From positions 1 through 64,000 of the forward strand of contig JAHJCU010000008.1 in the NCBI GenBank assembly GCA_018812925.1: a stretch of 64,000 nt of DNA, written 5' to 3'. The position numbers and the translations under genes are program-made. Positions 1-64,000 of the stretch are shown here, one piece after another; the first letter of the stretch is position 1, and each line of letters starts with the position of its first letter. This DNA is from Candidatus Omnitrophota bacterium. Lineage in GTDB: Bacteria; CAIJMQ01. Under the pieces are notes generated by a model, which worked only from the letters and a program-made list of their open reading frames with translations, searched no databases and was not told the origin of the DNA.

Positions 1-696
1 ATATATTATCGTTGAAAATTTTTCTTCGTGCGATGAAATTAATTCAATTTTGACAGCTTTCAATATTTTCTCAGTCTGTTGGATATCCCAACTGTCCAGC
101 CAATCTTTTCCGTCCGAATATTTAAAATTGAAATTTTTCAAGTTATCGCTCCAAACATAAGATTTAAGGTATTTGTGTTCGTCTAATGTAAAATTTACAA
201 GAGGTTCTTCTTCTCTTATCAGTAATCCCTTGTTTTCATCATTAATAATGAATTTATAAGTAATTTTTGTTAAGCATGTAAAAGGGAAATATAAAGATTT
301 TGCCGTAGTATAAAAACTAAAAGTTTTTTCATCTCCTTCCAGTCCGTTATAATCGGTTTTTTCCTGCGATGTCGAAACAGCTTGTGAATCGGTAATAAAA
401 TAAACAGAGGATATTTCACTGCGCATTTTTCTAAATACATTTCGCGCAAGATAGTAGTCTTCTTGCCTGCCGTCCCATTTTTCCAATGTCTTCAATGTTA
501 GAGAATAAGTGGAAATAATTGCTAAAAAAACTATACTGGAAATAGCCACTGCAATAAGAAGCTCGACAAGGGTAAACCCCGTTCGGTTTGGTAATCGGTA
601 ATCGTCCCTCTGGAATTTCAGGAAAATTCCGAGGATTGAGTCCCCGAAAATCTCCGATTTTCTGGGGATAAATGGTAAATGGTAATTTTTTGTCAT
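1..696 (-). CDS. GspJ-like minor pseudopilin, 3' end outside window
   Basis: Minor pseudopilin of a type II secretion/type IV pilus-like system. The frame is open from the ATG at 696 to the window edge (232 codons), so the C-terminus is missing. A class III prepilin signal (TGFTLVELLIAVAI) starts near residue 41, after an unusually long leader. The leader is coded by the short repeat ACCATTT and by the palindrome at 606-667. The ATG overlaps the gspI stop (ATGA). After the hydrophobic helix comes a GspJ-sized soluble domain. The J assignment rests on the order G-H-I-J and on size. Family membership is clear; the exact subtype is inferred. Confidence 0.8.
   Translation of the reverse strand, partial: MTKNYHLPFIPRKSEIFGDSILGIFLKFQRDDYRLPNRTGFTLVELLIAVAISSIVFLAIISTYSLTLKTLEKWDGRQEDYYLARNVFRKMRSEISSVYFITDSQAVSTSQEKTDYNGLEGDEKTFSFYTTAKSLYFPFTCLTKITYKFIINDENKGLLIREEEPLVNFTLDEHKYLKSYVWSDNLKNFNFKYSDGKDWLDSWDIQQTEKILKAVKIELISSHEEKFSTIIY
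606..667 (-). repeat. Cloverleaf palindrome family 1, copy in gspJ leader
   Basis: On the minus strand it runs from CCCC to AGAGGG, with three internal inverted repeats: GAAAATC/GATTTTC, a central GGACT/ATCC-type pair and GGAATTTTC/GAAATTCC. It is about 62 bp, is read through in frame, and codes roughly residues 10-31 of the GspJ leader. Its orientation is opposite to the copies at 1656 and 2264. Confidence 0.8.
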
Positions 697-1163
697 CTTT
701 TCGTTCCTGTTTGCATAATATTGGACTGTAAGCGATAAGTGTGAAGAACAATTTGGGTATTTTCCGGGCCAGATACAGTTATCGTTATCTTTTTTAATCC
801 GTCAATATCCGAGTCTTCTACTTCTCTTTGCCAAGAGAACTCGGAATAATCTTCTCCGCCTGCCAAATCTTGGCGGACAGGGAATTTTCCATCTTCGGTT
901 CTCATAAGCGGATTTTCCTGCATAAATGTATCCGAAAGAATTTCGTTTGCCAAAAAGACAGCTGTCGTATGATATTTTGCTTTCATTGCCTGCCTTATAG
1001 ATAAAAGTTGTGAATGGATTAAAACTGTCAATGTAAGGCCGACAATAGCAAGAGAAATGAGCACCTCAAGTAGAGTAAATCCTGTTCGGTTTTCGGTATT
1101 TGTTTTTCGGTGTTCGTTTTTTCCCGATAACCGATAACCGATAACCGGTAATTTATTATTCAT
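693..1163 (-). CDS. GspI-like minor pseudopilin
   Basis: Minor pseudopilin with a class III signal (TGFTLLEVLISLAIVGL) after a leader of about 29 residues, partly coded by a CCGATAAC tandem repeat. ATG 1163 is chosen over TTG 1175 because GGGAGGAGG lies directly before it and the ATG overlaps the gspH stop as ATGA. The product is 156 residues, near the usual GspI size. Residues around PVRQDLAGGE are coded by a small palindrome (855-881) and look like an in-frame insertion. Position between H and J supports the I call. Confidence 0.82.
   Translation of the reverse strand: MNNKLPVIGYRLSGKNEHRKTNTENRTGFTLLEVLISLAIVGLTLTVLIHSQLLSIRQAMKAKYHTTAVFLANEILSDTFMQENPLMRTEDGKFPVRQDLAGGEDYSEFSWQREVEDSDIDGLKKITITVSGPENTQIVLHTYRLQSNIMQTGTKR
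855..881 (-). repeat. CCTGYCCGCC-type palindrome inside gspI
   Basis: On the minus strand CCTGTCCGCCAAG is followed by TTGGCAGGCGGA, giving overlapping inverted repeats. The same CCTGCCCG...GCAGGCGGG architecture occurs inside both V-ATPase genes (49235-49267 and 49936-49973), always in frame. Confidence 0.65.
1125..1150 (-). repeat. CCGATAAC tandem word repeat in gspI leader
   Basis: Three and a half copies of an 8-bp word (CGATAACC on the plus strand) code part of the GspI leader peptide (PVIGYRLS). TTCGGTGTTCG words next to it recur at the start of the V-ATPase A gene near 47508. Confidence 0.7.
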
Positions 1164-1795
1164 TCCTCCTCCCAATATCCATCCTCAACATAGCTTTGAC
1201 CAGTCAAAGGATTTATAAAAAGAGTATAGAATTTTGAGTCGCTATCAATAAAATGAATAGTCGCCGGCTCGACAAAACCTGCGGGATTAAAAATTAAAGA
1301 AACTATGCCTTCGGTAATTTTATCGCCTTTGAAATTGACTATATCTTTTATTTTCAAAGCGGAGCTTAATTTTTTTTCGGGAAGTAAAAACTCTTCATCC
1401 CCGTCAATTAAAGACACAGCTTGGAATTTGTTTTCGTCTAAATTAAACAAAAGATTGATTTCTTTGTTTTGAACTTGGGATAAATCATATACGGATTTTA
1501 TAATTTGAGATATTTTTTCGATTTGTCTTTCTTTTTCTAATTTCGATTTGTGAATACCGATATTGGGTAAAACAAGTGATAAAACTATGCCGATAACCAA
1601 AATAACAAGAGATAATTCAAGTAACGTGAAACCGTTACTTTTTATTAAAGATTTACCCCTAGAAATTCGAAGAATTTCAGGGACTAAGTCCTCGGAATCT
1701 TTACAAGATTCCAGAGGGAGATTAAAGATTGAAGATTTATTATCAGAATATTGAATTTTATTATTATTCAATGTCCCAAGAGTAGATATCTTCAT
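1160..1795 (-). CDS. GspH-like minor pseudopilin with repeat-derived leader
   Basis: Pseudopilin of 211 residues. The class III signal NGFTLLELSLVILVIGIVL begins only near residue 56, and the domain after it is GspH-like in size. The start is ATG 1795, with GGAGAAGG six bases upstream; the gene overlaps the gspG end by 32 bp. Roughly residues 26-46 of the leader are coded by the 63-bp palindrome at 1656-1718, followed directly by KSLIKSNGF. A later TTG near 1771 is a possible alternative start but would still include the palindrome. The type assignment rests on gene order. Confidence 0.78.
   Translation of the reverse strand: MKISTLGTLNNNKIQYSDNKSSIFNLPLESCKDSEDLVPEILRISRGKSLIKSNGFTLLELSLVILVIGIVLSLVLPNIGIHKSKLEKERQIEKISQIIKSVYDLSQVQNKEINLLFNLDENKFQAVSLIDGDEEFLLPEKKLSSALKIKDIVNFKGDKITEGIVSLIFNPAGFVEPATIHFIDSDSKFYTLFINPLTGQSYVEDGYWEEE
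1656..1718 (+). repeat. Cloverleaf palindrome family 1, copy in gspH leader
   Basis: Exactly 63 bp. The closing stem is CCCCT/AGAGGG. Hairpin 1 is GAAATTC-gaa-GAATTTC, the central hairpin GGACT-aa-GTCC and hairpin 3 GGAATCTT-ac-AAGATTCC. It is translated on the opposite strand as 21 in-frame codons. Confidence 0.88.
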
Positions 1796-2348
1796 CAAAT
1801 CCTTCTCCGCCTTCTTTTCCGTCTCTTCCCAAGGATATTATATTGAATTCGCCGTATAAGCCCGGACTTAAATAAATAAATGGATTAACCCATGCGTCCA
1901 AAGGAACTTTGCCTTTTTCCAAATATCCGCCCTCATCATAACTTGTCGGTATTTTTCCTACTGTCGGTTTTTCCACAAGAGCTTTTAAGCCCTGTTCTGT
2001 GGAGGGATAAAAACCACAGTCTAACTTAAACAGTTTCAATGCTTGTTCTAAATTTCTTATTTGGGTTCTTGTTTGAGTTACTTTTGCCTTTTCATATTGA
2101 ACCATTATTCTGGGAGACACAATCGCTACTAACAACCCAATTATGACAACTACCACCATTATTTCAATAAGGGTAAAACCACTACTTCTCATTAAAGATT
2201 GAAGATTGAAGATTGAAGATTTCTCATTATTTAAACTTTTCGGATCTCTAATCTTTAATCTTGCCCCGAGAAATCCATAGGATTTCCGGGACTCAGTCCC
2301 TGAAATTGCTTTGCAATTTCTAGGGGAATCTTGAATCTTGAATTCCAT
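1764..2348 (-). CDS. gspG: Type II secretion major pseudopilin GspG
   Basis: Major pseudopilin. Strong family marks are GFTLIEIMVVVVIIGLL, the YPSTEQGLKAL block, and a C-terminal calcium-loop type region ending in GRDGKEGGEGFDEDI. The ATG at 2348 is preceded by AAGGAGG at ideal spacing, so the true leader is about 54 residues, against the usual 6-15. It includes 21 codons from the palindrome at 2264-2326 and several GAAGATT words. An internal ATG (MRSSGF) would give a normal leader but has no ribosome site. The gene follows prmC by 2 bp and leads the second pseudopilin set. Confidence 0.93.
   Translation of the reverse strand: MEFKIQDSPRNCKAISGTESRKSYGFLGARLKIRDPKSLNNEKSSIFNLQSLMRSSGFTLIEIMVVVVIIGLLVAIVSPRIMVQYEKAKVTQTRTQIRNLEQALKLFKLDCGFYPSTEQGLKALVEKPTVGKIPTSYDEGGYLEKGKVPLDAWVNPFIYLSPGLYGEFNIISLGRDGKEGGEGFDEDIYSWDIE
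2264..2326 (+). repeat. Cloverleaf palindrome family 1, copy in gspG leader
   Basis: 63 bp. The closing stem is CCCCGAG/CTAGGGG. Hairpin 1 is GAAATCC-ata-GGATTTC, centre GGGACTcaGTCCC and hairpin 3 GAAATTGC-ttt-GCAATTTC. The hairpin arms differ in sequence from the gspH copy but keep their pairing, which is compensatory change. Confidence 0.88.
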
Positions 2349-2350
2349 AA

Positions 2351-3214
2351 TTATTTCCTCCTTGCAACTATTATTCTATCAATACCACTATAATCTTTTT
2401 TTACGATTATGTCTTGAAAAACTTTTTTGTTTCGCAGGATATTTTTTACCGATTCTTCTTGCCCCTGCCCTATTTCCATTATAAGATAACCGTTTTTCTT
2501 TAAAAGAAATTCGCCTGCATCCGCCAAAGGTTTATAAAAAGATAGACCATCTGCACCGCCGTCTAGGGCCTTTTTCGGCTCATAAGATAAATCGACAGCA
2601 AAATCATTTAACTGCCCGCTTCTAACATACGGAGGATTGCTTGCCAAAACATTTATTCTGCCTCTCCACTTTTCCTTTTTGAAATAATTCCACAAGTTAC
2701 AATTAATAAAAGAGACCGATTTTTCCAAATTAAGTAATTTTCTATTTTCGCGAGCAACTTTGATAGCTTTAGATGAAATATCGGTTGCGTATATATGAAA
2801 ATTGCGATTATATTTAGCCAATGACAAAGCTATATTACCGCAACCTGTTCCAATATCCAGCCCAACATAAGCACTACCGTCTGCTTGAGGGAAAAGGGTT
2901 AAGGTTTCTTCCACTAAATGTTCCGTTTCGGGGCGCGGGATAAGCACATTTTTATTTACCATAAAATTCAATGACATAAATTCTCTTTTTCCCATAATAT
3001 AAGCCGAAGGTTCATGTCGCACTCTTTCTTCTACCATAGATGAGAATTTTTTAAAAACAACGTCAGGACATTGCATAGATAAATTGGAATATATATAGCT
3101 TTTTTCTTTAACAAGAACATGCGACAAAAAAGCCAAAATGTCGACATGGGCATCTTGTATGCCGGATAATTTCATTGATTGAACACCCCAAGACAAAGCT
3201 TCTGATAATTGCAT
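2351..3214 (-). CDS. prmC: Peptide chain release factor N5-glutamine methyltransferase
   Basis: Methylates the glutamine of the GGQ motif in release factors. The 287 residues show the helical N-terminal PrmC domain, the S-adenosylmethionine site LDIGTGCGNIALSLA and the catalytic NPPYV motif. It lies 2 bp after prfA, whose product is its substrate, a common gene pair. The start at 3214 is preceded by an AGAAG-type ribosome site. Confidence 0.96.
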   Translation of the reverse strand: MQLSEALSWGVQSMKLSGIQDAHVDILAFLSHVLVKEKSYIYSNLSMQCPDVVFKKFSSMVEERVRHEPSAYIMGKREFMSLNFMVNKNVLIPRPETEHLVEETLTLFPQADGSAYVGLDIGTGCGNIALSLAKYNRNFHIYATDISSKAIKVARENRKLLNLEKSVSFINCNLWNYFKKEKWRGRINVLASNPPYVRSGQLNDFAVDLSYEPKKALDGGADGLSFYKPLADAGEFLLKKNGYLIMEIGQGQEESVKNILRNKKVFQDIIVKKDYSGIDRIIVARRK

Positions 3215-3216
3215 TT

Positions 3217-4272
3217 CTATTTTTCTTCTAAATTTTCTTTTAAAACTTGGGTCAATATTTCCAGCTTACCGTCTAAAACGTCTTTTAATCTATGAAAGGT
3301 TGTATTAATTCTATGGTCTGTGATTCTTGCTTGAGGGAAATTATATGTTCTTATCTTATCGCTTCTTTCTCCGCCTTTTATCTGGCTTTTCCTCTGTTCG
3401 CATATTTCTTCTGTCTGTTTCTCTGTATAGAATTTGATAAGCTTTGCTTTAAGCACTCTCAAAGCTTTTTCTTTATTCTGATGCTGGGATTTTTGGTCTT
3501 GACATTGAACTCTTATACCTGAGGGTTTATGCACAATACGAATCGCAGAAGACGTCTTGTTCACATGTTGTCCGCCAGGACCGGAAGCTCTAAATGTTCC
3601 TATATCAAGATCCCCGGGATTTATTTTCACGTCCACCTCCCCTACTTCGGGAAGAACAGCTACTGTCGCCGTCGAGGTATGAATTCTGCCCATAGTCTCG
3701 GTTTCAGGCACACGCTGGACCCTGTGAACTCCGGATTCGTATTTCAACTGTGACCAAACACCTTCACCTTCTATTACATAAATTACTTCTTTAAACCCGC
3801 CTCTTTCGGAAATACTCGAGTCCATTACCTCTATTTTCCATTCCTTTTTTTCTGCAAATTTAGAATACATCTTGAACAGGTCTCTTGCAAAAAGCGCCGC
3901 TTCGTCGCCGCCTGTTCCCGCCCTTATTTCCATAATCACATTTCCCTGTTCTTCTTTGGAAACGGGATTTAAAAGTTTGTCCCACTGGTTTTCTAAAGAA
4001 ACTTTTTTTTCTTCTAATCCTTTTAATTCTTCATCAATAAGACCTACCATATCCGAATCTTTTTCTTTTGTAAGCAACTTTTTTAGCTTTTCGATTTCGT
4101 TGATTACTTTTTTATATGCTCTAAATATCTTTATCTTGGGGTCCAATTCTTTTAAGAGACGACTGTTATCTTTTAAACGGATAGGGTCTTTCATGATATC
4201 GGGAGAAGAAAGGATGTCGGTAATTCTCAAATACTCTTGTTCTAATTTATGCCCTTCTATATTTATGTTCAT
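3217..4272 (-). CDS. prfA: Peptide chain release factor 1
   Basis: Recognises UAA/UAG stop codons and releases the peptide. The stop-codon recognition tripeptide PET is at residues 189-191 (RVQRVPETE), and the GGQ motif is at 233-235 within ASGPGGQHVNKT. The start chosen is ATG 4272 (351 residues, usual RF1 length); a TTG at 4296 would add eight residues untypical of the family. No strong ribosome site is visible at either. The gene sits between rpmE and prmC, a frequent translation-gene neighbourhood. Confidence 0.95.
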   Translation of the reverse strand: MNINIEGHKLEQEYLRITDILSSPDIMKDPIRLKDNSRLLKELDPKIKIFRAYKKVINEIEKLKKLLTKEKDSDMVGLIDEELKGLEEKKVSLENQWDKLLNPVSKEEQGNVIMEIRAGTGGDEAALFARDLFKMYSKFAEKKEWKIEVMDSSISERGGFKEVIYVIEGEGVWSQLKYESGVHRVQRVPETETMGRIHTSTATVAVLPEVGEVDVKINPGDLDIGTFRASGPGGQHVNKTSSAIRIVHKPSGIRVQCQDQKSQHQNKEKALRVLKAKLIKFYTEKQTEEICEQRKSQIKGGERSDKIRTYNFPQARITDHRINTTFHRLKDVLDGKLEILTQVLKENLEEK

Positions 4273-4297
4273 CTTTTTTTTAAAGACAGGAATCAAA

Positions 4298-4369
4298 GCG
4301 CAAAGTTTTTTACGGGAAGCAGTAAGTAAAACAATTTAGGCAATCTTACTAATTAAAATTACTTTGCGC
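4298..4369. repeat. Nested inverted repeat between rpmE and prfA
   Basis: A perfect 9-bp inverted repeat (GCGCAAAGT/ACTTTGCGC) flanks a second one (AGTAAG/CTTACT). In RNA from the minus strand this folds just upstream of prfA. There is no T-run of terminator type directly after it on the minus strand. Function unknown. Confidence 0.55.
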
Positions 4370-4386
4370 ATTTATGTATATTTTTT

Positions 4387-4593
4387 CTATTTTTGTTTCT
4401 TGCCGTATTTCTTTTCAAACTTTTCCACTCGTCCTGCCGTATCTATGAATTTTTGTTTGCCGGTGAAAAACGGATGACATTGGGAACATATTTCCACTTT
4501 CATTTCCTTCTTTGTAGAACGAGTAACCACAGCGTTTCCACAAGCGCATCTTACCGTAATTTTTTCATATTTAGGATGTATGTCCTTTTTCAA
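4387..4593 (-). CDS. rpmE: Ribosomal protein bL31, zinc-binding form
   Basis: Ribosomal large-subunit protein L31, 68 residues. The start is TTG 4593 (MKKDIHPKY, the family's normal N-terminus), with AAAGGAGGT at good spacing; an upstream start at 4632 would place this ribosome site inside the gene. Cys16, Cys18, Cys36 and Cys39 form the zinc site of the C+ type. The next genes are prfA and prmC. Confidence 0.96.
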
Positions 4594-4902
4594 TTTAGAC
4601 CTCCTTTGGTTAACTAATAAATTAAATATCAAAAATCAAATATACATATCAAAATGTAAACAGAATATTCTAAATCACTAATAATCAAGAAACAAGATAT
4701 CCCCTGCAATATGCACCCTGAAATTTCGTAGAAATTTCGAGGACTAAATCCTCGCTCCAACGTAATGTCGGAGCAATAACCAAACAAATTCCAATATTCA
4801 ATACCCAATCACCAAAACTTTGTTTGATTATTGAAAATTGGTGATTGGTTATTAATTATTTCTGTCATTTTACATTTTTAATTTTAAATTTTGAATTTAA
4901 TA
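4594..4902. other. Spacer between rho and rpmE
   Basis: This 309-bp spacer holds no credible gene. It contains a degenerate family-1 palindrome (4716-4775) and ATTGAAAATTGG / GTGATTGG word repeats (about 4800-4860), similar in style to the repeats in the pilin leaders. The bases just before rpmE carry its ribosome site. Confidence 0.6.
4716..4775 (+). repeat. Cloverleaf palindrome family 1, divergent copy
   Basis: Hairpin 1 is GAAATTTC-gta-GAAATTTC and the centre is GAGGACTaaaTCCTC. The third hairpin is replaced by GCTCCAAC...GTCGGAGC, and the closing stem is lost. This is a degenerate or recombined copy in the rho-rpmE spacer. Confidence 0.6.
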
Positions 4903-6195
4903 TCATACTTCTTTTAAATTCATACTTTTCAGGAACTCTTTGTTGTCCTTGGTTTTGTTTAATCTTTCAAAAAGCAAAGTTATCTTTTCTATCAAACTCA
5001 ATGAGGTTATTGCTTTTCTTAACATGTATATTTTTCTCAAATTTTCTTCTCCTATCAACAATTCTTCTTTTCTTGTTCCGGAGCGTTCCACATCTATGGC
5101 TGGGAAGATTCGCTTATCTACAAGACCTCTGTCCAAAACCAGCTCCATATTTCCCGTGCCCTTAAATTCTTCGAATATAACATCGTCCATTCTGCTTCCG
5201 GTATCTACTAAACAAGTTCCTATAATTGTAAGGCTGCCTCCTTCTTCAATATTTCGCGCGGCTCCCAAAAACCTCTTTGGTTTTATAAGCGCGTTAGAAT
5301 CCACACCGCCAGATAATAGTTTTCCGCCCGGCGGCATAATTGCGTTGTATGCTCTTGCCAACCGCGTTATTGAATCCAATAGTATAACTACATCACGCTT
5401 ATGCTCTACAAGCCTCTTTGCTTTATTGAGCACAATTTCTGCTATTTGTATATGCCTTTCAGGAGATTCATCAAAAGTAGCGGCTATTACTTCTCCTTTT
5501 ACCGAACGCTTCATGTCTGTTACTTCTTCGGGGCGTTCTCCTATCAACAGAATAAATTGGAGTGCCTCGGGATGATTTAAGGTAATAGCATTTGAAATTT
5601 TTTTCAACAAAACCGTTTTACCGGCGCGGGGAGGAGAAACAATTAAACCTCTTTGTCCTTTTCCGATAGGAATGAGCATATCGATTACTCTCGTGGCTAA
5701 TTCCCGCGGGTCTGTTTCAAGAATAAAACGCGGTTCCGGGAATATAGGCGTCAATTCATCAAAACCCTTTATTTTTTTGGTATTTTCCGGGTTATCATGA
5801 TTAACTGCTTCTACTCTTACAAGCGCAGGATATTTTTCGGTTTCTTTGGGAGGTCTGATTTGACCTGAAACCAAATCGCCCGTATGCATAGAAAATCTTC
5901 TAATCTGCGACGGCGAAATGTAAATATCATCCGAAGACGGATTATAATTGAAATTGGCAGAGCGTAAAAATCCAAACCCTTCAGGAAGAATTTCAAGGAC
6001 TCCTTCTCCAAAAACATAGCCATTTTTTTCGCTCTGCTTTTTGAGAATCTCAACTACAAGTTCATCTTTGTTTTTACCTTTACCGTTTTTAGATCCCATG
6101 TCTAGAGCTAAACTTTCCAATTCTTTTAGAGTTTTTTGTTTAAGCTCCCACATATTGATATTTACAGCTTTGTTAACGTCCAATTCCTGCTTCAT
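4903..6195 (-). CDS. rho: Transcription termination factor Rho
   Basis: Hexameric RNA helicase that ends transcription. The 430 residues show the Rho N-terminal helical part, the RNA-binding cold-shock fold ([14 protein letters not shown]), Walker A PPRAGKT at 188-194, Walker B ([17 protein letters not shown]) and the central-channel loop [11 protein letters not shown]. The length is normal. ATG 6195 has AAGGAGG seven bases upstream. It stands between coaE and rpmE. Confidence 0.97.
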
Positions 6196-6281
6196 ATGTT
6201 TTCCTCCTTACTCATTATTTGATTTTTAGATCCATTTCAAACGAAAGATAGATTGTTGAAAATGTTTCTTTACTTTGTCTG

Positions 6282-6881
6282 CTACACATTTTTAAGAGAA
6301 AAAAGTGTTTCCCTTACTTGTTTTTCTGTTTCTTGAATCTCGCCGTTGTTATCAACCACAAAATCGGCAAGTTTTACTTTTTCGGATAAAGGCAACTGCG
6401 AATTAATTCTATTTTCTGCTTCTTTCGCAGATAATTTTTTTATTTTACGCAAAGTTTCAAGTTGGAATTTCCGTTTCCTGACAACAACTATTACTTTATC
6501 CGCTATCTTCTGCATTTTAGCTTCAAAAAGAAGCGGTATGTCTACTATTACCCATTCATGATGATCTTTTCTAAGTTGTTTTAATTTTTCTTTTATATTT
6601 TTTTTAACCGCAGGGTGAACAATTTGTTCTAATTTTTTTCTTTGAGAAATATCGCCAAAAATACACTGCCCCAATATTTTCTTGTTTATATACAAATCTT
6701 TTCTTAGAATATCTTCCCCAAAACACCGAACCACTTCTTTCCATATTTTTTCTCCCGGGACAAGGAGTTCATGAACAATCTCGTCGGCATCTATTATCTT
6801 TGCTTTTAAAAGCGAAGAAAGAATTTTTGCCACTGTTGTCTTTCCTGTAGCAACGCCACCGGTAATTGCGATTATTTTCAC
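6282..6881 (-). CDS. coaE: Dephospho-CoA kinase
   Basis: Last step of coenzyme A synthesis, phosphorylating dephospho-CoA. The P-loop is GGVATGKTT at residues 8-16; DADEIVHELL and the lid region QCIFGDISQRKKLEQIVHP are typical. GTG 6881 is chosen because GAGGG lies seven bases upstream and it gives the usual short N-terminus (MKIIAITGG). ATG 6902 lies directly after a repeat and has no ribosome site. The length is 199 residues. Confidence 0.9.
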   Translation of the reverse strand: MKIIAITGGVATGKTTVAKILSSLLKAKIIDADEIVHELLVPGEKIWKEVVRCFGEDILRKDLYINKKILGQCIFGDISQRKKLEQIVHPAVKKNIKEKLKQLRKDHHEWVIVDIPLLFEAKMQKIADKVIVVVRKRKFQLETLRKIKKLSAKEAENRINSQLPLSEKVKLADFVVDNNGEIQETEKQVRETLFSLKNV

Positions 6882-6919
6882 TTGAGAATTCCCTCGTTTC
6901 ATTTGGGAATTTGATTATA

Positions 6920-7074
6920 CCCTTGCAATTCGAAGAATTGCGGGCACTTAACCCCCCTTTAAGGGACTAAATCCCTGAAATGCTCTGCATTTCTAGGGAT
7001 CGGAAACCTTTCCCCGTGGAATGCAAAGCATTCCCGGGACTTTGGTCCTCGCAATTTTTCAAAATTGCAGAGGG
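6920..7074 (+). repeat. Cluster of family-1 cloverleaf palindromes
   Basis: Fills most of the spacer between coaE and the exonuclease. At least three units are visible: a partial one at 6920-6945 (GCAATTC/GAATTGC), a partial one near 6952-6998 (AGGGACTaaATCCCT, AAATGC/GCATTT) and a full 63-bp one at 7012-7074 (GGAATGC/GCATTCC, GGGACTttGGTCC, GCAATTTT/AAAATTGC, AGAGGG). Confidence 0.85.
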
Positions 7075-7147
7075 TAAATTTATAGGAGCAGAGCTCAAAT
7101 GCAATCAGTTAAAGCGTTTTACGTGTAACGAAATAGGATTCCCCATT

Positions 7148-8035
7148 TTAAGAAAACAGAGTGGGTGTAAATTCTTTCGCAAATTTTTTAAACTGCAATT
7201 CTTCGAATATTTCCCTTAAGCTGGACCAATCCGGAGTTTTAACCTCCAATTCTTGCGCATCAACTTCTATGGGAACATTTTTATCCAAGAGTATCAACTT
7301 CTTGTTGTTTAACGCAAGAGAAGAATTCAATTTAAGGCTCTCTGATATTTTTTTGTTTTTGATTTTATCTGTAGAGGCAACCACATCTTCCAAAAATCCA
7401 AACTCATCAAGAAGAACTTTAGCGGTTTTTTTTCCTATTCCCGAGACTCCTGGTATATTATCTACCGAATCGCCGATTAATGCAAGCAGGTCAGGTATTT
7501 TTTCAGGGTAAACGCCGATTTTTTCCTTGACAGCTTCCGGATTTAATATGTTTTCTTTTTGGGAAGAATTTAAAACGTTTATTTTATCACTAACAATTTG
7601 AAGCATATCTTTGTCGGAAGTAATGATCAATATTTTATCAAACTCCTTCTTAAATTTCCAAGCCAGCGTTGCAAGTATATCGTCAGCTTCGTAGCCGTCC
7701 ATTCTGGAACATTTAATTCCGAAAGCGTCAATTATCTGATTTATTTTAGGTAATTGCAGGCATAAATCATCCGGCATAGATGGGCGATTTTTCTTATAGT
7801 CAGAAAATTGCTTGTGTCTAAAAGTCGGAGCTTTGCTATCAAAACAAACAGCCATGTATTTCACACTTTTTTTCTCAAGCAGTGATAACAACATCTTTGC
7901 AAACCCATAAATAGCGCCTGTGGGGAAACCTTTCTTAGTAGTAAATTTTGGCAAAGCGTGAAAAGCACGATAAATATAGGAACTTGCATCTAATAAATAA
8001 AGTTCTTTATTAGAAGTGAATTTTTCTTCTATCAA
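7148..8035 (-). CDS. Stand-alone 5'-3' exonuclease, PolA N-terminal type
   Basis: Flap/5' nuclease that removes RNA primers or flaps. The 295 residues match the N-terminal domain of DNA polymerase I: LLDASSYIYRAFHA, the acidic DGYEADDILAT and TSDKDMLQIV metal sites, DLLALIGDSVDNIPG, and the helix-hairpin-helix GVSGIGKKTAKVLL. The protein stops just after the exonuclease domain; no polymerase or proofreading domain follows, only a palindrome cluster and coaE. Independent exonucleases of this type exist, so it need not be broken. It starts 9 bp after the secretin gene. Confidence 0.9.
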   Translation of the reverse strand: MIEEKFTSNKELYLLDASSYIYRAFHALPKFTTKKGFPTGAIYGFAKMLLSLLEKKSVKYMAVCFDSKAPTFRHKQFSDYKKNRPSMPDDLCLQLPKINQIIDAFGIKCSRMDGYEADDILATLAWKFKKEFDKILIITSDKDMLQIVSDKINVLNSSQKENILNPEAVKEKIGVYPEKIPDLLALIGDSVDNIPGVSGIGKKTAKVLLDEFGFLEDVVASTDKIKNKKISESLKLNSSLALNNKKLILLDKNVPIEVDAQELEVKTPDWSSLREIFEELQFKKFAKEFTPTLFS

Positions 8036-8044
8036 ACCTTCTTC

Positions 8045-9196
8045 TTATCCTCGTGTAAAGTAAGGATTACCTTGAGAGTCCAAAACATTTACGGTTATAA
8101 AAATTAACAGGTGTGTCCTCTCCGTGCTGTTGATTTGTCTCTGAAAAAAAGCTTTACCGATAACAGGGATATCGCCAAGGAAAGGAATTTTGGAAATCAA
8201 TTCGGTAGTTTCCTCATTCATCAATCCACCGAGAACTATAGTAGTCCCATCATGCACTTCAACATTGGTAGTAGCATCCCTACTGGTAAAACTTGGCGGG
8301 GTAATTGTAACCGGCGTTTCACCACTTATTGCAGATATCGTGTAAGAAGTTGTTCCCGCCTCCATTTCACTTACTACGGGTTGCAAGAATAATCTGACGG
8401 ACTGTGTAGGTTGAATTACAGTAGGACTTACATACAAGACTATTCCAACATCGCGGTCTATAAAAGTCCAGTCATAATCAGTAGTAGTGGTATTTGTATC
8501 CGCATCGGTTTCTGTAGTAACATCAACAGTATCTACATACCGAACGGTCGTCACAAATCTTACAACCGCCGGCTCGTTATTCAAAGTTGTTACAGTAGGA
8601 GCAGATAGGAACTTCGTATCTGCTCTGGTAGAAAGCATATGAAGTGTTGCTTCAAGCGCCGGATAATTAAGAGATTGATAGGTCAACAGTAAACCATTAG
8701 CGGGAGTATCCCCCACACCTGAAGTCATTGAACCAGTAATTGTATCATGAGACCATGGTTGAGTAGGTAGTCCGGGAATACCGGAATATCTTTGGGTTCT
8801 ACCGATTGGATTTGCCCAATTAAAAGAGAAACTACCCCACTCCAACCCTAAATCTCTGAATGTTTCTTCGCCTACAGCAACAAATTTTGCCTCTATCGAA
8901 ACTTGAGGCGGTGTTCCCAGTTCTTCTATGAATTTTTCTATTTTTTTCAAATTGGAAGGTGTATTTCTAACTATCAATTTGTTGTGTCCGGGTATAACTG
9001 TAATAGAAGAACCGGGCGGCTGGGGAACAAGCTGGGTAAGCATTTGGACAATATCATCTTCGGGAATTTCCCCAACTCCGCCTATTCCAACTTGTGTCGT
9101 TCCCATTCCCTGCTGCTGCGCAACGACTTTTCCAACAGGAAATATTATAAGAAAAGCAATTATCAAACCCAATACCATCTTAAACTTTGTTTTCAT
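8045..9196 (-). CDS. Secretin pore protein, PilQ/GspD C-terminal part
   Basis: Outer-membrane channel for the pilus or secreted proteins. The 383 residues begin with a signal peptide ending near VVAQQQ. A short N3-like domain (VIPGHNKLIVRNTPSN) follows, then the secretin domain with VHDGTTIVLGGLMNEE and IPFLGDIPVIGKAFF near the C-terminus. It lacks the N0 domain found in most secretins; that domain is on the neighbouring upstream gene (9239-10810). The two are 42 bp apart and likely act together. Confidence 0.92.
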   Translation of the reverse strand: MKTKFKMVLGLIIAFLIIFPVGKVVAQQQGMGTTQVGIGGVGEIPEDDIVQMLTQLVPQPPGSSITVIPGHNKLIVRNTPSNLKKIEKFIEELGTPPQVSIEAKFVAVGEETFRDLGLEWGSFSFNWANPIGRTQRYSGIPGLPTQPWSHDTITGSMTSGVGDTPANGLLLTYQSLNYPALEATLHMLSTRADTKFLSAPTVTTLNNEPAVVRFVTTVRYVDTVDVTTETDADTNTTTTDYDWTFIDRDVGIVLYVSPTVIQPTQSVRLFLQPVVSEMEAGTTSYTISAISGETPVTITPPSFTSRDATTNVEVHDGTTIVLGGLMNEETTELISKIPFLGDIPVIGKAFFQRQINSTERTHLLIFITVNVLDSQGNPYFTRG

Positions 9197-9238
9197 TTAG
9201 CAATACTCCTCTTTCATTTTTTTCTTATCTTTTAAACC

Positions 9239-10810
9239 TTATTCTCCGCTACTACTACCACTCGAACCACTTGACTCTCCAAATGAAATTGTTTCAAGTT
9301 GAAGTGGTTGTGGTCGTAGTTGTCCGCGGATAGGTCCTCCAAACTGTAAATCAAAAATTTTCGTTTCAAGCGTTTCCATCGGAACATTATCAATCCTATC
9401 ACTTGAAGATATCCAAATAACGTTGGGATATATCTCGTAGTTCAAACCTCGAGAACGCAATATTAGAGACAAAGCGTCCATAAGCGATATGTCGCGCAAA
9501 GAAGCAGTAACATTATAAGTGCTTACCGGAACAGTAGGAATAGTTTCCATTCCAATACCGGCACCAGTCGCGCCCATACCAGCGCCAGGCGCTCCTGCGG
9601 CTGCCATCCCTTCCATAGCAGCAGTTTCTGCTGCAAATATAGCCTCATCAATCATCATGTTTACGCCACTTTGCCTTGAAAGGAACAGGATAACTGACCT
9701 CAAATCAGCGTCGGTAAATTCAAGTGAAACTTTTTTCTGCTTGATCGTTTCCTTTATTGCTTTTATAGCCAAAAAATCTTCATCCTCTACTGTCTGCTTC
9801 TGCTTTTCTTTTGCTACTCCACCAAGAACAGGCACAAAAGCACTGTCAACTTCTAACATCTTTTTTTCTCTTTCCGCTCTATATTTGTCCTCAACAACAT
9901 TCATTTCTTTCTTTGATTTATTAAATTTCCCTTGCGCAATTAGTGTTTCAATACCCGGATAATCTTGTTCTTCTTTTAAAACCTTTTCCCATATTTTAAT
10001 TGCTTCATCATAGTCTCTATTTTTCAAATGCTCTTTGCCTGTATTTACCATGTCTTCTAATCTCTTATATTCGTCCATTTCCGCCTTAGCTAACTGTATT
10101 TCTTCCATAAACTCTAATGCTTCCGCATCTGTTGGATTTGCTACGATTATCTTTTTAAGTTCATCCATGGCTCTATCGTATTTTTCATCGCGTTCATAAG
10201 TCCTGGCATTTACACGGTATTCTTGTATCCGCTTTACCTGCATCTGTTTATCTTTTTCTATTGCAGAATTGGTTTTTTCTATATTTAGGTTCGCGTCTTT
10301 GTCTTGAGAATTAATAACCAGAATTTTATTGAATTCAAGAAGCGCTTGTTCGTATTCACCCTGGTCAAAAGAAAGTTTACCCCGTTCTAGATATATCCGT
10401 TTCTTTTGCTCTCTTTCGAATTGAATAATATTCTGTTGCAATTCCGAGAGTTTTCTGGCTTCTTCTTCGCCTCTAATTACCACGTCTTTTGTATCTTTTG
10501 TCAACTCTTCCATTCTAACACTCCTACTTTCCATATCGCTAACTTGAGCCACTAAACCCTTAATTTCTCCAGCCATTTCATCGGGAGCTATCTTAAGAGC
10601 TTTATCAAACTTATCTTTGGCTTGTATAAATGCATTTACTTTCAAATACTCAAGCCCCTCATTCAAAAGAATCTTTATCTGCTCCAAGTTTGCTACATCG
10701 GATTGTTGTTTCATTTCTTCCTTTGCATAGATACACGAACAAGTCGAATATGCAAATATCAGAAACGAAAGAAGAACCATCACAAATCCTTTATTTTTTA
10801 AAATATCCAT
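9239..10810 (-). CDS. TPR protein with secretin N-terminal (STN/N0-like) domain
   Basis: Exported protein of 523 residues. An N-terminal hydrophobic segment (about 1-29) is followed by several TPR-like helical repeats (about 40-300, with a coiled region). The C-terminal part, residues 350-480, is an STN/N0-like fold (SLEFTDADLRSVILFLSRQ and LMDALSLILRSRGL). A Gly/Ala-Met-rich loop (about 395-420) interrupts this domain. With the next gene it appears to form a split secretin. TPRs could replace the pilotin/PilF function; that is inference. Confidence 0.82.
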   Translation of the reverse strand: MDILKNKGFVMVLLSFLIFAYSTCSCIYAKEEMKQQSDVANLEQIKILLNEGLEYLKVNAFIQAKDKFDKALKIAPDEMAGEIKGLVAQVSDMESRSVRMEELTKDTKDVVIRGEEEARKLSELQQNIIQFEREQKKRIYLERGKLSFDQGEYEQALLEFNKILVINSQDKDANLNIEKTNSAIEKDKQMQVKRIQEYRVNARTYERDEKYDRAMDELKKIIVANPTDAEALEFMEEIQLAKAEMDEYKRLEDMVNTGKEHLKNRDYDEAIKIWEKVLKEEQDYPGIETLIAQGKFNKSKKEMNVVEDKYRAEREKKMLEVDSAFVPVLGGVAKEKQKQTVEDEDFLAIKAIKETIKQKKVSLEFTDADLRSVILFLSRQSGVNMMIDEAIFAAETAAMEGMAAAGAPGAGMGATGAGIGMETIPTVPVSTYNVTASLRDISLMDALSLILRSRGLNYEIYPNVIWISSSDRIDNVPMETLETKIFDLQFGGPIRGQLRPQPLQLETISFGESSGSSGSSSGE

Positions 10811-10837
10811 TAGTCTAATCTCCCTTTTCCGAAGGAT

Positions 10838-11743
10838 TTATTCTCCTTCTTCTTCTATTTGAATTCTAATCTGTCCTATTAATTGACTGATTTCTTCTTC
10901 TAATTTATTTTCTTCCATTTGTTGTCTTGCGGAAGATATAACATTATTTATTTCTCTATATTCCGCTTGCACCTGATGTTTTTGTTGCAATTCAGCTTTA
11001 ATGCTTCTTTGTTTTTCTATATCTTTTAAATAGTTAAGAGCCTGACGATTACCGGATTCAAGCATCAGTACTTCTTTTAATTCTTTTTCTGCCTTATCAA
11101 AATTATTTGCTTGGATATTATTACGTGCAGATTTTAAAAGTTCCGATACACGTCGAGCATTAGAACGAATGCGAGCTTTTTCTACTGCCACAAGTCCATC
11201 TTTAGCTCTGCGGTTATCATAATAGATATCAATAGCTTTCTTAAAATTTGCATCCGCTTTATCCAAATTGCCCGCTTTTAAATATTCAAATCCTTCGGTT
11301 ACATATTGAGCAGATTCTCCGCGAAGTTTTTCAGCTTTATATTTTTTTTCAAGCGGCGCAAGTTCTTGCAAAGATTTAGAGATTTGAATTGCCAATTTCT
11401 CAAGAGAAGATGCTTCGCGATAATAAATTTTAGCGCCATCTTCTTTTCCCTTTGAAACAAGAATCTGAGCATTATTTTCATAAACAGAGACTTTTTCCTT
11501 TACCGAAACCAATGCATTCTCTAATCCTTTTATGGCTTTTTCTAATTCTTTTTTTCTTATCAGCGCATCCGCATCTTCAATAGATTTTTTAGTCTGTTTT
11601 TCAAAATTGCGAATTGATGTTCTTTCCTCAGAGCCAAGACCAATATCTTTATTTAAAGTATCAGCATAAGCACTTTTTACCAAAAATAATCTCGGCAAAA
11701 TAAACAAAGACAGAATTACAAAAAAAGTTACTAGAGTTCTCAT
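10838..11743 (-). CDS. TPR-like helical protein of the pilus locus
   Basis: Predicted exported protein of 301 residues. The signal peptide ends near KSAYA (residue 27); the rest is charged and helical, with TPR-like units (EGFEYLKAGNLDKADANFKKA and NIQANNFDKAEKELKEV). The start overlaps the preceding stop as TAATG, so it is translationally coupled to the PilP/GspC-like gene. It may help secretin assembly or bind peptidoglycan-side components; no precise family is recognised. Confidence 0.7.
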   Translation of the reverse strand: MRTLVTFFVILSLFILPRLFLVKSAYADTLNKDIGLGSEERTSIRNFEKQTKKSIEDADALIRKKELEKAIKGLENALVSVKEKVSVYENNAQILVSKGKEDGAKIYYREASSLEKLAIQISKSLQELAPLEKKYKAEKLRGESAQYVTEGFEYLKAGNLDKADANFKKAIDIYYDNRRAKDGLVAVEKARIRSNARRVSELLKSARNNIQANNFDKAEKELKEVLMLESGNRQALNYLKDIEKQRSIKAELQQKHQVQAEYREINNVISSARQQMEENKLEEEISQLIGQIRIQIEEEGE

Positions 11744-12477
11744 TATTGTATGCGTTTAAACTCGCCTCTGGTTTTTAATTCATATTTACCGGCATCCGAC
11801 CTGAAAATTATAACTGTATTTTCAGAAATACTCAAGACCTCCCAATTTTCGATTTTGTCACCTACCTTTACGAAGTAGGTTCTCTTTGTGCTTTCATTCT
11901 GTAACATCGCTTCTTTAGAACCTGACTCGATAGGCATAATGCCCGTAAGTTTGAAAGACATCTGCACCACAGGAGCACTTAATCTATGTTGTCCGCCTTC
12001 GCCGCTTAAAACAACAACATCCCGAGAGATAGAAATCACTATGAAATTTTCCGCCTGCTCTCCCTCTTTTACATTATAAAGATTGCCTGTCTTGGAATTT
12101 TTTAAAGTAGCTACCAGAACGCCATCGGTCTTGGAAACTATCCCGATGCATTGCAAACTCATCTGAGGCGAAATCGGAGTAATTGGTCCTTTAACTTCAA
12201 CCGGAAAAAACACAGCTCGGTCAGATATGGGTTGATAATAAGACATTGGTTTTCCTTTTATATAGGCACCCAAATCGATATTATATATGCCCCCGCCTGA
12301 TTGTATATCCGAGGTTTTGGGTGGTTGAATTTCCCTTTCAAAATCTTTAAGTTCTTCTTTTTTATTTACTCCTGAAAACATCCGTATCCCGGTTAGGATT
12401 AAAAAAATCACAAAAACACCTAGTATCAATTTCTCATAGTTCTCTTTACTCCAAAGTAAGATATTATTGTTAACCAT
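11743..12477 (-). CDS. PilP/GspC-like inner-membrane protein
   Basis: Bitopic protein of 244 residues with one membrane helix at about 17-34 (LILGVFVIFLILTGI), a proline-rich linker and two repeated small beta domains (about 105-170 and 175-240), each like the homology region of GspC/PilP that contacts the secretin. Both contain a G..Y.V..G..... pattern (GNLYNVKEGEQAENF and RTYFVKVGDKIENW). Its place after the PilM-N and PilO-like genes fits the alignment-complex order M-N-O-P-Q. Two copies of the domain are unusual. Confidence 0.72.
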   Translation of the reverse strand: MVNNNILLWSKENYEKLILGVFVIFLILTGIRMFSGVNKKEELKDFEREIQPPKTSDIQSGGGIYNIDLGAYIKGKPMSYYQPISDRAVFFPVEVKGPITPISPQMSLQCIGIVSKTDGVLVATLKNSKTGNLYNVKEGEQAENFIVISISRDVVVLSGEGGQHRLSAPVVQMSFKLTGIMPIESGSKEAMLQNESTKRTYFVKVGDKIENWEVLSISENTVIIFRSDAGKYELKTRGEFKRIQ

Positions 12478-12603
12478 TTAATTTACTCCACAGAATCGTC
12501 AATACCTCATAACGACTATCCCAGTATAAACGAAAAATCCATGAACAAAAAAACTATTTACATCTGAGCCTACAAACTTGTCAAAACTTTATTGCAATCC
12601 TAT

Positions 12604-13383
12604 TTATTTCCATCTAATAACAGACAGCGACAAATCAACTTGTATACTTTTTTCAGATGCAGATGCAACTGGCGAACGATAACCTCTCTGAGCCGTCACA
12701 TTGGATCCAGTCGTCGTTTCACTACCTGTTATCGAAGAACCAAGAGAAAACTCTCTTATTGTAAAAAATCCCTTGTCAGTATTTTCCAATGTAAACAAAA
12801 GATTGGTCAAAGAAGATGTATCGCATTTCACTCCTAAGTTTAGAGGAAAATCTTCATACATATTCGTATTTTGTGCCACCCCCAACTCTATAACATCTAT
12901 TGATTTTACTCCAACATCAATCAACAAATTAACAATTATCTCCGTAATATATAGGTTTCTTATTAATTGAAGCGCTTTTGTTTCTGATGGTAAAAAATTA
13001 GGTAATCCAAAATCTTCGGTTAAAATCTGGACTTTTCTTTCTAAAGCTTTGACCTTAATTCTTTCTTTTACTTTTTTAAATTCTTCAAGAAAAAATAGAG
13101 GACGATTAACGCCTTCGGGAAGCGTTAATTCTTTCGATACCGGCAATTTCGCTTTCCAATTTTCGTATTTTTCTTTCAATTGCTCATTATCTTTTTGCAT
13201 AGAATCGACCAGCTCTTTAGAAGGCAAATTCTCAGACGAATAAATCTGTTTAAGTTTGACAATGGTTTCTGCCAAGAGTTTATCCGCTTCATTTGACTTT
13301 TTAAATAACGGATAGCCAAACAATGAAAACACCATCATCAACACAGCTAATGCTATTAGATATGGAAGGCTCTGTTTTAACAT
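12604..13383 (-). CDS. PilO/GspM-like inner-membrane protein
   Basis: 259 residues with an N-terminal membrane helix (residues 5-25), a coiled coil (about 30-125) and a C-terminal ferredoxin-like region (about 135-258). This is the usual design of PilO. It starts 2 bp after the PilM-PilN fusion. Sequence identity to PilO is not obvious by eye; the call rests on architecture and gene order. Confidence 0.7.
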   Translation of the reverse strand: MLKQSLPYLIALAVLMMVFSLFGYPLFKKSNEADKLLAETIVKLKQIYSSENLPSKELVDSMQKDNEQLKEKYENWKAKLPVSKELTLPEGVNRPLFFLEEFKKVKERIKVKALERKVQILTEDFGLPNFLPSETKALQLIRNLYITEIIVNLLIDVGVKSIDVIELGVAQNTNMYEDFPLNLGVKCDTSSLTNLLFTLENTDKGFFTIREFSLGSSITGSETTTGSNVTAQRGYRSPVASASEKSIQVDLSLSVIRWK

Positions 13384-13385
13384 TG

Positions 13386-15248
13386 TTATTTCTCTAAACC
13401 TATTTCAAGTATAAATTTAACTTCGTCTTTTTGAACTGTCGATGATGCTCCTGTTGCCTGCGGAGTTGCTCTTGCGCTTCTAACTGTCGCCGTCGCGCCT
13501 CTAACCGTCGCCGTCGGCTGAGTCATTCTGCCACCTTGCCCCGCTTCTAAAGTAGATGACACTGAAATTAATTCTACGGTTTTAAATAACGAGGAAGTTT
13601 TTAATTGTTTTATATATTCATCGACAGTGGGATAGGAAGCGGTAACACCGCTCAAAGATATTTTACTTCCCGACGAAGCAGCCGTGTTCTCCAATGCCGG
13701 TTGGGATTGTGTCTGTCTTGTCCCCCTGTAATCTGTCTCATCGGAAAACGTTTCTTCGCCCATTTCATCAGCAATAGTAGGAACCACTCTTTTATTGCTG
13801 GTTGTAACCGAGCCCATGGTAGGGGATCCCACAGTAGGAGCTCCACCAGAGAAATTTCCTCTTCCTAATCTTCCGGTCATATTAGATATCTCTGTGATGT
13901 ATATATCAGACGGTGTAAGTTCAGAAACTTCAAGAAGGATTTCAGATAATTGAGATTTTTGTTTAAGAACCCCCTCCATATTTTTAAGTTGACTTGTAAT
14001 AGTTTGTTGCTCCTTTTTTAATATATCTAATTTAGATATATAAGGGGTATAAGTATCTAAAATCGGTTTTGCTATACTAATTTTTTCTTTCGTAAAATTA
14101 TAGCTTCTTGCATCCAACGCCAACATAAAAGATCCTATTAAAAACAGTGCAACAAAAGAAGCGATAAAATACAATCTTTTATTCGCTAATTTTTTCTGGC
14201 TTAGAATTTTGATAGGCAAAAGATTTATTTCAACCGATGAACGTTCCAAGAGCCGAAGAGCTAATCCTGTGCTTACAGAGAAATTGCTGGCATTACTAGC
14301 CAATGCTTCCGGATTATAACGGATTTTATTAAAAGGGTTGACTTCTTTTATTTCTATTTTAAAAGCATTATTCAAAAGTTCGTAGATGTTAGAATTCTTT
14401 GGAAATTCACCCGACATATACATATATTGGAAATGGGTTACTTTTTCTACCTGCGACAGATAATAGGTAGTAGTCCTTTTAATTTCAGCGATTAAATCTT
14501 CCCAAATAGGCAAAATTACAGAAGAAACATCTTCTGTTTCAAGAATCTCTTCGGCTTTTTCAAGTTCTACTTTCCTTGCTTCTGCGATTTTCCTCAATAT
14601 ATTTCTTCTGCCTATAGGAACTGCTCGAGTAAACGCAATTTCCCCCTTGTTCTCGATAGACACATCCGTATAACTATACCCAAAATTCATTAAAATACCG
14701 ACTTTTTCTTTAGATAACAAATCGTTAAAAATAAGACAGTTATGTAAAGCAAGCGAAGAGGTATCAACAATGTCGGGGGTTTTATTTATAGATTCCTGTA
14801 AGAGTTTAATTAAATCTTCCGCAAAACTTTGCTTTATAGCGGCTATCAGCACTATTACAGGTCCCGGGATTTTGCTGATAGGAGAAACTACCTGATAGTC
14901 CCATCTTACTTCATTTAAAGAAAAAGGAACCTGCTGTTGAACCTCAAAAGACACTACTTGTTTTAGTTTTGAATGCGATACCGGCGGTAATTTTACCCTT
15001 CTTACAAAACTTGTATGCCCTCCCACACCTAAAGAAATTTCATCCTTTTCAAAATTCAATCCTTCAAAAGCTTTAACTGTATTTTCGACTAATACTTTTT
15101 TATCTTCTTCTTTTTTACTTAAGGAAGATTTTATCGACCTTGCTTCAACCAAAACAATACCTTCCGCAGTTTTAGCCAACTTTACTAAATTAATATGGTC
15201 GCCGGTAAATTCTATTCCTATCGCAGATTTAACTTTTGTTTTAGCCAT
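13386..15248 (-). CDS. PilM-PilN fusion protein
   Basis: Residues 1-340 are an actin-like PilM ATPase (SAIGIEFTGDHINLVKL; VRRVKLPPVSHSKLKQVVSFE; GILMNFGYSYTDVSI). Residues about 345-620 resemble PilN: the INLLPIKIL motif, one membrane helix (about 363-382), a coiled coil and a periplasmic domain. In most bacteria these are two genes joined by the INLLP peptide of PilN; here that motif lies inside one chain. A Gly/Thr-rich segment (about 465-535) interrupts the PilN part. A good sigma-70-type promoter lies 30 bp upstream. Confidence 0.87.
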   Translation of the reverse strand: MAKTKVKSAIGIEFTGDHINLVKLAKTAEGIVLVEARSIKSSLSKKEEDKKVLVENTVKAFEGLNFEKDEISLGVGGHTSFVRRVKLPPVSHSKLKQVVSFEVQQQVPFSLNEVRWDYQVVSPISKIPGPVIVLIAAIKQSFAEDLIKLLQESINKTPDIVDTSSLALHNCLIFNDLLSKEKVGILMNFGYSYTDVSIENKGEIAFTRAVPIGRRNILRKIAEARKVELEKAEEILETEDVSSVILPIWEDLIAEIKRTTTYYLSQVEKVTHFQYMYMSGEFPKNSNIYELLNNAFKIEIKEVNPFNKIRYNPEALASNASNFSVSTGLALRLLERSSVEINLLPIKILSQKKLANKRLYFIASFVALFLIGSFMLALDARSYNFTKEKISIAKPILDTYTPYISKLDILKKEQQTITSQLKNMEGVLKQKSQLSEILLEVSELTPSDIYITEISNMTGRLGRGNFSGGAPTVGSPTMGSVTTSNKRVVPTIADEMGEETFSDETDYRGTRQTQSQPALENTAASSGSKISLSGVTASYPTVDEYIKQLKTSSLFKTVELISVSSTLEAGQGGRMTQPTATVRGATATVRSARATPQATGASSTVQKDEVKFILEIGLEK

Positions 15249-15278
15249 TTTGGATTATCTTTTATTGAAGAGAAAAGG

Positions 15279-15307
15279 AGTATAACAATATTAATAAACT
15301 CGGTCAA
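15279..15307 (-). promoter_or_regulatory. Sigma-70-type promoter of the pilM-N operon
   Basis: Minus strand: TTGACC, 17 bases, TATACT, ending 31 bases before the pilM-N ATG. This would drive the block from the PilM-N fusion to the secretin separately from the pilin genes. Confidence 0.7.
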
Positions 15308-15426
15308 GAACTTCTTATTAAAGATTTAGATGGAGATATGTAGAGGGACGATTTATTTCAATATATTTCTATGCATTTCTATTATATTTCGACATATTCT
15401 TTAATCTTGACTTTTTACTTATTATC

Positions 15427-18400
15427 TTACTCCCCTATCTCTCTGAAATACTTGTAGATATTTTTGGGAGAAACTTGAGAATACGGCGGATGACTCGGGT
15501 CAACTACCGTAAATATTCTTCTTGCGGGAGTCGGGTCGGAACCGTTGTTATCTTTTGCCCGAACTTCAAAGACATAAGTGCCTACAGAAAGTCCGGAATA
15601 GGTTTTCTCTCTATAATCAGGATGGGTTGAATCTTTCCATCCTTGCCAACCTTCCAAACCTCCTAGTCGATAGTTATATTCATAAGGCGGCATACCTCCT
15701 ACTCCTCTCCATGTAAAATTAACATCTCCATATACTTGCCCCGACGGACCAGAAGTAATAATAGTATTAGGGACTTCGGGAGAAACATACCATACCCAGA
15801 CAGCTTCATTTGAAACTCTACGAGAAACAATAATTGGGTCACAAGCAACCCCATCCAAATCTTTCGCTTTAACTCTGAATCTATATAACCTGCCTACTTC
15901 CAATCCTTCAAAAGATACAGAAGTTCCGGGCGTTCCTTTTTGGGTTGGATCAGGTACCGGCGGTGGAAAACTACCGTCATCCCAAGGCGTGCCATCCTGC
16001 CAATTGCAAGTATTCTCCGAATAAGTAAAAGGGTCTTCACCGTCATCAGCGGTACCGCCTGCGACGCAATCCCAATCATTTATGCTGTCACTCCAATACT
16101 CTAATCTCCATTTATACCGACACGGAGTCGTATCAATCGCAACCCATTTGAAAGAAGCAAAACTATGCGGATACGGATTAGACGGATATTCTACAAGAAT
16201 AATTTGAGGAATATCCGAATCGATTTTTAGTTTATAACCGTAAATATTACTTGATGTTTGATATGTTATATCATTTCCAATAGGAAGTTCCTCTACTATC
16301 GTATCAGCGTGCGAATAGCCCATATTCGGCGCAATCCATACTTCCGCCGTATCAGCAGAATCTTTGTCTTCTGCAAGTTTACTTACTTCCATATATCCTT
16401 CATCTAAAACTCTGAATTGAATAAGGTTCGTATCGCCGTCACTAAAGAGTACATTCTTCGCATATAACCAAACAAAGTCGTCTTTCACACCCCCCTGCAA
16501 CAAACGCTGTCCCTGATTATTGGACATAATGACTTCTTCATCATAAAGACGGACTTCCTCACAATCGAACCACTCGCTCCATTCACGAGGTTCGGGCGAA
16601 GTAGCGCGACTATATCTATATTGTGCATTAAGCGATATTCCAGAACAATTTGTAGAATCTTCCGGAATTTCCATAGAATCATCATGTCCTTTGCGCTCCG
16701 GTTCACCAGCTTTAGGCGGATTTTCATTATTCCTATCTTTTACTTTAACTCTAAGGGTTACTTGTTTTTTGGGAATCCACAGAGAAGTATTGCCTACGAT
16801 TTCCGTATCTCCGCCGTCCCACTGGACCCAGACCTCATCCCAATAATAATTATCGGTTTGTAGATAAGTAGTAGGAGTAATAACGTCATCCCAATCTGTT
16901 TTTATATTATTATCTTCTGTTGCCGGCACAAAAACCTGCGTCCCGCAAACTCTGTATGAGCCAGGAGGCGTTTTATCGAGAGTAAAAGCGATAATAGACG
17001 TATCGGAACTTGGTAGATCTCCCAGTGGATAGGTATCGCTACTTAAATTAATTCTATTTTTAACCGTCAACTGGACAAAATATGTTCTGTCGCCTAAATC
17101 AGTATCACTGTCCTCAATCTGCGAAAGGTCGGGGCAGTCATCTTCATCGGGACTACCATAATCTGTGCTGTATCTACCCGTCGAATCGTTTTCTTTAGTA
17201 TTAACGCTATTATCCCAATCTGTATATATCCATTGTCCCGGATAAATTTCGCGTCCTAAGTCAACCGTTAATCCACCGGAATCATCAGAATCCCATACAG
17301 GGTCTGACACAAAATTACCGCCATCATCACGCGTCCAAATTCTTATTCTATACGAATCCAACGGCAAATAATCGCCGTCTATATCTATATATTTCCACCT
17401 AAACTGCGGAGTAGCGTCGTGAATAGGCGTATTAACGGGGAAATCTCTCCATCCGTCATCGCTATCATTTGGGAATTCGTCTTCACCAACGACATAAAAT
17501 TCTCTCACCTGTAAACGCCAAGGATGCAGTCCCAATCCCAAATCCTCGCCTTTGAAAGCAGAAACATCCGAGGGAGAACTAAACCCGCCTACTCTTGCCA
17601 GTTCTTTATTGACTCTAATACCGCCCGATATGGATTGCGTAAGTTCCGGCTTAAATTTAATTTCAACATTGTCCGCACCAACAGGAGTAACACTTACTAT
17701 TTCATAAACAGGTTTTATTTCGGAAGCAAAACTGCCGAAACTTATCTTAAGAGGTTGATATAAGTCTGTATCACGGGTTTCGGTATCCACTGAATCCAAT
17801 TCTAAAATAACAGTATCCAAACCTACTTCGTCTACAATATATCCTGTATATCTATGCCCTTCGGGACTAAGTCGGACAACCTGCGCATTACCCTTATCAG
17901 ACACCCAGCATTCGCCTGTAGAAGGGTCAATAGATACTGCATTAGGCGAATCAAATCCGAAAATTTTAGTATGGCGGTTGCCGTTTAGAGTGTAACCATC
18001 TGGAACATCTTTATCCAATTGGACGATGTATGAATCTGAACCTATACTACCTTCACATGCAACCCAACAGTTACCTGAAAGAGGGTCGGCAGAGACAGAT
18101 ACAGGATTGTTAAACCCTGTTATTATGTGGTGATAACCGGCATCAGTATTTATGTTATATCCCGCAGTCGCCGGAATAATGTCATTGCCGATATCACCAT
18201 TTATCCAAATAACTGTATCGTTATCATCGATAACCCAACAGTCGCCCAAAATCGAATCAACGGCAACTGCAACAGGTTCGGTAAATCCGCCAATACGCGC
18301 AAGTTCTCTTGCCACCGAAGAGCCGTCCATTACATAGTTGCGTAAAGGAAGGTCTATAATGACGCCAATAGCTTCTTCATCTCCATAGTCAATAAAATTA

Positions 18401-21400
18401 TCTATCATAGAGTTATATTCGGCCTTAATCCAGGAATCAGAACGGTCAGTATCAGAGATACGGACTTCATCTATTGTGCCGTCAAACCAATAACTGTTTT
18501 GCGGCAAACCACCTCCCATAACAAAATTTTCTAAAGGAGCAGTTACCGCTGAATTAACCCAGGCACCTATCCTTGCACCATTAACATATAAGGCAAACTG
18601 TGTACCGGTATGAACGGCATAAACCTGATACCAAGTCCCTGTAGAAATATCATAACCTCCAGGGGAAGAAGTCCCATCCCAAGCATATACTTTATTATTC
18701 CAAGTGTAGATTTCAAAACCAACATCAACAGCATCAGCTTGTTGGAGCGGAACATCGTAACCGGAACCATCGGGAGCAATTGCATCCCACCTTATCCATC
18801 CCCCATATGTTGTTATATTACCGCTTATAACGGGAGTAGCCGTCTGAATGTAATCATCATCACTAACTCCGTCCCAGGTAAAGCTCTGCCCTTTTCCTAT
18901 CTTCGCGTCTATCTCTACGGGCTCTCCTGTGCCCCTTTTTGTTCCATCATAGCTATTGGAGGTGCTATCTAATATAGTTTCAGACGGACCATCCTTCATA
19001 TGCTGAACCATTAAATAATGAGAATCCCACACATTTTCTGTATCCTGTTTATCTTCGGCACCCGGATTGCCGTAATATATCCAGATATAATCTGAATCTG
19101 CGGTTGGGTTATCAGCCGGAATATTAGGCACTTTTACCCAGATGATTGAAGTATCATTATCAACCCATTCCTCTATCTCATATGGAAGTTCAGTAATCCC
19201 GTCAGCATCAATGAATCTTATGTCTGCGCCAGTAGATTTAGTGTAGTCAAAATTACTTGGGGTAAGTTTCACCATTACTGGGAAATCATCAAGACCTTCT
19301 CCTAAAGAGAATTTGTTAAATGTAAGGGGCTTCCTGAATATCCAGTCTTCATCCCACCAGCTGAGAGGAAAAACAAAATCTTCAATCCTATAAGCATCCT
19401 CCTGATGATTATTAAAACTTATATTTATACCGGTATCCAGTTCTGAAATATCACTAAGGATTATCGAAGTAGCACCGGGAGAATAGTCACCAACTACGGT
19501 AGCTGTGATAGTCTTGTGTCCGTTTTTGTCTAATTTCACCACACAGGAGTCACCTGTATCAGCCACCCATACCTCGCCATGATGTAGTCCATCAGAAGAA
19601 TTGACGGATATGGATTGAGGAGAATTAAAACCTCCCACCTTCAGAATACCTGCGTAACGAATCGCCTGTTCATCGCCCAAGACAGCATAAGGCTGGGAAG
19701 AACTGTATTTGCAAACTCTAATTACATCTGTCCAAAACTCCCAACCGCCGTGGACATAAAAATGGGTAAAATTATTATAATTCGCATCGGTGTTAGAAAC
19801 AGACGCTACTAACCCACCGCTCATATCATATAGTTCAGACTCCAGATTGTTACTATATTTTCTAAATACCACTTTATACCAAGTATTAGCACTCCCAGTG
19901 AATGGCGTAGTAGGAACCAAATTGCTACCAATACCCAAAGTCCTCCTTTCAATAGCAAAAATCGGCAGAGCGCCACCAAATCCTGCTATTCTGGGGCCAT
20001 ATCCGTTTGCATCTACATCACCCATACTGTATCTGTTCTGAAGACCTCCAGCACTATTTATTCTATTTGTCAAAAATATCAATTCAAAATCGTGTAATTC
20101 TGCCCCTATACCAATATACCCACCATGAGGGTCATTATTAGCTGTTTTAAGAAGAACTCTGTTCCCTCCATCTGAAGCCAGTTGGACTTCCCCACTGCTG
20201 TAATTATTCCAACCTGAGGGTAATTCGCTATCAGCCTGATCTCCATAACTTTCAAAATCGTCAAAGAAAACAAAAGTATTTTTCCCATCACTCTGAGAAG
20301 TAGCATTTGGATTTCCATAGTATATATAGATTTTATCTGTCCCGGAATTTTTCACTTTTACCCAGATAGTAGAAGTATCAGATGAATTCCATTCTTCAAT
20401 CCAGTAACGCAGGATATTGCCCTGCGAATCGGTAAACCTAATATCCTCACCGTTTGTTCCATATACATTGGAATAATTAAAGTTAGTAGTATTTAATTCT
20501 ACTCTAATCTGGAAATCTTCTTCTGGAGTAGATGGACTTAAGATAATAGGCCTTTTGTATTCCCAATCTTGAGTATATTTCACTACCGAATCATCTTCCG
20601 AATCATTTCCTGTATTTGCCGCCCAAGATATATCATATTCGGAGTTGTTTCTGTTAGAAATAGAATTGGCACAGACGCTTTTTGGAGAAATTAGCGATTT
20701 GTCCCTGAACCTATCTATATGAATGACTGATGCTTCTTTGTCGATAATGGAATGTTCATTTGGCAAGCCGGGCAAGCCAGAGTAAGTAGTAAGAGCATAA
20801 GGGTCAGGAACCTTATCCACTTCTTCCGTTTCTAAAACATATCCCCCGGCTCGGTTATCGCTGTAAAAATCTATTTTTATACCCGGATAGATATATTTGT
20901 CTTGGCTATAAAGTTCAAACATAGTATCTCCAGCGACAAATTCTTCATTGGGAAGAGTATAATAGCGCTTTACTAATGGCGTATCCGACGGCTCGTCCCT
21001 ACCCCATCCGGTTAATTGGGTAATGCCCGAATCATTTGTTGAATCGTCTGCGAACCACACTTTCGTATTATATGTATTCGTGGAAACGGAAACGGGAGAA
21101 TCAAATCCTGCCGAACGCACCAGTTCCATATAAATTTGGGAATCTGTTATATCATCGGGAAGGATAGGGGAAGGACTAATAAATTTAATCACCCATCCAT
21201 TAACAATATCAGAGTCCACACTGTCAATCTCATATACATCTGCCCTATTCATTCCAAAACTTAACTTTAATCCAGGATAAAATAGCCCTGTAGGGTTTAT
21301 ATTTACGGCAATTGTATCGCCATCCTCACCTACATCCATTACTTTTATAACAGTCGGCGCGTGTCCTTCCTTATAAAGTCGGCTTACCTGTTTATTTCCC

Positions 21401-21510
21401 GTATCCGCAACCCAAGCGTCCGAAAATGCGTATTGAGGAAAAATAAGCCCTAATATAATAAGAAGGACTAAATTCTCCCGCAAAAATTTGTTTTTAAATA
21501 GTTTATTCAT
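15427..21510 (-). CDS. Giant secreted protein with NHL-like, DUF2341 and LamG-like domains
   Basis: 2027 residues, exported (signal peptide ending near YAFSDA). At least seven NHL-like units of the type GGF.SP..VS.....G..WVADTG occur at the N-terminus and around 620-660 and 1060-1330. Two DUF2341 modules begin near 313 (DWEYKRPIIL) and 720 (WWDEDWIFRKPLTF). A beta-sandwich and a LamG-like module follow at about 417-610 and 835-1045, and fibronectin-like modules fill the end (last at about 1930-2015). No anchor is seen. ATG 21510 has GGAG just upstream. Its place inside the pilus locus suggests a surface protein or substrate of the machine (inference). Confidence 0.85.
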   Translation of the reverse strand: MNKLFKNKFLRENLVLLIILGLIFPQYAFSDAWVADTGNKQVSRLYKEGHAPTVIKVMDVGEDGDTIAVNINPTGLFYPGLKLSFGMNRADVYEIDSVDSDIVNGWVIKFISPSPILPDDITDSQIYMELVRSAGFDSPVSVSTNTYNTKVWFADDSTNDSGITQLTGWGRDEPSDTPLVKRYYTLPNEEFVAGDTMFELYSQDKYIYPGIKIDFYSDNRAGGYVLETEEVDKVPDPYALTTYSGLPGLPNEHSIIDKEASVIHIDRFRDKSLISPKSVCANSISNRNNSEYDISWAANTGNDSEDDSVVKYTQDWEYKRPIILSPSTPEEDFQIRVELNTTNFNYSNVYGTNGEDIRFTDSQGNILRYWIEEWNSSDTSTIWVKVKNSGTDKIYIYYGNPNATSQSDGKNTFVFFDDFESYGDQADSELPSGWNNYSSGEVQLASDGGNRVLLKTANNDPHGGYIGIGAELHDFELIFLTNRINSAGGLQNRYSMGDVDANGYGPRIAGFGGALPIFAIERRTLGIGSNLVPTTPFTGSANTWYKVVFRKYSNNLESELYDMSGGLVASVSNTDANYNNFTHFYVHGGWEFWTDVIRVCKYSSSQPYAVLGDEQAIRYAGILKVGGFNSPQSISVNSSDGLHHGEVWVADTGDSCVVKLDKNGHKTITATVVGDYSPGATSIILSDISELDTGINISFNNHQEDAYRIEDFVFPLSWWDEDWIFRKPLTFNKFSLGEGLDDFPVMVKLTPSNFDYTKSTGADIRFIDADGITELPYEIEEWVDNDTSIIWVKVPNIPADNPTADSDYIWIYYGNPGAEDKQDTENVWDSHYLMVQHMKDGPSETILDSTSNSYDGTKRGTGEPVEIDAKIGKGQSFTWDGVSDDDYIQTATPVISGNITTYGGWIRWDAIAPDGSGYDVPLQQADAVDVGFEIYTWNNKVYAWDGTSSPGGYDISTGTWYQVYAVHTGTQFALYVNGARIGAWVNSAVTAPLENFVMGGGLPQNSYWFDGTIDEVRISDTDRSDSWIKAEYNSMIDNFIDYGDEEAIGVIIDLPLRNYVMDGSSVARELARIGGFTEPVAVAVDSILGDCWVIDDNDTVIWINGDIGNDIIPATAGYNINTDAGYHHIITGFNNPVSVSADPLSGNCWVACEGSIGSDSYIVQLDKDVPDGYTLNGNRHTKIFGFDSPNAVSIDPSTGECWVSDKGNAQVVRLSPEGHRYTGYIVDEVGLDTVILELDSVDTETRDTDLYQPLKISFGSFASEIKPVYEIVSVTPVGADNVEIKFKPELTQSISGGIRVNKELARVGGFSSPSDVSAFKGEDLGLGLHPWRLQVREFYVVGEDEFPNDSDDGWRDFPVNTPIHDATPQFRWKYIDIDGDYLPLDSYRIRIWTRDDGGNFVSDPVWDSDDSGGLTVDLGREIYPGQWIYTDWDNSVNTKENDSTGRYSTDYGSPDEDDCPDLSQIEDSDTDLGDRTYFVQLTVKNRINLSSDTYPLGDLPSSDTSIIAFTLDKTPPGSYRVCGTQVFVPATEDNNIKTDWDDVITPTTYLQTDNYYWDEVWVQWDGGDTEIVGNTSLWIPKKQVTLRVKVKDRNNENPPKAGEPERKGHDDSMEIPEDSTNCSGISLNAQYRYSRATSPEPREWSEWFDCEEVRLYDEEVIMSNNQGQRLLQGGVKDDFVWLYAKNVLFSDGDTNLIQFRVLDEGYMEVSKLAEDKDSADTAEVWIAPNMGYSHADTIVEELPIGNDITYQTSSNIYGYKLKIDSDIPQIILVEYPSNPYPHSFASFKWVAIDTTPCRYKWRLEYWSDSINDWDCVAGGTADDGEDPFTYSENTCNWQDGTPWDDGSFPPPVPDPTQKGTPGTSVSFEGLEVGRLYRFRVKAKDLDGVACDPIIVSRRVSNEAVWVWYVSPEVPNTIITSGPSGQVYGDVNFTWRGVGGMPPYEYNYRLGGLEGWQGWKDSTHPDYREKTYSGLSVGTYVFEVRAKDNNGSDPTPARRIFTVVDPSHPPYSQVSPKNIYKYFREIGE

Positions 21511-21530
21511 ATAACTCCATTTAAAATTCA

Positions 21531-21617
21531 TAGTGGCAAAGTTCACTTTGCTTTTTCAAGTTGTAGTAGCAAAGCTTGCTTTGCAATTTATTTCTGCCGA
21601 GTAAACTCGGCCACTAC
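21531..21617. repeat. Three-hairpin palindrome with TAGTGGC/GCCACTA ends
   Basis: Outer arms TAGTGGC and GGCCACTAC enclose GCAAAG-ttca-CTTTGC, GCAAAG-cttg-CTTTGC and CCGAGT-aa-ACTCGG. It has the same plan (closing stem plus three hairpins) as family 1, with different sequence. The terminal GTAGT...ACTAC is shared with the palindrome at 22652-22717. Confidence 0.75.
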
Positions 21618-21651
21618 ATTAAACGATGCAATTTCTATGCCATTATTCTTT

Positions 21652-21732
21652 CTGTCATTGCGAGAAGCATAAGTGACGAAGCAATCCCAAAAGGGGAGAT
21701 TGCCACGCTCCTTTTAGTCGCTCGCAATGACA
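21652..21732. repeat. TGTCATTGCGAG-type palindromic repeat
   Basis: The ends TGTCATTGCGAG and CTCGCAATGACA are a 12-bp perfect inverted repeat. Inside are GCAATC...GATTGC and AGTGAC...GTCGCT-like arms. Palindromes with this CATTGCGAG signature are, from memory, widespread in several bacterial phyla as intergenic repeats. Confidence 0.85.
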
Positions 21733-21756
21733 ACATAGTTATTTTTTCTGTCTTTT

Positions 21757-21831
21757 GGAGTGAACCAGAACAAGTTCGGTTCACTCCAGCCCTGAACCGT
21801 GATTTTGTAAAGCAAAATCTCTGGTTCAGGG
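21757..21831. repeat. Two adjacent perfect hairpins at the nucleotidyltransferase 3' end
   Basis: GGAGTGAACC/GGTTCACTCC (21757-21787) is followed by CCCTGAACC/GGTTCAGGG with an inner GATTTTG/CAAAATC (21790-21831). The stop codon of the nucleotidyltransferase lies in the second. Confidence 0.8.
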
Positions 21832-22425
21832 ACTGTTTTCTGCCTGCCCCGTTGAAAGTCGAAGACTTTCTTTCGGGGTCCTTTCTTTTACTTTTCCCCA
21901 AATATCCGAAACCTTCAATTCTTTAACCCACTGCTGGATATAATCATAATCCAAATTTTCATGTTGTATCTGGAAAATTCCCAAAGCATCATTAAAATGC
22001 TTATCTATATCGGACTCTTTATACCAAAGAAGTTTTCTTATGATAGTATCTTCCGGAGTGCTGATATAAACTTCTTTTCCGAATATTTCTTTTTTTACTC
22101 TTCTTTGAAAAATCACTTTCTCATATGGAATATCTTTCAGCATCCAGAAGTCGATTTTCATCCCCGTTTCGGGATGAATTATATTAAACATTGTCTTATG
22201 CGAGACTGCATCCTTTATTCCCTCTTCACTCACATAAAATTCTTCCTTAAAGGAATTTATAATCTCGAAAATGTTGTTTTCGCTTATTTCCACTACTATA
22301 TCAATATCATGTGTTGTGCGCGGTTTACCATAGAATAATACAACCATTCCGCCTGTGAGCATATAAGGAAAACCCAGATTATTAATCTGAACTATTACTT
22401 TTATAAATATATCTTGTTGCGTCAT
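21826..22425 (-). CDS. Nucleotidyltransferase-fold protein with palindrome-derived tail
   Basis: 199 residues of the nucleotidyltransferase (AbiEii/DUF6036-like) fold. The signature is MLTGGMVVLFYGKPRTTHDID at about 22-42, with the metal-binding DID and a later IDFWML strand. Such proteins are often toxin or defence-cassette members. It overlaps the end of the small partner gene by 44 bp. The last 20 or so residues (after VKERT) are coded by the palindromes 21826-21878 and do not look like native protein. This two-gene unit interrupts an otherwise pilus-related operon. Confidence 0.75.
   Translation of the reverse strand: MTQQDIFIKVIVQINNLGFPYMLTGGMVVLFYGKPRTTHDIDIVVEISENNIFEIINSFKEEFYVSEEGIKDAVSHKTMFNIIHPETGMKIDFWMLKDIPYEKVIFQRRVKKEIFGKEVYISTPEDTIIRKLLWYKESDIDKHFNDALGIFQIQHENLDYDYIQQWVKELKVSDIWGKVKERTPKESLRLSTGQAENSP
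21847..21878 (-). repeat. CCCCGTT-type palindrome inside nucleotidyltransferase 3' end
   Basis: Plus strand: CCCCGTTgAAAGTC, gaa, GACTTTCtttCGGGG. It is translated in the C-terminal tail. The CCCCGTT end recalls the palindromes at 40648 and 50809. Confidence 0.75.
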
Positions 22426-22633
22426 AACTCAATCTCCGAAATAGTTCTTTTTCTATTCCTTTCTCGTCGAGCCCGGGATTTTGTTGTTTTATCCCATCTT
22501 TACATAGAGTTACAGAAAGGTCTCTTAACTGGAAACTTATCTTAAGCCGTTTTTCTCCGCTCATCTTGCGTAAGTTTTCCAGATAAAATTCTTCCGTGTA
22601 TGGATTTTCGTTAGTGTATCGGTTCATATTCAT
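22382..22633 (-). CDS. Small helical partner of the nucleotidyltransferase
   Basis: 83 residues, predicted helical. The pattern (SGEKRLKISFQLRDL, IKQQNPGLDEKGIEKELFRRL) matches a small uncharacterised family commonly found directly before nucleotidyltransferase-fold genes. It is probably an antitoxin-like or regulatory partner, by context only. The start at 22633 follows GGTGA; an internal ATG two codons later is equally possible. Confidence 0.65.
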   Translation of the reverse strand: MNMNRYTNENPYTEEFYLENLRKMSGEKRLKISFQLRDLSVTLCKDGIKQQNPGLDEKGIEKELFRRLSYDATRYIYKSNSSD

Positions 22634-22651
22634 TCACCATTTACATTTCCT

Positions 22652-22717
22652 GTAGTTGCCCATTTATGGGCTTTTTTACAAATGCCAACGAACATGCGCC
22701 GATGAATCGGCAACTAC
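22652..22717. repeat. GTAGTTGCC...GGCAACTAC palindrome
   Basis: A 9-bp closing repeat encloses GCCC-atttat-GGGC and GCCGAT-ga-ATCGGC. It lies directly before the small-partner gene, so the two-gene cassette is bracketed by palindromes. Confidence 0.8.
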
Positions 22718-22765
22718 GTATATCCACTGTATTTCCATTTATTTCCATGTATCTCTATTGTGTTA

Positions 22766-25700
22766 TTATCTTTCCATCACCACCATATATTTCTTCTCGC
22801 CTAAAATTTCGTATCTATCTGTTGAACCCGCAGGATAAGTTATAGTCCCTTTATCACTCTTCCTCAATGCCTGCCCCGTAGATATTATAGTAAAAACTTT
22901 GGATTTGGTCGTTATGAGGTTAGAGATTTTAGAGAAAATATCCAAACTAATAACTTTATTGCCGCCTGCATCTTCGACGTTCAAAATTTCTCCGATATCG
23001 TTAAACGGTCCGTCATCTGAATTGAGCACATTATAGTCATCAATCCCATCATATCCATCCAAGTCTTGCCTATAATTAACTATTGCGGTAGCAATTGGTT
23101 GGGTTATTCCCGGCAATGACTGTAAGATTACCGTATCGGCTGTATTTATGTTTATTCTGCCGTATGTTCTATATTCCGGAGCCAAGATAACAGCATCAAA
23201 ATAAATGGTATTGATGTCGGTATAGTCCTTCCAAATTTCCACCTTAAGAAATTCACCGGGATTTGCAGGGACAATATCTCCGCCGATAGTTATCTGTCCA
23301 AAATCCGCTATATTATCAGGCGCAAAAGATATTTCTCTGGTTACAGTTGTGGGGTTTCCTGTTATTTGATCTATAACACCCGTCGTCACTTTTACAAGCA
23401 TCGTATCCGGGGCATCAAGTCCAACCACTCTGCCCGAAATATAGAGTTCATAAATAGCGGTATCGGGATTTATACGCTGGTCAATTCCCCATATCCAGAT
23501 TCCGGTGTCATTGGGATTAACAGCAGGGTTAGAACAGGAATAATAAGGCGTCAAAAAGGTGTCGTCGGCAGGATTTTCAGCAAGATCCCAGACACCATTG
23601 TTGTAGTACGTAGAATTCTCCGCTTCCAACCTCTTTTGCGATACGGTTATTTTATCGGCAATGCGTTGGACGAGTTTTGTATCTTCCTTATCTAAATAAT
23701 AATCATAGCCTATTTGGGACCATTCAAAGAAAATATGATATTCGGAAGTATTATTGGGATTAGTGGTCCAATCTTGGGTTACAGTTATCTCATTTGAAGT
23801 ATTGCTTTTAATTTCTCTTATTTGTCCCGCGCCTTTTCCGGATGCGATTAAAACATAAGCGCCTTCCCAGTCATCACTGCCCCAAGTTTTGGTATTATCC
23901 TCCAAGGTATCATCGCCTCCATCCGAAGCCCACCCAAAAACTTCAATTCTCATTCTGCTCACATCTTTAATTTTTCCTATCGTTGCAAACGGCAAATTCG
24001 CCACATTAGCATTTATTGCAAGACTTGGGTTATTTACGCATACACTGTTTTCCATAGTCGGAGTTGCGCCAAAAATTTCGGGCACTTCCAAGTCGGCTTT
24101 GTTAAGATGCCACATATCGTCTACCCCGTCATTGTTTCTATCCCAAACCGCGGTCGGGTCGTCTTTTTCCAAAGCGATAAAACCATAGACAGGCACATCA
24201 TTTTCCTGCGTATAACATACCCTATTTATATCCTCTGCCAGATAATTAACCTGCGAAACAATCTGCTGGTCAGCCAAAGCGCCTTTATATAGGGTCACGG
24301 CCATAGGTTTAAAGAATATGTAGTAGCTACGATTAGATGAACTTTCATCAATAACAGCACCACTCCAATCCCATTTGGTGCTTATAGTTATCGTATCTGA
24401 AGTATTACTGGAAACTTGCCGTGTAATCTGGGTATCACTCCCATCACCATTAACGTCAATATTAGCTATAATAGTAGCGCCCTTCCATTGATTATTCAGC
24501 CAGGGGGAACTACCAATCTGTAAGGTGTTTTCACCTATTACAATATACTCTCCAGACTCCTCTTTACCTGCCGGGATTTCAATCGGCGAATCCGTAAATA
24601 TACTGCCGGAGAGAATAATCGTATCGCCAAAGCCATCTTCTGCAATGTTTATGGGAGAGGTAGAAAGTTGTAATTGAACTACTCTATCAGAATTGTTCCC
24701 GTCAAACCAAGTATTTTCAACAAATATATTGTCTTGCGCTTTTATAGGAACATCATCGTCGTCCTGGTCAAAATCCAACGATAAACTATCGTCCTTATCC
24801 ACCGCCAGAACCATATATTCTCTTGCTTCTATAATAGTATCATCGGGAATTGTTCCCGTCCATCCGGCAGAAGTTGCAAGAACCCATCCGCCGATATCCA
24901 CATCGTTATCCGATATATTTACAAGTTCCACATATTCGCAGTCCGGTTGTTGGGACAATTGAATGTAATCAAGACGCGCACCGTTACGTTCGTTGGTATT
25001 TTCTGATGTCTCCAATTCTATTTCGCCCAAACCTGCATCTTTTACCTCTATAATTCCCAAATCTTCCAATAACCAACCGCCTATATTACGGGTACCGGCT
25101 TCTAAAACAACATCAGGCGCATCTGATTTAAGGGTGATAGTAAAACTATGGTCTTGCGCAACGCTAAATCCGTCATTGGGATCGGGAACAGTGTTCCAAG
25201 GTTCGCTTGAATCTATCTCCAACATAGAGCCCTCATTACTTATAACCCGTCGGGTTTGTTCTATTGTTGTTCCCGGAGGATTTTCAGAAATAACAGTAAC
25301 TAAAGCGCTTTCCCACTGGTCATCTTCCCAAAGTTTACCAATAACTTCTAAAGTTGTATCATAACCGTCACCATCATTAGCAACAAGTCCTGTATCAGGA
25401 GCAGAAGAATATGTAAGCGCTCTTAATCTATAAAAACCTTCACGATAAATTTCCATATCAGCAGAGATAGTTTTAGGATCAGTAATTGTAGACGGGATTT
25501 CGGAATAAATGCCTGTATCATTTGTATCAAAATCCCAATCTATACCAAAATCTTCTGAGTTCTCAAAAAGTTCTTCTGCTTCCCACTGATACGCGGGCTT
25601 TACCATAATCTCGTTTATTCTGATTGCTTCAACTCCGCGCGTCACTGCATTGTCTTGGATATGATAATAGGAACCTGCAGGAGGATCGGTATCCCAATTG

Positions 25701-27100
25701 CGGGTTATCCATACCATATTATTATCATTGTCATAAATTGTCCGAACTTGTTTTAGACCCGACGCTGAAACGACAGTGATTTTAGCGCCTATCCATTCAT
25801 CATCATCCCAGTTTTGATTACTATCGTTTAAATTATCAACAGCCGAAACTCCCGTAACAAGCCCCGTATCTTCGTGGGATATTTCAAGAAAAGTGGAAAC
25901 ATTGTCGGTGTCGGCATAGTCAATCGTATTAACCGCGCATTGAGCAGATAACCGTTTTAGTTCTTCATAGGTAAAATCCGGAGAAATTAAATCCTGCCAC
26001 GCCTCGAACATAACCGAATAAAGCGAAGTTGCGTCTTTTATAAGATTTATGTTCATCCTCAAAAACCCCGAATCGGTGGTATTTTCATCCGAAGAATAGA
26101 CGGTGAGATATGGTTTTATTTTTTGGAAAGTGGTATCTCCAATATCCGCTACTTCCTTTATTTCTTCAACAGTTATAAAAGGGGTATCAGCGTTAACGCC
26201 ACCAACATAGGTATACGGCTTCCACGCGACAAATTCATAAGGGTCATCTAAACCTTCGTCTTCTTCGTCAACATCTCCGTCGGCATCATTGTCTATACCG
26301 TCGTGTCCCAAAATAACACTGTCTGCATTATCATCAAAATTATTATCCCCTGCCTCTCCGTCAGAGCCATATTGGTAAATTAATATGTTATCGGCTAAAA
26401 CTTGAGCAGCCTCCCACTCATTACCAAGAGAATCAGGTAGGTCCCAATATTTTAATTCGTCGTCACTGCCAGCATAAAAGAAATCCCTTAAATTAATCTC
26501 AAACGGCTTCCATCCCTGTCGCGGGTCATCAGGAGAATTATCCCAATTATCCGAACCAACTACTTGAAAGCCCGCCGTATTTATATTTATTTTGCTTGAT
26601 TCGTCTATTATCAAAACAGCATATCTGCCCACCGTATCACCGTTATCATCGGCAACATATATCCAGCGGGAATCTCTTCTTTCCACAGCATCAGAGTAAG
26701 AACTAATATATGTAGTATCATTATTTACGCTGTTGTCATCATCATCAACATAGGCGCTGAAAGTGCTGTCATTTAAATCATCATTTCTATATCCCCATTT
26801 GCTTAATTCATAAGAAACAAATCCCGTATCTCTGCCGTCTGATTTGAGAACTATGATTGCGTGTTCTATCCCCGACTTTGCGATATAGGACGCTTTCAAA
26901 CCTTGCATATAATTAAACGCCGTTTTTTCTTCCATACGCATCGTATACATAAACGTAATACCAATGGACGAAAGAACGGCAATAATCGCAACTACTATGA
27001 CAAGAGCCATACCGGAGTTATTCATTGAAGATTCCAGATTGAAGATTAAAGATTGTGGAATCTTTAATTTTGAATTTTGAATTTTTAATTTATTATTCAC
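22766..27100 (-). CDS. Giant GspK/PilX-like minor pseudopilin with lamin-tail domain
   Basis: 1444 residues; family members usually have about 300. The prepilin-type signal NNSGMALVIVVAIIAVLSS starts near 27 after a repeat-derived leader. Next come the GspK start region (KASYIAKSGIEHAI), an acidic EF-hand-like stretch (GHDGIDNDADGDVDEEDEG, about 264-283), four copies of a beta repeat (about 430, 590, 867 and 1070) and a lamin-tail-like domain split around 493 and 722-790. A helix-hairpin-helix of GspK type (RININTADTVILQSLPGI) is near 1317. It overlaps the upstream pseudopilin by 4 bp (ATGA). It could be a pilus-tip adhesin (inference). Confidence 0.85.
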   Translation of the reverse strand: MNNKLKIQNSKLKIPQSLIFNLESSMNNSGMALVIVVAIIAVLSSIGITFMYTMRMEEKTAFNYMQGLKASYIAKSGIEHAIIVLKSDGRDTGFVSYELSKWGYRNDDLNDSTFSAYVDDDDNSVNNDTTYISSYSDAVERRDSRWIYVADDNGDTVGRYAVLIIDESSKININTAGFQVVGSDNWDNSPDDPRQGWKPFEINLRDFFYAGSDDELKYWDLPDSLGNEWEAAQVLADNILIYQYGSDGEAGDNNFDDNADSVILGHDGIDNDADGDVDEEDEGLDDPYEFVAWKPYTYVGGVNADTPFITVEEIKEVADIGDTTFQKIKPYLTVYSSDENTTDSGFLRMNINLIKDATSLYSVMFEAWQDLISPDFTYEELKRLSAQCAVNTIDYADTDNVSTFLEISHEDTGLVTGVSAVDNLNDSNQNWDDDEWIGAKITVVSASGLKQVRTIYDNDNNMVWITRNWDTDPPAGSYYHIQDNAVTRGVEAIRINEIMVKPAYQWEAEELFENSEDFGIDWDFDTNDTGIYSEIPSTITDPKTISADMEIYREGFYRLRALTYSSAPDTGLVANDGDGYDTTLEVIGKLWEDDQWESALVTVISENPPGTTIEQTRRVISNEGSMLEIDSSEPWNTVPDPNDGFSVAQDHSFTITLKSDAPDVVLEAGTRNIGGWLLEDLGIIEVKDAGLGEIELETSENTNERNGARLDYIQLSQQPDCEYVELVNISDNDVDIGGWVLATSAGWTGTIPDDTIIEAREYMVLAVDKDDSLSLDFDQDDDDVPIKAQDNIFVENTWFDGNNSDRVVQLQLSTSPINIAEDGFGDTIILSGSIFTDSPIEIPAGKEESGEYIVIGENTLQIGSSPWLNNQWKGATIIANIDVNGDGSDTQITRQVSSNTSDTITISTKWDWSGAVIDESSSNRSYYIFFKPMAVTLYKGALADQQIVSQVNYLAEDINRVCYTQENDVPVYGFIALEKDDPTAVWDRNNDGVDDMWHLNKADLEVPEIFGATPTMENSVCVNNPSLAINANVANLPFATIGKIKDVSRMRIEVFGWASDGGDDTLEDNTKTWGSDDWEGAYVLIASGKGAGQIREIKSNTSNEITVTQDWTTNPNNTSEYHIFFEWSQIGYDYYLDKEDTKLVQRIADKITVSQKRLEAENSTYYNNGVWDLAENPADDTFLTPYYSCSNPAVNPNDTGIWIWGIDQRINPDTAIYELYISGRVVGLDAPDTMLVKVTTGVIDQITGNPTTVTREISFAPDNIADFGQITIGGDIVPANPGEFLKVEIWKDYTDINTIYFDAVILAPEYRTYGRININTADTVILQSLPGITQPIATAIVNYRQDLDGYDGIDDYNVLNSDDGPFNDIGEILNVEDAGGNKVISLDIFSKISNLITTKSKVFTIISTGQALRKSDKGTITYPAGSTDRYEILGEKKYMVVMER

Positions 27101-27828
27101 TGTCCGCTCCCGGGTATATTGACTATCGTAATAAAAGTATCGTGTCTTATATCGTCTTTTTCCGATTCGTATGCCATAACAAGAGTGATTTTTATCGCGC
27201 GGGGTAAAACTAATGTAGGATTACCAGCATCATCCCAATCCCCAGGATTAGCATAGATGGTGGTCCATTGTTGTCCGTCAAAATATTCAAACTGCAGATT
27301 GGAAACACTTCCGATAAGAGAAGCGGTCGAGCCAAGATCACTCACGTCAAAAACAGAATCATTATTGCTATCAAAGTCAAAATCATTGGTTCTGGTAGTC
27401 CAACCTCTCATAAGTTCTTCATTAGTCATCCAATAACCTACCTCACACAATTCAGCTTGATAATAATCAGCCTTAGGGGATTTAATATCCGCATCAGGAT
27501 TTAATGGAGCAATAAATAAGAAAGTATCGGGATTACCCCCTGTGCCATCTAATCCCCAGCATTCAGCCCCATTTCTCTCATCTACGAACGCTTTTTCTAT
27601 TTCTCTTGACATCATATCCAAAGCGGCGCGGGCTTCAGAATATATAATAGCTTTATTCGTGCCTTTTCGCTGTGAAAATAAACTACTCTGAAACACCGAA
27701 AATAAAGTCGAAGATATAACCGCAAGTATTGCGACAACTATCATTACTTCGATTAAAGTTAAACCTTTAGTTGATAGTCGATAGTTGATAGTCGATAGTC
27801 TAATAATAAAATTGTTTTCTTTTCTCAT
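27097..27828 (-). CDS. GspJ/PilW-like minor pseudopilin
   Basis: 243 residues with signal KGLTLIEVMIVVAILAVIS. The soluble part contains the GspJ-like RAALDMMSREIEKAF and a C-terminal VSNLQFEYFDGQQW. The leader (about 22 residues, NFIIRLSTINYRLST) is coded by a tandem of ATCGACTATCAACT. It is fourth in the minor-pilin run and overlaps the GspK-like gene by 4 bp. Confidence 0.85.
   Translation of the reverse strand: MRKENNFIIRLSTINYRLSTKGLTLIEVMIVVAILAVISSTLFSVFQSSLFSQRKGTNKAIIYSEARAALDMMSREIEKAFVDERNGAECWGLDGTGGNPDTFLFIAPLNPDADIKSPKADYYQAELCEVGYWMTNEELMRGWTTRTNDFDFDSNNDSVFDVSDLGSTASLIGSVSNLQFEYFDGQQWTTIYANPGDWDDAGNPTLVLPRAIKITLVMAYESEKDDIRHDTFITIVNIPGSGQ
27771..27800 (-). repeat. Tandem word repeat in PilW-like leader
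   Basis: TTGATAGTCGATAG is repeated twice on the plus strand and coded on the minus strand as part of the leader peptide. Confidence 0.75.
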
Positions 27829-27868
27829 TTTTTTCTATAAACTTTAAACCATAAACTATAAACTTTTT

Positions 27869-28486
27869 TTATCTATACTTTTCATAAAACGGGTTTGAGA
27901 TATAGGTGATAAATGTATCTGCTCTGCCTCTATCGGCTTCTGTCCAATAAATAGCGACATAGACTTTTTGGCTTAATAAAACATCGTCCCAGTCCCAATT
28001 TGCAGGGAGGAGGTCTTCCCTACCTACTCTTGTATTTCCATTTGCGTCCCAATCTACGCTTTTTACATAGGCCGTCATATCTGTATCTTTATAACGATAT
28101 GTATAAGTAGTATAACCTGTAACAATATCTGTTATGGCATCCCCTACCACAAAAGGTTCCAAATCATTATCATTGAAGGGGAAGTAATAAGAGCCAGGTG
28201 CCACATATGGATTCGCTAATTCAAAATATCCTATACAATTATTATCGCTGAAAGGTGTTGGTAAGGCATTGGGCCCACCATCGCCCACGTCATAAATAGA
28301 CGCGGCTATCTTTATATTATCTATTACCCTTTGTGCGAGGATACTTGCCTCCGAAAAGGTAGATGCTCTTCGGGACAACTTTAAGCCGATAGGGAAAAGG
28401 TTTGCCAGCGCAACCAAAGCTATGGCAAGAATAGCCATTGATATTGCCATTTCAAGAAGAGTGAGACCTTTATTACTGTTCTTCAT
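27869..28486 (-). CDS. GspI/PilV-like minor pseudopilin
   Basis: 205 residues with a short, normal leader MKNSNKG before LTLLEMAISMAILAIALVALANLFPIGL. It is the only pilin-like gene here without repeat sequence in the leader. The start overlaps the preceding stop as ATGA. Position and a PilV-like N-terminal half support the call. Confidence 0.85.
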   Translation of the reverse strand: MKNSNKGLTLLEMAISMAILAIALVALANLFPIGLKLSRRASTFSEASILAQRVIDNIKIAASIYDVGDGGPNALPTPFSDNNCIGYFELANPYVAPGSYYFPFNDNDLEPFVVGDAITDIVTGYTTYTYRYKDTDMTAYVKSVDWDANGNTRVGREDLLPANWDWDDVLLSQKVYVAIYWTEADRGRADTFITYISNPFYEKYR

Positions 28487-29133
28487 TCTAATACTCCTAT
28501 TTTCCCTGTAAGAGCATTTACTCTGATAGCTTTGGTATCTTGAGTGGAAGTTTCTATTAGAACAATTGTTTGGTCACTTATTCCAGTACTTAAACCACCA
28601 GTAGTCTTAAATTCTAAAAAATATATTTCCGGATTTCCTGGAGCGTAAGAATTGCCTGCCTTTATAACCCAAGTATCAAATTCCACAAATTCAGACAATC
28701 CCTTCCAATTTTCTGCAAGACCATCATTGATAGTAGCAAAATCTTCATCCGTAGTATCAGCATCAATAGCAATGGTATTATTATCAGTATCAAAAACAAC
28801 CCTATAATTCTTTCTATCCGTAATAGCAGAATTTCTTGTTCTTCTTAAAGCGGATACGACCATATTGGTCCCTTCTTTCAAATTTTTGCCGCGTGTATAA
28901 TTTCGAAACATAGGCATAGAAGCGGCAACCAAAACCGCCATAATCGCAACAACAGTCATCAGTTCTATGAATGAGAAGCCGTTGCTTCTCATTAAAGATT
29001 TAAGATTCAAGATTGAAGATTGAACATTGCAGATTAAAGATTTTGAATTTTGTTTATCCCGTAGATTCCGACTTGCTGGAATCCTTCGGGAAATTTTGAA
29101 TTTGGAATCTTTAATTTTGAATTCATTTATCAT
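28483..29133 (-). CDS. GspH/FimT-like pseudopilin with long leader
   Basis: 216 residues. ATG 29133 overlaps the preceding stop as TAATG and has GGAGAG upstream; an earlier start at 29169 is less likely. The signal NGFSFIELMTVVAIMAVLVA begins only near residue 50. The leader is coded by a palindrome (CCCGTAGATTCC...GGAATC..CGGG, about 29058-29095) and GAAGATT words. The GspH-like soluble domain contains ALRRTRNSAITDRKNYRVVFD. Confidence 0.84.
   Translation of the reverse strand: MINEFKIKDSKFKISRRIPASRNLRDKQNSKSLICNVQSSILNLKSLMRSNGFSFIELMTVVAIMAVLVAASMPMFRNYTRGKNLKEGTNMVVSALRRTRNSAITDRKNYRVVFDTDNNTIAIDADTTDEDFATINDGLAENWKGLSEFVEFDTWVIKAGNSYAPGNPEIYFLEFKTTGGLSTGISDQTIVLIETSTQDTKAIRVNALTGKIGVLE
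29058..29095. repeat. Palindrome inside GspH-like leader
   Basis: CCCGTaGATTCC, spacer, GGAATCcttCGGG. It is translated in frame as part of the leader (SRRIPASRNLRDK). It may be a shortened relative of family 1, which also has a GGAATC/GATTCC hairpin. Confidence 0.65.
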
Positions 29134-29786
29134 TAATATTCTTCTCTCCAAAGTTTTTTCACATCCCAATTATTTACGTCGTCTGCGGCTTTAGTCGCAT
29201 CCCCTGTATCTTTATTTTTACCTGTGGAGTAAATGTAATAACCGAGATTATCAGGAGGAGTGCCAACTCCACCCGTATTATCAAGAGGATAATCCGTCCC
29301 TTGGGTAGGAGTAGAAGGATTTTCATTTTTCATATATACATAACCTGTATCCCATGAGTCGTTTTCTACGCCCTTTATATAGGGACCGTGCCAATTGGGA
29401 TCATTCCTAATAAGGTCTTCATCGGAACCCACAAGACCATCTTTGTCCCGTGCAGTAAGCCTCCACGCTAACACTTGTATTGATTCCCAAGCAGGTGCAG
29501 TAGGATGCGTATCTTCGGGATATCTTCCTGTATCATTTTCATACATAGCAATAGCGTTTTCTATTGCGGCTATGTCAGCTTCTGCTCTTGTCATTTTCGC
29601 TCTTTCCAATCTTCTTGCTACATTGGGCGTCATAATTCCCGCCAGCAAAACTATGATAGCGATTACCACCATAAGTTCCATGAGGGTGAATCCTTTACTT
29701 ATTGAAGATTGAAAATTAAAGATTGAAGATTCTTTATTGCAATCTTGAATCTGGAATCTGGAATCTGGAATTTCTAATTTATTCAT
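29133..29786 (-). CDS. GspG-like pseudopilin
   Basis: 217 residues, signal KGFTLMELMVVIAIIVLLAGIMTPN after a leader of about 30 residues that reads through GATTCCA and CTTCAAT words. The soluble part has the pilin helix (AKMTRAEADIAAIENAIAMY) and YPEDTHPTAP. ATG 29786 has AAGGAGGG at good spacing, which proves the long leader start. It is probably an alternative major pilin. Confidence 0.88.
   Translation of the reverse strand: MNKLEIPDSRFQIQDCNKESSIFNFQSSISKGFTLMELMVVIAIIVLLAGIMTPNVARRLERAKMTRAEADIAAIENAIAMYENDTGRYPEDTHPTAPAWESIQVLAWRLTARDKDGLVGSDEDLIRNDPNWHGPYIKGVENDSWDTGYVYMKNENPSTPTQGTDYPLDNTGGVGTPPDNLGYYIYSTGKNKDTGDATKAADDVNNWDVKKLWREEY
29703..29778 (-). repeat. GAAGATT/GATTCCA word repeats in pseudopilin leader
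   Basis: Repeated words ATTGAAGATT and AATCTGGAATCTGG on the plus strand code most of the leader of the neighbouring pseudopilin. The same words occur around 1730, 2195, 28995 and 27030. Confidence 0.7.
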
Positions 29787-29795
29787 AATCCCTCC

Positions 29796-30224
29796 TTATT
29801 CAAAAGTTATTTTTTTGGAAACTTTTGGGTTGCCATCTTTGCCAGTATCGGTCGTTGCAATAGTATATGAGCCTGTTCCCGGTGTAATCACATAGCTACC
29901 TCCCCAAGGAGTATCTAAACTTTCAGTCTGATCACTGGATATATAAGGACCTCCGACGCCAGCTTCCCATAATTTACCTAAATCATTAGGAGGCCCTCCA
30001 TTGTCAATTTGGAAAAGGCTTACTGCTTTAATGAGGATATCAATATCCGCTATTGCTTTAGCCTCTCTTCCTTTTTCCAGGTGCTTGATTACATTTGGTA
30101 TCATTATTGACGCTAAAATACCGATTATCGCAATTACAACCATCAGTTCGATAAGGGTGAAACCCCCTTTCGTAAATGGTAAATGGTAAATGGTAAATGG
30201 TAATTTAACTTCTTTAATCTTCAT
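29796..30224 (-). CDS. Type IV pilin / major pseudopilin
   Basis: First pilin gene of the run, 142 residues. The signal GGFTLIELMVVIAIIGILASIMIPN is strictly conserved (Glu5 present). The C-terminal half is short, with YTIATTDTGKDGNP near the end. The leader (about 20 residues) is coded by ACCATTT repeats. A GAGGAGGG ribosome site precedes ATG 30224, and a sigma-54 promoter lies 24 bp further up. It is likely the main fibre subunit. Confidence 0.9.
   Translation of the reverse strand: MKIKEVKLPFTIYHLPFTKGGFTLIELMVVIAIIGILASIMIPNVIKHLEKGREAKAIADIDILIKAVSLFQIDNGGPPNDLGKLWEAGVGGPYISSDQTESLDTPWGGSYVITPGTGSYTIATTDTGKDGNPKVSKKITFE
30172..30203 (-). repeat. GTAAATG tandem repeat in pilin leader
   Basis: Four tandem copies of the 7-bp word GTAAATG on the plus strand, coding LPFTIYHLPFT in the leader. 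The same word is in the gspJ leader (about 671-690). Confidence 0.85.
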
Positions 30225-30247
30225 TTCTTCCCTCCTCTTTCATATTA

Positions 30248-30264
30248 AGCAACTCTTATGCCAA
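30248..30264 (-). promoter_or_regulatory. Sigma-54 promoter of the pilin operon
   Basis: Minus strand TTGGCATAAGAGTTGCT matches the -24/-12 consensus TGGCAC-N5-TTGC, with the required 10 bases between GG and GC. It lies 24 bp before the first pilin gene, and a PilR-type sigma-54 activator with its kinase is encoded directly upstream. This is the classic arrangement for pilin control. Confidence 0.85.
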
Positions 30265-30439
30265 TCTTTAAAATAGTTTATAGTCTACGGTTTATGATTA
30301 TTAACTATAGACCCTAAACCGTTAACTATTTTCTTTCTATTATACTCCACTTTTTTCCGCAAGTGTAAACTATTTTGCACACTATTAACAGAAGTCAGAA
30401 ATCAGATACAAACAAGTGGTGAGTTACGAGTGGTCAGTG

Positions 30440-30482
30440 GTGAGAAAAGCTGAACACTCAACACTCACCACTCAACACTGTC
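30440..30482. repeat. CACTCAACA word repeats
   Basis: AACACTCAACACTCACCACTCAACACT-like words, repeated again at 33112-33140. Intergenic, no gene. Confidence 0.6.
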
Positions 30483-30486
30483 TTCT

Positions 30487-31551
30487 TTACTCGCTACTTA
30501 CTTTTAGAGTTACGGTAAATGTGGTCCCTTTACCTTCCTTGCTATTTACTTTTATATCTCCGCCTATTTTTTTTATGATAGCGTATGATATTGCCAGCCC
30601 CAGTCCTGCGCCGTCCTTGCCCTTGGTCGTAAAGAGCGGTTCGAATATCAATTCTTTTTCTTTAGGTGAAATACCCACACCTGTGTCGGAAATATCGATT
30701 TGAATTTCTTTACCTATTTCATGCGCTTGGAGTTTTAGGGTTCCGCCTCTGGGCATTGCCTGATAGGCATTGGATATAATGTTTGAAATTGCCTGTTTCA
30801 AACTCTCTCTCTCGCCTTGGGCTTTAGATAAAGAATCGGGAAGTTCGTTTTCAACTTTTACTTTTTTATGGTTTTTTTGTGTTATAGCCATTTCTTTTAA
30901 AATCCCACGGATAAGAACGCCTAAATCAATCGGTTCCAACATTATTCGTTCATCAGTTCTTGCAAACCGAAGTAATTCTCCGGCTATTTTGTTCATGCTA
31001 TCAGCTTCGTCTTCTATTATTTTAATTTCTATATTTAGGTTTTCGTCCCTGCCCGCATTCTTTTTAGTGGCGGGGTCTCCGATTTTTTTCTTTAAAAGAT
31101 AAGTAGCATTTTTTATTATTGCTAACGGATTTCTTATCTGATGAACTACGCCTGAGGCCATCTTTGCCAAAGACGCCAATTTCTCTTTCTGAAGAAGTTC
31201 TATTTGAGTTGATAATAATTCAGAACCCATTGATTCCAATTGTTTTCTTTTAATTTTTAATTCTCTGTCCAATCTTTCATTCGTTTCTTTCATTTCTTTG
31301 CGGGCTTGCATGGATATTGATGAAAGCTCGTCTAAATATTTTGAATTATAACGGGTCTTTTTTGAAAAAAGATTAAAGGGAATTAAAAAGGTTAGTATTA
31401 GAATAAGCGCCAATAGGAAACCGATTGCGAAGAAAAATAAAGAAACTAAATAGATTCTGCTGGAAAATTCGGGACCGACAATGATGGGGAAAAAAGCAAG
31501 AAGCCCCAACATTAATAGAAAGATTAAAAAAATATATACGCCTTTACGCAT
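30487..31551 (-). CDS. PilS-like sensor histidine kinase
   Basis: 354 residues. Two membrane helices (about 5-25 and 30-60), a coiled linker, phospho-accepting His in GVVHQIRNPLAIIKN (about 137), then the ATPase with N box (ISNIISNAYQAM), G1 (DISDTGVGIS) and G2 (GAGLGLAISYAI). There is no recognisable sensor domain outside the membrane. It forms a two-component pair with the sigma-54 regulator immediately upstream. Confidence 0.92.
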   Translation of the reverse strand: MRKGVYIFLIFLLMLGLLAFFPIIVGPEFSSRIYLVSLFFFAIGFLLALILILTFLIPFNLFSKKTRYNSKYLDELSSISMQARKEMKETNERLDRELKIKRKQLESMGSELLSTQIELLQKEKLASLAKMASGVVHQIRNPLAIIKNATYLLKKKIGDPATKKNAGRDENLNIEIKIIEDEADSMNKIAGELLRFARTDERIMLEPIDLGVLIRGILKEMAITQKNHKKVKVENELPDSLSKAQGERESLKQAISNIISNAYQAMPRGGTLKLQAHEIGKEIQIDISDTGVGISPKEKELIFEPLFTTKGKDGAGLGLAISYAIIKKIGGDIKVNSKEGKGTTFTVTLKVSSE

Positions 31552-31579
31552 GGGTTTTACAACTATTTAATATTACAGA

Positions 31580-33007
31580 TTAAAAATTTCCAATCCTCAA
31601 TTTTCTGGGTTCTATTCCATATTGTTGTAATTTGTCATAGAAGTGCCTTCTTGACAGTCCTGCTAATTTGGAAGCCCTCGTAATATTTCCTTGTGCTTGT
31701 CTTAGTATATAGATAAGATATTCTTTCTCTGCTTTTTCTCTTATCTGTTTAAACGAAAATGTTTCTTTTTGCTCAGAGCCCGAAGAAGAAAGAGAAATGT
31801 CATTATGTTCTTGAGACGAAGCGTCATGACTATTTATACGCCTTATGACAGGAGGAAGGTCTTCTATTTTTATTATATTTTCTTTGGAAAGCACCAAAAC
31901 AGCTCTTATAAGATTCTCCAATTCTCTTACATTCCCGCGCCAAGGATATTCGCAAATAATCCGAAATACTTCGGTGGAAACTTTTTTGAGCGGGACATTG
32001 TCTTCTTTACTGTATTTCTTCAAGAAATGGTCTATCAATAAAGGGATATCGTCTTTTCTGTCTCTTAGGGGCGGAATATTAATAGATACAGTATTTATAC
32101 GATAGTAGAGATCGTCGCGGAATTTTTTTTCTTCTATTAATTTCTCTAAATTTTTATTTGTGGCGGATATTATTCTTACATCAACTTTTATCGGAGCAAT
32201 TCCTCCCACACGTATAAATTCTTCCGACTGCAGGAAACGTAAAAGTTTCATTTGAACGGAAAGAGAAAGGTCACCTATTTCGTCTAAAAATATAGTGCCT
32301 TCATTTCCAACCTCAAAAATTCCCAGCTTTTTTTTGTCCGCGCCCGTAAATGCGCCCTTCTCGTGTCCGAATATTTCCGACTCTAAAAGCGTCTCGGGTA
32401 ATGCTCCGCAATTTATAACCACAAAATTTTTGTCTTTTCGTCCGCTTCTTTTATGAATAGCTCGGGCGACTAATTCTTTCCCCGTGCCGGACTCGCCTCT
32501 TAAAAGAACAGGAACTTTTGACTGCGCAACTTTTTCTATAAGAGCATATACTTTTTTCATACACCCTGCATCGCCTATGAGTTCTTCAAATCCGGATTTG
32601 CGTTGGAGTTCTTCTTTTAAATAGATATTTTCTTCTGTGAGTTTCTTATGCTCCAGAGCGTGTTGGATTGTATGAATAACAGTTTCGGGTTCAAAAGGTT
32701 TGGTTATATAGTCGTATGCTCCCAGTCTTAAAGCCTCTACTGCGGAATCAAAACTTCCATAAGCTGTGATAAATATTACGGGTATATCGTACCCCTTAGA
32801 CCGCATTTGTCGTAAAAACTGAATCCCATCCATTTGCGGCATTTTAATATCTGAAATTACCAAGGAGATGTTTTCTTTAGATAGTATCTTCAATCCTTCT
32901 TTTGCTTGCGCGGCTTGGACGGGAAGAAATCCCTCTTCTTCCAAAATAGAAGAAAGGGTCTTCCTCATATTGGGTTCATCTTCAACGATTAGAATTTTGG
33001 GGCTCAT
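31580..33007 (-). CDS. PilR-like sigma-54-dependent response regulator
   Basis: 475 residues from ATG 33007 (MSPKILIVEDEP); an upstream in-frame extension to 33124 is read-through of the spacer. Receiver domain with Asp in SLVISDIKMPQMDG, AAA+ domain with Walker A GESGTGKE and the sigma-54 contact loop GAFTGADK, and a Fis-type helix-turn-helix at the C-terminus (ASKLAGLSRRHFYDKL). It probably activates the sigma-54 promoter at 30248. Confidence 0.94.
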   Translation of the reverse strand: MSPKILIVEDEPNMRKTLSSILEEEGFLPVQAAQAKEGLKILSKENISLVISDIKMPQMDGIQFLRQMRSKGYDIPVIFITAYGSFDSAVEALRLGAYDYITKPFEPETVIHTIQHALEHKKLTEENIYLKEELQRKSGFEELIGDAGCMKKVYALIEKVAQSKVPVLLRGESGTGKELVARAIHKRSGRKDKNFVVINCGALPETLLESEIFGHEKGAFTGADKKKLGIFEVGNEGTIFLDEIGDLSLSVQMKLLRFLQSEEFIRVGGIAPIKVDVRIISATNKNLEKLIEEKKFRDDLYYRINTVSINIPPLRDRKDDIPLLIDHFLKKYSKEDNVPLKKVSTEVFRIICEYPWRGNVRELENLIRAVLVLSKENIIKIEDLPPVIRRINSHDASSQEHNDISLSSSGSEQKETFSFKQIREKAEKEYLIYILRQAQGNITRASKLAGLSRRHFYDKLQQYGIEPRKLRIGNF

Positions 33008-33181
33008 TTTTAAAAAAGTAACGAGTACACTTAGAAAAGAAAAACCAGATATCAGAGACCAGATAAGTGATGAGAAAAACCTACCCGCAATAGAAGAAGG
33101 CAAGAGGGACTGAACACTCAACACTGGTCACTGAACACTAATATCTGTCTTCTGTAGCCCATGATTAATTATCCGCTACCA

Positions 33182-34471
33182 TTAATTGCTAATACCTTGC
33201 GCTATGCTGATAAGCGGCATATAAAGAGCGATTACTATGAAACCAACTATAACTCCCATGATTATAATTAAAATAGGTTCCATAAGAGAAGATAATCCTT
33301 CTACAGCTACGTCTACATCAGCTTCATAAGAATCTGCTACTTTAATCAACATATTATCCAAAGCGCCTGTTTCTTCTCCAACATCAACCATGTTTATTAC
33401 CATAGGAGGGAAAAATTTTGATTCCGCCATAGGACGCGCAATTGATTCCCCTTCTCTTACAGCATCATGGACTATTATCACGTTTTTTGACAAGACTTCG
33501 TTTCCCGATGTGTCTTTTACAATATTCAGAGCTTGAAGAACAGGAACACCGGAGGTTATAAGAGTGCCAAAAGTTCGGGCAAACCGCGCGACTGTAGCTT
33601 TTTTAATGAGAGAGCCAAAAATAGGAAGTTTAAGTTTGGTCATATCCACAAGGTATCTTACCTTTAAGAATTTACCGACAACTATTTTAAATATTACAAC
33701 AAGTAATACAATACCTATGAATAACCACACGAAATTCGGCAGAAAAAAATCACGCCCGGTAATCAAGTTCACCATATCTAAAAGAAGTTTAGTCGGAGCA
33801 GGAAGTGGTTGATCGCCGGCAAGGTCTTCCAATGTAGTCATAAACTGAGGAATAACCACAATCATAATAACTGAAAGAATTCCTATAATAGCAACCGTAA
33901 CCAGAATAGGATACATCATTGCGCCTTTTATTTTTCTTCTCAAACTAACATCTTTTTCAAGAAATTGAGCCGTTTTATCCAAAACTTGCTCAAGAACTCC
34001 ACCCACTTCTCCCGCTTTCATCATATTTATATAAAGTTTAGAAAAAGTGCGAGGGTGTCGCGCTAAGGCTTCGGATAAACTGCTTCCGCCTTCTATACTG
34101 TCCACAACATCGGTCAATATATCTTTTAACGCTCCCGGTTTGCTCTGCTCTTTTAATATATTTAGACTTCTTACAACAGGCAACCCCGCGTCTATAAGTG
34201 TAGCTAACTCGCGGGTAAAAGTCATTAAGTCATTGATGCCTACTTTGTTAGAAAAACCCGGTATCTTTATGCTAAAACTCATTCCTCCGGGAGATTTCCC
34301 TGCTTTTCCATGACTGCCTTTTCCATAAGTTCCTTTTTGCTCCTTGACCGAAGTAGGGAAATATCCCATATCCCTTAATTGAGACGTAGCAGTATTTACA
34401 TTTGCCGCTTCTAAAAAACCTTTAATTTCTTCTCCGTGAATATCTAGGGCTACATAACTAAAACTTGACAC
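33182..34471 (-). CDS. PilC/GspF inner-membrane platform protein
   Basis: 429 residues, inner-membrane platform of the assembly machine. Two GspF domains (GINDLMTFTRELATLIDAG.. and ATVARFARTFGTLITSGV) and three to four membrane helices are present. The start is GTG 34471, with AGGGGGG eight bases upstream. Part of the PilB-PilT-PilB-PilC run. Confidence 0.95.
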   Translation of the reverse strand: MSSFSYVALDIHGEEIKGFLEAANVNTATSQLRDMGYFPTSVKEQKGTYGKGSHGKAGKSPGGMSFSIKIPGFSNKVGINDLMTFTRELATLIDAGLPVVRSLNILKEQSKPGALKDILTDVVDSIEGGSSLSEALARHPRTFSKLYINMMKAGEVGGVLEQVLDKTAQFLEKDVSLRRKIKGAMMYPILVTVAIIGILSVIMIVVIPQFMTTLEDLAGDQPLPAPTKLLLDMVNLITGRDFFLPNFVWLFIGIVLLVVIFKIVVGKFLKVRYLVDMTKLKLPIFGSLIKKATVARFARTFGTLITSGVPVLQALNIVKDTSGNEVLSKNVIIVHDAVREGESIARPMAESKFFPPMVINMVDVGEETGALDNMLIKVADSYEADVDVAVEGLSSLMEPILIIIMGVIVGFIVIALYMPLISIAQGISN

Positions 34472-34500
34472 TTTTTATACCCCCCTTAAATCTAATATTA

Positions 34501-34563
34501 CCCCGAGAAATTCAAAGAATTTCCGGGACCAAGTCCTCGGAATCTTTTTAAGATTCCAGAGGG
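34501..34563 (+). repeat. Cloverleaf palindrome family 1, intergenic copy
   Basis: 63 bp between the GspE-like and PilC genes, close to the gspH-leader copy: GAAATTC-aaa-GAATTTC, GGACCaaGTCC, GGAATCTT/AAGATTCC, AGAGGG end. Confidence 0.88.
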
Positions 34564-34681
34564 AAAATCAAAGCATTAGGCACAGAGTTTATACCTCTTT
34601 TATTATTATTTCTTTGTGCCTTGATTTGTCATTTTGATTTTTGAATTTTTATCTTTCGTTTTGACTTTTATATCTTATCCC

Positions 34682-36388
34682 CTAATACGAAGTTGTTTCT
34701 CTTATGATTTCTTCAATAGTTGTAATGCCTTTTTTTATTTTATCAATGCCATCGTCTCTGAGTGATCCCATTCCATGTTTTACCGCGGCATTTCTAATTT
34801 TACTCGTTGTTGCTTTGTCTCCAATCAATTCCCTAAGTTCTTCGTTTAAAATCATTATCTCAAACAGACCGATTCTGCCAATAAAACCAATATTGTTACA
34901 AACAGGACATCCTTTGCTTTTGTAGAATTTTACGTCTTTTATTTCTTCCTTATTTACACCAAGCTTCGTTAATTCCTCTTCTTTGGGGGTGTACTCTTCT
35001 TTACACTGCTGGCACAACATTCTCACCAATCTCTGGGAAATAACTGCTTCAAGAGTAGATGCCATCAAATAAGATTCCACTCCCATATCCAAGAGTCTTG
35101 TAATAGTAGATGGAGCATCGTTTGTATGTAGCGTGGAAAAAACCAAATGACCTGTAAGAGACGAATGTATAGACATTTCCGCAGTAGGCAAATCCCTGAC
35201 TTCTCCTACTAAAATTATATCCGGATCCTGTCGCAATATACTACGAAGACATCTATCAAAAGTAAGCCCTATTGCAGCATTTATAGGCACTTGAATAATC
35301 CCTTCCACATCATATTCGACCGGTTCTTCGGTTGTAATTATTTTAGTCTCTATACTGTTTAATTCCATAAGCGCCGCATAAAGAGTAGTTGTTTTTCCGC
35401 AACCTGTTGGTCCTGTCACAAGAATTATACCATTAGGCTTTTTTATAATTTTTCTTATTTTTACCAAATCACTTTTTTGAAACCCGAGTTCATCCAAAGA
35501 ATGTTTCAATACCGATTTATCCAAAACCCTCATAACTACCGATTCTCCAAAAAGAGTTGGCAGAGTAGAAACGCGCATATCTATTTCGTTACCGCCCATA
35601 TGCAAAGCTATTCTTCCGTCTTGAGGTTTTCTTCTTTCAGCTATATCCATCTGCGCCATAACTTTAATCCTAGTTGTAACAGGAATAGCAAAATGTTTTG
35701 GAGGGGGTAACATCTCATATAAAATTCCATCTACTCTGTATCTTATTTTAAACTGGTCTTCAAAAGGCTCAAAGTGTATGTCGCTTGCTCTATCCTTAAT
35801 TGCCTGAATAAGCACAAGATTAACCAATTTTACTATTGGTAATTGTCTTGCCATTTCCTCCAAAGCCGCAAGGTCCGTTGATGTTTCTTCTTCCTTTGTG
35901 GATACGGTCATGGCTTCGACTTCTTTCAATAAATCTTCTATGCTTTCTATTTTCTCGCCATAAAATTTTTCAATGGTTTCATTAACATCTTCTTCATTGC
36001 TTCTTAAACCTTTAACTTCACAGTCCAACATAAATCTCAAGTCATCTAATATCTGCACATTCATCGGGTCGCCCATAGCTACCACCAAAGTATTGCTTTC
36101 CATACGAATAGGAACGATTTTATACGCTTTTGCAATAGAACTGGGAACTCTGTCCAACAAATCCTTGGGAATCTTTATCTGAGACAGGTTTATTTCCTTC
36201 ATCCCAAGTTGGACACTGAGCACCGAAAGAATATCCGCCTCACTAACAAATCCTTTATCTACAAGGATTTTACCTAATAATTTGCCGCTTGCTCTTTGGT
36301 CGGACAAAGCATTCTCCAGCTGTTCTTCTGTAATCAATCCTTTGTCTTTAAGGATTTCTCCTATCAGGTGTTTTTTTTCAGGACTCAT
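34682..36388 (-). CDS. PilB/GspE-type assembly ATPase 2
   Basis: 568 residues. The N-terminal GspE domain (KGLITEEQLENALSDQ) is followed by Walker A GPTGCGKTTTLY, the Asp/His boxes, Walker B DPDIILVGEVRD and the zinc-binding CQQC...CPVC. The start overlaps the pilT stop by 11 bp. It is a second extension ATPase besides 37566-39350. Confidence 0.95.
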   Translation of the reverse strand: MSPEKKHLIGEILKDKGLITEEQLENALSDQRASGKLLGKILVDKGFVSEADILSVLSVQLGMKEINLSQIKIPKDLLDRVPSSIAKAYKIVPIRMESNTLVVAMGDPMNVQILDDLRFMLDCEVKGLRSNEEDVNETIEKFYGEKIESIEDLLKEVEAMTVSTKEEETSTDLAALEEMARQLPIVKLVNLVLIQAIKDRASDIHFEPFEDQFKIRYRVDGILYEMLPPPKHFAIPVTTRIKVMAQMDIAERRKPQDGRIALHMGGNEIDMRVSTLPTLFGESVVMRVLDKSVLKHSLDELGFQKSDLVKIRKIIKKPNGIILVTGPTGCGKTTTLYAALMELNSIETKIITTEEPVEYDVEGIIQVPINAAIGLTFDRCLRSILRQDPDIILVGEVRDLPTAEMSIHSSLTGHLVFSTLHTNDAPSTITRLLDMGVESYLMASTLEAVISQRLVRMLCQQCKEEYTPKEEELTKLGVNKEEIKDVKFYKSKGCPVCNNIGFIGRIGLFEIMILNEELRELIGDKATTSKIRNAAVKHGMGSLRDDGIDKIKKGITTIEEIIRETTSY

Positions 36389-37451
36389 TTTTAGACATCT
36401 CCTGCAATTTCGTTTTCATAGATTCGACATCAACGCAACGGGTAAGTGTTTCTTCGTAAGAAATAATATTTTGGGCATATAGTTTTATAAGACTGTCATC
36501 CATTGTCATCATACCGTATCTCGCTCCGGTTTGAATAAAAGAAGTTATTCTATAGGTTTTTCTTTCACGGATAAGGGCTTGAATTGCCGGAATTGCAACC
36601 ATTATCTCAAAAGCTGCTACTCTACCTTTGCCGGAAGTTTTAGGTATTAATTGCTGAGAGATAACACCAACAATATTAGAAGCCATCTGGACACGAGCTT
36701 GTTCCTGTTGCGCAAGAGGAAAGGCGTCTATTACCCTATCCACACTTTGAGCGGCACCCGTTGTATGAAGAGTAGCAAAAACTAAATGCCCGGTCTCAGC
36801 AGCCATTAATGCTGCTTCCATAGTTACTAAATCCCTCATTTCTCCTACAAGTATTACATCAGGGTCTTGTCTCAAAGCTCTGATAAGACCCTCTTTGAAA
36901 GTTGTTACATCCGAACCTAACTCTCGTTGTGTAACTATACTTTTTTTATTTTCATGAAAATATTCTATAGGGTCTTCAATAGTGATAATATGACAGTCCA
37001 TTTTTATATTTATAAAATCTATCATTGTAGCTAAAGTCGTCGTTTTACCGCTTCCTGTCGGACCTGTCACTAAAACTAGTCCGCGAGGACGATATAGAAG
37101 TTCTTTAATACCATTCGGCAAACCAAGTTGTTCGAAAGTCAACAACCTATAGGGAATAAGTCTTAAGGATAATCCAATTGTTCCTCTTTCATAAAAAACA
37201 GCCGTTCTGAACCTTGCTAACTCTCCAAAGGTAAATCCAAAATCCGTATTACCTAATTCTCTTAACCTTTTTTGATGAAGAGATGTAGTAATGCTTTTCA
37301 TGAAACCTTCGGTATCTTCAGGCGTCAAGGGCGGATAATCCAACTCATGCAACGAGCCGTGTATTCTTAAAATGGGAGGTTTGCGAACTTTTAAATGCAG
37401 ATCTGAAGCGTCTTCATCTACAACAATTTTTAATAACTCGGATATCTCCAT
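36378..37451 (-). CDS. pilT: Twitching motility retraction ATPase PilT
   Basis: 357 residues. ASDLHL N-terminal signature, Walker A GPTGSGKTTTLA, Walker B PDVILVGEMRDL and the AIRA-like HLVFATLHTTGAAQS stretch, without the zinc motif of PilB. It powers retraction, so the locus likely builds a dynamic type IV pilus and not only a secretion pseudopilus. Confidence 0.95.
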   Translation of the reverse strand: MEISELLKIVVDEDASDLHLKVRKPPILRIHGSLHELDYPPLTPEDTEGFMKSITTSLHQKRLRELGNTDFGFTFGELARFRTAVFYERGTIGLSLRLIPYRLLTFEQLGLPNGIKELLYRPRGLVLVTGPTGSGKTTTLATMIDFINIKMDCHIITIEDPIEYFHENKKSIVTQRELGSDVTTFKEGLIRALRQDPDVILVGEMRDLVTMEAALMAAETGHLVFATLHTTGAAQSVDRVIDAFPLAQQEQARVQMASNIVGVISQQLIPKTSGKGRVAAFEIMVAIPAIQALIRERKTYRITSFIQTGARYGMMTMDDSLIKLYAQNIISYEETLTRCVDVESMKTKLQEMSKNES

Positions 37452-37565
37452 TTTTTTTTCCTCACTTTGTTCGGAAACCAGATATTTTAGTTTGTAGTTT
37501 TCAGTTTATACACTATAAACCATAGACTATCTCTACCCATCTTTTCTGTCCTCTGTCCTCTGTAT

Positions 37566-39350
37566 TTATTCTTCCACATCCACAACATCACTTTGAGTGT
37601 TGGAAATAACTTCTTCCGCAGTTGTAATCCCTCTGCAAACTTTAATCCATCCATCTTCTCTCAACAATTTCATTCCTTCCTGACGGGCCAAATCTCTAAT
37701 TTTACGGGATACGATTTGTTCCAGCACCAAATCTCTTATTTTTTCAGACATAACCAAGAGTTCATATATCCCCAACCTGCCTTTATATCCGGAATTGTTG
37801 CACTGCTCACAACCTCTGCCTTTTTTAAAAGTTGCCGTTTTTAATATTTCCGCACCCATTTCCTGCTCTATCATTTTCAATATTTCTACAGGGGGCTGAT
37901 AATTTTCAATGCATTTTTTGCATATAGTTCTAACTAATCTCTGTGCCAATATTGCTTGGACGGAAGAAGAAACTAAAAATGGTTTTACACCCATATCTAT
38001 CAATCGCGTAAGCGCACTTGCTGAATCATTGGTATGAAGAGTCGAAAAAACAAGATGTCCTGTCAACGCCGCTCTCACCGCTATTTCGGCAGTTTCCGTA
38101 TCGCGAATTTCTCCAACCAAAATAACATCAGGAGCCTGTCTAAGTATACTCCTAAGAGCATTGGCAAATGTAAGGTCTATTTGCGGATTTACCGGTACTT
38201 GATTTATTCCGGAAAGTTGATATTCTACAGGATCTTCGACAGTTATGATTTTTTTGTCAGGAGTATTAAGTTCGTTCAGCACCGCATATAGAGAAGTTGT
38301 TTTTCCCGAACCCGTAGGTCCGGTAACAAGAATAATTCCATTTGTTGTTTTTATCACTTCTGACCATTTTTTTTGGTCTTCCTCTATAAACCCTAATTCT
38401 CCCAATCCAAGAAGAAGACTGGATTTATCTAAAATTCTCATAACTATTGATTCGCCGTGAATACTCGGTAGGGCTGAAACTCTTAAATCAAGTGTCTTCC
38501 CCATTATGGTAACAAGAATTCTACCATCTTGCGGCAATCTTTTTTCTTCTATTTTCATACCTGCTAATAGTTTAATCCTAGAAAGAACCGATGGTTGTAT
38601 TTTTTTAGGAGGAGCTTGTATTTCATGAAGTATACCGTCAATCCTATATCTCATACGGAGCCTATTAATTAGAGGTTCAACATGAATATCAGAGGCTCTA
38701 GCTTTAAATGCTTCCAAAATCAGCATACTCACAAATTTTATTATCGGAGCGTCCTCACCCGTCTCCTCAATTGATTCGCCCTCTAACCCTGCAATAGACA
38801 AGTTTGATTCGCTTATTTCAGTAACTAAAGTGCTCAACGTTTCTTCTGAAACTCCATAGTGTTGAGTAAGTTTCGACTCCATATCTTGTTCTTTTGCCAA
38901 TACAGGATTTATTTTATATCCTATGGTCTTTTCAAGATTGTCAAGCGATAAGAAATCCAAAGGGTCAGCTAAAGCGATTGTTAAGATTTCGTTTTCCAAT
39001 TTTAAAGGCAACAATTTATATCTTCTTGCTACTGCTGCGGGTACTAAATTGACAACTTTTTTGGGAGGGTTATATTCTTTAAGATTAATGGGGATTAAAC
39101 CAAAATGGGAAGCCAATGCCTTGGTAAGAGCTTCTCTGCTGATAAATTCAAGTCTTACTAAAATATCACCTAATCTATCACCTGTGTTTTGTTGTTCTTT
39201 TAGCGCAATTTCAAGCTGTTCTTCATTTACAAGCCCCATATTTATTAATGTATCCCTGAATATCTGTTGCTCTCTCTTTCCCATATCATTAACTTTCTGT
39301 TTTTCCAATTGTTCAAAATCGAACAGTCGAACTGGAAAGATATCAAACAT
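37566..39350 (-). CDS. PilB/GspE-type assembly ATPase 1
   Basis: 594 residues with the GspE N-terminal domain (MGLVNEEQLEIALKEQ), Walker A GPTGSGKTTSLY, Walker B APDVILVGEIRD and zinc cysteines CKKC...CEQC. The start at 39350 lacks a ribosome site; a later ATG (MGKREQQIF, about 39284) is possible. First of the pilus run, 15 bp after kdsB. Confidence 0.93.
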   Translation of the reverse strand: MFDIFPVRLFDFEQLEKQKVNDMGKREQQIFRDTLINMGLVNEEQLEIALKEQQNTGDRLGDILVRLEFISREALTKALASHFGLIPINLKEYNPPKKVVNLVPAAVARRYKLLPLKLENEILTIALADPLDFLSLDNLEKTIGYKINPVLAKEQDMESKLTQHYGVSEETLSTLVTEISESNLSIAGLEGESIEETGEDAPIIKFVSMLILEAFKARASDIHVEPLINRLRMRYRIDGILHEIQAPPKKIQPSVLSRIKLLAGMKIEEKRLPQDGRILVTIMGKTLDLRVSALPSIHGESIVMRILDKSSLLLGLGELGFIEEDQKKWSEVIKTTNGIILVTGPTGSGKTTSLYAVLNELNTPDKKIITVEDPVEYQLSGINQVPVNPQIDLTFANALRSILRQAPDVILVGEIRDTETAEIAVRAALTGHLVFSTLHTNDSASALTRLIDMGVKPFLVSSSVQAILAQRLVRTICKKCIENYQPPVEILKMIEQEMGAEILKTATFKKGRGCEQCNNSGYKGRLGIYELLVMSEKIRDLVLEQIVSRKIRDLARQEGMKLLREDGWIKVCRGITTAEEVISNTQSDVVDVEE

Positions 39351-39365
39351 CTACTCAATAGTCAA

Positions 39366-40118
39366 CTATTTTCGAATCTGCATTTGTAATAGGTTCTCCA
39401 CCGTTTTAAAGTCTTCTTCAGTATTAACACTTTGCGAATCAAACGAGCTGATTACGGTCTTAATTTTATAGTCGTTATCCAATGCTCTAAGCTGTTCTAA
39501 TTTTTCTTTTTCTTCTAACAATGAAACAGGTAAAGCAGCAATCTTTTGTAAAAAATCCATTTTGTAAGCATATATACCTAAGTGTTTTAAAAATACGAAA
39601 TCATCCTGTTTTTCTCCGTTATAAAAAGGAATTTGCGAACGAGAAAAATAAAGAGCAAAATTATTATTATTAACAACAACTTTCACAGTGTTACTATTCT
39701 GAAATTCTTTTATATTTGAGGATTGATATGCCAAAGTTGCCATATCAATGATTCCCGATTTACGTAAAGACGAGACGAGACTTTCCACTGATAAAGAAGA
39801 AATCAAAGGTTCGTCTGCCTGAATATTAACAATTATATCCTCATCGGCAAGATTCAAAATTCTCGCGGCTTCAGCTATTCGGTCTGTGCCGCATTTATGC
39901 AAAGAAGAAGTTCTGATAATTTTCCCGCCGAATTTTTTTATTGAATTTTCAATTTCTTCGCTATCGGTTGCAATAAAAATATCAGAAAAAGAAGAAATCT
40001 TTGAAGCGTTTAGCCAAACCCACTGGATTAATGGCTTATCCAAAATTTTGCGCAAAAGTTTACCTTGAGCTCTGGTTGAGCCATATCTTGCAGGGATAAT
40101 GCAAAAAACTTTTTCCAT
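39366..40118 (-). CDS. kdsB: 3-deoxy-manno-octulosonate cytidylyltransferase
   Basis: Makes CMP-KDO for lipopolysaccharide inner core. 250 residues with IPARYGSTRAQGKLL at the N-terminus, the GTDRIAEAA motif and NIQADEPLI. Evidence for a lipopolysaccharide-bearing outer membrane. It follows the thymidylate-synthase gene by 9 bp. Confidence 0.94.
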   Translation of the reverse strand: MEKVFCIIPARYGSTRAQGKLLRKILDKPLIQWVWLNASKISSFSDIFIATDSEEIENSIKKFGGKIIRTSSLHKCGTDRIAEAARILNLADEDIIVNIQADEPLISSLSVESLVSSLRKSGIIDMATLAYQSSNIKEFQNSNTVKVVVNNNNFALYFSRSQIPFYNGEKQDDFVFLKHLGIYAYKMDFLQKIAALPVSLLEEKEKLEQLRALDNDYKIKTVISSFDSQSVNTEEDFKTVENLLQMQIRK

Positions 40119-40127
40119 TTTTATTTT

Positions 40128-41069
40128 TTAAGACGTTGCTCCCTTTGTGCCTGTTTGCTTTTCCATTTCTAAAAGTTTCTTGCCATACCCAAATCCCTCA
40201 ACTGCCACCGGGTCATCGCTTCTAATAGTTCTGCTTTTTGATCTTTCTAAGTTATAAAATTCTCTTTTGTTTAATAGATTTAAAAACCTATTTTTAAAAT
40301 CATCAAAACTTTCCCCATAAATATGATAAGAATCCGAAATATCCACATATCTGCCTACATTTACTTTCTTGTTAATTTTTTTTGATATTTCTTCGGCAAT
40401 ATATTTTTGAAGTTCCGTAATTCCAAACAGATTCATAAAAGCCGCTCTATAAGCATCTCTTGAACGCCAATGTGTATTCATTACCAAATAAAGTTCTGAG
40501 TTTTCCTCGAAAATTCTGCACCATATTCGCTGAAGACACGGAGGATCATCAGCGTTGGCGTCACAAAAAGGTATCCATGTAATCGCCTGAGCCCTTCTTG
40601 AATAATGCGTAGCGGAAAGTTTTTCTATTAATTTTTCCACCTGATTTACCCCGTTAGAAGTAGGAATTGCCTTCGGCATTTCCGTACGGTCACCTAAGGG
40701 TGACCTACTTTTAACGGGGTGAACGGTTTTCTTTGGATTTTGCGGCAAATGATAATTAAAAAGTCTATCGTGATAAGTATATGTCCACTTGCCTTCTTCG
40801 GGATTTATCCAATGGTCATGAATGCCAAAAACTATTTCTTGTCTATATTTTTCCAAATCTTCCATTCCACCCGGGAATGCAAGGTGAATTCTTGGCTGGG
40901 AAAACGGCTGATTTACAGCCATAATCATTGTCGCGTCTTTACTCGGCGGATCAATTGCTTTGTCGTATTCGGTTTTATTTTCAGCGCCTTTTTCCCATAA
41001 AACTACAAGACTTTTTTCCCAAACTTCTGCAACACCCTCGCCTTCTATCATTATTACGGGTAATTTCAT
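40128..41069 (-). CDS. ThyA-like thymidylate synthase with in-frame palindrome
   Basis: 313 residues of the thymidylate synthase superfamily, like the archaeal/methanogen type: PPCLQRIWCRIFEE (with the candidate catalytic Cys), HWRSRDAYRAAFMNLFGITEL and a C-terminal GRYVDISDSYHIYG. It would make dTMP from dUMP. The residues about 117-140 are coded by the palindrome at 40648-40720 and split the N-terminal region from the core in frame. The start at 41069 has AGGGGA upstream. Function may be unaffected if the insert lies in a loop. Confidence 0.8.
   Translation of the reverse strand: MKLPVIMIEGEGVAEVWEKSLVVLWEKGAENKTEYDKAIDPPSKDATMIMAVNQPFSQPRIHLAFPGGMEDLEKYRQEIVFGIHDHWINPEEGKWTYTYHDRLFNYHLPQNPKKTVHPVKSRSPLGDRTEMPKAIPTSNGVNQVEKLIEKLSATHYSRRAQAITWIPFCDANADDPPCLQRIWCRIFEENSELYLVMNTHWRSRDAYRAAFMNLFGITELQKYIAEEISKKINKKVNVGRYVDISDSYHIYGESFDDFKNRFLNLLNKREFYNLERSKSRTIRSDDPVAVEGFGYGKKLLEMEKQTGTKGATS
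40648..40720 (-). repeat. Palindrome family 2 (ACCCCGTTA ends) inside thymidylate synthase
   Basis: 73 bp. A 17-bp near-perfect closing stem (ACCCCGTTAgAAGTAGG/CCTACTTtTAACGGGGT) encloses GGAATTGCC-ttc-GGCATTTCC and GGTCACC/GGTGACC hairpins around GTAC. It is translated through without a stop. Confidence 0.88.
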
Positions 41070-41094
41070 AAGTTCCCCTTTATTATTGTTTTGT

Positions 41095-41124
41095 ATTTTA
41101 ACACTCTTATCGGAAAATTGTCTA
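41095..41124 (-). promoter_or_regulatory. Candidate sigma-70 promoter of thymidylate synthase-kdsB
   Basis: Minus strand: TAGACA, 18 bases, TAAAAT, ending 26 bases before the ATG at 41069. This is the first gene of the minus-strand half. Confidence 0.55.
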
Positions 41125-41171
41125 TCGCATATTATTGTATATGGTATATAATAAGGGCAATTGTTGTTTCT

Positions 41172-41209
41172 ATCCCCCCTACATTTCTTAGAAATGTAAC
41201 AGGGGGGAT
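41172..41209. repeat. Strong hairpin in the divergent spacer
   Basis: ATCCCCCCT ACATTTC, tta, GAAATGT aac AGGGGGGAT: a 16-bp arm with a 3-base bulge. It lies in the only divergent spacer, between the minus and plus halves. It may be another palindromic element or an operator-like site. Confidence 0.7.
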
Positions 41210-41224
41210 TATAAAATTATAAAA

Positions 41225-42553
41225 ATGAAACCTTTCCTGCTTTTTGTATTCTGGCTGCTTAATATAAAAAAACGCACCTCTCGCACTCCATTTCATCCCG
41301 ACATATGGGGGTTCTTGCCTTTTCTAATATTTCCACTGATATTGACTATTCCATGGTATTACCAAATGGTTCAACCGGAAAAACTTTCTTTTTTCCAAGC
41401 CAATTATTTGTTAGGAATAGGACCTCTGTTTTTTTATTATGTATTCGGTTTAATGATAATGTTATTTATAACCATAATCTCTTTCCCCCACGTCCCAAAT
41501 TTAAAGATTTCATTTTTGGGATATTTATTCATGATAAGCGGAATGCTTTACGCTTTCAGATTGGCAAACGCTCCATATTTCAAAAATTTTGGACATATAA
41601 CACCTATGTATTTTTTGGTAATGTTCAATTTACTGTTAATAAGCATTGTTCCGGGATTCCTACGCAGAGAAACCAACAGGCTCATTTGCGCAATAGCTAT
41701 ATCGATGGAATTGGGATTGGTAATGTTACTGTTGGAAAAGGGTTCTGTCATATTTAATTTTACGCTATTACATGGAGTATGGATTTTCCCCTTATGCACC
41801 GCAATTATTATAACAAGTTGGTTCTTTTCAAGAAACGACTACGGATTAGGCGGCGGGATTTCAGGACTTGCTTGTTATTATACTTTCGGCCACATATTTA
41901 TGAATACTGCGATCGAAAATATCATATGGTTATCCACCCCCTTATTACTGTCGATAATTATCCTTTACAATTGGCTTACAAGACTTTCTTACAGAGTATC
42001 ATACGACCCGGTTCTCAATATTTATACGAGGGGTTTTTGTAACAATATCATACACGGACACGCTAATATAAATATGGGAAGTAAATTTTCCGTTGCCATG
42101 TTAGATATCGACCACTTCAAAAGAATTAACGATACATACGGGCATGAGATGGGCGACAGAGTTTTACATAACATTGCCCAAGTAGTGCGCGGTTATGCAA
42201 TGCCAAGAGGTATTACTTGTCGTTACGGAGGAGAAGAACTGGCGATATTTTTCCCTCACACAAAGTTATATAAAGCAGTTGCTATTTCAGAAAGGATACA
42301 CAAAGCAGTGGGAAAAGTAACCATACCTGTAGCCAAAAACAAAAAAGAAACATTGACAATCAGCATAGGAGTGGCAACAAATTATAAAGGCGAAAGCATT
42401 TTACAAACCTTGAAAAGAGCAGATGACGCGCTCTATCGCGCAAAAGAAGGAGGACGAAACCAGGTCAAAAAAGCCGAGCCACCATCGACTGAACCAGAAC
42501 AAATTCAGCCCATAGACAACCAATCCAACGCCTCACCGGATTCATTAGCATAA
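41225..42553 (+). CDS. Membrane-bound diguanylate cyclase (GGDEF)
   Basis: 442 residues. About eight membrane helices (1-260) precede a GGDEF domain (about 270-420) with the active-site variant RYGGEEL, LDIDHFKRINDTYGHEMGD metal/substrate residues and ADDALYRAKEGGRNQV. It would make cyclic di-GMP. The usual RxxD inhibitory site before GGEEL is absent (PRGITCRYGGEEL). A Pro/Gln-rich tail follows. Cyclic di-GMP often controls pili, so co-location with the pilus locus is suggestive. Confidence 0.92.
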   Translation: MKPFLLFVFWLLNIKKRTSRTPFHPDIWGFLPFLIFPLILTIPWYYQMVQPEKLSFFQANYLLGIGPLFFYYVFGLMIMLFITIISFPHVPNLKISFLGYLFMISGMLYAFRLANAPYFKNFGHITPMYFLVMFNLLLISIVPGFLRRETNRLICAIAISMELGLVMLLLEKGSVIFNFTLLHGVWIFPLCTAIIITSWFFSRNDYGLGGGISGLACYYTFGHIFMNTAIENIIWLSTPLLLSIIILYNWLTRLSYRVSYDPVLNIYTRGFCNNIIHGHANINMGSKFSVAMLDIDHFKRINDTYGHEMGDRVLHNIAQVVRGYAMPRGITCRYGGEELAIFFPHTKLYKAVAISERIHKAVGKVTIPVAKNKKETLTISIGVATNYKGESILQTLKRADDALYRAKEGGRNQVKKAEPPSTEPEQIQPIDNQSNASPDSLA

Positions 42554-42562
42554 GCATAAAAA

Positions 42563-43198
42563 ATGAGTCAAAACGATAAAAAAGAATCAAGAAATTTTAC
42601 TTTTCTAAAAATTATTGCCCTCATTATTTTAATAATTATCGCGCTCAAGTTAAGAATCGTCGCCATGAATTCAACGGGATACGGTGCTCTTGTAAATGTC
42701 CCATTGTTTGTTTTGCCGCTGCTTCTAATCGGTTATCTTATCTGGGATCTTTTCGGCGACCAAATAAGCGAACCCTTAGCTTCTTTTATTTTGCAATCGG
42801 GAGAAAAAATCTCCAGGCCCAAATATTATTCCAAAGCGCGCGCATTGTTGATGCAAAATAAAATTGAAGAAGCAATAAAACTCTATGAGAAAATTTTAAA
42901 CGAAGACCAGACTGATATTACGGCTTATTGCGAACTTGCGGATATCTACTATGAAAAATTAAAAGATTTTTCAGCCGCCTTTAACTGCTACGAAAAAATA
43001 GAACAATATGCTCGGGAAAATACCGACATAATATTCGCCATAAATCGTAAAGCAGATATTTATTTATTAGATAAAGATTATTTTAAAGCTATTGAAGAAC
43101 TTGAAAAAATTACCAAGAAACTCCCTGAAACAAAAGATTCAAAACGTTCTGAAGAAAGAATAAGAAATTTAAAACATAAGGTAACTCAAAATGGTTAA
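42563..43198 (+). CDS. TPR-containing membrane protein
   Basis: 211 residues with two N-terminal membrane helices (about 15-35 and 45-65) and TPR units at about 90-200 (ARALLMQNKIEEAIKLYEKIL). It starts 9 bp after the GGDEF gene and overlaps the next gene by 8 bp. Function unknown. Confidence 0.72.
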   Translation: MSQNDKKESRNFTFLKIIALIILIIIALKLRIVAMNSTGYGALVNVPLFVLPLLLIGYLIWDLFGDQISEPLASFILQSGEKISRPKYYSKARALLMQNKIEEAIKLYEKILNEDQTDITAYCELADIYYEKLKDFSAAFNCYEKIEQYARENTDIIFAINRKADIYLLDKDYFKAIEELEKITKKLPETKDSKRSEERIRNLKHKVTQNG

Positions 43199-43457
43199 AG
43201 AAAATGAATTAATAGTCATTTATAGCGGTAATTCAATTGATGCGGGTTTTCTCAAAAGTTTACTTGAAGCTGAAGGAATTACAACATTTCTAAAGGATGA
43301 AGTAATAGGAACTATTGCTCCTTTTTACGTAGCTGCTGGTGGAGTTGGTGCAGTTAAAGTTGTGATTCCTCAAAAAGAGTTCGGTAAAGCCAAACCTATA
43401 GTAGGAAAATTTTTAAGTAAAAGTGGGAGCAAAAATAAACTAAGGAAAAATTCATAG
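43191..43457 (+). CDS. DUF2007 family small protein
   Basis: 88 residues matching the DUF2007 (putative signal-transducing) pattern: IVIYSGNSIDAGFLKSLLEAEGI then a VKVVIPQKEFGKA segment. It overlaps the TPR gene by 8 bp. Known family, unknown role. Confidence 0.75.
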   Translation: MVKENELIVIYSGNSIDAGFLKSLLEAEGITTFLKDEVIGTIAPFYVAAGGVGAVKVVIPQKEFGKAKPIVGKFLSKSGSKNKLRKNS

Positions 43458-43484
43458 GATGCCTTTCCGTTTCGTTAAACAAAA

Positions 43485-43513
43485 TTGACTTGATTTTGGC
43501 TTTTGGTTATCAT
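43485..43513 (+). promoter_or_regulatory. Promoter of SRP RNA
   Basis: TTGACT, 17 bases, TATCAT, ending about 7-8 bases before the first base of the SRP RNA. Spacing is ideal for sigma-70-type transcription. Confidence 0.85.
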
Positions 43514-43520
43514 AGCCGTT

Positions 43521-43803
43521 TGGTGGTCATGCTAAGCGGGGAGATAGCGGTGCCCTGAACCTGCAATCCGCTATAGCAGGGCTTAATTCCTTCTTGGAGG
43601 TCTTATTTTTTCTGGGTTTAAGATTTAAGTAAGGGACATTGAAGGTCGGCTCCTGTGCGACAGAGAATTACGAACTCCGTCAGATCCGGAAGGAAGCAGC
43701 GGTAAGTAACCAACTCTGGGCGCCGCAGTGTTTCGTCTGGCTGGAGTCACCTACTTGATAATTGCCAAGAAAGAAAGAACGAAAAGAAGGTGTATGACCA
43801 CCA
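43521..43803 (+). ncRNA. ffs: Signal recognition particle RNA, large bacterial type
   Basis: About 283 nt. The ends TGGTGGTCAT and ATGACCACCA pair. The 5' part (GCTAAGCGGGGAGATAGCGG ..) is an Alu domain, and the S domain shows CAGATCCGGAAGGAAGCAGC with the GGAA tetraloop. The Alu domain marks the long form known from Bacillus, Thermotoga and others, unlike the 4.5S form of most Proteobacteria. It is followed by dnaX, the usual neighbour of bacterial SRP RNA. Confidence 0.95.
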
Positions 43804-43830
43804 TATTTAAACAGATAAATTCAAAAATCA

Positions 43831-43893
43831 CCCCTAGAAATTCGGAGAATTTCAGGGACTCCGTCCTCGGAATTTCAAAGAAATTCCAGAGGA
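43831..43893 (+). repeat. Cloverleaf palindrome family 1, intergenic copy
   Basis: 63 bp between SRP RNA and dnaX: CCCCTAGAAATTC-gga-GAATTTC, GGACTccGTCC, GGAATTTC-aaa-GAAATTCC, AGAGGA end. Confidence 0.88.
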
Positions 43894-43959
43894 AAATGTA
43901 AAATGGCAAATCAAAATTGTTACGTAATTAGTGATTCAAAAATTACGGTTTACGAATTA

Positions 43960-44023
43960 CCCTTAGAGATTGCATAGCAATCTCAAGGACTTTGGTCCCG
44001 GGAATCTTTTAGATTCCACGGGG
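43960..44023 (+). repeat. Cloverleaf palindrome family 1, second intergenic copy
   Basis: About 64 bp: GAGATTGC-ata-GCAATCTC, GGACTttGGTCC, GGAATCTTTTAGATTCC, GGGG end. It lies 29 bp before dnaX. Confidence 0.85.
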
Positions 44024-44052
44024 CGATTTACAGATTACCATATTAAAAAATT

Positions 44053-45660
44053 ATGTCACAATATTTAGTATTAGCAAGGAAATGGCGTCCCCAGAAATTC
44101 AGTGATATTCTGGGACAGGAACATATTGCCACCACTCTTCAAAACGCTTTAGGTCAAAATAGAATTTATCACTCATATCTATTTGCGGGCCCCAGAGGAA
44201 TCGGGAAAACTACAACAGCCAGAATTTTAGCCAAAGCTATAAATTGCGAGAAAGAAACAAAAGGAGAACCCTGCAACAGTTGTTCTTCGTGTTTGGAAAT
44301 TACAGAAAATAGAAGTCTGGATGTTATAGAAATAGACGGGGCTTCAAATAATGGAGTAGACCAGGTAAGAGATTTGCGTCAAAACACAAGATTTGGCACA
44401 TCAAAATCTAAATTCAAAATTTATATAATAGATGAAGTGCACATGTTATCAACTCCGGCATTCAACGCACTCCTAAAAACTCTTGAAGAACCGCCTCCTC
44501 ATGTAAAATTTATATTTGCGACAACAGAACCGCACGAAATTCCGATAACTATTCTTTCACGATGCCAACGTTTCGACTTTAAAAGAATTTCCGTGGAATT
44601 AATAGAAAAAAAACTTAAAACAATAGCCGAAGAAGAAAATATCAAAATAGACGCTGACAGCTTATTTCTTATTGCAAAATTTTCTCAAGGAAGCCTAAGA
44701 GACGCCGAAAGTATCTTGGAACAATTGTCAACATTTACAAACGGCAATATAGACATAGAAAAAACGAAGGAACTTTTGGGTTTGGTAGATGAAGAAGTGT
44801 TTTTCGAATTAACAGAACTCCTCATAGAAAAAAATATCACAAAAATCTGGCAATTAATAAATGATTTAAATCATCGCGGTAAAGACATTCCAAAATTGCT
44901 TAAAGATTTTATGCATTTTCTAAGAGATATGCTTCTGATAAAAGAAGGCATTGAATCTTCCGACCTTATAGATATAAGACCCAATTACAGGGGAAAACTC
45001 AAAGAGCTTTCACAAAGTTTCAACGAAGAACAAATCCTTTCGCTTATTGATTCGTTATCTTCTATATCCTATAAATTAAAAAGAAGCGAATCTTTGATAA
45101 TGGATTTAGAAATTTATATGTTGGGGCTTGTCAAGCAACTAAACTCGCAAAATCCTACAGCGACCGTTTTAAAAAGCGTTCAGCCGACCTCTGTAACACA
45201 AAAAAAATTGGAAGAGCCTAAGGAAGAAAAAAAAGCTCTAACTGCACAGATTAGTATTAACAACCAAACAGCTGAAATAGCGCCGCAAAAAATTCTTAAC
45301 GAAAAAACTAATAAAGAAAAAGAAATTAATTTTGAAAACTTAAAAACAATATGGACAGAAATTTTAAAAGATATAAAAAACAAAAGCTCAACACTTTCAA
45401 CGCTTCTTACAAACAGTAAAATAATGGGAGCGGAAAATAATATAGTAAAAATAGAATTACCTATAACAAATAATTATTTTAAGACCACTTTAGAAAAAAG
45501 TAAAAAGTTTATACAGAATAAAATCAGTGAAAAAATTGGACGTCAAATCCAAATAGAATTCACCCATCAAATAAAACAAGAAAACGGGAAAGAAGGTATA
45601 ATTGAAAAAACAATTAAAATATTTGACGCTAAAATAGTGAAGCCTTCTCAGGAGGAATAG
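44053..45660 (+). CDS. dnaX: DNA polymerase III subunits gamma/tau
   Basis: Clamp loader ATPase, 535 residues. Walker A GPRGIGKT at 46-53, zinc cysteines 65, 74, 77 and 80, Walker B IIDEVH and the SRC motif (ILSRCQRF). Domain III ends near 365; a charged linker and a C-terminal tau-like domain follow. An A8 run at 45227-45234 in the linker could give a shorter product by slippage (see findings). ATG 44053; no strong ribosome site. Confidence 0.96.
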   Translation: MSQYLVLARKWRPQKFSDILGQEHIATTLQNALGQNRIYHSYLFAGPRGIGKTTTARILAKAINCEKETKGEPCNSCSSCLEITENRSLDVIEIDGASNNGVDQVRDLRQNTRFGTSKSKFKIYIIDEVHMLSTPAFNALLKTLEEPPPHVKFIFATTEPHEIPITILSRCQRFDFKRISVELIEKKLKTIAEEENIKIDADSLFLIAKFSQGSLRDAESILEQLSTFTNGNIDIEKTKELLGLVDEEVFFELTELLIEKNITKIWQLINDLNHRGKDIPKLLKDFMHFLRDMLLIKEGIESSDLIDIRPNYRGKLKELSQSFNEEQILSLIDSLSSISYKLKRSESLIMDLEIYMLGLVKQLNSQNPTATVLKSVQPTSVTQKKLEEPKEEKKALTAQISINNQTAEIAPQKILNEKTNKEKEINFENLKTIWTEILKDIKNKSSTLSTLLTNSKIMGAENNIVKIELPITNNYFKTTLEKSKKFIQNKISEKIGRQIQIEFTHQIKQENGKEGIIEKTIKIFDAKIVKPSQEE

Positions 45661-45686
45661 GATTCTCCTTTAGGGGGAAGGCGAAA

Positions 45687-45732
45687 CCCCGCACCGTCCG
45701 TCATTGTATTAGTGGCAAGACTGGTGCGTGGG
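45687..45732 (+). repeat. Imperfect hairpin between dnaX and ybaB
   Basis: CCCCGCACCGTC pairs with GACtGGTGCGtGGG. There is no T-run afterwards, so it is not a clear intrinsic terminator. It is probably another palindrome or an mRNA-processing structure. Confidence 0.5.
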
Positions 45733-45758
45733 TAAAAGACAAATAGGAGATTTTTGAA

Positions 45759-46070
45759 ATGAAAAATATAGGCAAACTTTTAAAAGAAGCGCAAAAGATG
45801 CAAGAGAAAATGGCAAAAGTTCAAGAAGATTTGGCATCAAAAAAAGTGGAAGCCACTTCCGGCGGCGGAATGGTAAAAGTAGAAATGAACGGCGCGCAGG
45901 AACTACTCTCGATAAAAATCGACAAGGAAGTGGTAAACCCCGATGACATAGAAATGCTGGAAACCCTAATTCAAGCGGCAGTTAACGAAGCAACAAGAAA
46001 ATCCAAGGAAATGGTTCAGGAAGAACTTTCACAAGTTACAGGAGGAATGAATATACCCGGACTAATATAA
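45759..46070 (+). CDS. ybaB: YbaB/EbfC nucleoid-associated protein
   Basis: 103-residue DNA-binding protein of the YbaB family: NIGKLLKEAQKMQEKMAKVQ helix, GGGMVKVEMNG strand pair and the C-terminal QVTGGMNIPGL. Classical place between dnaX and recR. AGGAG lies upstream of the ATG. Confidence 0.93.
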   Translation: MKNIGKLLKEAQKMQEKMAKVQEDLASKKVEATSGGGMVKVEMNGAQELLSIKIDKEVVNPDDIEMLETLIQAAVNEATRKSKEMVQEELSQVTGGMNIPGLI

Positions 46071-46076
46071 CGAATG

Positions 46077-46125
46077 CAAAAATCAAAATGCAAAATGTAA
46101 AATTACAAAGTAAAATTTAAAATGA
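46077..46125 (+). repeat. AAAATGCAAAATGT word repeats
   Basis: Repeated AAATGCAAAATG / AAAATTTAAAATG words in the spacer after ybaB. Intergenic. Confidence 0.6.
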
Positions 46126-46158
46126 TAAAAAACAAGGAGCAAATATTAATATAATTTC

Positions 46159-46794
46159 ATGGATACTCAACTTTTTGACATAAAAAGTTTTCTTTTAACC
46201 TATTCAATCCTTATCGCACCGCTTATTACTGGATTAGGAGGAGCATTATTAGGAGCATATATTACTTTTAGATTTGAAAGATATAAAAGAATAAAAGGTT
46301 GGTATGTTATTTACCTTGCTCCTATTGAAAAACTAGTGGATAGGATACTAGATACATGTTCAAAAGCGATTATGAATCTTTCAGTTAAAGCGCTACCAGA
46401 TCTAACTAAACCAATATTTGATTTACTGGTTGACCTATTGGTTGCTACACCATATATGTATAAAACTGGAGATAAGAAACTTTCTAAATTAGTTGGTAGG
46501 TTTCGCTTCGACACATTTGCAGTCTTAAAGGCAATAGACGAGTTTCTTTTTGAGAATAATTTTATTACTAAAGAGTTATTTGAACAAAGAGAAGTATTTT
46601 TTAAAGGATTTAAATTATCACTTGAGCCAAAATTATGTGCCTATTTTGATAGGCAAGCTAAAAAAACGTTGAAAACTTTAAATAATGACTACAAGAAATA
46701 CCGTAATGAAAAAATAGGCTTTTCTAAGGTTATAAATAAAAATATGGCTACAACTTTGCATATTTATAAAAGAATGATTAAATTAAAAGTATAA
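46159..46794 (+). CDS. Unrecognised membrane-anchored protein
   Basis: 211 residues. One N-terminal membrane segment (about 9-37, SILIAPLITGLGGALLGAYI), then a basic helical cytoplasmic part. No family is recognised. It sits between ybaB and recR, which are normally adjacent, and is bracketed by word repeats (46077-46125 and 46852-46889), so it may be inserted. The start ATG has no strong ribosome site. Confidence 0.6.
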   Translation: MDTQLFDIKSFLLTYSILIAPLITGLGGALLGAYITFRFERYKRIKGWYVIYLAPIEKLVDRILDTCSKAIMNLSVKALPDLTKPIFDLLVDLLVATPYMYKTGDKKLSKLVGRFRFDTFAVLKAIDEFLFENNFITKELFEQREVFFKGFKLSLEPKLCAYFDRQAKKTLKTLNNDYKKYRNEKIGFSKVINKNMATTLHIYKRMIKLKV

Positions 46795-46851
46795 TAGTTA
46801 GGAGATTTTTGATATTTAATATGTATATTTAATTTTTAATCTTTAATTTTT

Positions 46852-46889
46852 GATGTCTGATGTCTGACTTCTGTCATCTGACTTCTGAC
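46852..46889 (+). repeat. TCTGACTTCTG word repeats before recR
   Basis: TGTCTGATGTCTGAC and CATCTGACTTCTGAC words. The same set recurs at 49366-49399 between the V-ATPase genes. Confidence 0.7.
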
Positions 46890-46908
46890 CGAACAAAGTG
46901 AGGATTGC

Positions 46909-47484
46909 GTGTATCCAAAAAGTTTAGAAGAATTAATTACGAGTTTAACACAACTTCCTTCTTTGGGTCCCAAATCGGCCGAAAGAATCGCGCTATATTT
47001 ACTTGATAAACCACATAAGATAGAACAACTTATAAAAGCCATAAAAAATTTGGAAAAGATAGGTTACTGCGTTCAATGTAACTCATTTACAGAAGGCAAA
47101 CTCTGCGCTATTTGCGAAAATCCGCAAAGAGATAAACACAAAATTTGCGTCGTAGAAGAACCTCATCAGGTAGCTCTACTTGAAAGAAGCGGAATTTTTA
47201 AAGGGCTCTATTATGTGTTACACGGAAGCATAGCTCCATTAGAAGGCAAAAATCCTCAAGATTTAAAAGTAACCAAATTAATCAAAAGAATAAAAGAAGA
47301 CCATATAAAAGAAGTGATATTGGCGACAAATCAAGAATTTACTTTGCATTACATGATAAAATTATTAAAGAATTTTAAAGTTAAAGTTTCCTGCCTGGCA
47401 AAAGGCATTCCCGTAGGCGGAAATATTGAGTATGTTGATGAACTAACTCTTAAGGAAGCATTTAAAGGAAGACAAGAAGTATGA
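46909..47484 (+). CDS. recR: Recombination mediator RecR
   Basis: 191 residues. Helix-hairpin-helix ([17 protein letters not shown]), zinc finger CVQC...CAIC, and Toprim domain ([14 protein letters not shown]). GTG start at 46909 with GAGG upstream. Part of the dnaX-ybaB-recR set for DNA repair. It overlaps the next gene by 4 bp (ATGA). Confidence 0.95.
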
Positions 47485-49358
47485 ATATAAATAACGGTTC
47501 TCGGGATTCGGTGTTCGGTGTTCGTAAAGATAATAACAAAAAACAATCCCAAGGCGAAATAATAAAAGTTTCCGGACCTCTGGTAATAGCAAAAGGGATA
47601 CCAAACGCGCGTATGTATGATATGGTCAGAGTTTCGGACTTGAATTTAATCGGAGAAATTATAGGTCTAAAGGCAGACACTGCTTCTATTCAGGTATATG
47701 AAGAAACTTCAGGCATCGGTCCCGGCGAACCCGTGGAATCAACAAATGCTCCTCTTTCGGTTGAATTGGGACCGGGACTTCTTAAATCCATTTTTGACGG
47801 TATACAGCGTCCCTTAGATGTTATAAGAGAAAAAACAGGCGATTATATTGCAAGAGGACTTAGCTTGCCGGGAATAGACAGGAAAAAGAAATGGGAATTT
47901 AAACCTATTTTAAAAGAAGGCGATGAAGTCGAAGAAGGTGATATTATCGGAGAAGTTCAAGAAACTCCGGTTATTACTCATAAGATAATGGTCCCACTCG
48001 GTGTAAAAGGAAAAATAAAGAAAATTTCCTCGGGCGAATATGCAGTAGAGGAAACTGTCACTGAAATCTCCACTGAAAACGGAAATGAAAATTTAAAGAT
48101 GCTCAGCAAATGGCCCGTTAGAACAAAAAGACAATACAAAAGGAAACTTGCTCCGGACGAACCTCTCATAACAGGTCAAAGAGTAGTTGATTTTCTTTTT
48201 CCATTGACAAAAGGAGGAACAGCCTGCTTACCCGGTCCATTCGGAAGCGGTAAAACCATTCTCCAACATCAACTTGCAAAATGGAGTGACGCTCAAATTA
48301 TAGTTTACATTGGATGCGGTGAAAGAGGGAATGAAATGACGTCGGTTTTAATGGAGTTCCCTGAACTAATCGACCCCTACACAAAGCAACCTTTGATTAA
48401 TCGCACAGTACTCATCGCAAACACTTCCAATATGCCCGTTGCCGCGCGTGAAGCTTCTATATATACGGGAATAACTATTGCGGAATATTTCAGAGACATG
48501 GGATATAACGTCGCCGTAATGGCAGACTCCACTTCAAGATGGGCTGAAGCCGTAAGGGAAATTTCCGGAAGATTAGAAGAAATGCCGGGCGAAGAAGGTT
48601 ACCCTGCATATCTTTCTTCAAGATTGGCAGAGTTTTATGAGAGAGCAGGAAAAGTTCAATGTCTGGGAAAAAATAAAAGGTTTGGCAGTTTATCGGTAAT
48701 AGGTTCTGTTTCACCTCCAGGAGGAGATTTCGCCGACCCTGTAGTTCAATCCACTTTAAAGGTAGTTAAGGTATTCTGGGGATTAGAAGGTAAATTAGCA
48801 TATGAAAGACATTTTCCTGCCATAAATTGGCTTACATCTTATTCTCTTTATCTTGACAATTTAGAAGAATATTATACAAAAGAATTTGGGAAAGACTGGG
48901 AAGAAATTAAAAAGGAATGCATGCGTATCCTGCAAGAAGAAGCAAACCTTCAAGAAATAGTAAGACTTGTAGGCGTAGAAACACTTTCCGGCAAGGATAG
49001 ATTAATCCTGTATACTGCAAGCTCCATAAGAGATGATTTCCTTCATCAAAACGCATTTGATGATATTGATACATACACAACCCTTAAAAAACAATATCTA
49101 ATGGTTAAGACCATATTGTATCTACATCATAAAATGTCTGATGCAATCGAAGAAGGTATCTCTATAGAAAAACTTCTGACCTTAAAAGCAAAGGACGATA
49201 TTACGGGCATGAAAAGAATTCCCAACGAAGAGGACCTGCCCGCTTCGACGCAAAGCAAGCAGGCGGGAAATAAATTTCTTGATATACAAAAGAAGATTGA
49301 CAGAGAAATAGAAAACCTAAAGACAGAGGACAGAAAACAGAAGACAGAAAAAAAATAA
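47481..49358 (+). CDS. atpA: V-type ATP synthase subunit A
   Basis: Catalytic subunit of the archaeal/bacterial V-type ATPase, 625 residues. [16 protein letters not shown]-terminal barrel, the bulge domain, Walker A GPFGSGKT and the [13 protein letters not shown] block. The leader (about 24 residues) contains TTCGGTGTTCG-coded words, and the C-terminus contains the palindrome 49235-49267 and a tail [13 protein letters not shown] from GACAGA words. The ATG overlaps recR by 4 bp. Confidence 0.95.
49235..49267 (+). repeat. CCTGCCCG-type palindrome inside V-ATPase A
   Basis: CCTGCCCGCTT, spacer, AAGCAGGCGGG, coding [12 protein letters not shown] near the C-terminus in frame. Same style as 855-881 and 49936-49973. 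Confidence 0.75.
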
Positions 49359-49365
49359 AAATCTT

Positions 49366-49399
49366 ATCTGACTTCTGTCGTCTGACTTCTGACATCTGA
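49366..49399 (+). repeat. TCTGACTTCTG word repeats between V-ATPase A and B
   Basis: TCTGACTTCTGTCGTCTGAC-type words just before the B-subunit gene; related to 46852-46889. Confidence 0.7.
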
Positions 49400-49406
49400 A
49401 TTAAAA

Positions 49407-50816
49407 ATGGCTAAGGAATATTTAACCCTAAGAGAAATATCAGGTCCGTTGGTGCTTATAGAGGATATTTCGGGTGTGAAGTATGACGAATTAATAGAAC
49501 TTACAACAGCATCCGGAGATAAACGCCGAGGTAAGGTCTTGGAAGTTAGTTCCGATAAAGCTTTAGTCCAACTTTTCGAATCCTCAAGTGGCATAGATAT
49601 AGCCAAAAGCCGTGTGAAGTTTTTAGGCAAGGGAATAGAATTGGGAGTGTCTTTGGATATTCTTGGAAAAGTTTTCAACGGATTAGGAGAACCTCTAGAC
49701 GGTAGTGCTCAAATCATTCCCGAAAAATATTTAGATATCAACGGCAGTCCAATAAACCCAATTGCGCGGGATTATCCAAATGAATTTATACAAACTGGTA
49801 TCTCTGCAATCGATGGATTAAACACACTTGTAAGAGGTCAGAAACTCCCCATACTTTCCGGTTCAGGACTACCCCATTCTCAACTTGCGGCACAAATAGT
49901 AAGACAAGCACAAATATTAGGTAAAAAAGAAAAATCTGCCCGTCCCGATGTTCCATCGGAACAAGCAGGCGGGTTTGCGATTGTTTTTGGCGCAATTGGT
50001 ATTACTTTTGAAGAAGTAGATTTTTTTATAAAAAATTTTCAGGAAGGTGCAGCAATGGAAAGAACTGTACTGTTTATAAACCAAGCTGATGACCCTGTAA
50101 TTGAAAGAATTGCGGTTCCACGCACAGCTCTAACAGCAGCTGAATTTTTGGCTTTTGAACACGATATGCATGTACTTGTAATATTGACGGATATGACAAA
50201 TTACTGTGAAGCGCTAAGACAAGTTTCGGCCGCAAGAAAAGAAGTTCCGGGAAGAAGAGGATATCCGGGCTATATGTATACCGACCTGGCAAGTATATAT
50301 GAGCGTGCAGGAAGAATAAAAGGCAAAAAAGGTTCAATTACGCAAGTGCCCATTCTAACGATGCCCGAGGACGATAAAACACATCCAATACCCGACCTTA
50401 CGGGTTATATTACCGAAGGGCAAATAATTCTCTCAAGGGACCTGCATAGGAAAGGAATTTATCCTCCGATAGATGTAATGCCTTCGTTATCACGACTTAA
50501 AGACAGAGGAATCGGAAAAGGCAAAACCAGGGAAGACCATTCAGACCTGTTTAACCAACTTTTTTCCGCATACGCAAAAGGAAAACAAGCGCAGGAATTA
50601 TCCGTAATCATGGGGCAGGAAAGTTTATCTGAATTGGATAAAATTTATTTTGACTTCGCTGTAACTTTTGAAAAAGAATATGTCCAACAGGATAAACTGC
50701 AGGCAAGAACAATAGAAGAAACACTGCAACTTGGTTGGAAATTACTTGCAAAATTGCCTAAAGAAGAACTCAAACGAATCCGCCCCGAATTTATAGAAAA
50801 ATACCTGTCCCGTTAG
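49407..50816 (+). CDS. atpB: V-type ATP synthase subunit B
   Basis: Non-catalytic nucleotide-binding subunit, 469 residues: IFNGLGEP-type N-domain, [20 protein letters not shown] and the long [19 protein letters not shown] block. About 13 residues ([13 protein letters not shown]), coded by the palindrome 49936-49973, lie just before [12 protein letters not shown] and look inserted. The stop codon lies in another palindrome (50809-50931). Subunits D, E, F, C, K and I are not in the neighbourhood. Confidence 0.95.
49936..49973 (+). repeat. Palindrome inside V-ATPase B
   Basis: CTGCCCGT and GCAGGCGGG outer arms enclose CCGATG-ttc-CATCGG. Translated in frame. The inner hairpin CCGATG/CATCGG recurs at about 50901-50916. 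Confidence 0.85.
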
Positions 50817-50944
50817 AGATTAAAAAGAAAGTTTATGATTTATCTCAACTTTTCAGAAACAAAGATAAAGAGTGTAATTGCCAAATGGCAACTGAACATT
50901 CCGATGTTACATCGGGATTATCTCTAACGGGGTAAACCCCGTTA
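50809..50944 (+). repeat. CCCGTTAGAGAT...ATCTCTAACGGG palindrome after V-ATPase B
   Basis: A 12-bp perfect repeat about 100 bp apart. It contains CCGATG-tta-CATCGG and is followed by AACGGGGtaaACCCCGTT. The atpB stop (TAG) lies in its first arm. The CCCCGTTA ends link it to the thymidylate-synthase palindrome. Confidence 0.8.
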
Positions 50945-51050
50945 GCCCAAAGAAAAAACTCTTATTAAAACAAAATTGGGAACTAAGTAGAAAGTATAAG
51001 ACTTTAACGTTGTTGGTATAATTTAAAATTAGATTCCATTAAAATAAAGA

Positions 51051-51079
51051 TTGAAACCTTATTATTTTTTTTATATTAT
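51051..51079 (+). promoter_or_regulatory. Candidate promoter of mgtE
   Basis: TTGAAA, 17 bases, TATTAT, 33 bases before the mgtE ATG. No Mg2+ riboswitch is recognisable between promoter and start. Confidence 0.6.
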
Positions 51080-51112
51080 GATTTTATATTCTTGTATTAA
51101 AGAGGAGCTCTG

Positions 51113-52459
51113 ATGCAAAATAAATCGATTATTTCCCCGGAAATAGAAGAAGTTTTGAAATTGCCCAATAAAGACGAGGAAATTCGAAAACTTTTCTTAG
51201 ACTTGCATCCGCGGGAAATCTTTACGCTTTGTGAAGATTTGAAGCCGCAACAAAATGCTCAAATAGTCATTGCGTTAAAAAGTCCTTTAGGTATTGAGTT
51301 TTTTCAACAGTTTAAAACCAAACGTCAACGGGGAATTTTTCGTCATTTCTCCAAAGAATGGATGGCTGATATATTGGAAGATATGGCTCCCGATGAAAGA
51401 ACAGATTTTATAAAAACACTTTCCAAAGAACAAACCGGACAAGTACTGCCTCTTATCGCTCAAGCCGAACGTAACGACATAAAAAAACTTCTTCAATACA
51501 AAGAAGGAACTGCAGGTTCAATACTTACCACGGAATATGCTTTTCTTTCACAGGATATTACAGCAAGTAAAGCCTTGAACCAACTTAGAAAACAAGCTTT
51601 TGACAGGGAAACTATTTATTATGTTTATGTTATAGATAACGAACGGAAACTTCTCGGATTTATTTCTCTAAAAGACATCTTGATTTCAAACGGAAATAAA
51701 TTGATTAAGGACATAATGCATCTGAATATTATCAACGCACACATTGATGACGATAAGGAACAAGTGGCAAAAAAATTAGCCGACTATGATTTATTAGCAA
51801 TACCTATCGTTGATACGGAAAACAGATTAATCGGAATCGTAACAGTCGACGACGTGGTAGACATTATAGAGCAGGAACATACCGAAGATATTTATAAACA
51901 TGGAGCTGCAGGCGATTACGTTGACTATATGGGTTCCCCTCCCCGTCTTATAGCCAAACACAGAATAATATGGTTACTTGTACTGGTTGCTATGGGTTTT
52001 GTTTCGGGAATGGTAATGGAAAAATATGCCTATCAGTTACAAGCAGTCGTTGCTCTCACCTTTTTTATACCACTTCTTTGTGGTTCTGGAGGAAACGCGG
52101 GGACTCAATCCTCTACGGTTGTCATTCGAGGATTAGCAACCGGAGAAATTCAGATAAGAGATGTTCTTAAAATTTTCTTGAAGGAACTGTCAATAGGCGG
52201 AATAGTCGGCTTAGCCATGGGAATATTGGCAGCATTTAGAGCTCTAGTTTTAAATAAAGACCCTCTCTTGGCAATAACTGTGGGAAGCGCCATGATTGCA
52301 ACGGTTATCGTAGCAACAACACTGGGAGCTGTGCTACCTCTATTGTTCAAAAAAATGAAACTGGACCCGGCTTTAATGTCCGGTCCGTTTATTGCAAGTA
52401 TTGTAGATATAGTTTCGCTTTTGGTTTATTTTAGAATTGCCGTGCTGGTTTTTGCATAA
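51113..52459 (+). CDS. mgtE: Magnesium transporter MgtE
   Basis: 448 residues: N-terminal superhelical domain (about 20-130, with EDMAPDERTDFIKTL), two CBS domains (about 135-260), and a five-helix membrane domain with GSGGNAGTQSSTVVIRGLA (about 320) and the Mg site near PALMSGPFIASIVDI. The Mg channel is gated by the CBS domains. Ribosome site AGAGGAG. Monocistronic by its surroundings. Confidence 0.96.
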   Translation: MQNKSIISPEIEEVLKLPNKDEEIRKLFLDLHPREIFTLCEDLKPQQNAQIVIALKSPLGIEFFQQFKTKRQRGIFRHFSKEWMADILEDMAPDERTDFIKTLSKEQTGQVLPLIAQAERNDIKKLLQYKEGTAGSILTTEYAFLSQDITASKALNQLRKQAFDRETIYYVYVIDNERKLLGFISLKDILISNGNKLIKDIMHLNIINAHIDDDKEQVAKKLADYDLLAIPIVDTENRLIGIVTVDDVVDIIEQEHTEDIYKHGAAGDYVDYMGSPPRLIAKHRIIWLLVLVAMGFVSGMVMEKYAYQLQAVVALTFFIPLLCGSGGNAGTQSSTVVIRGLATGEIQIRDVLKIFLKELSIGGIVGLAMGILAAFRALVLNKDPLLAITVGSAMIATVIVATTLGAVLPLLFKKMKLDPALMSGPFIASIVDIVSLLVYFRIAVLVFA

Positions 52460-52582
52460 AGCTCTAACAACTTACAACGATGGCTTATTTTTTTAGATGA
52501 ACTCCGCAACGTAAGACATCGGAAAAATATCTATGTTCCGATTAAATTGATAAAAAATTATTGCTATGTTATTATCCCGACC

Positions 52583-53269
52583 ATGAATCTTTTAGAAGAA
52601 AAAGTATTGGTTTTAAATAAACTTTGGCAGGCAATTAATGTATGCAGCGCAAAACGAGCTATATGCTTTCTTTATACAGGACATGCCAAAGTCGTGGAAT
52701 CTCAAAACGACAATTACGAATTGTACGATTTTCAAAAATGGTTGGAGCATTCCCAAAATAATTTTTTATCCGGCAATGCAGCCAACAAGAAGATTCCAAA
52801 TAACGGTTTTATCCATTCTGTTTCTTGTTCACTCAAAAAACCCAATATAATAATTTTAGGTTTTTATTTGGGTTATCCAAACTTGAGAATTAAGTTGTCC
52901 AGAGAAAATATTTATAAAAGAGATAAACATACCTGTCAATATTGCGGTAGAAAATTAGACCAGAAAAAACTAAATATTGACCACATCCTCCCCAGACATA
53001 GAGGAGGAAAAACCAATTGGACAAATGTTGTCACTTGTTGTTTTGGGTGTAATTTAAAAAAAGGCGGAAAAATTTTATCTGAAACAGACATGAAACTTTT
53101 ACAAAAACCCCGCGCACCCTTACGTTATCCTTTGCAAAATTTACATATAGAAACACAAGGACATAAAAGCTGGACTCATTTTATAGATTTTAATAAGTGG
53201 GAAATAGAGATAGGAGAAAACAGGGAACAGTTAACAGAAAACAGAGTACAGGTAATTCTAAATAACTGA
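52583..53269 (+). CDS. HNH endonuclease family protein
   Basis: 228 residues from ATG 52583 (MNLLEEKVLVLNKLWQAIN, the usual beginning); an upstream TTG would add 12 residues. HNH site: Cys118-x2-Cys121, Asp133-His134, Asn148 and Cys153-x2-Cys156. The family is common in many bacteria; the role is unknown and not necessarily mobile. The last residues (ENREQLTENRVQ) are coded by a GAACAGTTAACAGAAAACAG word repeat. Confidence 0.85.
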   Translation: MNLLEEKVLVLNKLWQAINVCSAKRAICFLYTGHAKVVESQNDNYELYDFQKWLEHSQNNFLSGNAANKKIPNNGFIHSVSCSLKKPNIIILGFYLGYPNLRIKLSRENIYKRDKHTCQYCGRKLDQKKLNIDHILPRHRGGKTNWTNVVTCCFGCNLKKGGKILSETDMKLLQKPRAPLRYPLQNLHIETQGHKSWTHFIDFNKWEIEIGENREQLTENRVQVILNN

Positions 53270-53312
53270 CATCTAATTTCTATCTTCTGGAATTTGATAT
53301 CTTATTTTTAAA

Positions 53313-53489
53313 ATGCAGATAAAATGCCCTCAATGTGGTAAAAAGATATGTAAAGATGAGAAACACGACTTGCCTAATTTTCCTTTCTGTAGCAAAAGGT
53401 GCAAATTGGTTGATTTGGGAGGATGGTTTGATAATAGGTATAAAATAGTTTCACCTTTAGAAAATGAAAGAAATAATAACGATGATTGA
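53313..53489 (+). CDS. YacG-like small zinc protein
   Basis: 58 residues with CPQCGKKI...FPFCSKRCKLVDLGGW, matching the YacG (DNA gyrase inhibitor) family: Cys5, Cys8, Cys26 and Cys30 and the typical RCKxxDLGxW stretch. The C-terminal part is short. Its end overlaps the start region of the next gene. Confidence 0.85.
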   Translation: MQIKCPQCGKKICKDEKHDLPNFPFCSKRCKLVDLGGWFDNRYKIVSPLENERNNNDD

Positions 53490-53937
53490 AATGAAAGTTG
53501 AAAGTATATTATTTGATCCCAAGAGCAATATGCCCGTAGTAGTTCTTAAAAGTAGCACAAATAGCAAGTCTTTGCCAATCGGAATCGGCATTTTTGAAGC
53601 CAGCGCCATAGCTTTAAAATTAGATGGAATAATTTCCCCTCGCCCTCTAACTCATGATTTGCTAAAGTCAATAATTGAAAAATTAAACGCTAAAGTCTCC
53701 AAAATTTATATAAACAGGTTGAAAGACAATACCTTTTATGCTAGAATTTCGCTTGAGGTAGCTCAGAAAGAATTAAACATAGATTGCAGACCTTCAGATG
53801 CGATAGCTCTTGCGTTAAGAACTAATTCGCCTATATTTGTGGAAGAAAAGGTGATTATCAACGCGACTAATAAAGAAGATTTAAAAATTTTCCTTAAGTC
53901 TTTAAGAAGAGAGGATTTCGGTAAATATAAAATGTAA
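53464..53937 (+). CDS. Bifunctional nuclease family (DUF151) protein
   Basis: 157 residues of the BFN/DUF151 family: VVVLKSSTNSKSLPIGIGIFEASAIALKLDG and a later LNIDCRPSDAIALALRTNSPIFV. ATG 53464 overlaps the yacG-like gene by 26 bp; ATG 53482 (MIEMKVESIL) would give the more usual N-terminus and a short ATGATTGA overlap. Nuclease activity is known for a plant homologue only. Confidence 0.9.
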   Translation: MKEIITMIEMKVESILFDPKSNMPVVVLKSSTNSKSLPIGIGIFEASAIALKLDGIISPRPLTHDLLKSIIEKLNAKVSKIYINRLKDNTFYARISLEVAQKELNIDCRPSDAIALALRTNSPIFVEEKVIINATNKEDLKIFLKSLRREDFGKYKM

Positions 53938-53999
53938 CCCTTAACCCTATTAGTAAGTCCTATTAAAGGACATTTGATAGGATAAAAAGAGGTAGAAAA

Positions 54000-54815
54000 A
54001 TGGAAAAAGTTACGAAGATAGTTGCAATTTTAATTCTTGTAGTTTCAATAGGTTTTTTATTTTTTGCCGCAAAAACTATTGATAGAATCCAATTGCAAAA
54101 AAAGCTAATTGCATCTCTACAAGACAGTGTTTCATCATTGCAGAATACAGTCAATTCTTTGACAGAGACCATCAATCTGGCAAGAGATGAAATCAGTTCC
54201 TTAAGAACGCTTGCTGATCAGCTTAAAAAAGAAGTAGCCAAAGCAATAGCAGAAAAAGAAAAAGCCGAAAAGGAATTGATAGAAGCGAAAAATAGAAATG
54301 AAAAATTAAACATTGAGCTAAAAGCGGAAAAGGCAAGAAACGTCATATTAACCGAACAGTTAAAAACACAGCAACCACAAGGTATAGATACAACAATACC
54401 AGAAGGAGCGTCTTTGGAGGTCATGGTATCAAAATTGGCGCAAAAACTTAAAGAAACCGAAAACAAACTTTCAACCTCAGAAAATAAACTCGCCACACTT
54501 GAATCTCTAGGTATACTGCTGGAAAGGGAATCCATAGTACAATTCGAAGAAGGAACCCCTCAAGTTGTAAAAGAAATTGAAGGGAAAATCATAGACATTA
54601 AACCAAATGGTATCGTATCTGTTAACTTCAAAGGTAGCATTAAACCTCAAAAAGGAACCACTTTCTATGTAATAGATTCTAACCAGGTAAAAGCAAAGTT
54701 AGCTCTTAAGGATGTCTACAATACTATCATGGTTGCCCAAATGGACATTGAAAATCTTGATTACAATATCAAGAGCGGAGATAAAATAAAATTAATTCTT
54801 TGGACTGAAGAATAA
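54000..54815 (+). CDS. Unrecognised coiled-coil membrane protein
   Basis: 271 residues: one N-terminal membrane helix (about 5-27), a long coiled coil (about 30-170, with a proline/threonine break), and a C-terminal beta domain (about 185-271; GIVSVNFKGSIKPQKGTTFYV). No family is recognised; the C-terminus may be a small barrel. Ribosome site AGAGGTAG. It is followed 29 bp later by another unknown membrane protein. Confidence 0.65.
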   Translation: MEKVTKIVAILILVVSIGFLFFAAKTIDRIQLQKKLIASLQDSVSSLQNTVNSLTETINLARDEISSLRTLADQLKKEVAKAIAEKEKAEKELIEAKNRNEKLNIELKAEKARNVILTEQLKTQQPQGIDTTIPEGASLEVMVSKLAQKLKETENKLSTSENKLATLESLGILLERESIVQFEEGTPQVVKEIEGKIIDIKPNGIVSVNFKGSIKPQKGTTFYVIDSNQVKAKLALKDVYNTIMVAQMDIENLDYNIKSGDKIKLILWTEE

Positions 54816-54844
54816 CTCCGATATAAATCAAAATAGGAGGAACA

Positions 54845-55477
54845 ATGAAAGAAGAACTTTTAACAGAAGAGGAAACGCTAAAGCTTCTAAAAATAAATAA
54901 AGTTCAGTTAGAAAACTATGTAAAAGAAAATAAGTTGTCACCCTTATATCAAGAAAGCGTAAGAAAATTTAAATTAAACGAGATTTCTAAAATAACTGTA
55001 GAACCATCGGCAACATCACCTGTGACGCCTATAAAAGAAGAACCATCATTTATCAAGACGCAAAAAGAAGGCTCAACCAGAGTAATTGAACCTCCAAAAG
55101 AAATAACTAAAATAGGCATAGCTAGAACAGGTTCAAAGGGCTCTACTTTTGAAGACGAACAAGGAGCGGAACAATTCTTACAACTTAAAAAAACATCCAC
55201 ACATGGTCAAGGAAATTTGACTGCGCTTTTGTTAATTGTAGCTTTTATAATTTCTTCTTTCTCTATATTTACACTCACTTTTACACTACAAGGAAAAGAA
55301 CTGTCACAGATAAATAAAGTCATGAGCAGTATAGGAGCAATTTTACCAATAGATAAAGAAGAAACCGAAAAAATTGAAGGCCAAACAAATTCGCTTATTC
55401 ATTCTGCCCAACAAGCTAAAGCAAAAGCAGAGACCTTGATAAAAGAAACCGGAGAATTCATAAGTATAAAAATTTAA
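54845..55477 (+). CDS. Excisionase-like HTH and membrane-helix protein
   Basis: 210 residues. Residues 1-50 resemble an excisionase/MerR-like helix-turn-helix (LLTEEETLKLLKINKVQLE ... VRKFKLNEI), then a proline-rich linker, one membrane helix (about 125-148) and a helical C-terminus. AGGAGG ribosome site. This is an unusual membrane-tethered DNA-binding design; partner of the coiled-coil protein before it. Confidence 0.65.
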   Translation: MKEELLTEEETLKLLKINKVQLENYVKENKLSPLYQESVRKFKLNEISKITVEPSATSPVTPIKEEPSFIKTQKEGSTRVIEPPKEITKIGIARTGSKGSTFEDEQGAEQFLQLKKTSTHGQGNLTALLLIVAFIISSFSIFTLTFTLQGKELSQINKVMSSIGAILPIDKEETEKIEGQTNSLIHSAQQAKAKAETLIKETGEFISIKI

Positions 55478-55553
55478 TCTCCATAAAAATTGAATTTTCT
55501 TATTCTTAATTGAAATGTCCGCCTAATGAAAAAATTCTTGAAAGGGCTAAAAT

Positions 55554-56204
55554 TTGCTCCTGTTGAAGGTTGTATCTGCTTATATCGTTTTACTTGGCTC
55601 GGTTGTTTTTCATGAGTATTTCCACGCATGGATGGGACAAAAATTAGGAGATGATAGCCCTCCCCTACTTGCCAGATTGACATTGGACCCAAGACCTCAT
55701 ATTGATGTCTTCGGTACATTAGTGCTACCTCTCATTGCATTGATAAGCCAAAGCCCTTTTTTAATTGGATGGGCAAAACCTGTTCCTATAAATCCATACA
55801 ATCTAAAAAATCCCAAAAAGGACATGATATTGATTGGGATATCAGGTCCTTTAACCAATTTTATCCTTGCATTTTGTTTTACTATTTTATTTAAAACAGG
55901 AATTATACCTCCACATTCTTTAGCAGAATCCTTCGTGACATTTGCTATACTTTTAAATTTAATACTCGGGATATTTAATCTTATTCCATTGTCACCGTTA
56001 GATGGTTCCCATATATTAGCCGGACTTTTATCAGATAAAGCTGAAAGACAATATATGAAAATCCAACCTTTTGCAATATACATTCTCCTTTTTATGTTTT
56101 TAACTGGTATGCTGCGATTTATTATATTACCTATTGTTTACATTTGGACAAACTTGTTCAATATTAATTTCATTACCCCGGCACTTAGTTTGCTCGGCAG
56201 ATAA
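55554..56204 (+). CDS. Site-2 protease family (M50) membrane metalloprotease
   Basis: 216 residues. The zinc site HEYFH is at 20-24 in the first helix, with GWAKPVPINPYNLKNPKKDM and SPLDGSHILAG (the second motif with a metal-binding Asp) as in small M50 peptidases. Four to five membrane helices. It starts with TTG (AAAGGG upstream), and no in-frame ATG precedes it. It lies 2 bp before scpA, a frequent partnership. Confidence 0.88.
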   Translation: MLLLKVVSAYIVLLGSVVFHEYFHAWMGQKLGDDSPPLLARLTLDPRPHIDVFGTLVLPLIALISQSPFLIGWAKPVPINPYNLKNPKKDMILIGISGPLTNFILAFCFTILFKTGIIPPHSLAESFVTFAILLNLILGIFNLIPLSPLDGSHILAGLLSDKAERQYMKIQPFAIYILLFMFLTGMLRFIILPIVYIWTNLFNINFITPALSLLGR

Positions 56205-56206
56205 AT

Positions 56207-56956
56207 ATGACATATAACGTAAAATTGGAATCTTTTGCAGGGCCTCTTGACCTGCTTCTGCATTTAGTAAGAAAAAACGAATTGGATATTTTCAAGATAC
56301 CGATTGCGCAGATAACAGATGAATATTTGAAATATATAGAATTAGTCAAAGAGCTCAATCTGGACATAGCCGGAGAATTCATAGTATATGCCGCCACACT
56401 CATGTATCTTAAATCAAGGAACCTTTTACCAACCGAGCAAAAAACCGAAGAAGAAATATTGGATGAAGAAAGACAACTTCAAGAACTGAAAGAAAAACTG
56501 GCAGAATATGAAAGATTTAAAGATTTGGCGCTACAATTAGGACAGCGTCAACACAATGAGAAACAACTGTTTGCAAGGCAACCACTTCTCCCGTTAGAAG
56601 AAAACGGACAAATAGACGCAACATTATTCGACCTCCTTGATGCCTTTTCCATAATATTAAAAGAAGCGGAACAAAAACAGATTCTTGAAATCGAAGAAGA
56701 AAATATAACGGTAAATGATAAAATAATTTTAATTCAAAGCGTCTTAAAAACAAATAAAAAAATAACATTTTCCTCTTTGTTTGCCAAAGCAAAGAGTAGA
56801 CAAGAAATGGTGGTAACTTTTATGGCTCTATTGGAATTAATAAGATTAAAAGAAATAATAATAAAGCAGAGTTCCCATTTTGGCGAAATTTGGTTATACT
56901 CCAACTCTCAAACATCGTTAAAAACGGGAAAAGAAACTTTTAAAAAGCATATCTAA
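56207..56956 (+). CDS. scpA: Segregation and condensation protein A
   Basis: 249 residues; kleisin subunit of the Smc complex. The N-terminal motif VKLESFAGPLDLLLHLVRKNELDI is diagnostic, and the C-terminal winged helix binds the Smc head. It overlaps scpB by 1 bp. Confidence 0.95.
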   Translation: MTYNVKLESFAGPLDLLLHLVRKNELDIFKIPIAQITDEYLKYIELVKELNLDIAGEFIVYAATLMYLKSRNLLPTEQKTEEEILDEERQLQELKEKLAEYERFKDLALQLGQRQHNEKQLFARQPLLPLEENGQIDATLFDLLDAFSIILKEAEQKQILEIEEENITVNDKIILIQSVLKTNKKITFSSLFAKAKSRQEMVVTFMALLELIRLKEIIIKQSSHFGEIWLYSNSQTSLKTGKETFKKHI

Positions 56957-57537
56957 TGAACAATCCAAAAGTAAAAACAATAATAGAAGCATTGGTATTC
57001 TGTTCTTCTTCTGTTCTAAAGCCCGAGCGAATCAAAGAAATAGTAAAAGTTCCTGGTAAGGAAATTGCGCAGGCGATAGAAGAGTTAAATCAAGATTATG
57101 AAAAATCAGAAAGAAGTTTTCGTATTAGAAAAATAGCCGGAGGATATCAATTCTATGCTCTAAGTGAATTTTCTTCATATCTAAAAGAATTAGTCAAAAC
57201 AAAACCTATTGTGCTCTCATCGCCTTCTCTTGAAACTTTAGCCATGATAGCTTATCGCCAACCTATAACCAGATTGGAAATCGAAAACATGAGAGGAGTA
57301 GATTCTACAGGTGTTATAAGAAATTTGCTGGAAAAAAACCTTGTAAAGATCGTAGGCAAAAAAGATGTCATAGGCAAACCTCTTTTATACGGGACAACAC
57401 TTTTCTTTTTGAAACATTTCGGGTTGAATTCTGTTTCGGAGTTGCCTAAAATAGAACAATTAAGCGATAATCCTTTAAAATTAGGAAAACAGGAAAAATC
57501 AAATGGATATAGAAAAATTACGCAAGGAAATCAATAA
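56956..57537 (+). CDS. scpB: Segregation and condensation protein B
   Basis: 193 residues, two winged helices: IIEALVFCSSSVLKPERI and LETLAMIAYRQPITRLEIE with the RGVDSTGVIRNLLEK block. It is the partner of ScpA. It overlaps pheA by 35 bp. Confidence 0.95.
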   Translation: MNNPKVKTIIEALVFCSSSVLKPERIKEIVKVPGKEIAQAIEELNQDYEKSERSFRIRKIAGGYQFYALSEFSSYLKELVKTKPIVLSSPSLETLAMIAYRQPITRLEIENMRGVDSTGVIRNLLEKNLVKIVGKKDVIGKPLLYGTTLFFLKHFGLNSVSELPKIEQLSDNPLKLGKQEKSNGYRKITQGNQ

Positions 57538-58561
57538 GATAGACGACCAAATCCTAAAATCGTTAAACAAAAGGGCTAATATATCTATAGGGATAGGAAA
57601 AAACAAGAAAAAGCAAGGAATAGTACCATATATACCTGCCAGAGAAAGAGACGTCATAAACTCACTAATACGGAAAAATAAGGGACCTTTAAGCGCAGAA
57701 GCTATTAAAAATATATACCGTGAAATTATGTCAGTTTCAGTAAATCTACAAAAAAAATTGACAATTGCTTATCTTGGGCCTGCGGCAACTTATACCCACG
57801 AAGCAGCTACAAAAAAATTCGGTTCATCAATAGACTATAAACCTTTTATAAGTGCAAGAGAGATATTTTCTGCAGTAGAAAGAGGTAATACCGAGTTTGG
57901 AGTCGTTCCTGTAGAAAATTCTACCGAAGGCATAGAAACACACACTCTTGACATGTTCATTGAATCCGACTTAAAGATATGCGACGAAATTCTTCTGCCT
58001 ATTTCGCATTTTCTTTTATCCAAATCAAAAAAGGAAAAAATAAAGAAAGTATATTCCAAAGACCAAGCATTGGCTCAATGCGGAATATGGTTACAAAAAA
58101 ATCTGCCTTCAGTTCAATTAATAGAAGTATATTCTACGGCACATGCAGCAACACTAGCAGTAAAAGAGAAAACCTCTGCAGCAATCGCCTCCCAGCTTGC
58201 GTCGCGTTTATATAACTTACCAATTGTGGGTAAACATATAGAAGACCTATCGGTAAACGTTACCAGATTTTTAGTAATAGGGAAACAATCCAGTAAACCT
58301 ACAGGAAACGACAAGGTTTCACTGATGTTCTCGTTAAAAGATAAAGTTGGAGCTTTATATGATAGTCTTACCCCTTTTTACAAAAACAAAATTAATTTAA
58401 CAAAAATTGAATCCCGCCCATCTAAAAGGAAAATCTGGGAGTATTATTTCTTCGTTGACTTAGAAGGTCATCAAGATGAGAAAAGAATAAAACAGGCAAT
58501 TGAAGAATTAAAACCATTGTGCACATTCCTAAAAGTCCTGGGCTCCTATCCGAGAGGATAA
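57503..58561 (+). CDS. pheA: Chorismate mutase-prephenate dehydratase
   Basis: 352 residues. Chorismate mutase domain (1-85: LRKEINKIDDQILKSLNKRA), prephenate dehydratase (90-270: LGPAATYTHEAA and VPVENSTEGIE) and an ACT domain with the feedback motif KIESRPSKRKIWEYYFF. Makes phenylpyruvate. AGGAAA precedes the ATG, which lies inside scpB. Confidence 0.95.
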   Translation: MDIEKLRKEINKIDDQILKSLNKRANISIGIGKNKKKQGIVPYIPARERDVINSLIRKNKGPLSAEAIKNIYREIMSVSVNLQKKLTIAYLGPAATYTHEAATKKFGSSIDYKPFISAREIFSAVERGNTEFGVVPVENSTEGIETHTLDMFIESDLKICDEILLPISHFLLSKSKKEKIKKVYSKDQALAQCGIWLQKNLPSVQLIEVYSTAHAATLAVKEKTSAAIASQLASRLYNLPIVGKHIEDLSVNVTRFLVIGKQSSKPTGNDKVSLMFSLKDKVGALYDSLTPFYKNKINLTKIESRPSKRKIWEYYFFVDLEGHQDEKRIKQAIEELKPLCTFLKVLGSYPRG

Positions 58562-58620
58562 TCTATAAAATTTAAAACATCTGCATGAGGGGATGTTCAA
58601 CCTTAACAAAAAAAGAAGTT

Positions 58621-59913
58621 ATGAATAAATCTTTTATCGTAAAAAAATCTATATTATCGGGCAGAGTAGAAATTCCTCCATCCAAATCGCATACCATCCG
58701 GGCAGTTGCTATCGCAAGTTTGGCAAAAGGCGAAAGTAAAATTTTATATCCTCTTGTTTCCGAAGATACTCTTGCTGCCGTCGAATCATATAAAGCGTTG
58801 GGCGCAAAAATACAAATTGAAAAGGACTTATGGATAGTTGAAGGTTTTAGCGGAAATCCTGTCCCTATTAAAAATCTCATCGATACGAAAAATTCCGGAA
58901 CAACATTAAATATTGTCATGAGTTCTTGTGCTCTTCTTCAAAAAGGAGAAATTCAACTTACCGGAGACGAACAAACAAAGAAACGTCCTGTTGGTCCTCT
59001 TGTTCAATCGCTTAACAACCTTGGTGCATCTATATCATATACGGAAAAACAAGGGTTTCCGCCGCTTATCATAAAAGGAAAACTAACAGGCGGAAAAACA
59101 ACTCTTAGTGCCCAATCAAGCCAATACTTGACGAGTCTTTTAATAAACACTCCTTTGGCTGATAATGAAACTTTAATTGATGTACCCCTACTATATGAAA
59201 AATCCTATATTGAGATGACATTAGAATGGCTTAAATATGAAAAAATTAAATTTGAAAACGAGGATATGAGAAAATTCCGCATACCGGGTAACCAATCTTA
59301 TCCTGGTTTCAAAAGGAAAATACCTTCTGATTTCTCATCAGCAACATTCTTTCTCGCAGCAGGAGCTTTAATGAATAACGATATCACCTGTTTAGGCCTT
59401 GATTTTAATGACCCTCAAGGAGATAAAGCCGTAATTGACTATCTAAAAAGAATGGGGGCAAAAGTAGAAATAGGCAAAGATTTCATCCGTATCAGTGCAG
59501 GTTCATTGAAAGGTATAGATATAGATATGAATGATACCCCTGATGCCTTACCTATGATGGCTGTAATAGGATGTTTTGCAAAAGGCAAAACCAGATTACT
59601 CAATGTGCCGCAAGCACGAATAAAGGAAACAGACCGGATTAAAACGATGTATGAAGAATTGAGCAAAATGGGAGCTAAAATCCGTGAACTTAAAGACGGC
59701 TTGGAGATAGATGAAAGCACACTCAAAGCAACCAGAGTTAACGGGCACAGTGACCACCGAATTGTAATGGCATTGGCAATAGCTGGCCTCGCTATTGAAG
59801 GCGAAACTACCGTTGATACAGCAGAATCAGTAGCTATAACGTTCTCTAATTTCGAAAATTGTGTTCAGATAGTTGGTGGAAGTATTAAAAAAACTAACTC
59901 CGACCAGAGCTAA
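58621..59913 (+). CDS. aroA: 3-phosphoshikimate 1-carboxyvinyltransferase (EPSP synthase)
   Basis: 430 residues from ATG 58621 (MNKSFIVKKS); the upstream ATG 58585 lacks a ribosome site. PPSKSHTIRA, LGNSGT-like KNSGTTLN, GDEQTKKRPVGPL and a C-terminal SDHRIVMALAIAG mark the enzyme. With pheA it makes an aromatic amino-acid unit. Confidence 0.95.
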   Translation: MNKSFIVKKSILSGRVEIPPSKSHTIRAVAIASLAKGESKILYPLVSEDTLAAVESYKALGAKIQIEKDLWIVEGFSGNPVPIKNLIDTKNSGTTLNIVMSSCALLQKGEIQLTGDEQTKKRPVGPLVQSLNNLGASISYTEKQGFPPLIIKGKLTGGKTTLSAQSSQYLTSLLINTPLADNETLIDVPLLYEKSYIEMTLEWLKYEKIKFENEDMRKFRIPGNQSYPGFKRKIPSDFSSATFFLAAGALMNNDITCLGLDFNDPQGDKAVIDYLKRMGAKVEIGKDFIRISAGSLKGIDIDMNDTPDALPMMAVIGCFAKGKTRLLNVPQARIKETDRIKTMYEELSKMGAKIRELKDGLEIDESTLKATRVNGHSDHRIVMALAIAGLAIEGETTVDTAESVAITFSNFENCVQIVGGSIKKTNSDQS

Positions 59914-59917
59914 CCTC

Positions 59918-60304
59918 ATGAAAGACAAAACAAAAGGACAAGTCGAAGCCCAAATAAGCGAAGCAATAATAAAATTTGAAAAAGAATATATGGGTAGAGG
60001 TCCTACAGAAATAAAAACTTATATTATCAAAGATATGATTCTTGTTCGCCTCCAAGGAGTTTTCACTCCCGCAGAAGAGCATTTGGCAAAAAGCATTGAA
60101 GGAGCAGAACTAATAAAGAAAACCCGCATGCAATTATTGGAAAGCTCCAAGTCATTGTTGGAAAATTTAATTTCAGACATCATTACCTGCCGAGTAAGAA
60201 GTCTGCACACAGACATAAGCACCAAAACCGGGGAACGAATTATTGTTTTTATATTAGAGCGAAATTTAGAAGACAAGTTCACGAAAATAGGTAATATTAT
60301 TTAG
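59918..60304 (+). CDS. DUF2294 family protein
   Basis: 128 residues: QISEAIIKFEKEYMGRGPTE and VRLQGVFTPAEEHLAKS fit the DUF2294 family (Na-translocating-ATPase-associated in some notes, role unknown). The start is ATG 59918, four bases after aroA; an upstream TTG inside aroA is less likely. Confidence 0.82.
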   Translation: MKDKTKGQVEAQISEAIIKFEKEYMGRGPTEIKTYIIKDMILVRLQGVFTPAEEHLAKSIEGAELIKKTRMQLLESSKSLLENLISDIITCRVRSLHTDISTKTGERIIVFILERNLEDKFTKIGNII

Positions 60305-60377
60305 AGTTTGGATTTTTTTATTATAGACAATAAGTCTCCTAAAAATAAACTTGATTTAGGCTTTTGTATTATAGGGG

Positions 60378-60406
60378 TTGATTAAAATATTTTTTTATTA
60401 TAGAAT
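60378..60406 (+). promoter_or_regulatory. Candidate promoter of pckG
   Basis: TTGATT, 17 bases, TAGAAT, leaving a leader of about 180 bases before pckG. Spacing is ideal and the sequence acceptable. Confidence 0.6.
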
Positions 60407-60469
60407 CTTTTTTCAGTGTGGTAGACTAAAGCAAGAACCGTAATAAGAAGAGAGTTGTTGCAGAGTAAG

Positions 60470-60548
60470 CCAATATCAGAATCTTTGAGCCCTTTTATTT
60501 GCTATCGATAAATAGGAAAAAAGAGGAAAAGATGATATTGGTTTTTTT
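60470..60548 (+). terminator. Terminator-like hairpin in the pckG leader
   Basis: CCAATATCA(ga)ATCTTT pairs with AAAAGATGATATTGG, followed directly by seven T. The loop of about 40 bases can form a further AU-rich stem. It lies 46 bases before the pckG ATG and inside its putative leader, so it could be an attenuator; it could also end an upstream transcript. Confidence 0.6.
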
Positions 60549-60593
60549 ATTTACTGTAATTCTTAAAAAGTAAAATCGAAGGGGGGAGCAAAT

Positions 60594-62483
60594 ATGGAAA
60601 CAAAAAATCACTTGGAAACATTAAAACCCAAATTGGACGAACTTAATTATCAAAAGCTATCGGCAATAGCCAATCCCAAAGTTCATGAGTTTATAGCTAA
60701 AGCCGCAGAGTTATGCAAACCTGAACAGATATTTATTTGTAGTGATTCTTTAGAAGATATAGACCATGTACGCAAACAGGCAATTCAAACAGGAGAGGAA
60801 AAATCACTTGTAATTTCAGGGCATACTTACCATTTCGATGGCATGGAAGACCAAGGCCGCGACAGAGAAGTTACCAAGTATCTCGTATCCAAAAATAACA
60901 CTCTAAGCAAAACTCTTAATCAGATTGAACGTGAAGAAGGTTTAACGGAAATCACGGAATTAATGCTTAATAGCATGAAAAATCGCACAATGATCGTCCG
61001 TTTTCTTTCGTTAGGGCCGAGAAATTCCGTATTCAGTGTTCCTTGTCTGCAATGTACGGATTCTTGGTATGTTGCTCATAGTGAAGACCTTCTCTACCGT
61101 TCAGCTTATAAGATGTTTGAGCAAGATAAAACACAATCTGAAATCTTCTGTTTTTTGCATTCTGCAGGGAAAATGAATGAGAAAATGGTAAGCATAGAGT
61201 CGGATAAGAAACGTATCTATATTGATTATAACTACAATACTGTATATAGCGTAAATACCCAATATGCAGGTAACACCGTCGGTCTGAAAAAACTTGCGCT
61301 TCGGCTTACCATACGCAAAGCAGACCGTGAAGGATGGCTTGCAGAGCATATGTTATTAATGGGAGTGCATGGACCAAAAAGCCGAAAAACTTATTTTGTG
61401 GGAGCTTTCCCCAGCGCCTGCGGAAAAACATCTACTGCAATGCTCCCCGGGGAAACCGTTGTGGGAGATGATATCGCATATTTCCGTAATATCGATGGAA
61501 AAATGAGAGCGGTAAATGCCGAAGCAGGTATCTTTGGCATTATTCAAAATATCAATCCAATTGATGACCCTGTTATCCATAAAGTTCTCACTACGCCGGG
61601 TGAAGTAATTTTCTCCAATATATTGGTTAACGATAGCAAACCATACTGGTTAGGAATGGATGGCGAGATGCCAAAAGAGGGAATAAATTTTTCTGGGAGA
61701 TGGCATGCAAATAAAACAGATGATAAAGGAAATCAAATTCCCCCTGCGCATAAAAATGCTCGTTATGCCGTAGCCATAAAAGCACTGAAAAATGTTGACA
61801 CAGAATTAGACAATCCCATAGGGGTGGAGCTGGCAGGCATAATGTACGGAGGAAGAGACGCTAAAGCCTATGTACCTGTGCAGCAATCTTTCGACTGGAA
61901 CCACGGTATTATAGCTTACGGCGCATCATTGGAGACAGAAACAACCTTTGCCACAATCGGGAAAGAAGGAGTATCCGAGATAAACGCAATGAGTATCCAG
62001 GATTTTGTCTCTATTCCCTTGGGTAAATATATCCGCAATAATTTGGAGTTTGGGAAAAAACTTAAAAATTCTCCTATGATTTTCGGTGTTAATTACTTTC
62101 TTAGAAATAAAGAAGGCAAATTTTTAAATGGTGTGCGTGACAAACATGTATGGGTAAAATGGATGGAATTACGCGCACATAACGAGGTAGATGCAATAAA
62201 AGGCCCTACCGGCTGGATTCCGAAATATAATGACCTCAATATACTTTTTAAACAGGTTTTGGATAAGAATTACTCAAAAGAAGACTACACAGAACAATTC
62301 ACTATTCGTATTAATGAGAATTTAGCGAAGATAGAGAGAGTGGGAAAATTCTATCATGAAAATGTCTCTGATACACCGCCAATACTCTTAGAAGTTCTTA
62401 ATCAACAAAAAGAACGCCTGATTAAAGCAAAAGAGCGTTTTGGTGATTATATATCTCCGGAACTTTTCGGAGAAAAGAAATAA
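60594..62483 (+). CDS. pckG: Phosphoenolpyruvate carboxykinase (GTP)
   Basis: 629 residues, usual size of the GTP enzyme. P-loop-like FPSACGKTST at 272-281 with the reactive Cys276, and GTP-enzyme marks RMMGVHG-like LLMGVHGPKSRKTYFVGA and MYGGRDAKAYVPV. Converts oxaloacetate and GTP to PEP. GGGGGGAG ribosome site. Confidence 0.97.
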   Translation: METKNHLETLKPKLDELNYQKLSAIANPKVHEFIAKAAELCKPEQIFICSDSLEDIDHVRKQAIQTGEEKSLVISGHTYHFDGMEDQGRDREVTKYLVSKNNTLSKTLNQIEREEGLTEITELMLNSMKNRTMIVRFLSLGPRNSVFSVPCLQCTDSWYVAHSEDLLYRSAYKMFEQDKTQSEIFCFLHSAGKMNEKMVSIESDKKRIYIDYNYNTVYSVNTQYAGNTVGLKKLALRLTIRKADREGWLAEHMLLMGVHGPKSRKTYFVGAFPSACGKTSTAMLPGETVVGDDIAYFRNIDGKMRAVNAEAGIFGIIQNINPIDDPVIHKVLTTPGEVIFSNILVNDSKPYWLGMDGEMPKEGINFSGRWHANKTDDKGNQIPPAHKNARYAVAIKALKNVDTELDNPIGVELAGIMYGGRDAKAYVPVQQSFDWNHGIIAYGASLETETTFATIGKEGVSEINAMSIQDFVSIPLGKYIRNNLEFGKKLKNSPMIFGVNYFLRNKEGKFLNGVRDKHVWVKWMELRAHNEVDAIKGPTGWIPKYNDLNILFKQVLDKNYSKEDYTEQFTIRINENLAKIERVGKFYHENVSDTPPILLEVLNQQKERLIKAKERFGDYISPELFGEKK

Positions 62484-62503
62484 GATAAAATTAGAGGATA
62501 CTT

Positions 62504-63394
62504 ATGCTAAATCAACCCGTAGGATTTACAAAACTTGAGGGGGTTAAATTTTTCAAAAGAGGAAAAGTCCGAGAAATATACGATCTTGATGACAAATTTT
62601 TAATGGTTGCAACAGATAGAATTTCTTGTTTTGATGTAATATTACCCACCGGAATTCCTCATAAAGGAGAGGTCCTAACAAAACTTTCGGTATTCTGGTT
62701 CGGCTTTACCGAAGATATAATTCCTAATCATTTTATTACTGATAATATACGGACATTCCCGAAAGAATTACAAAAATATGAAGAGATTTTAAAACATCGT
62801 TCAATGTTGGTAAAAAAAGTTGTTCCTATACCGGTTGAGTGTGTGGTGCGTGGTTATTTGTCCGGTTCTGGCTGGAAAGAGTATCAAAAAACGCAATCCA
62901 TCTGTGGAATCAATCTGCCTAAAGGTTTAAAAGAATCAGACAAGTTACCTCAAGTTATCTTTACGCCCTCAACAAAAGAAGATATAGGTCACGATATGAA
63001 TGTAACTCAAGACTATATCGAAAAAAGTATAGGGAAAGATATAGCCCAAAAATTAAAAGATATAAGCATTTCTCTTTATAAAAAAGCTGCACAATATGCA
63101 GAAAGCAAAGGAATAATTATTGCCGACACAAAATTCGAATTTGGAAAAATAGGAAATGAAATTATTCTTATAGACGAAGTGCTTACTCCCGACTCTTCCA
63201 GATTCTGGCCAAAAGACCAATATGAGACGGGTAAACCTCAACCTAGTTTTGATAAACAATTTGTCCGAGACTATCTGGAAACACTCACCTGGGACAAAAC
63301 TCCTCCTGCGCCACAATTGCCCAACGATATAGTTAATAAAACAACCCAAAAATACTTGCAAGCTCTTAAGATAATTACAGAAGAGAAACTTTAG
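62504..63394 (+). CDS. purC: SAICAR synthase
   Basis: Purine synthesis enzyme, 296 residues: KFFKRGKVREIYDL, VVPIPVECVVRGYLSGSGWKEY, STKEDIGHD-type loop and LIDEVLTPDSSRFWP. It is the longer type found in yeast and many anaerobes. 20 bp after pckG. Confidence 0.96.
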   Translation: MLNQPVGFTKLEGVKFFKRGKVREIYDLDDKFLMVATDRISCFDVILPTGIPHKGEVLTKLSVFWFGFTEDIIPNHFITDNIRTFPKELQKYEEILKHRSMLVKKVVPIPVECVVRGYLSGSGWKEYQKTQSICGINLPKGLKESDKLPQVIFTPSTKEDIGHDMNVTQDYIEKSIGKDIAQKLKDISISLYKKAAQYAESKGIIIADTKFEFGKIGNEIILIDEVLTPDSSRFWPKDQYETGKPQPSFDKQFVRDYLETLTWDKTPPAPQLPNDIVNKTTQKYLQALKIITEEKL

Positions 63395-63433
63395 TCGGAA
63401 AAATCAAAAAAGTTTGATAAAAAAAGAGGAAAT

Positions 63434-63907
63434 ATGCAATATATCTACTTAACGCGAAAAGGATGCGAGAAATTGACGGAAGAATTAAAATACCTAAAAA
63501 CCGTCAAGCGCAAAGAAATCGCCAATGCATTACATTTTGCCCGGTCTTTAGGAGATTTAAGGGAAAATTCGGAATATGATGCAGCTAAACATGCTCAAGC
63601 ATTAAGTGAAATAAAAATTGCTGAATTGGAAGAAAAACTGATTAGAGTAAAGATTCTTGAAGAAGAGACAAACATTCCTAAAGATAAGGTTTCTATAGGT
63701 TCAACAGTAGAACTCAAAGATTTAAATTCCGGCAAAGAACTTAAATATACTCTTGTAGCAGAGATGGAATCAGATTACGACCAAGGTAAAATTTCAACCG
63801 CCTCGCCTGTAGGTAGAAGTTTATTAGGTTATAAGAAAAATGAAATAGTGGAAATCAACATTCCTGCGGGCACTTTAAGATATAAAATATTAAAAATATC
63901 AAGATAA
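63434..63907 (+). CDS. greA: Transcription elongation factor GreA
   Basis: 157 residues: coiled-coil antipausing domain with YLTRKGCEKLTEELKYLKT and the tip acidic pair in RSLGDLRENSEYDAAKHAQ; C-terminal FKBP-like domain with GRSLLGYKKNEIVEINIPAG. Rescues stalled RNA polymerase. Confidence 0.96.
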   Translation: MQYIYLTRKGCEKLTEELKYLKTVKRKEIANALHFARSLGDLRENSEYDAAKHAQALSEIKIAELEEKLIRVKILEEETNIPKDKVSIGSTVELKDLNSGKELKYTLVAEMESDYDQGKISTASPVGRSLLGYKKNEIVEINIPAGTLRYKILKISR

Positions 63908-63913
63908 CTCTTT

Positions 63914-64000
63914 TATGGGAATGGCAAATATGATAGAAAAAGAAACAAGATATCGCTGGCTTGTGATAATAAGCGGTTTATTAATAATTATGTGCCTTGG
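63914..64000 (+). CDS. Start of a membrane protein, cut by the window edge
   Basis: 29 codons visible from ATG 63914, in frame: MGMANMIEKETRYRWLVIIS and then a membrane segment. An alternative ATG is 63929. The N-terminus is like a major-facilitator transporter, but too short to decide. Confidence 0.5.

Follow-up and report, generated by a model that had tools for sequence, protein, structure and literature searches.

The question raised by this locus is why three prepilin genes at the start of a 64-kb window (the whole stretch of DNA that was analysed, 64,000 nt) each carry a palindrome within the leader. A first-pass annotation had described these palindromes as in-frame insertions with a conserved fold, and they proved to be real: a covariance model built from six copies in the window (CM R1) matches at all three positions (Table 1). 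As had been described, two copies lie in one orientation and one in the opposite, and in gspJ, gspH and gspG they are read in different frames, free of stop codons, between the start region and the G/FTLxE signal. Three further features emerged beyond that description, namely copies in mature enzymes, 7-bp-period arrays in the leaders, and membership of a family found in many phyla.

Copies in the window and in other genomes

All genomes compared are MAGs, including the genome under study (G000; 1.47 Mb, 92% complete). Copies in this genome were scored with CM R1, which identified around 57 of them, 48 full-length and about nine partial; this count is a lower bound (at least 57), because 150 of the 570 first-look candidates were scored. 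The genome-wide search that the first-pass annotation had called for also recovered copies in relatives, with approximately 40 in G001 and 25 in G002, both of the same genus as G000, and 8 in G003, of the same family. Three genomes from a different family of the class, and 34 genomes that are more distant still, yielded no copy.

A search of the GTDB collection with a pattern that gave no chance match in 100 shuffles of the window returned at least 80 matching loci. The matches listed come from Omnitrophota, Elusimicrobiota, NPL-UPA2, Phycisphaerales, Sedimentisphaerales, Nitrospirota, Spirochaetes and unnamed MAGs, and single matches in some phyla could be misbinned contigs. Five viral contigs of IMG/VR also carry pattern matches, while neither the phage nor the plasmid collection matched a 63-bp copy.

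Table 1. Elements, prepilin genes and 7-bp-period arrays in the window
Feature	Position	Strand	Evidence
Element in gspJ prepilin leader, in frame	606-668	-	CM R1, 79.7 bits
Element in gspH prepilin leader, in frame	1656-1718	+	88.1 bits
Element in gspG prepilin leader, in frame	2264-2326	+	86.8 bits
Degenerate copy	4714-4772	-	28.1 bits
Degenerate copy, shortened copy (6954-6999) nested in its centre	6918-6999
Full-length copy, no gene identified over it	7012-7074	+	68.9 bits
Full-length copy, intergenic	34501-34563	+	89.3 bits
Full-length copy, directly after the SRP RNA gene	43831-43893	+	83.4 bits
Full-length copy (64 bp) within a TTAC-type 7-bp array	43960-44023	-	80.5 bits
gspJ, incomplete at window edge, element in leader	1-696	-	PF07963 7e-8; PF11612 weak
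gspI-like pseudopilin, 7-bp arrays, no element in G000	693-1175	-	Pfam prepilin methylation motif
gspH-like pseudopilin, element in leader	1160-1798	-	PF07963 4e-4, 20.2 bits (slightly below the curated cut-off of 21.2); orthologue context
gspG, T2SS pseudopilin, leader enlarged by element and 7-bp array	1764-2348	-	PF08334 6e-37, PF07963
7-bp-period array (GGTAAAT)n beside gspJ element	669-690		sequence; phase test
7-bp-period array in prepilin leader	1085-1151
7-bp-period array beside gspH element	1719-1739		sequence; phase test
7-bp-period array (ATTGAAG)n in gspG leader	2186-2229
7-bp-period array in prepilin leader	27768-27800
7-bp-period array in prepilin leader	28991-29042
7-bp-period array in prepilin leader	29701-29771
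7-bp-period array in prepilin leader	30172-30203

The two copies near 44 kb lie close behind a bacterial large SRP RNA (43527-43797, 170.8 bits).

Two local hairpins in place of one cruciform

The palindrome had been read as a single cruciform closed by an outer CCC/AGGG stem, and this reading had to be abandoned. Among 79 ungapped distinct copies (one strand each), local pairing accounts for 97% of cells as against 50% for the long-range palindrome, and mutual information is highest in the local pairs. The conserved fold consists of two adjacent bulged hairpins, each of the form CCCN-bulge-stem-triloop-stem-NGGG, linked by ACTnAGT; the linker is conserved in the 79-copy consensus (GGGACTnAGTCC), and the outer ends are CCCC/GGGG, beyond which the flanks vary.

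The companion claim, that the fold is kept although the hairpin sequences differ, is borne out by strong covariation. The alignment used for this comprises 116 distinct rows, was fitted to the model, spans many phyla and includes some elements on both strands. In it, 98.9% of cells in the two-hairpin structure are standard-paired (84.1% after shuffling), double-change cells number 479 (148 after shuffling), and in 15 of the 23 base pairs both partners vary. Pairing falls to 58-67% when the partner is shifted by one column. As single strands, the three leader copies reach fold z values of -4.1 to -6.1 against dinucleotide shuffles.

G-U pairs make up only 1.8% of cells in the 79 ungapped copies, so that the stems change by Watson-Crick swaps. 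This scarcity, together with the compensatory changes, points to selection on DNA folding; selection or copying would then act on the folded DNA. A feature of the RNA, such as a terminator, an attenuator or a processing hairpin selected for operon function, would also account for strong hairpins and for the many intergenic copies, but we consider it extremely unlikely, given the low number of G-U intermediates, the occurrence of both orientations, the copies inside mature coding regions, the orthologous operons that lack the element, and the absence of any Rfam match.

Copies in protein-coding genes

Coding copies were called from open-frame reading combined with Pfam, PDB and orthologue comparison, as a codon-usage scan was too weak alone. 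Three prepilin leaders in G000 and five in G001 carry the element in frame; prepilin-motif matches number 24 in each of these genomes. The leader is removed by the prepilin peptidase, and should therefore tolerate changes in length. In-frame copies are also found within mature proteins. In HypF a copy separates the zinc fingers from the YrdC domain; PyrK has two, each coinciding with a gap in its alignment to 1EP1; MiaB also contains the element; and HisF carries it where 4 residues of HisF-LUCA have grown to about 49. Tolerance thus extends beyond removed leaders. An LptC-like protein has a copy in its signal-peptide region, an anti-sigma-like protein contains another, and further copies form C-terminal tails on proteins that we take to be NadC and RsfS. 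In other MAGs, in-frame copies were seen in what are presumably CobT, Fmt, MurB and NuoC, and in the leader of what appears to be a TadE-like pilin, all recognised by motifs. Open frames and conserved flanks suggest that the inserted peptides are translated.

In the leader of a TadE-like pilin of another MAG (L175:1904-2029) two copies adjoin each other, and the residue preceding the likely cleavage site is apparently encoded by the element.

The length of 63 bp had been reported for nearly all copies. This holds for coding copies, of which 15 of 16 are exactly 63 bp, but not for non-coding ones (47 of 96, with 50 of the 96 lengths a multiple of 3; Fisher p 0.0018, the copies in this test being partly interdependent).

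It might be argued that the leaders are untranslated, with a start further downstream, and that the palindromes reside in 5' UTRs. An internal ATG in gspG at MRSSGFTLIE would permit this, and some other copies are located just 5' of likely starts (GatB L006, L207, L033). Nevertheless, this alternative appears very unlikely: a clear AAGGAGG ribosome site stands immediately 5' of the upstream ATG of gspG, gspH has no ATG, GTG or TTG from the element to FTLLE, and for the copies inside the mature HypF, PyrK, MiaB and HisF proteins a UTR position is excluded.

Empty sites and precise gain

Orthologous prepilin genes without the element, which the first-pass annotation had proposed to look for, do exist. 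Among G000, G001 and G003, the element in gspG is present in G000 only and that in gspI in G001 only, while those in gspH and gspJ are shared by G000 and G001 and absent from G003, whose gspG, gspH, gspI and gspJ all lack it. Outside the prepilins, the PyrK inserts are missing from the G001 and G003 orthologues, and the HypF insert from those of G002 and G003. None of the outcomes named beforehand as speaking against an insertion, that is, the same insert at the same site in all relatives, no further copies in the genome, or no covariation, was encountered.

The first insert of PyrK is located in a linker that already held a 7-bp-period array. The distance between its conserved anchors is 86 nt in G001, in G003, and in G000 once the 63-bp element is subtracted; this is an exact gain of 63 bp without target duplication. 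Three nested copies, each splitting the loop of another copy between its nucleotides 2 and 3, likewise duplicated nothing. The target-site duplication by which MITEs are recognised is therefore lacking at the PyrK site and in the nested copies, and a simple target duplication is excluded there. A 7-bp duplication inside an array would look like none at all, but this does not apply to PyrK or to the nested copies. The second PyrK copy arrived together with its flanking sequence.

Target sites

A test for flanking direct repeats had also been suggested. When left and right flanks of 44 copies are compared, matches at lags of 7, 14, 21 and 28 (z 8.3, 10.9, 8.8 and 5.4) stand far above those at other lags. 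At the level of single copies, the phase is kept across the element in 26 of these 44 (3.8 in shuffled data), in 21 of 65 copies in G001-G003 (3.0 shuffled) and in 8 of 61 copies outside Ratteibacteria (0.6 shuffled). A second type of site is the hairpin loop, recognised by flanks that pair across the junction, which accounts for 15 of the 61 copies outside Ratteibacteria as against 1.5 in shuffled data. The junction consensus, TTN^NRAA, is dyad-symmetric, and T at +2 is seen in none of the 44 and none of the 65 copies.

In the window, 8 of 9 prepilin leaders contain 7-bp-period arrays, mostly with different units, and a strict scan of periods 2 to 13 found arrays only at period 7. Bacterial heptameric repeats are on record (PMC4692102); a search for literature on heptanucleotide repeats combined with palindromes found nothing. 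The enrichment of the element in leaders would then reflect both insertion tolerance and the supply of targets by these arrays.

A second cluster, comprising five prepilin genes, is found at 27000-30240, and most of its leaders contain 7-bp arrays; the leader before 28918-28992 also has a different, single hairpin (GATTCC...GGAATC).

These associations could in principle arise if 7-bp arrays and similar prepilin leaders exchanged sequence by homologous recombination or gene conversion, and if this exchange, with the palindrome as a passenger, were the main source of copies. Element subtypes do go with array types, three prepilin leaders of G001 carry the same subtype with similar flanks, and the flanking sequence brought along by the second PyrK copy fits as well. 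We nonetheless regard this as unlikely to be the main route, since PyrK copy 1, the nested copies and the copies in unrelated hairpins are clean insertions, and the family is spread across phyla with unrelated flanks. Some spread may still have occurred by recombination between similar leaders or arrays.

Proposed mechanism and comparison with known elements

Comparison of the genomes suggests that the element is mobile, and we conclude that it is probably a non-autonomous, hairpin-dependent mobile DNA of about 63 bp, inserting precisely at TTN^NRAA-like sites. According to this model, a trans-acting enzyme would recognise the folded single-stranded hairpins, two inverted bulged stems with triloops, and move the element to short dyad-symmetric sites with no target duplication. 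Such sites would be supplied mostly by 7-bp-period arrays and by hairpin loops, including those of other copies. Insertions in dispensable peptide (prepilin leaders, interdomain linkers, surface loops, tails) would be kept as in-frame additions, because the element corresponds to 21 codons and is open in several frames. The family, its fold, its polymorphism, the zero-duplication gain in PyrK, the target preferences and the open frames are direct observations, whereas the enzyme and the reason for the enrichment in leaders belong to the model.

A wider formulation, in which this cross-phylum double-hairpin family uses 7-bp arrays as landing pads, and element and arrays both stem from a single system for processing single-strand DNA, by which peptide keeps being added to dispensable protein regions and to prepilin leaders in particular, seems rather unlikely at present.

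Non-autonomous elements derived from IS200/IS605 have irregular terminal hairpins and insert without target duplication. The element described here shares both properties, having two irregular hairpins, although no Y1 gene of its own or adjacent to it was found, and its target is dyad-symmetric, in contrast to the fixed tetranucleotide on one side that is used by IS200/IS605.

A strict REP dimer (REPIN), moved by a RAYT/Y1 transposase that is encoded elsewhere or has since been lost from G000, is a possible but doubtful alternative. Like REP dimers, REPINs and the BIMEs associated with RAYT, the element is a high-copy inverted pair of short imperfect hairpins (PMC3116915, PMC3733652, PMC2817692), and the extrahelical base, the intragenic copies, the insertion into palindromes and the lack of duplication also resemble REP dimers (PMC3733652, PMC3116915). 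Some REP dimers lie within larger palindromes, and intragenic REP dimers encoding 20-30 residues have been reported in Opitutus terrae and Rickettsia conorii (PMC3733652). Y1_Tnp genes are moreover present in G001, G002 and 18 of 25 other element-bearing genomes. Against this, the consensus of the 79 ungapped copies has neither GTAG at the hairpin foot nor a CGTC tag, no Y1_Tnp gene was found in G000, G003 or 7 of the 25 other carriers, and no copy lies closer than about 1.5 kb to any of 34 Y1 loci from carriers and relatives. A RAYT flanked by copies of the element was accordingly rejected at these loci, and membership of the REP/RAYT family is not claimed. The element further differs from REPINs in being one sequence family over many phyla, with zero-duplication landing in 7-bp arrays. 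Published CGTC REPs are also without a dedicated transposase (PMC3733652), which provides a precedent for a tag-less relative without one.

The Rickettsia palindromic elements (RPE; Ogata 2000/2002), which the first-pass annotation had cited as precedent for in-frame palindromes, do fit in behaviour. They are likewise palindromic and multicopy, occur in frame in metabolic genes that are unrelated to one another, and are tolerated in otherwise intact proteins (PMC10969869, PMC3733652); in-frame insertion into unrelated protein genes is common to CGTC REPs, RPEs and the present element. RPEs were first reported at around 150 bp, as opposed to 63 bp here, and the R. conorii repeats end in CGTC, a tag found at neither end of our element. 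The element also differs from RPEs in its occurrence in uncultured phyla and its landing inside 7-bp arrays and hairpin loops. The double-hairpin elements of Allomyces mtDNA are, from their description in PMC2800124, hairpin-forming, mobile between relatives and without flanking duplications, although they are mitochondrial.

Significance

Protein-coding palindromes have so far been treated mainly as a peculiarity of Rickettsiales, with intragenic REP dimers known from a small number of other bacteria. The present case is one sequence-related family, found in several uncultured phyla, whose clean empty orthologous sites allow a direct reading of gain, target site, frame and phase. The literature searched contained no paper on the family, which does not prove that no description exists; it appears that the family has not been described, and neither have its precise landing sites or its occurrence over many phyla. 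Its copies document, in nature, the positions at which proteins accommodate 21 additional residues, and the mobilisation of tag-less palindromes becomes testable. Annotation should treat the enlarged prepilin leaders and enzyme loops of these MAGs as insertions, not as new domains.

Flanks of particular copies

A CATTG-type flank adjoins four copies (L013, L072:1491-1553, L074 and L077), in two of them clearly TGTCATTG. On the opposite side of these copies CGAG is frequent, as if they had entered a second dispersed repeat at a single point. In two Phycisphaerales MAGs (L112, L172), CACCG is found on both sides of the element and the right flank is shared, and the element may there be part of a larger repeat or have caused a 5-bp duplication. 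Finally, most of the copies listed for the Omnitrophota MAG S2.42 (the list comprises L104, L106, L120, L152, L154, L161, L171 and L178) occupy the loop of one recurrent hairpin, CCCGGGCT/AGCCCGGG, which gives the impression that element and surrounding hairpin move together as a composite.
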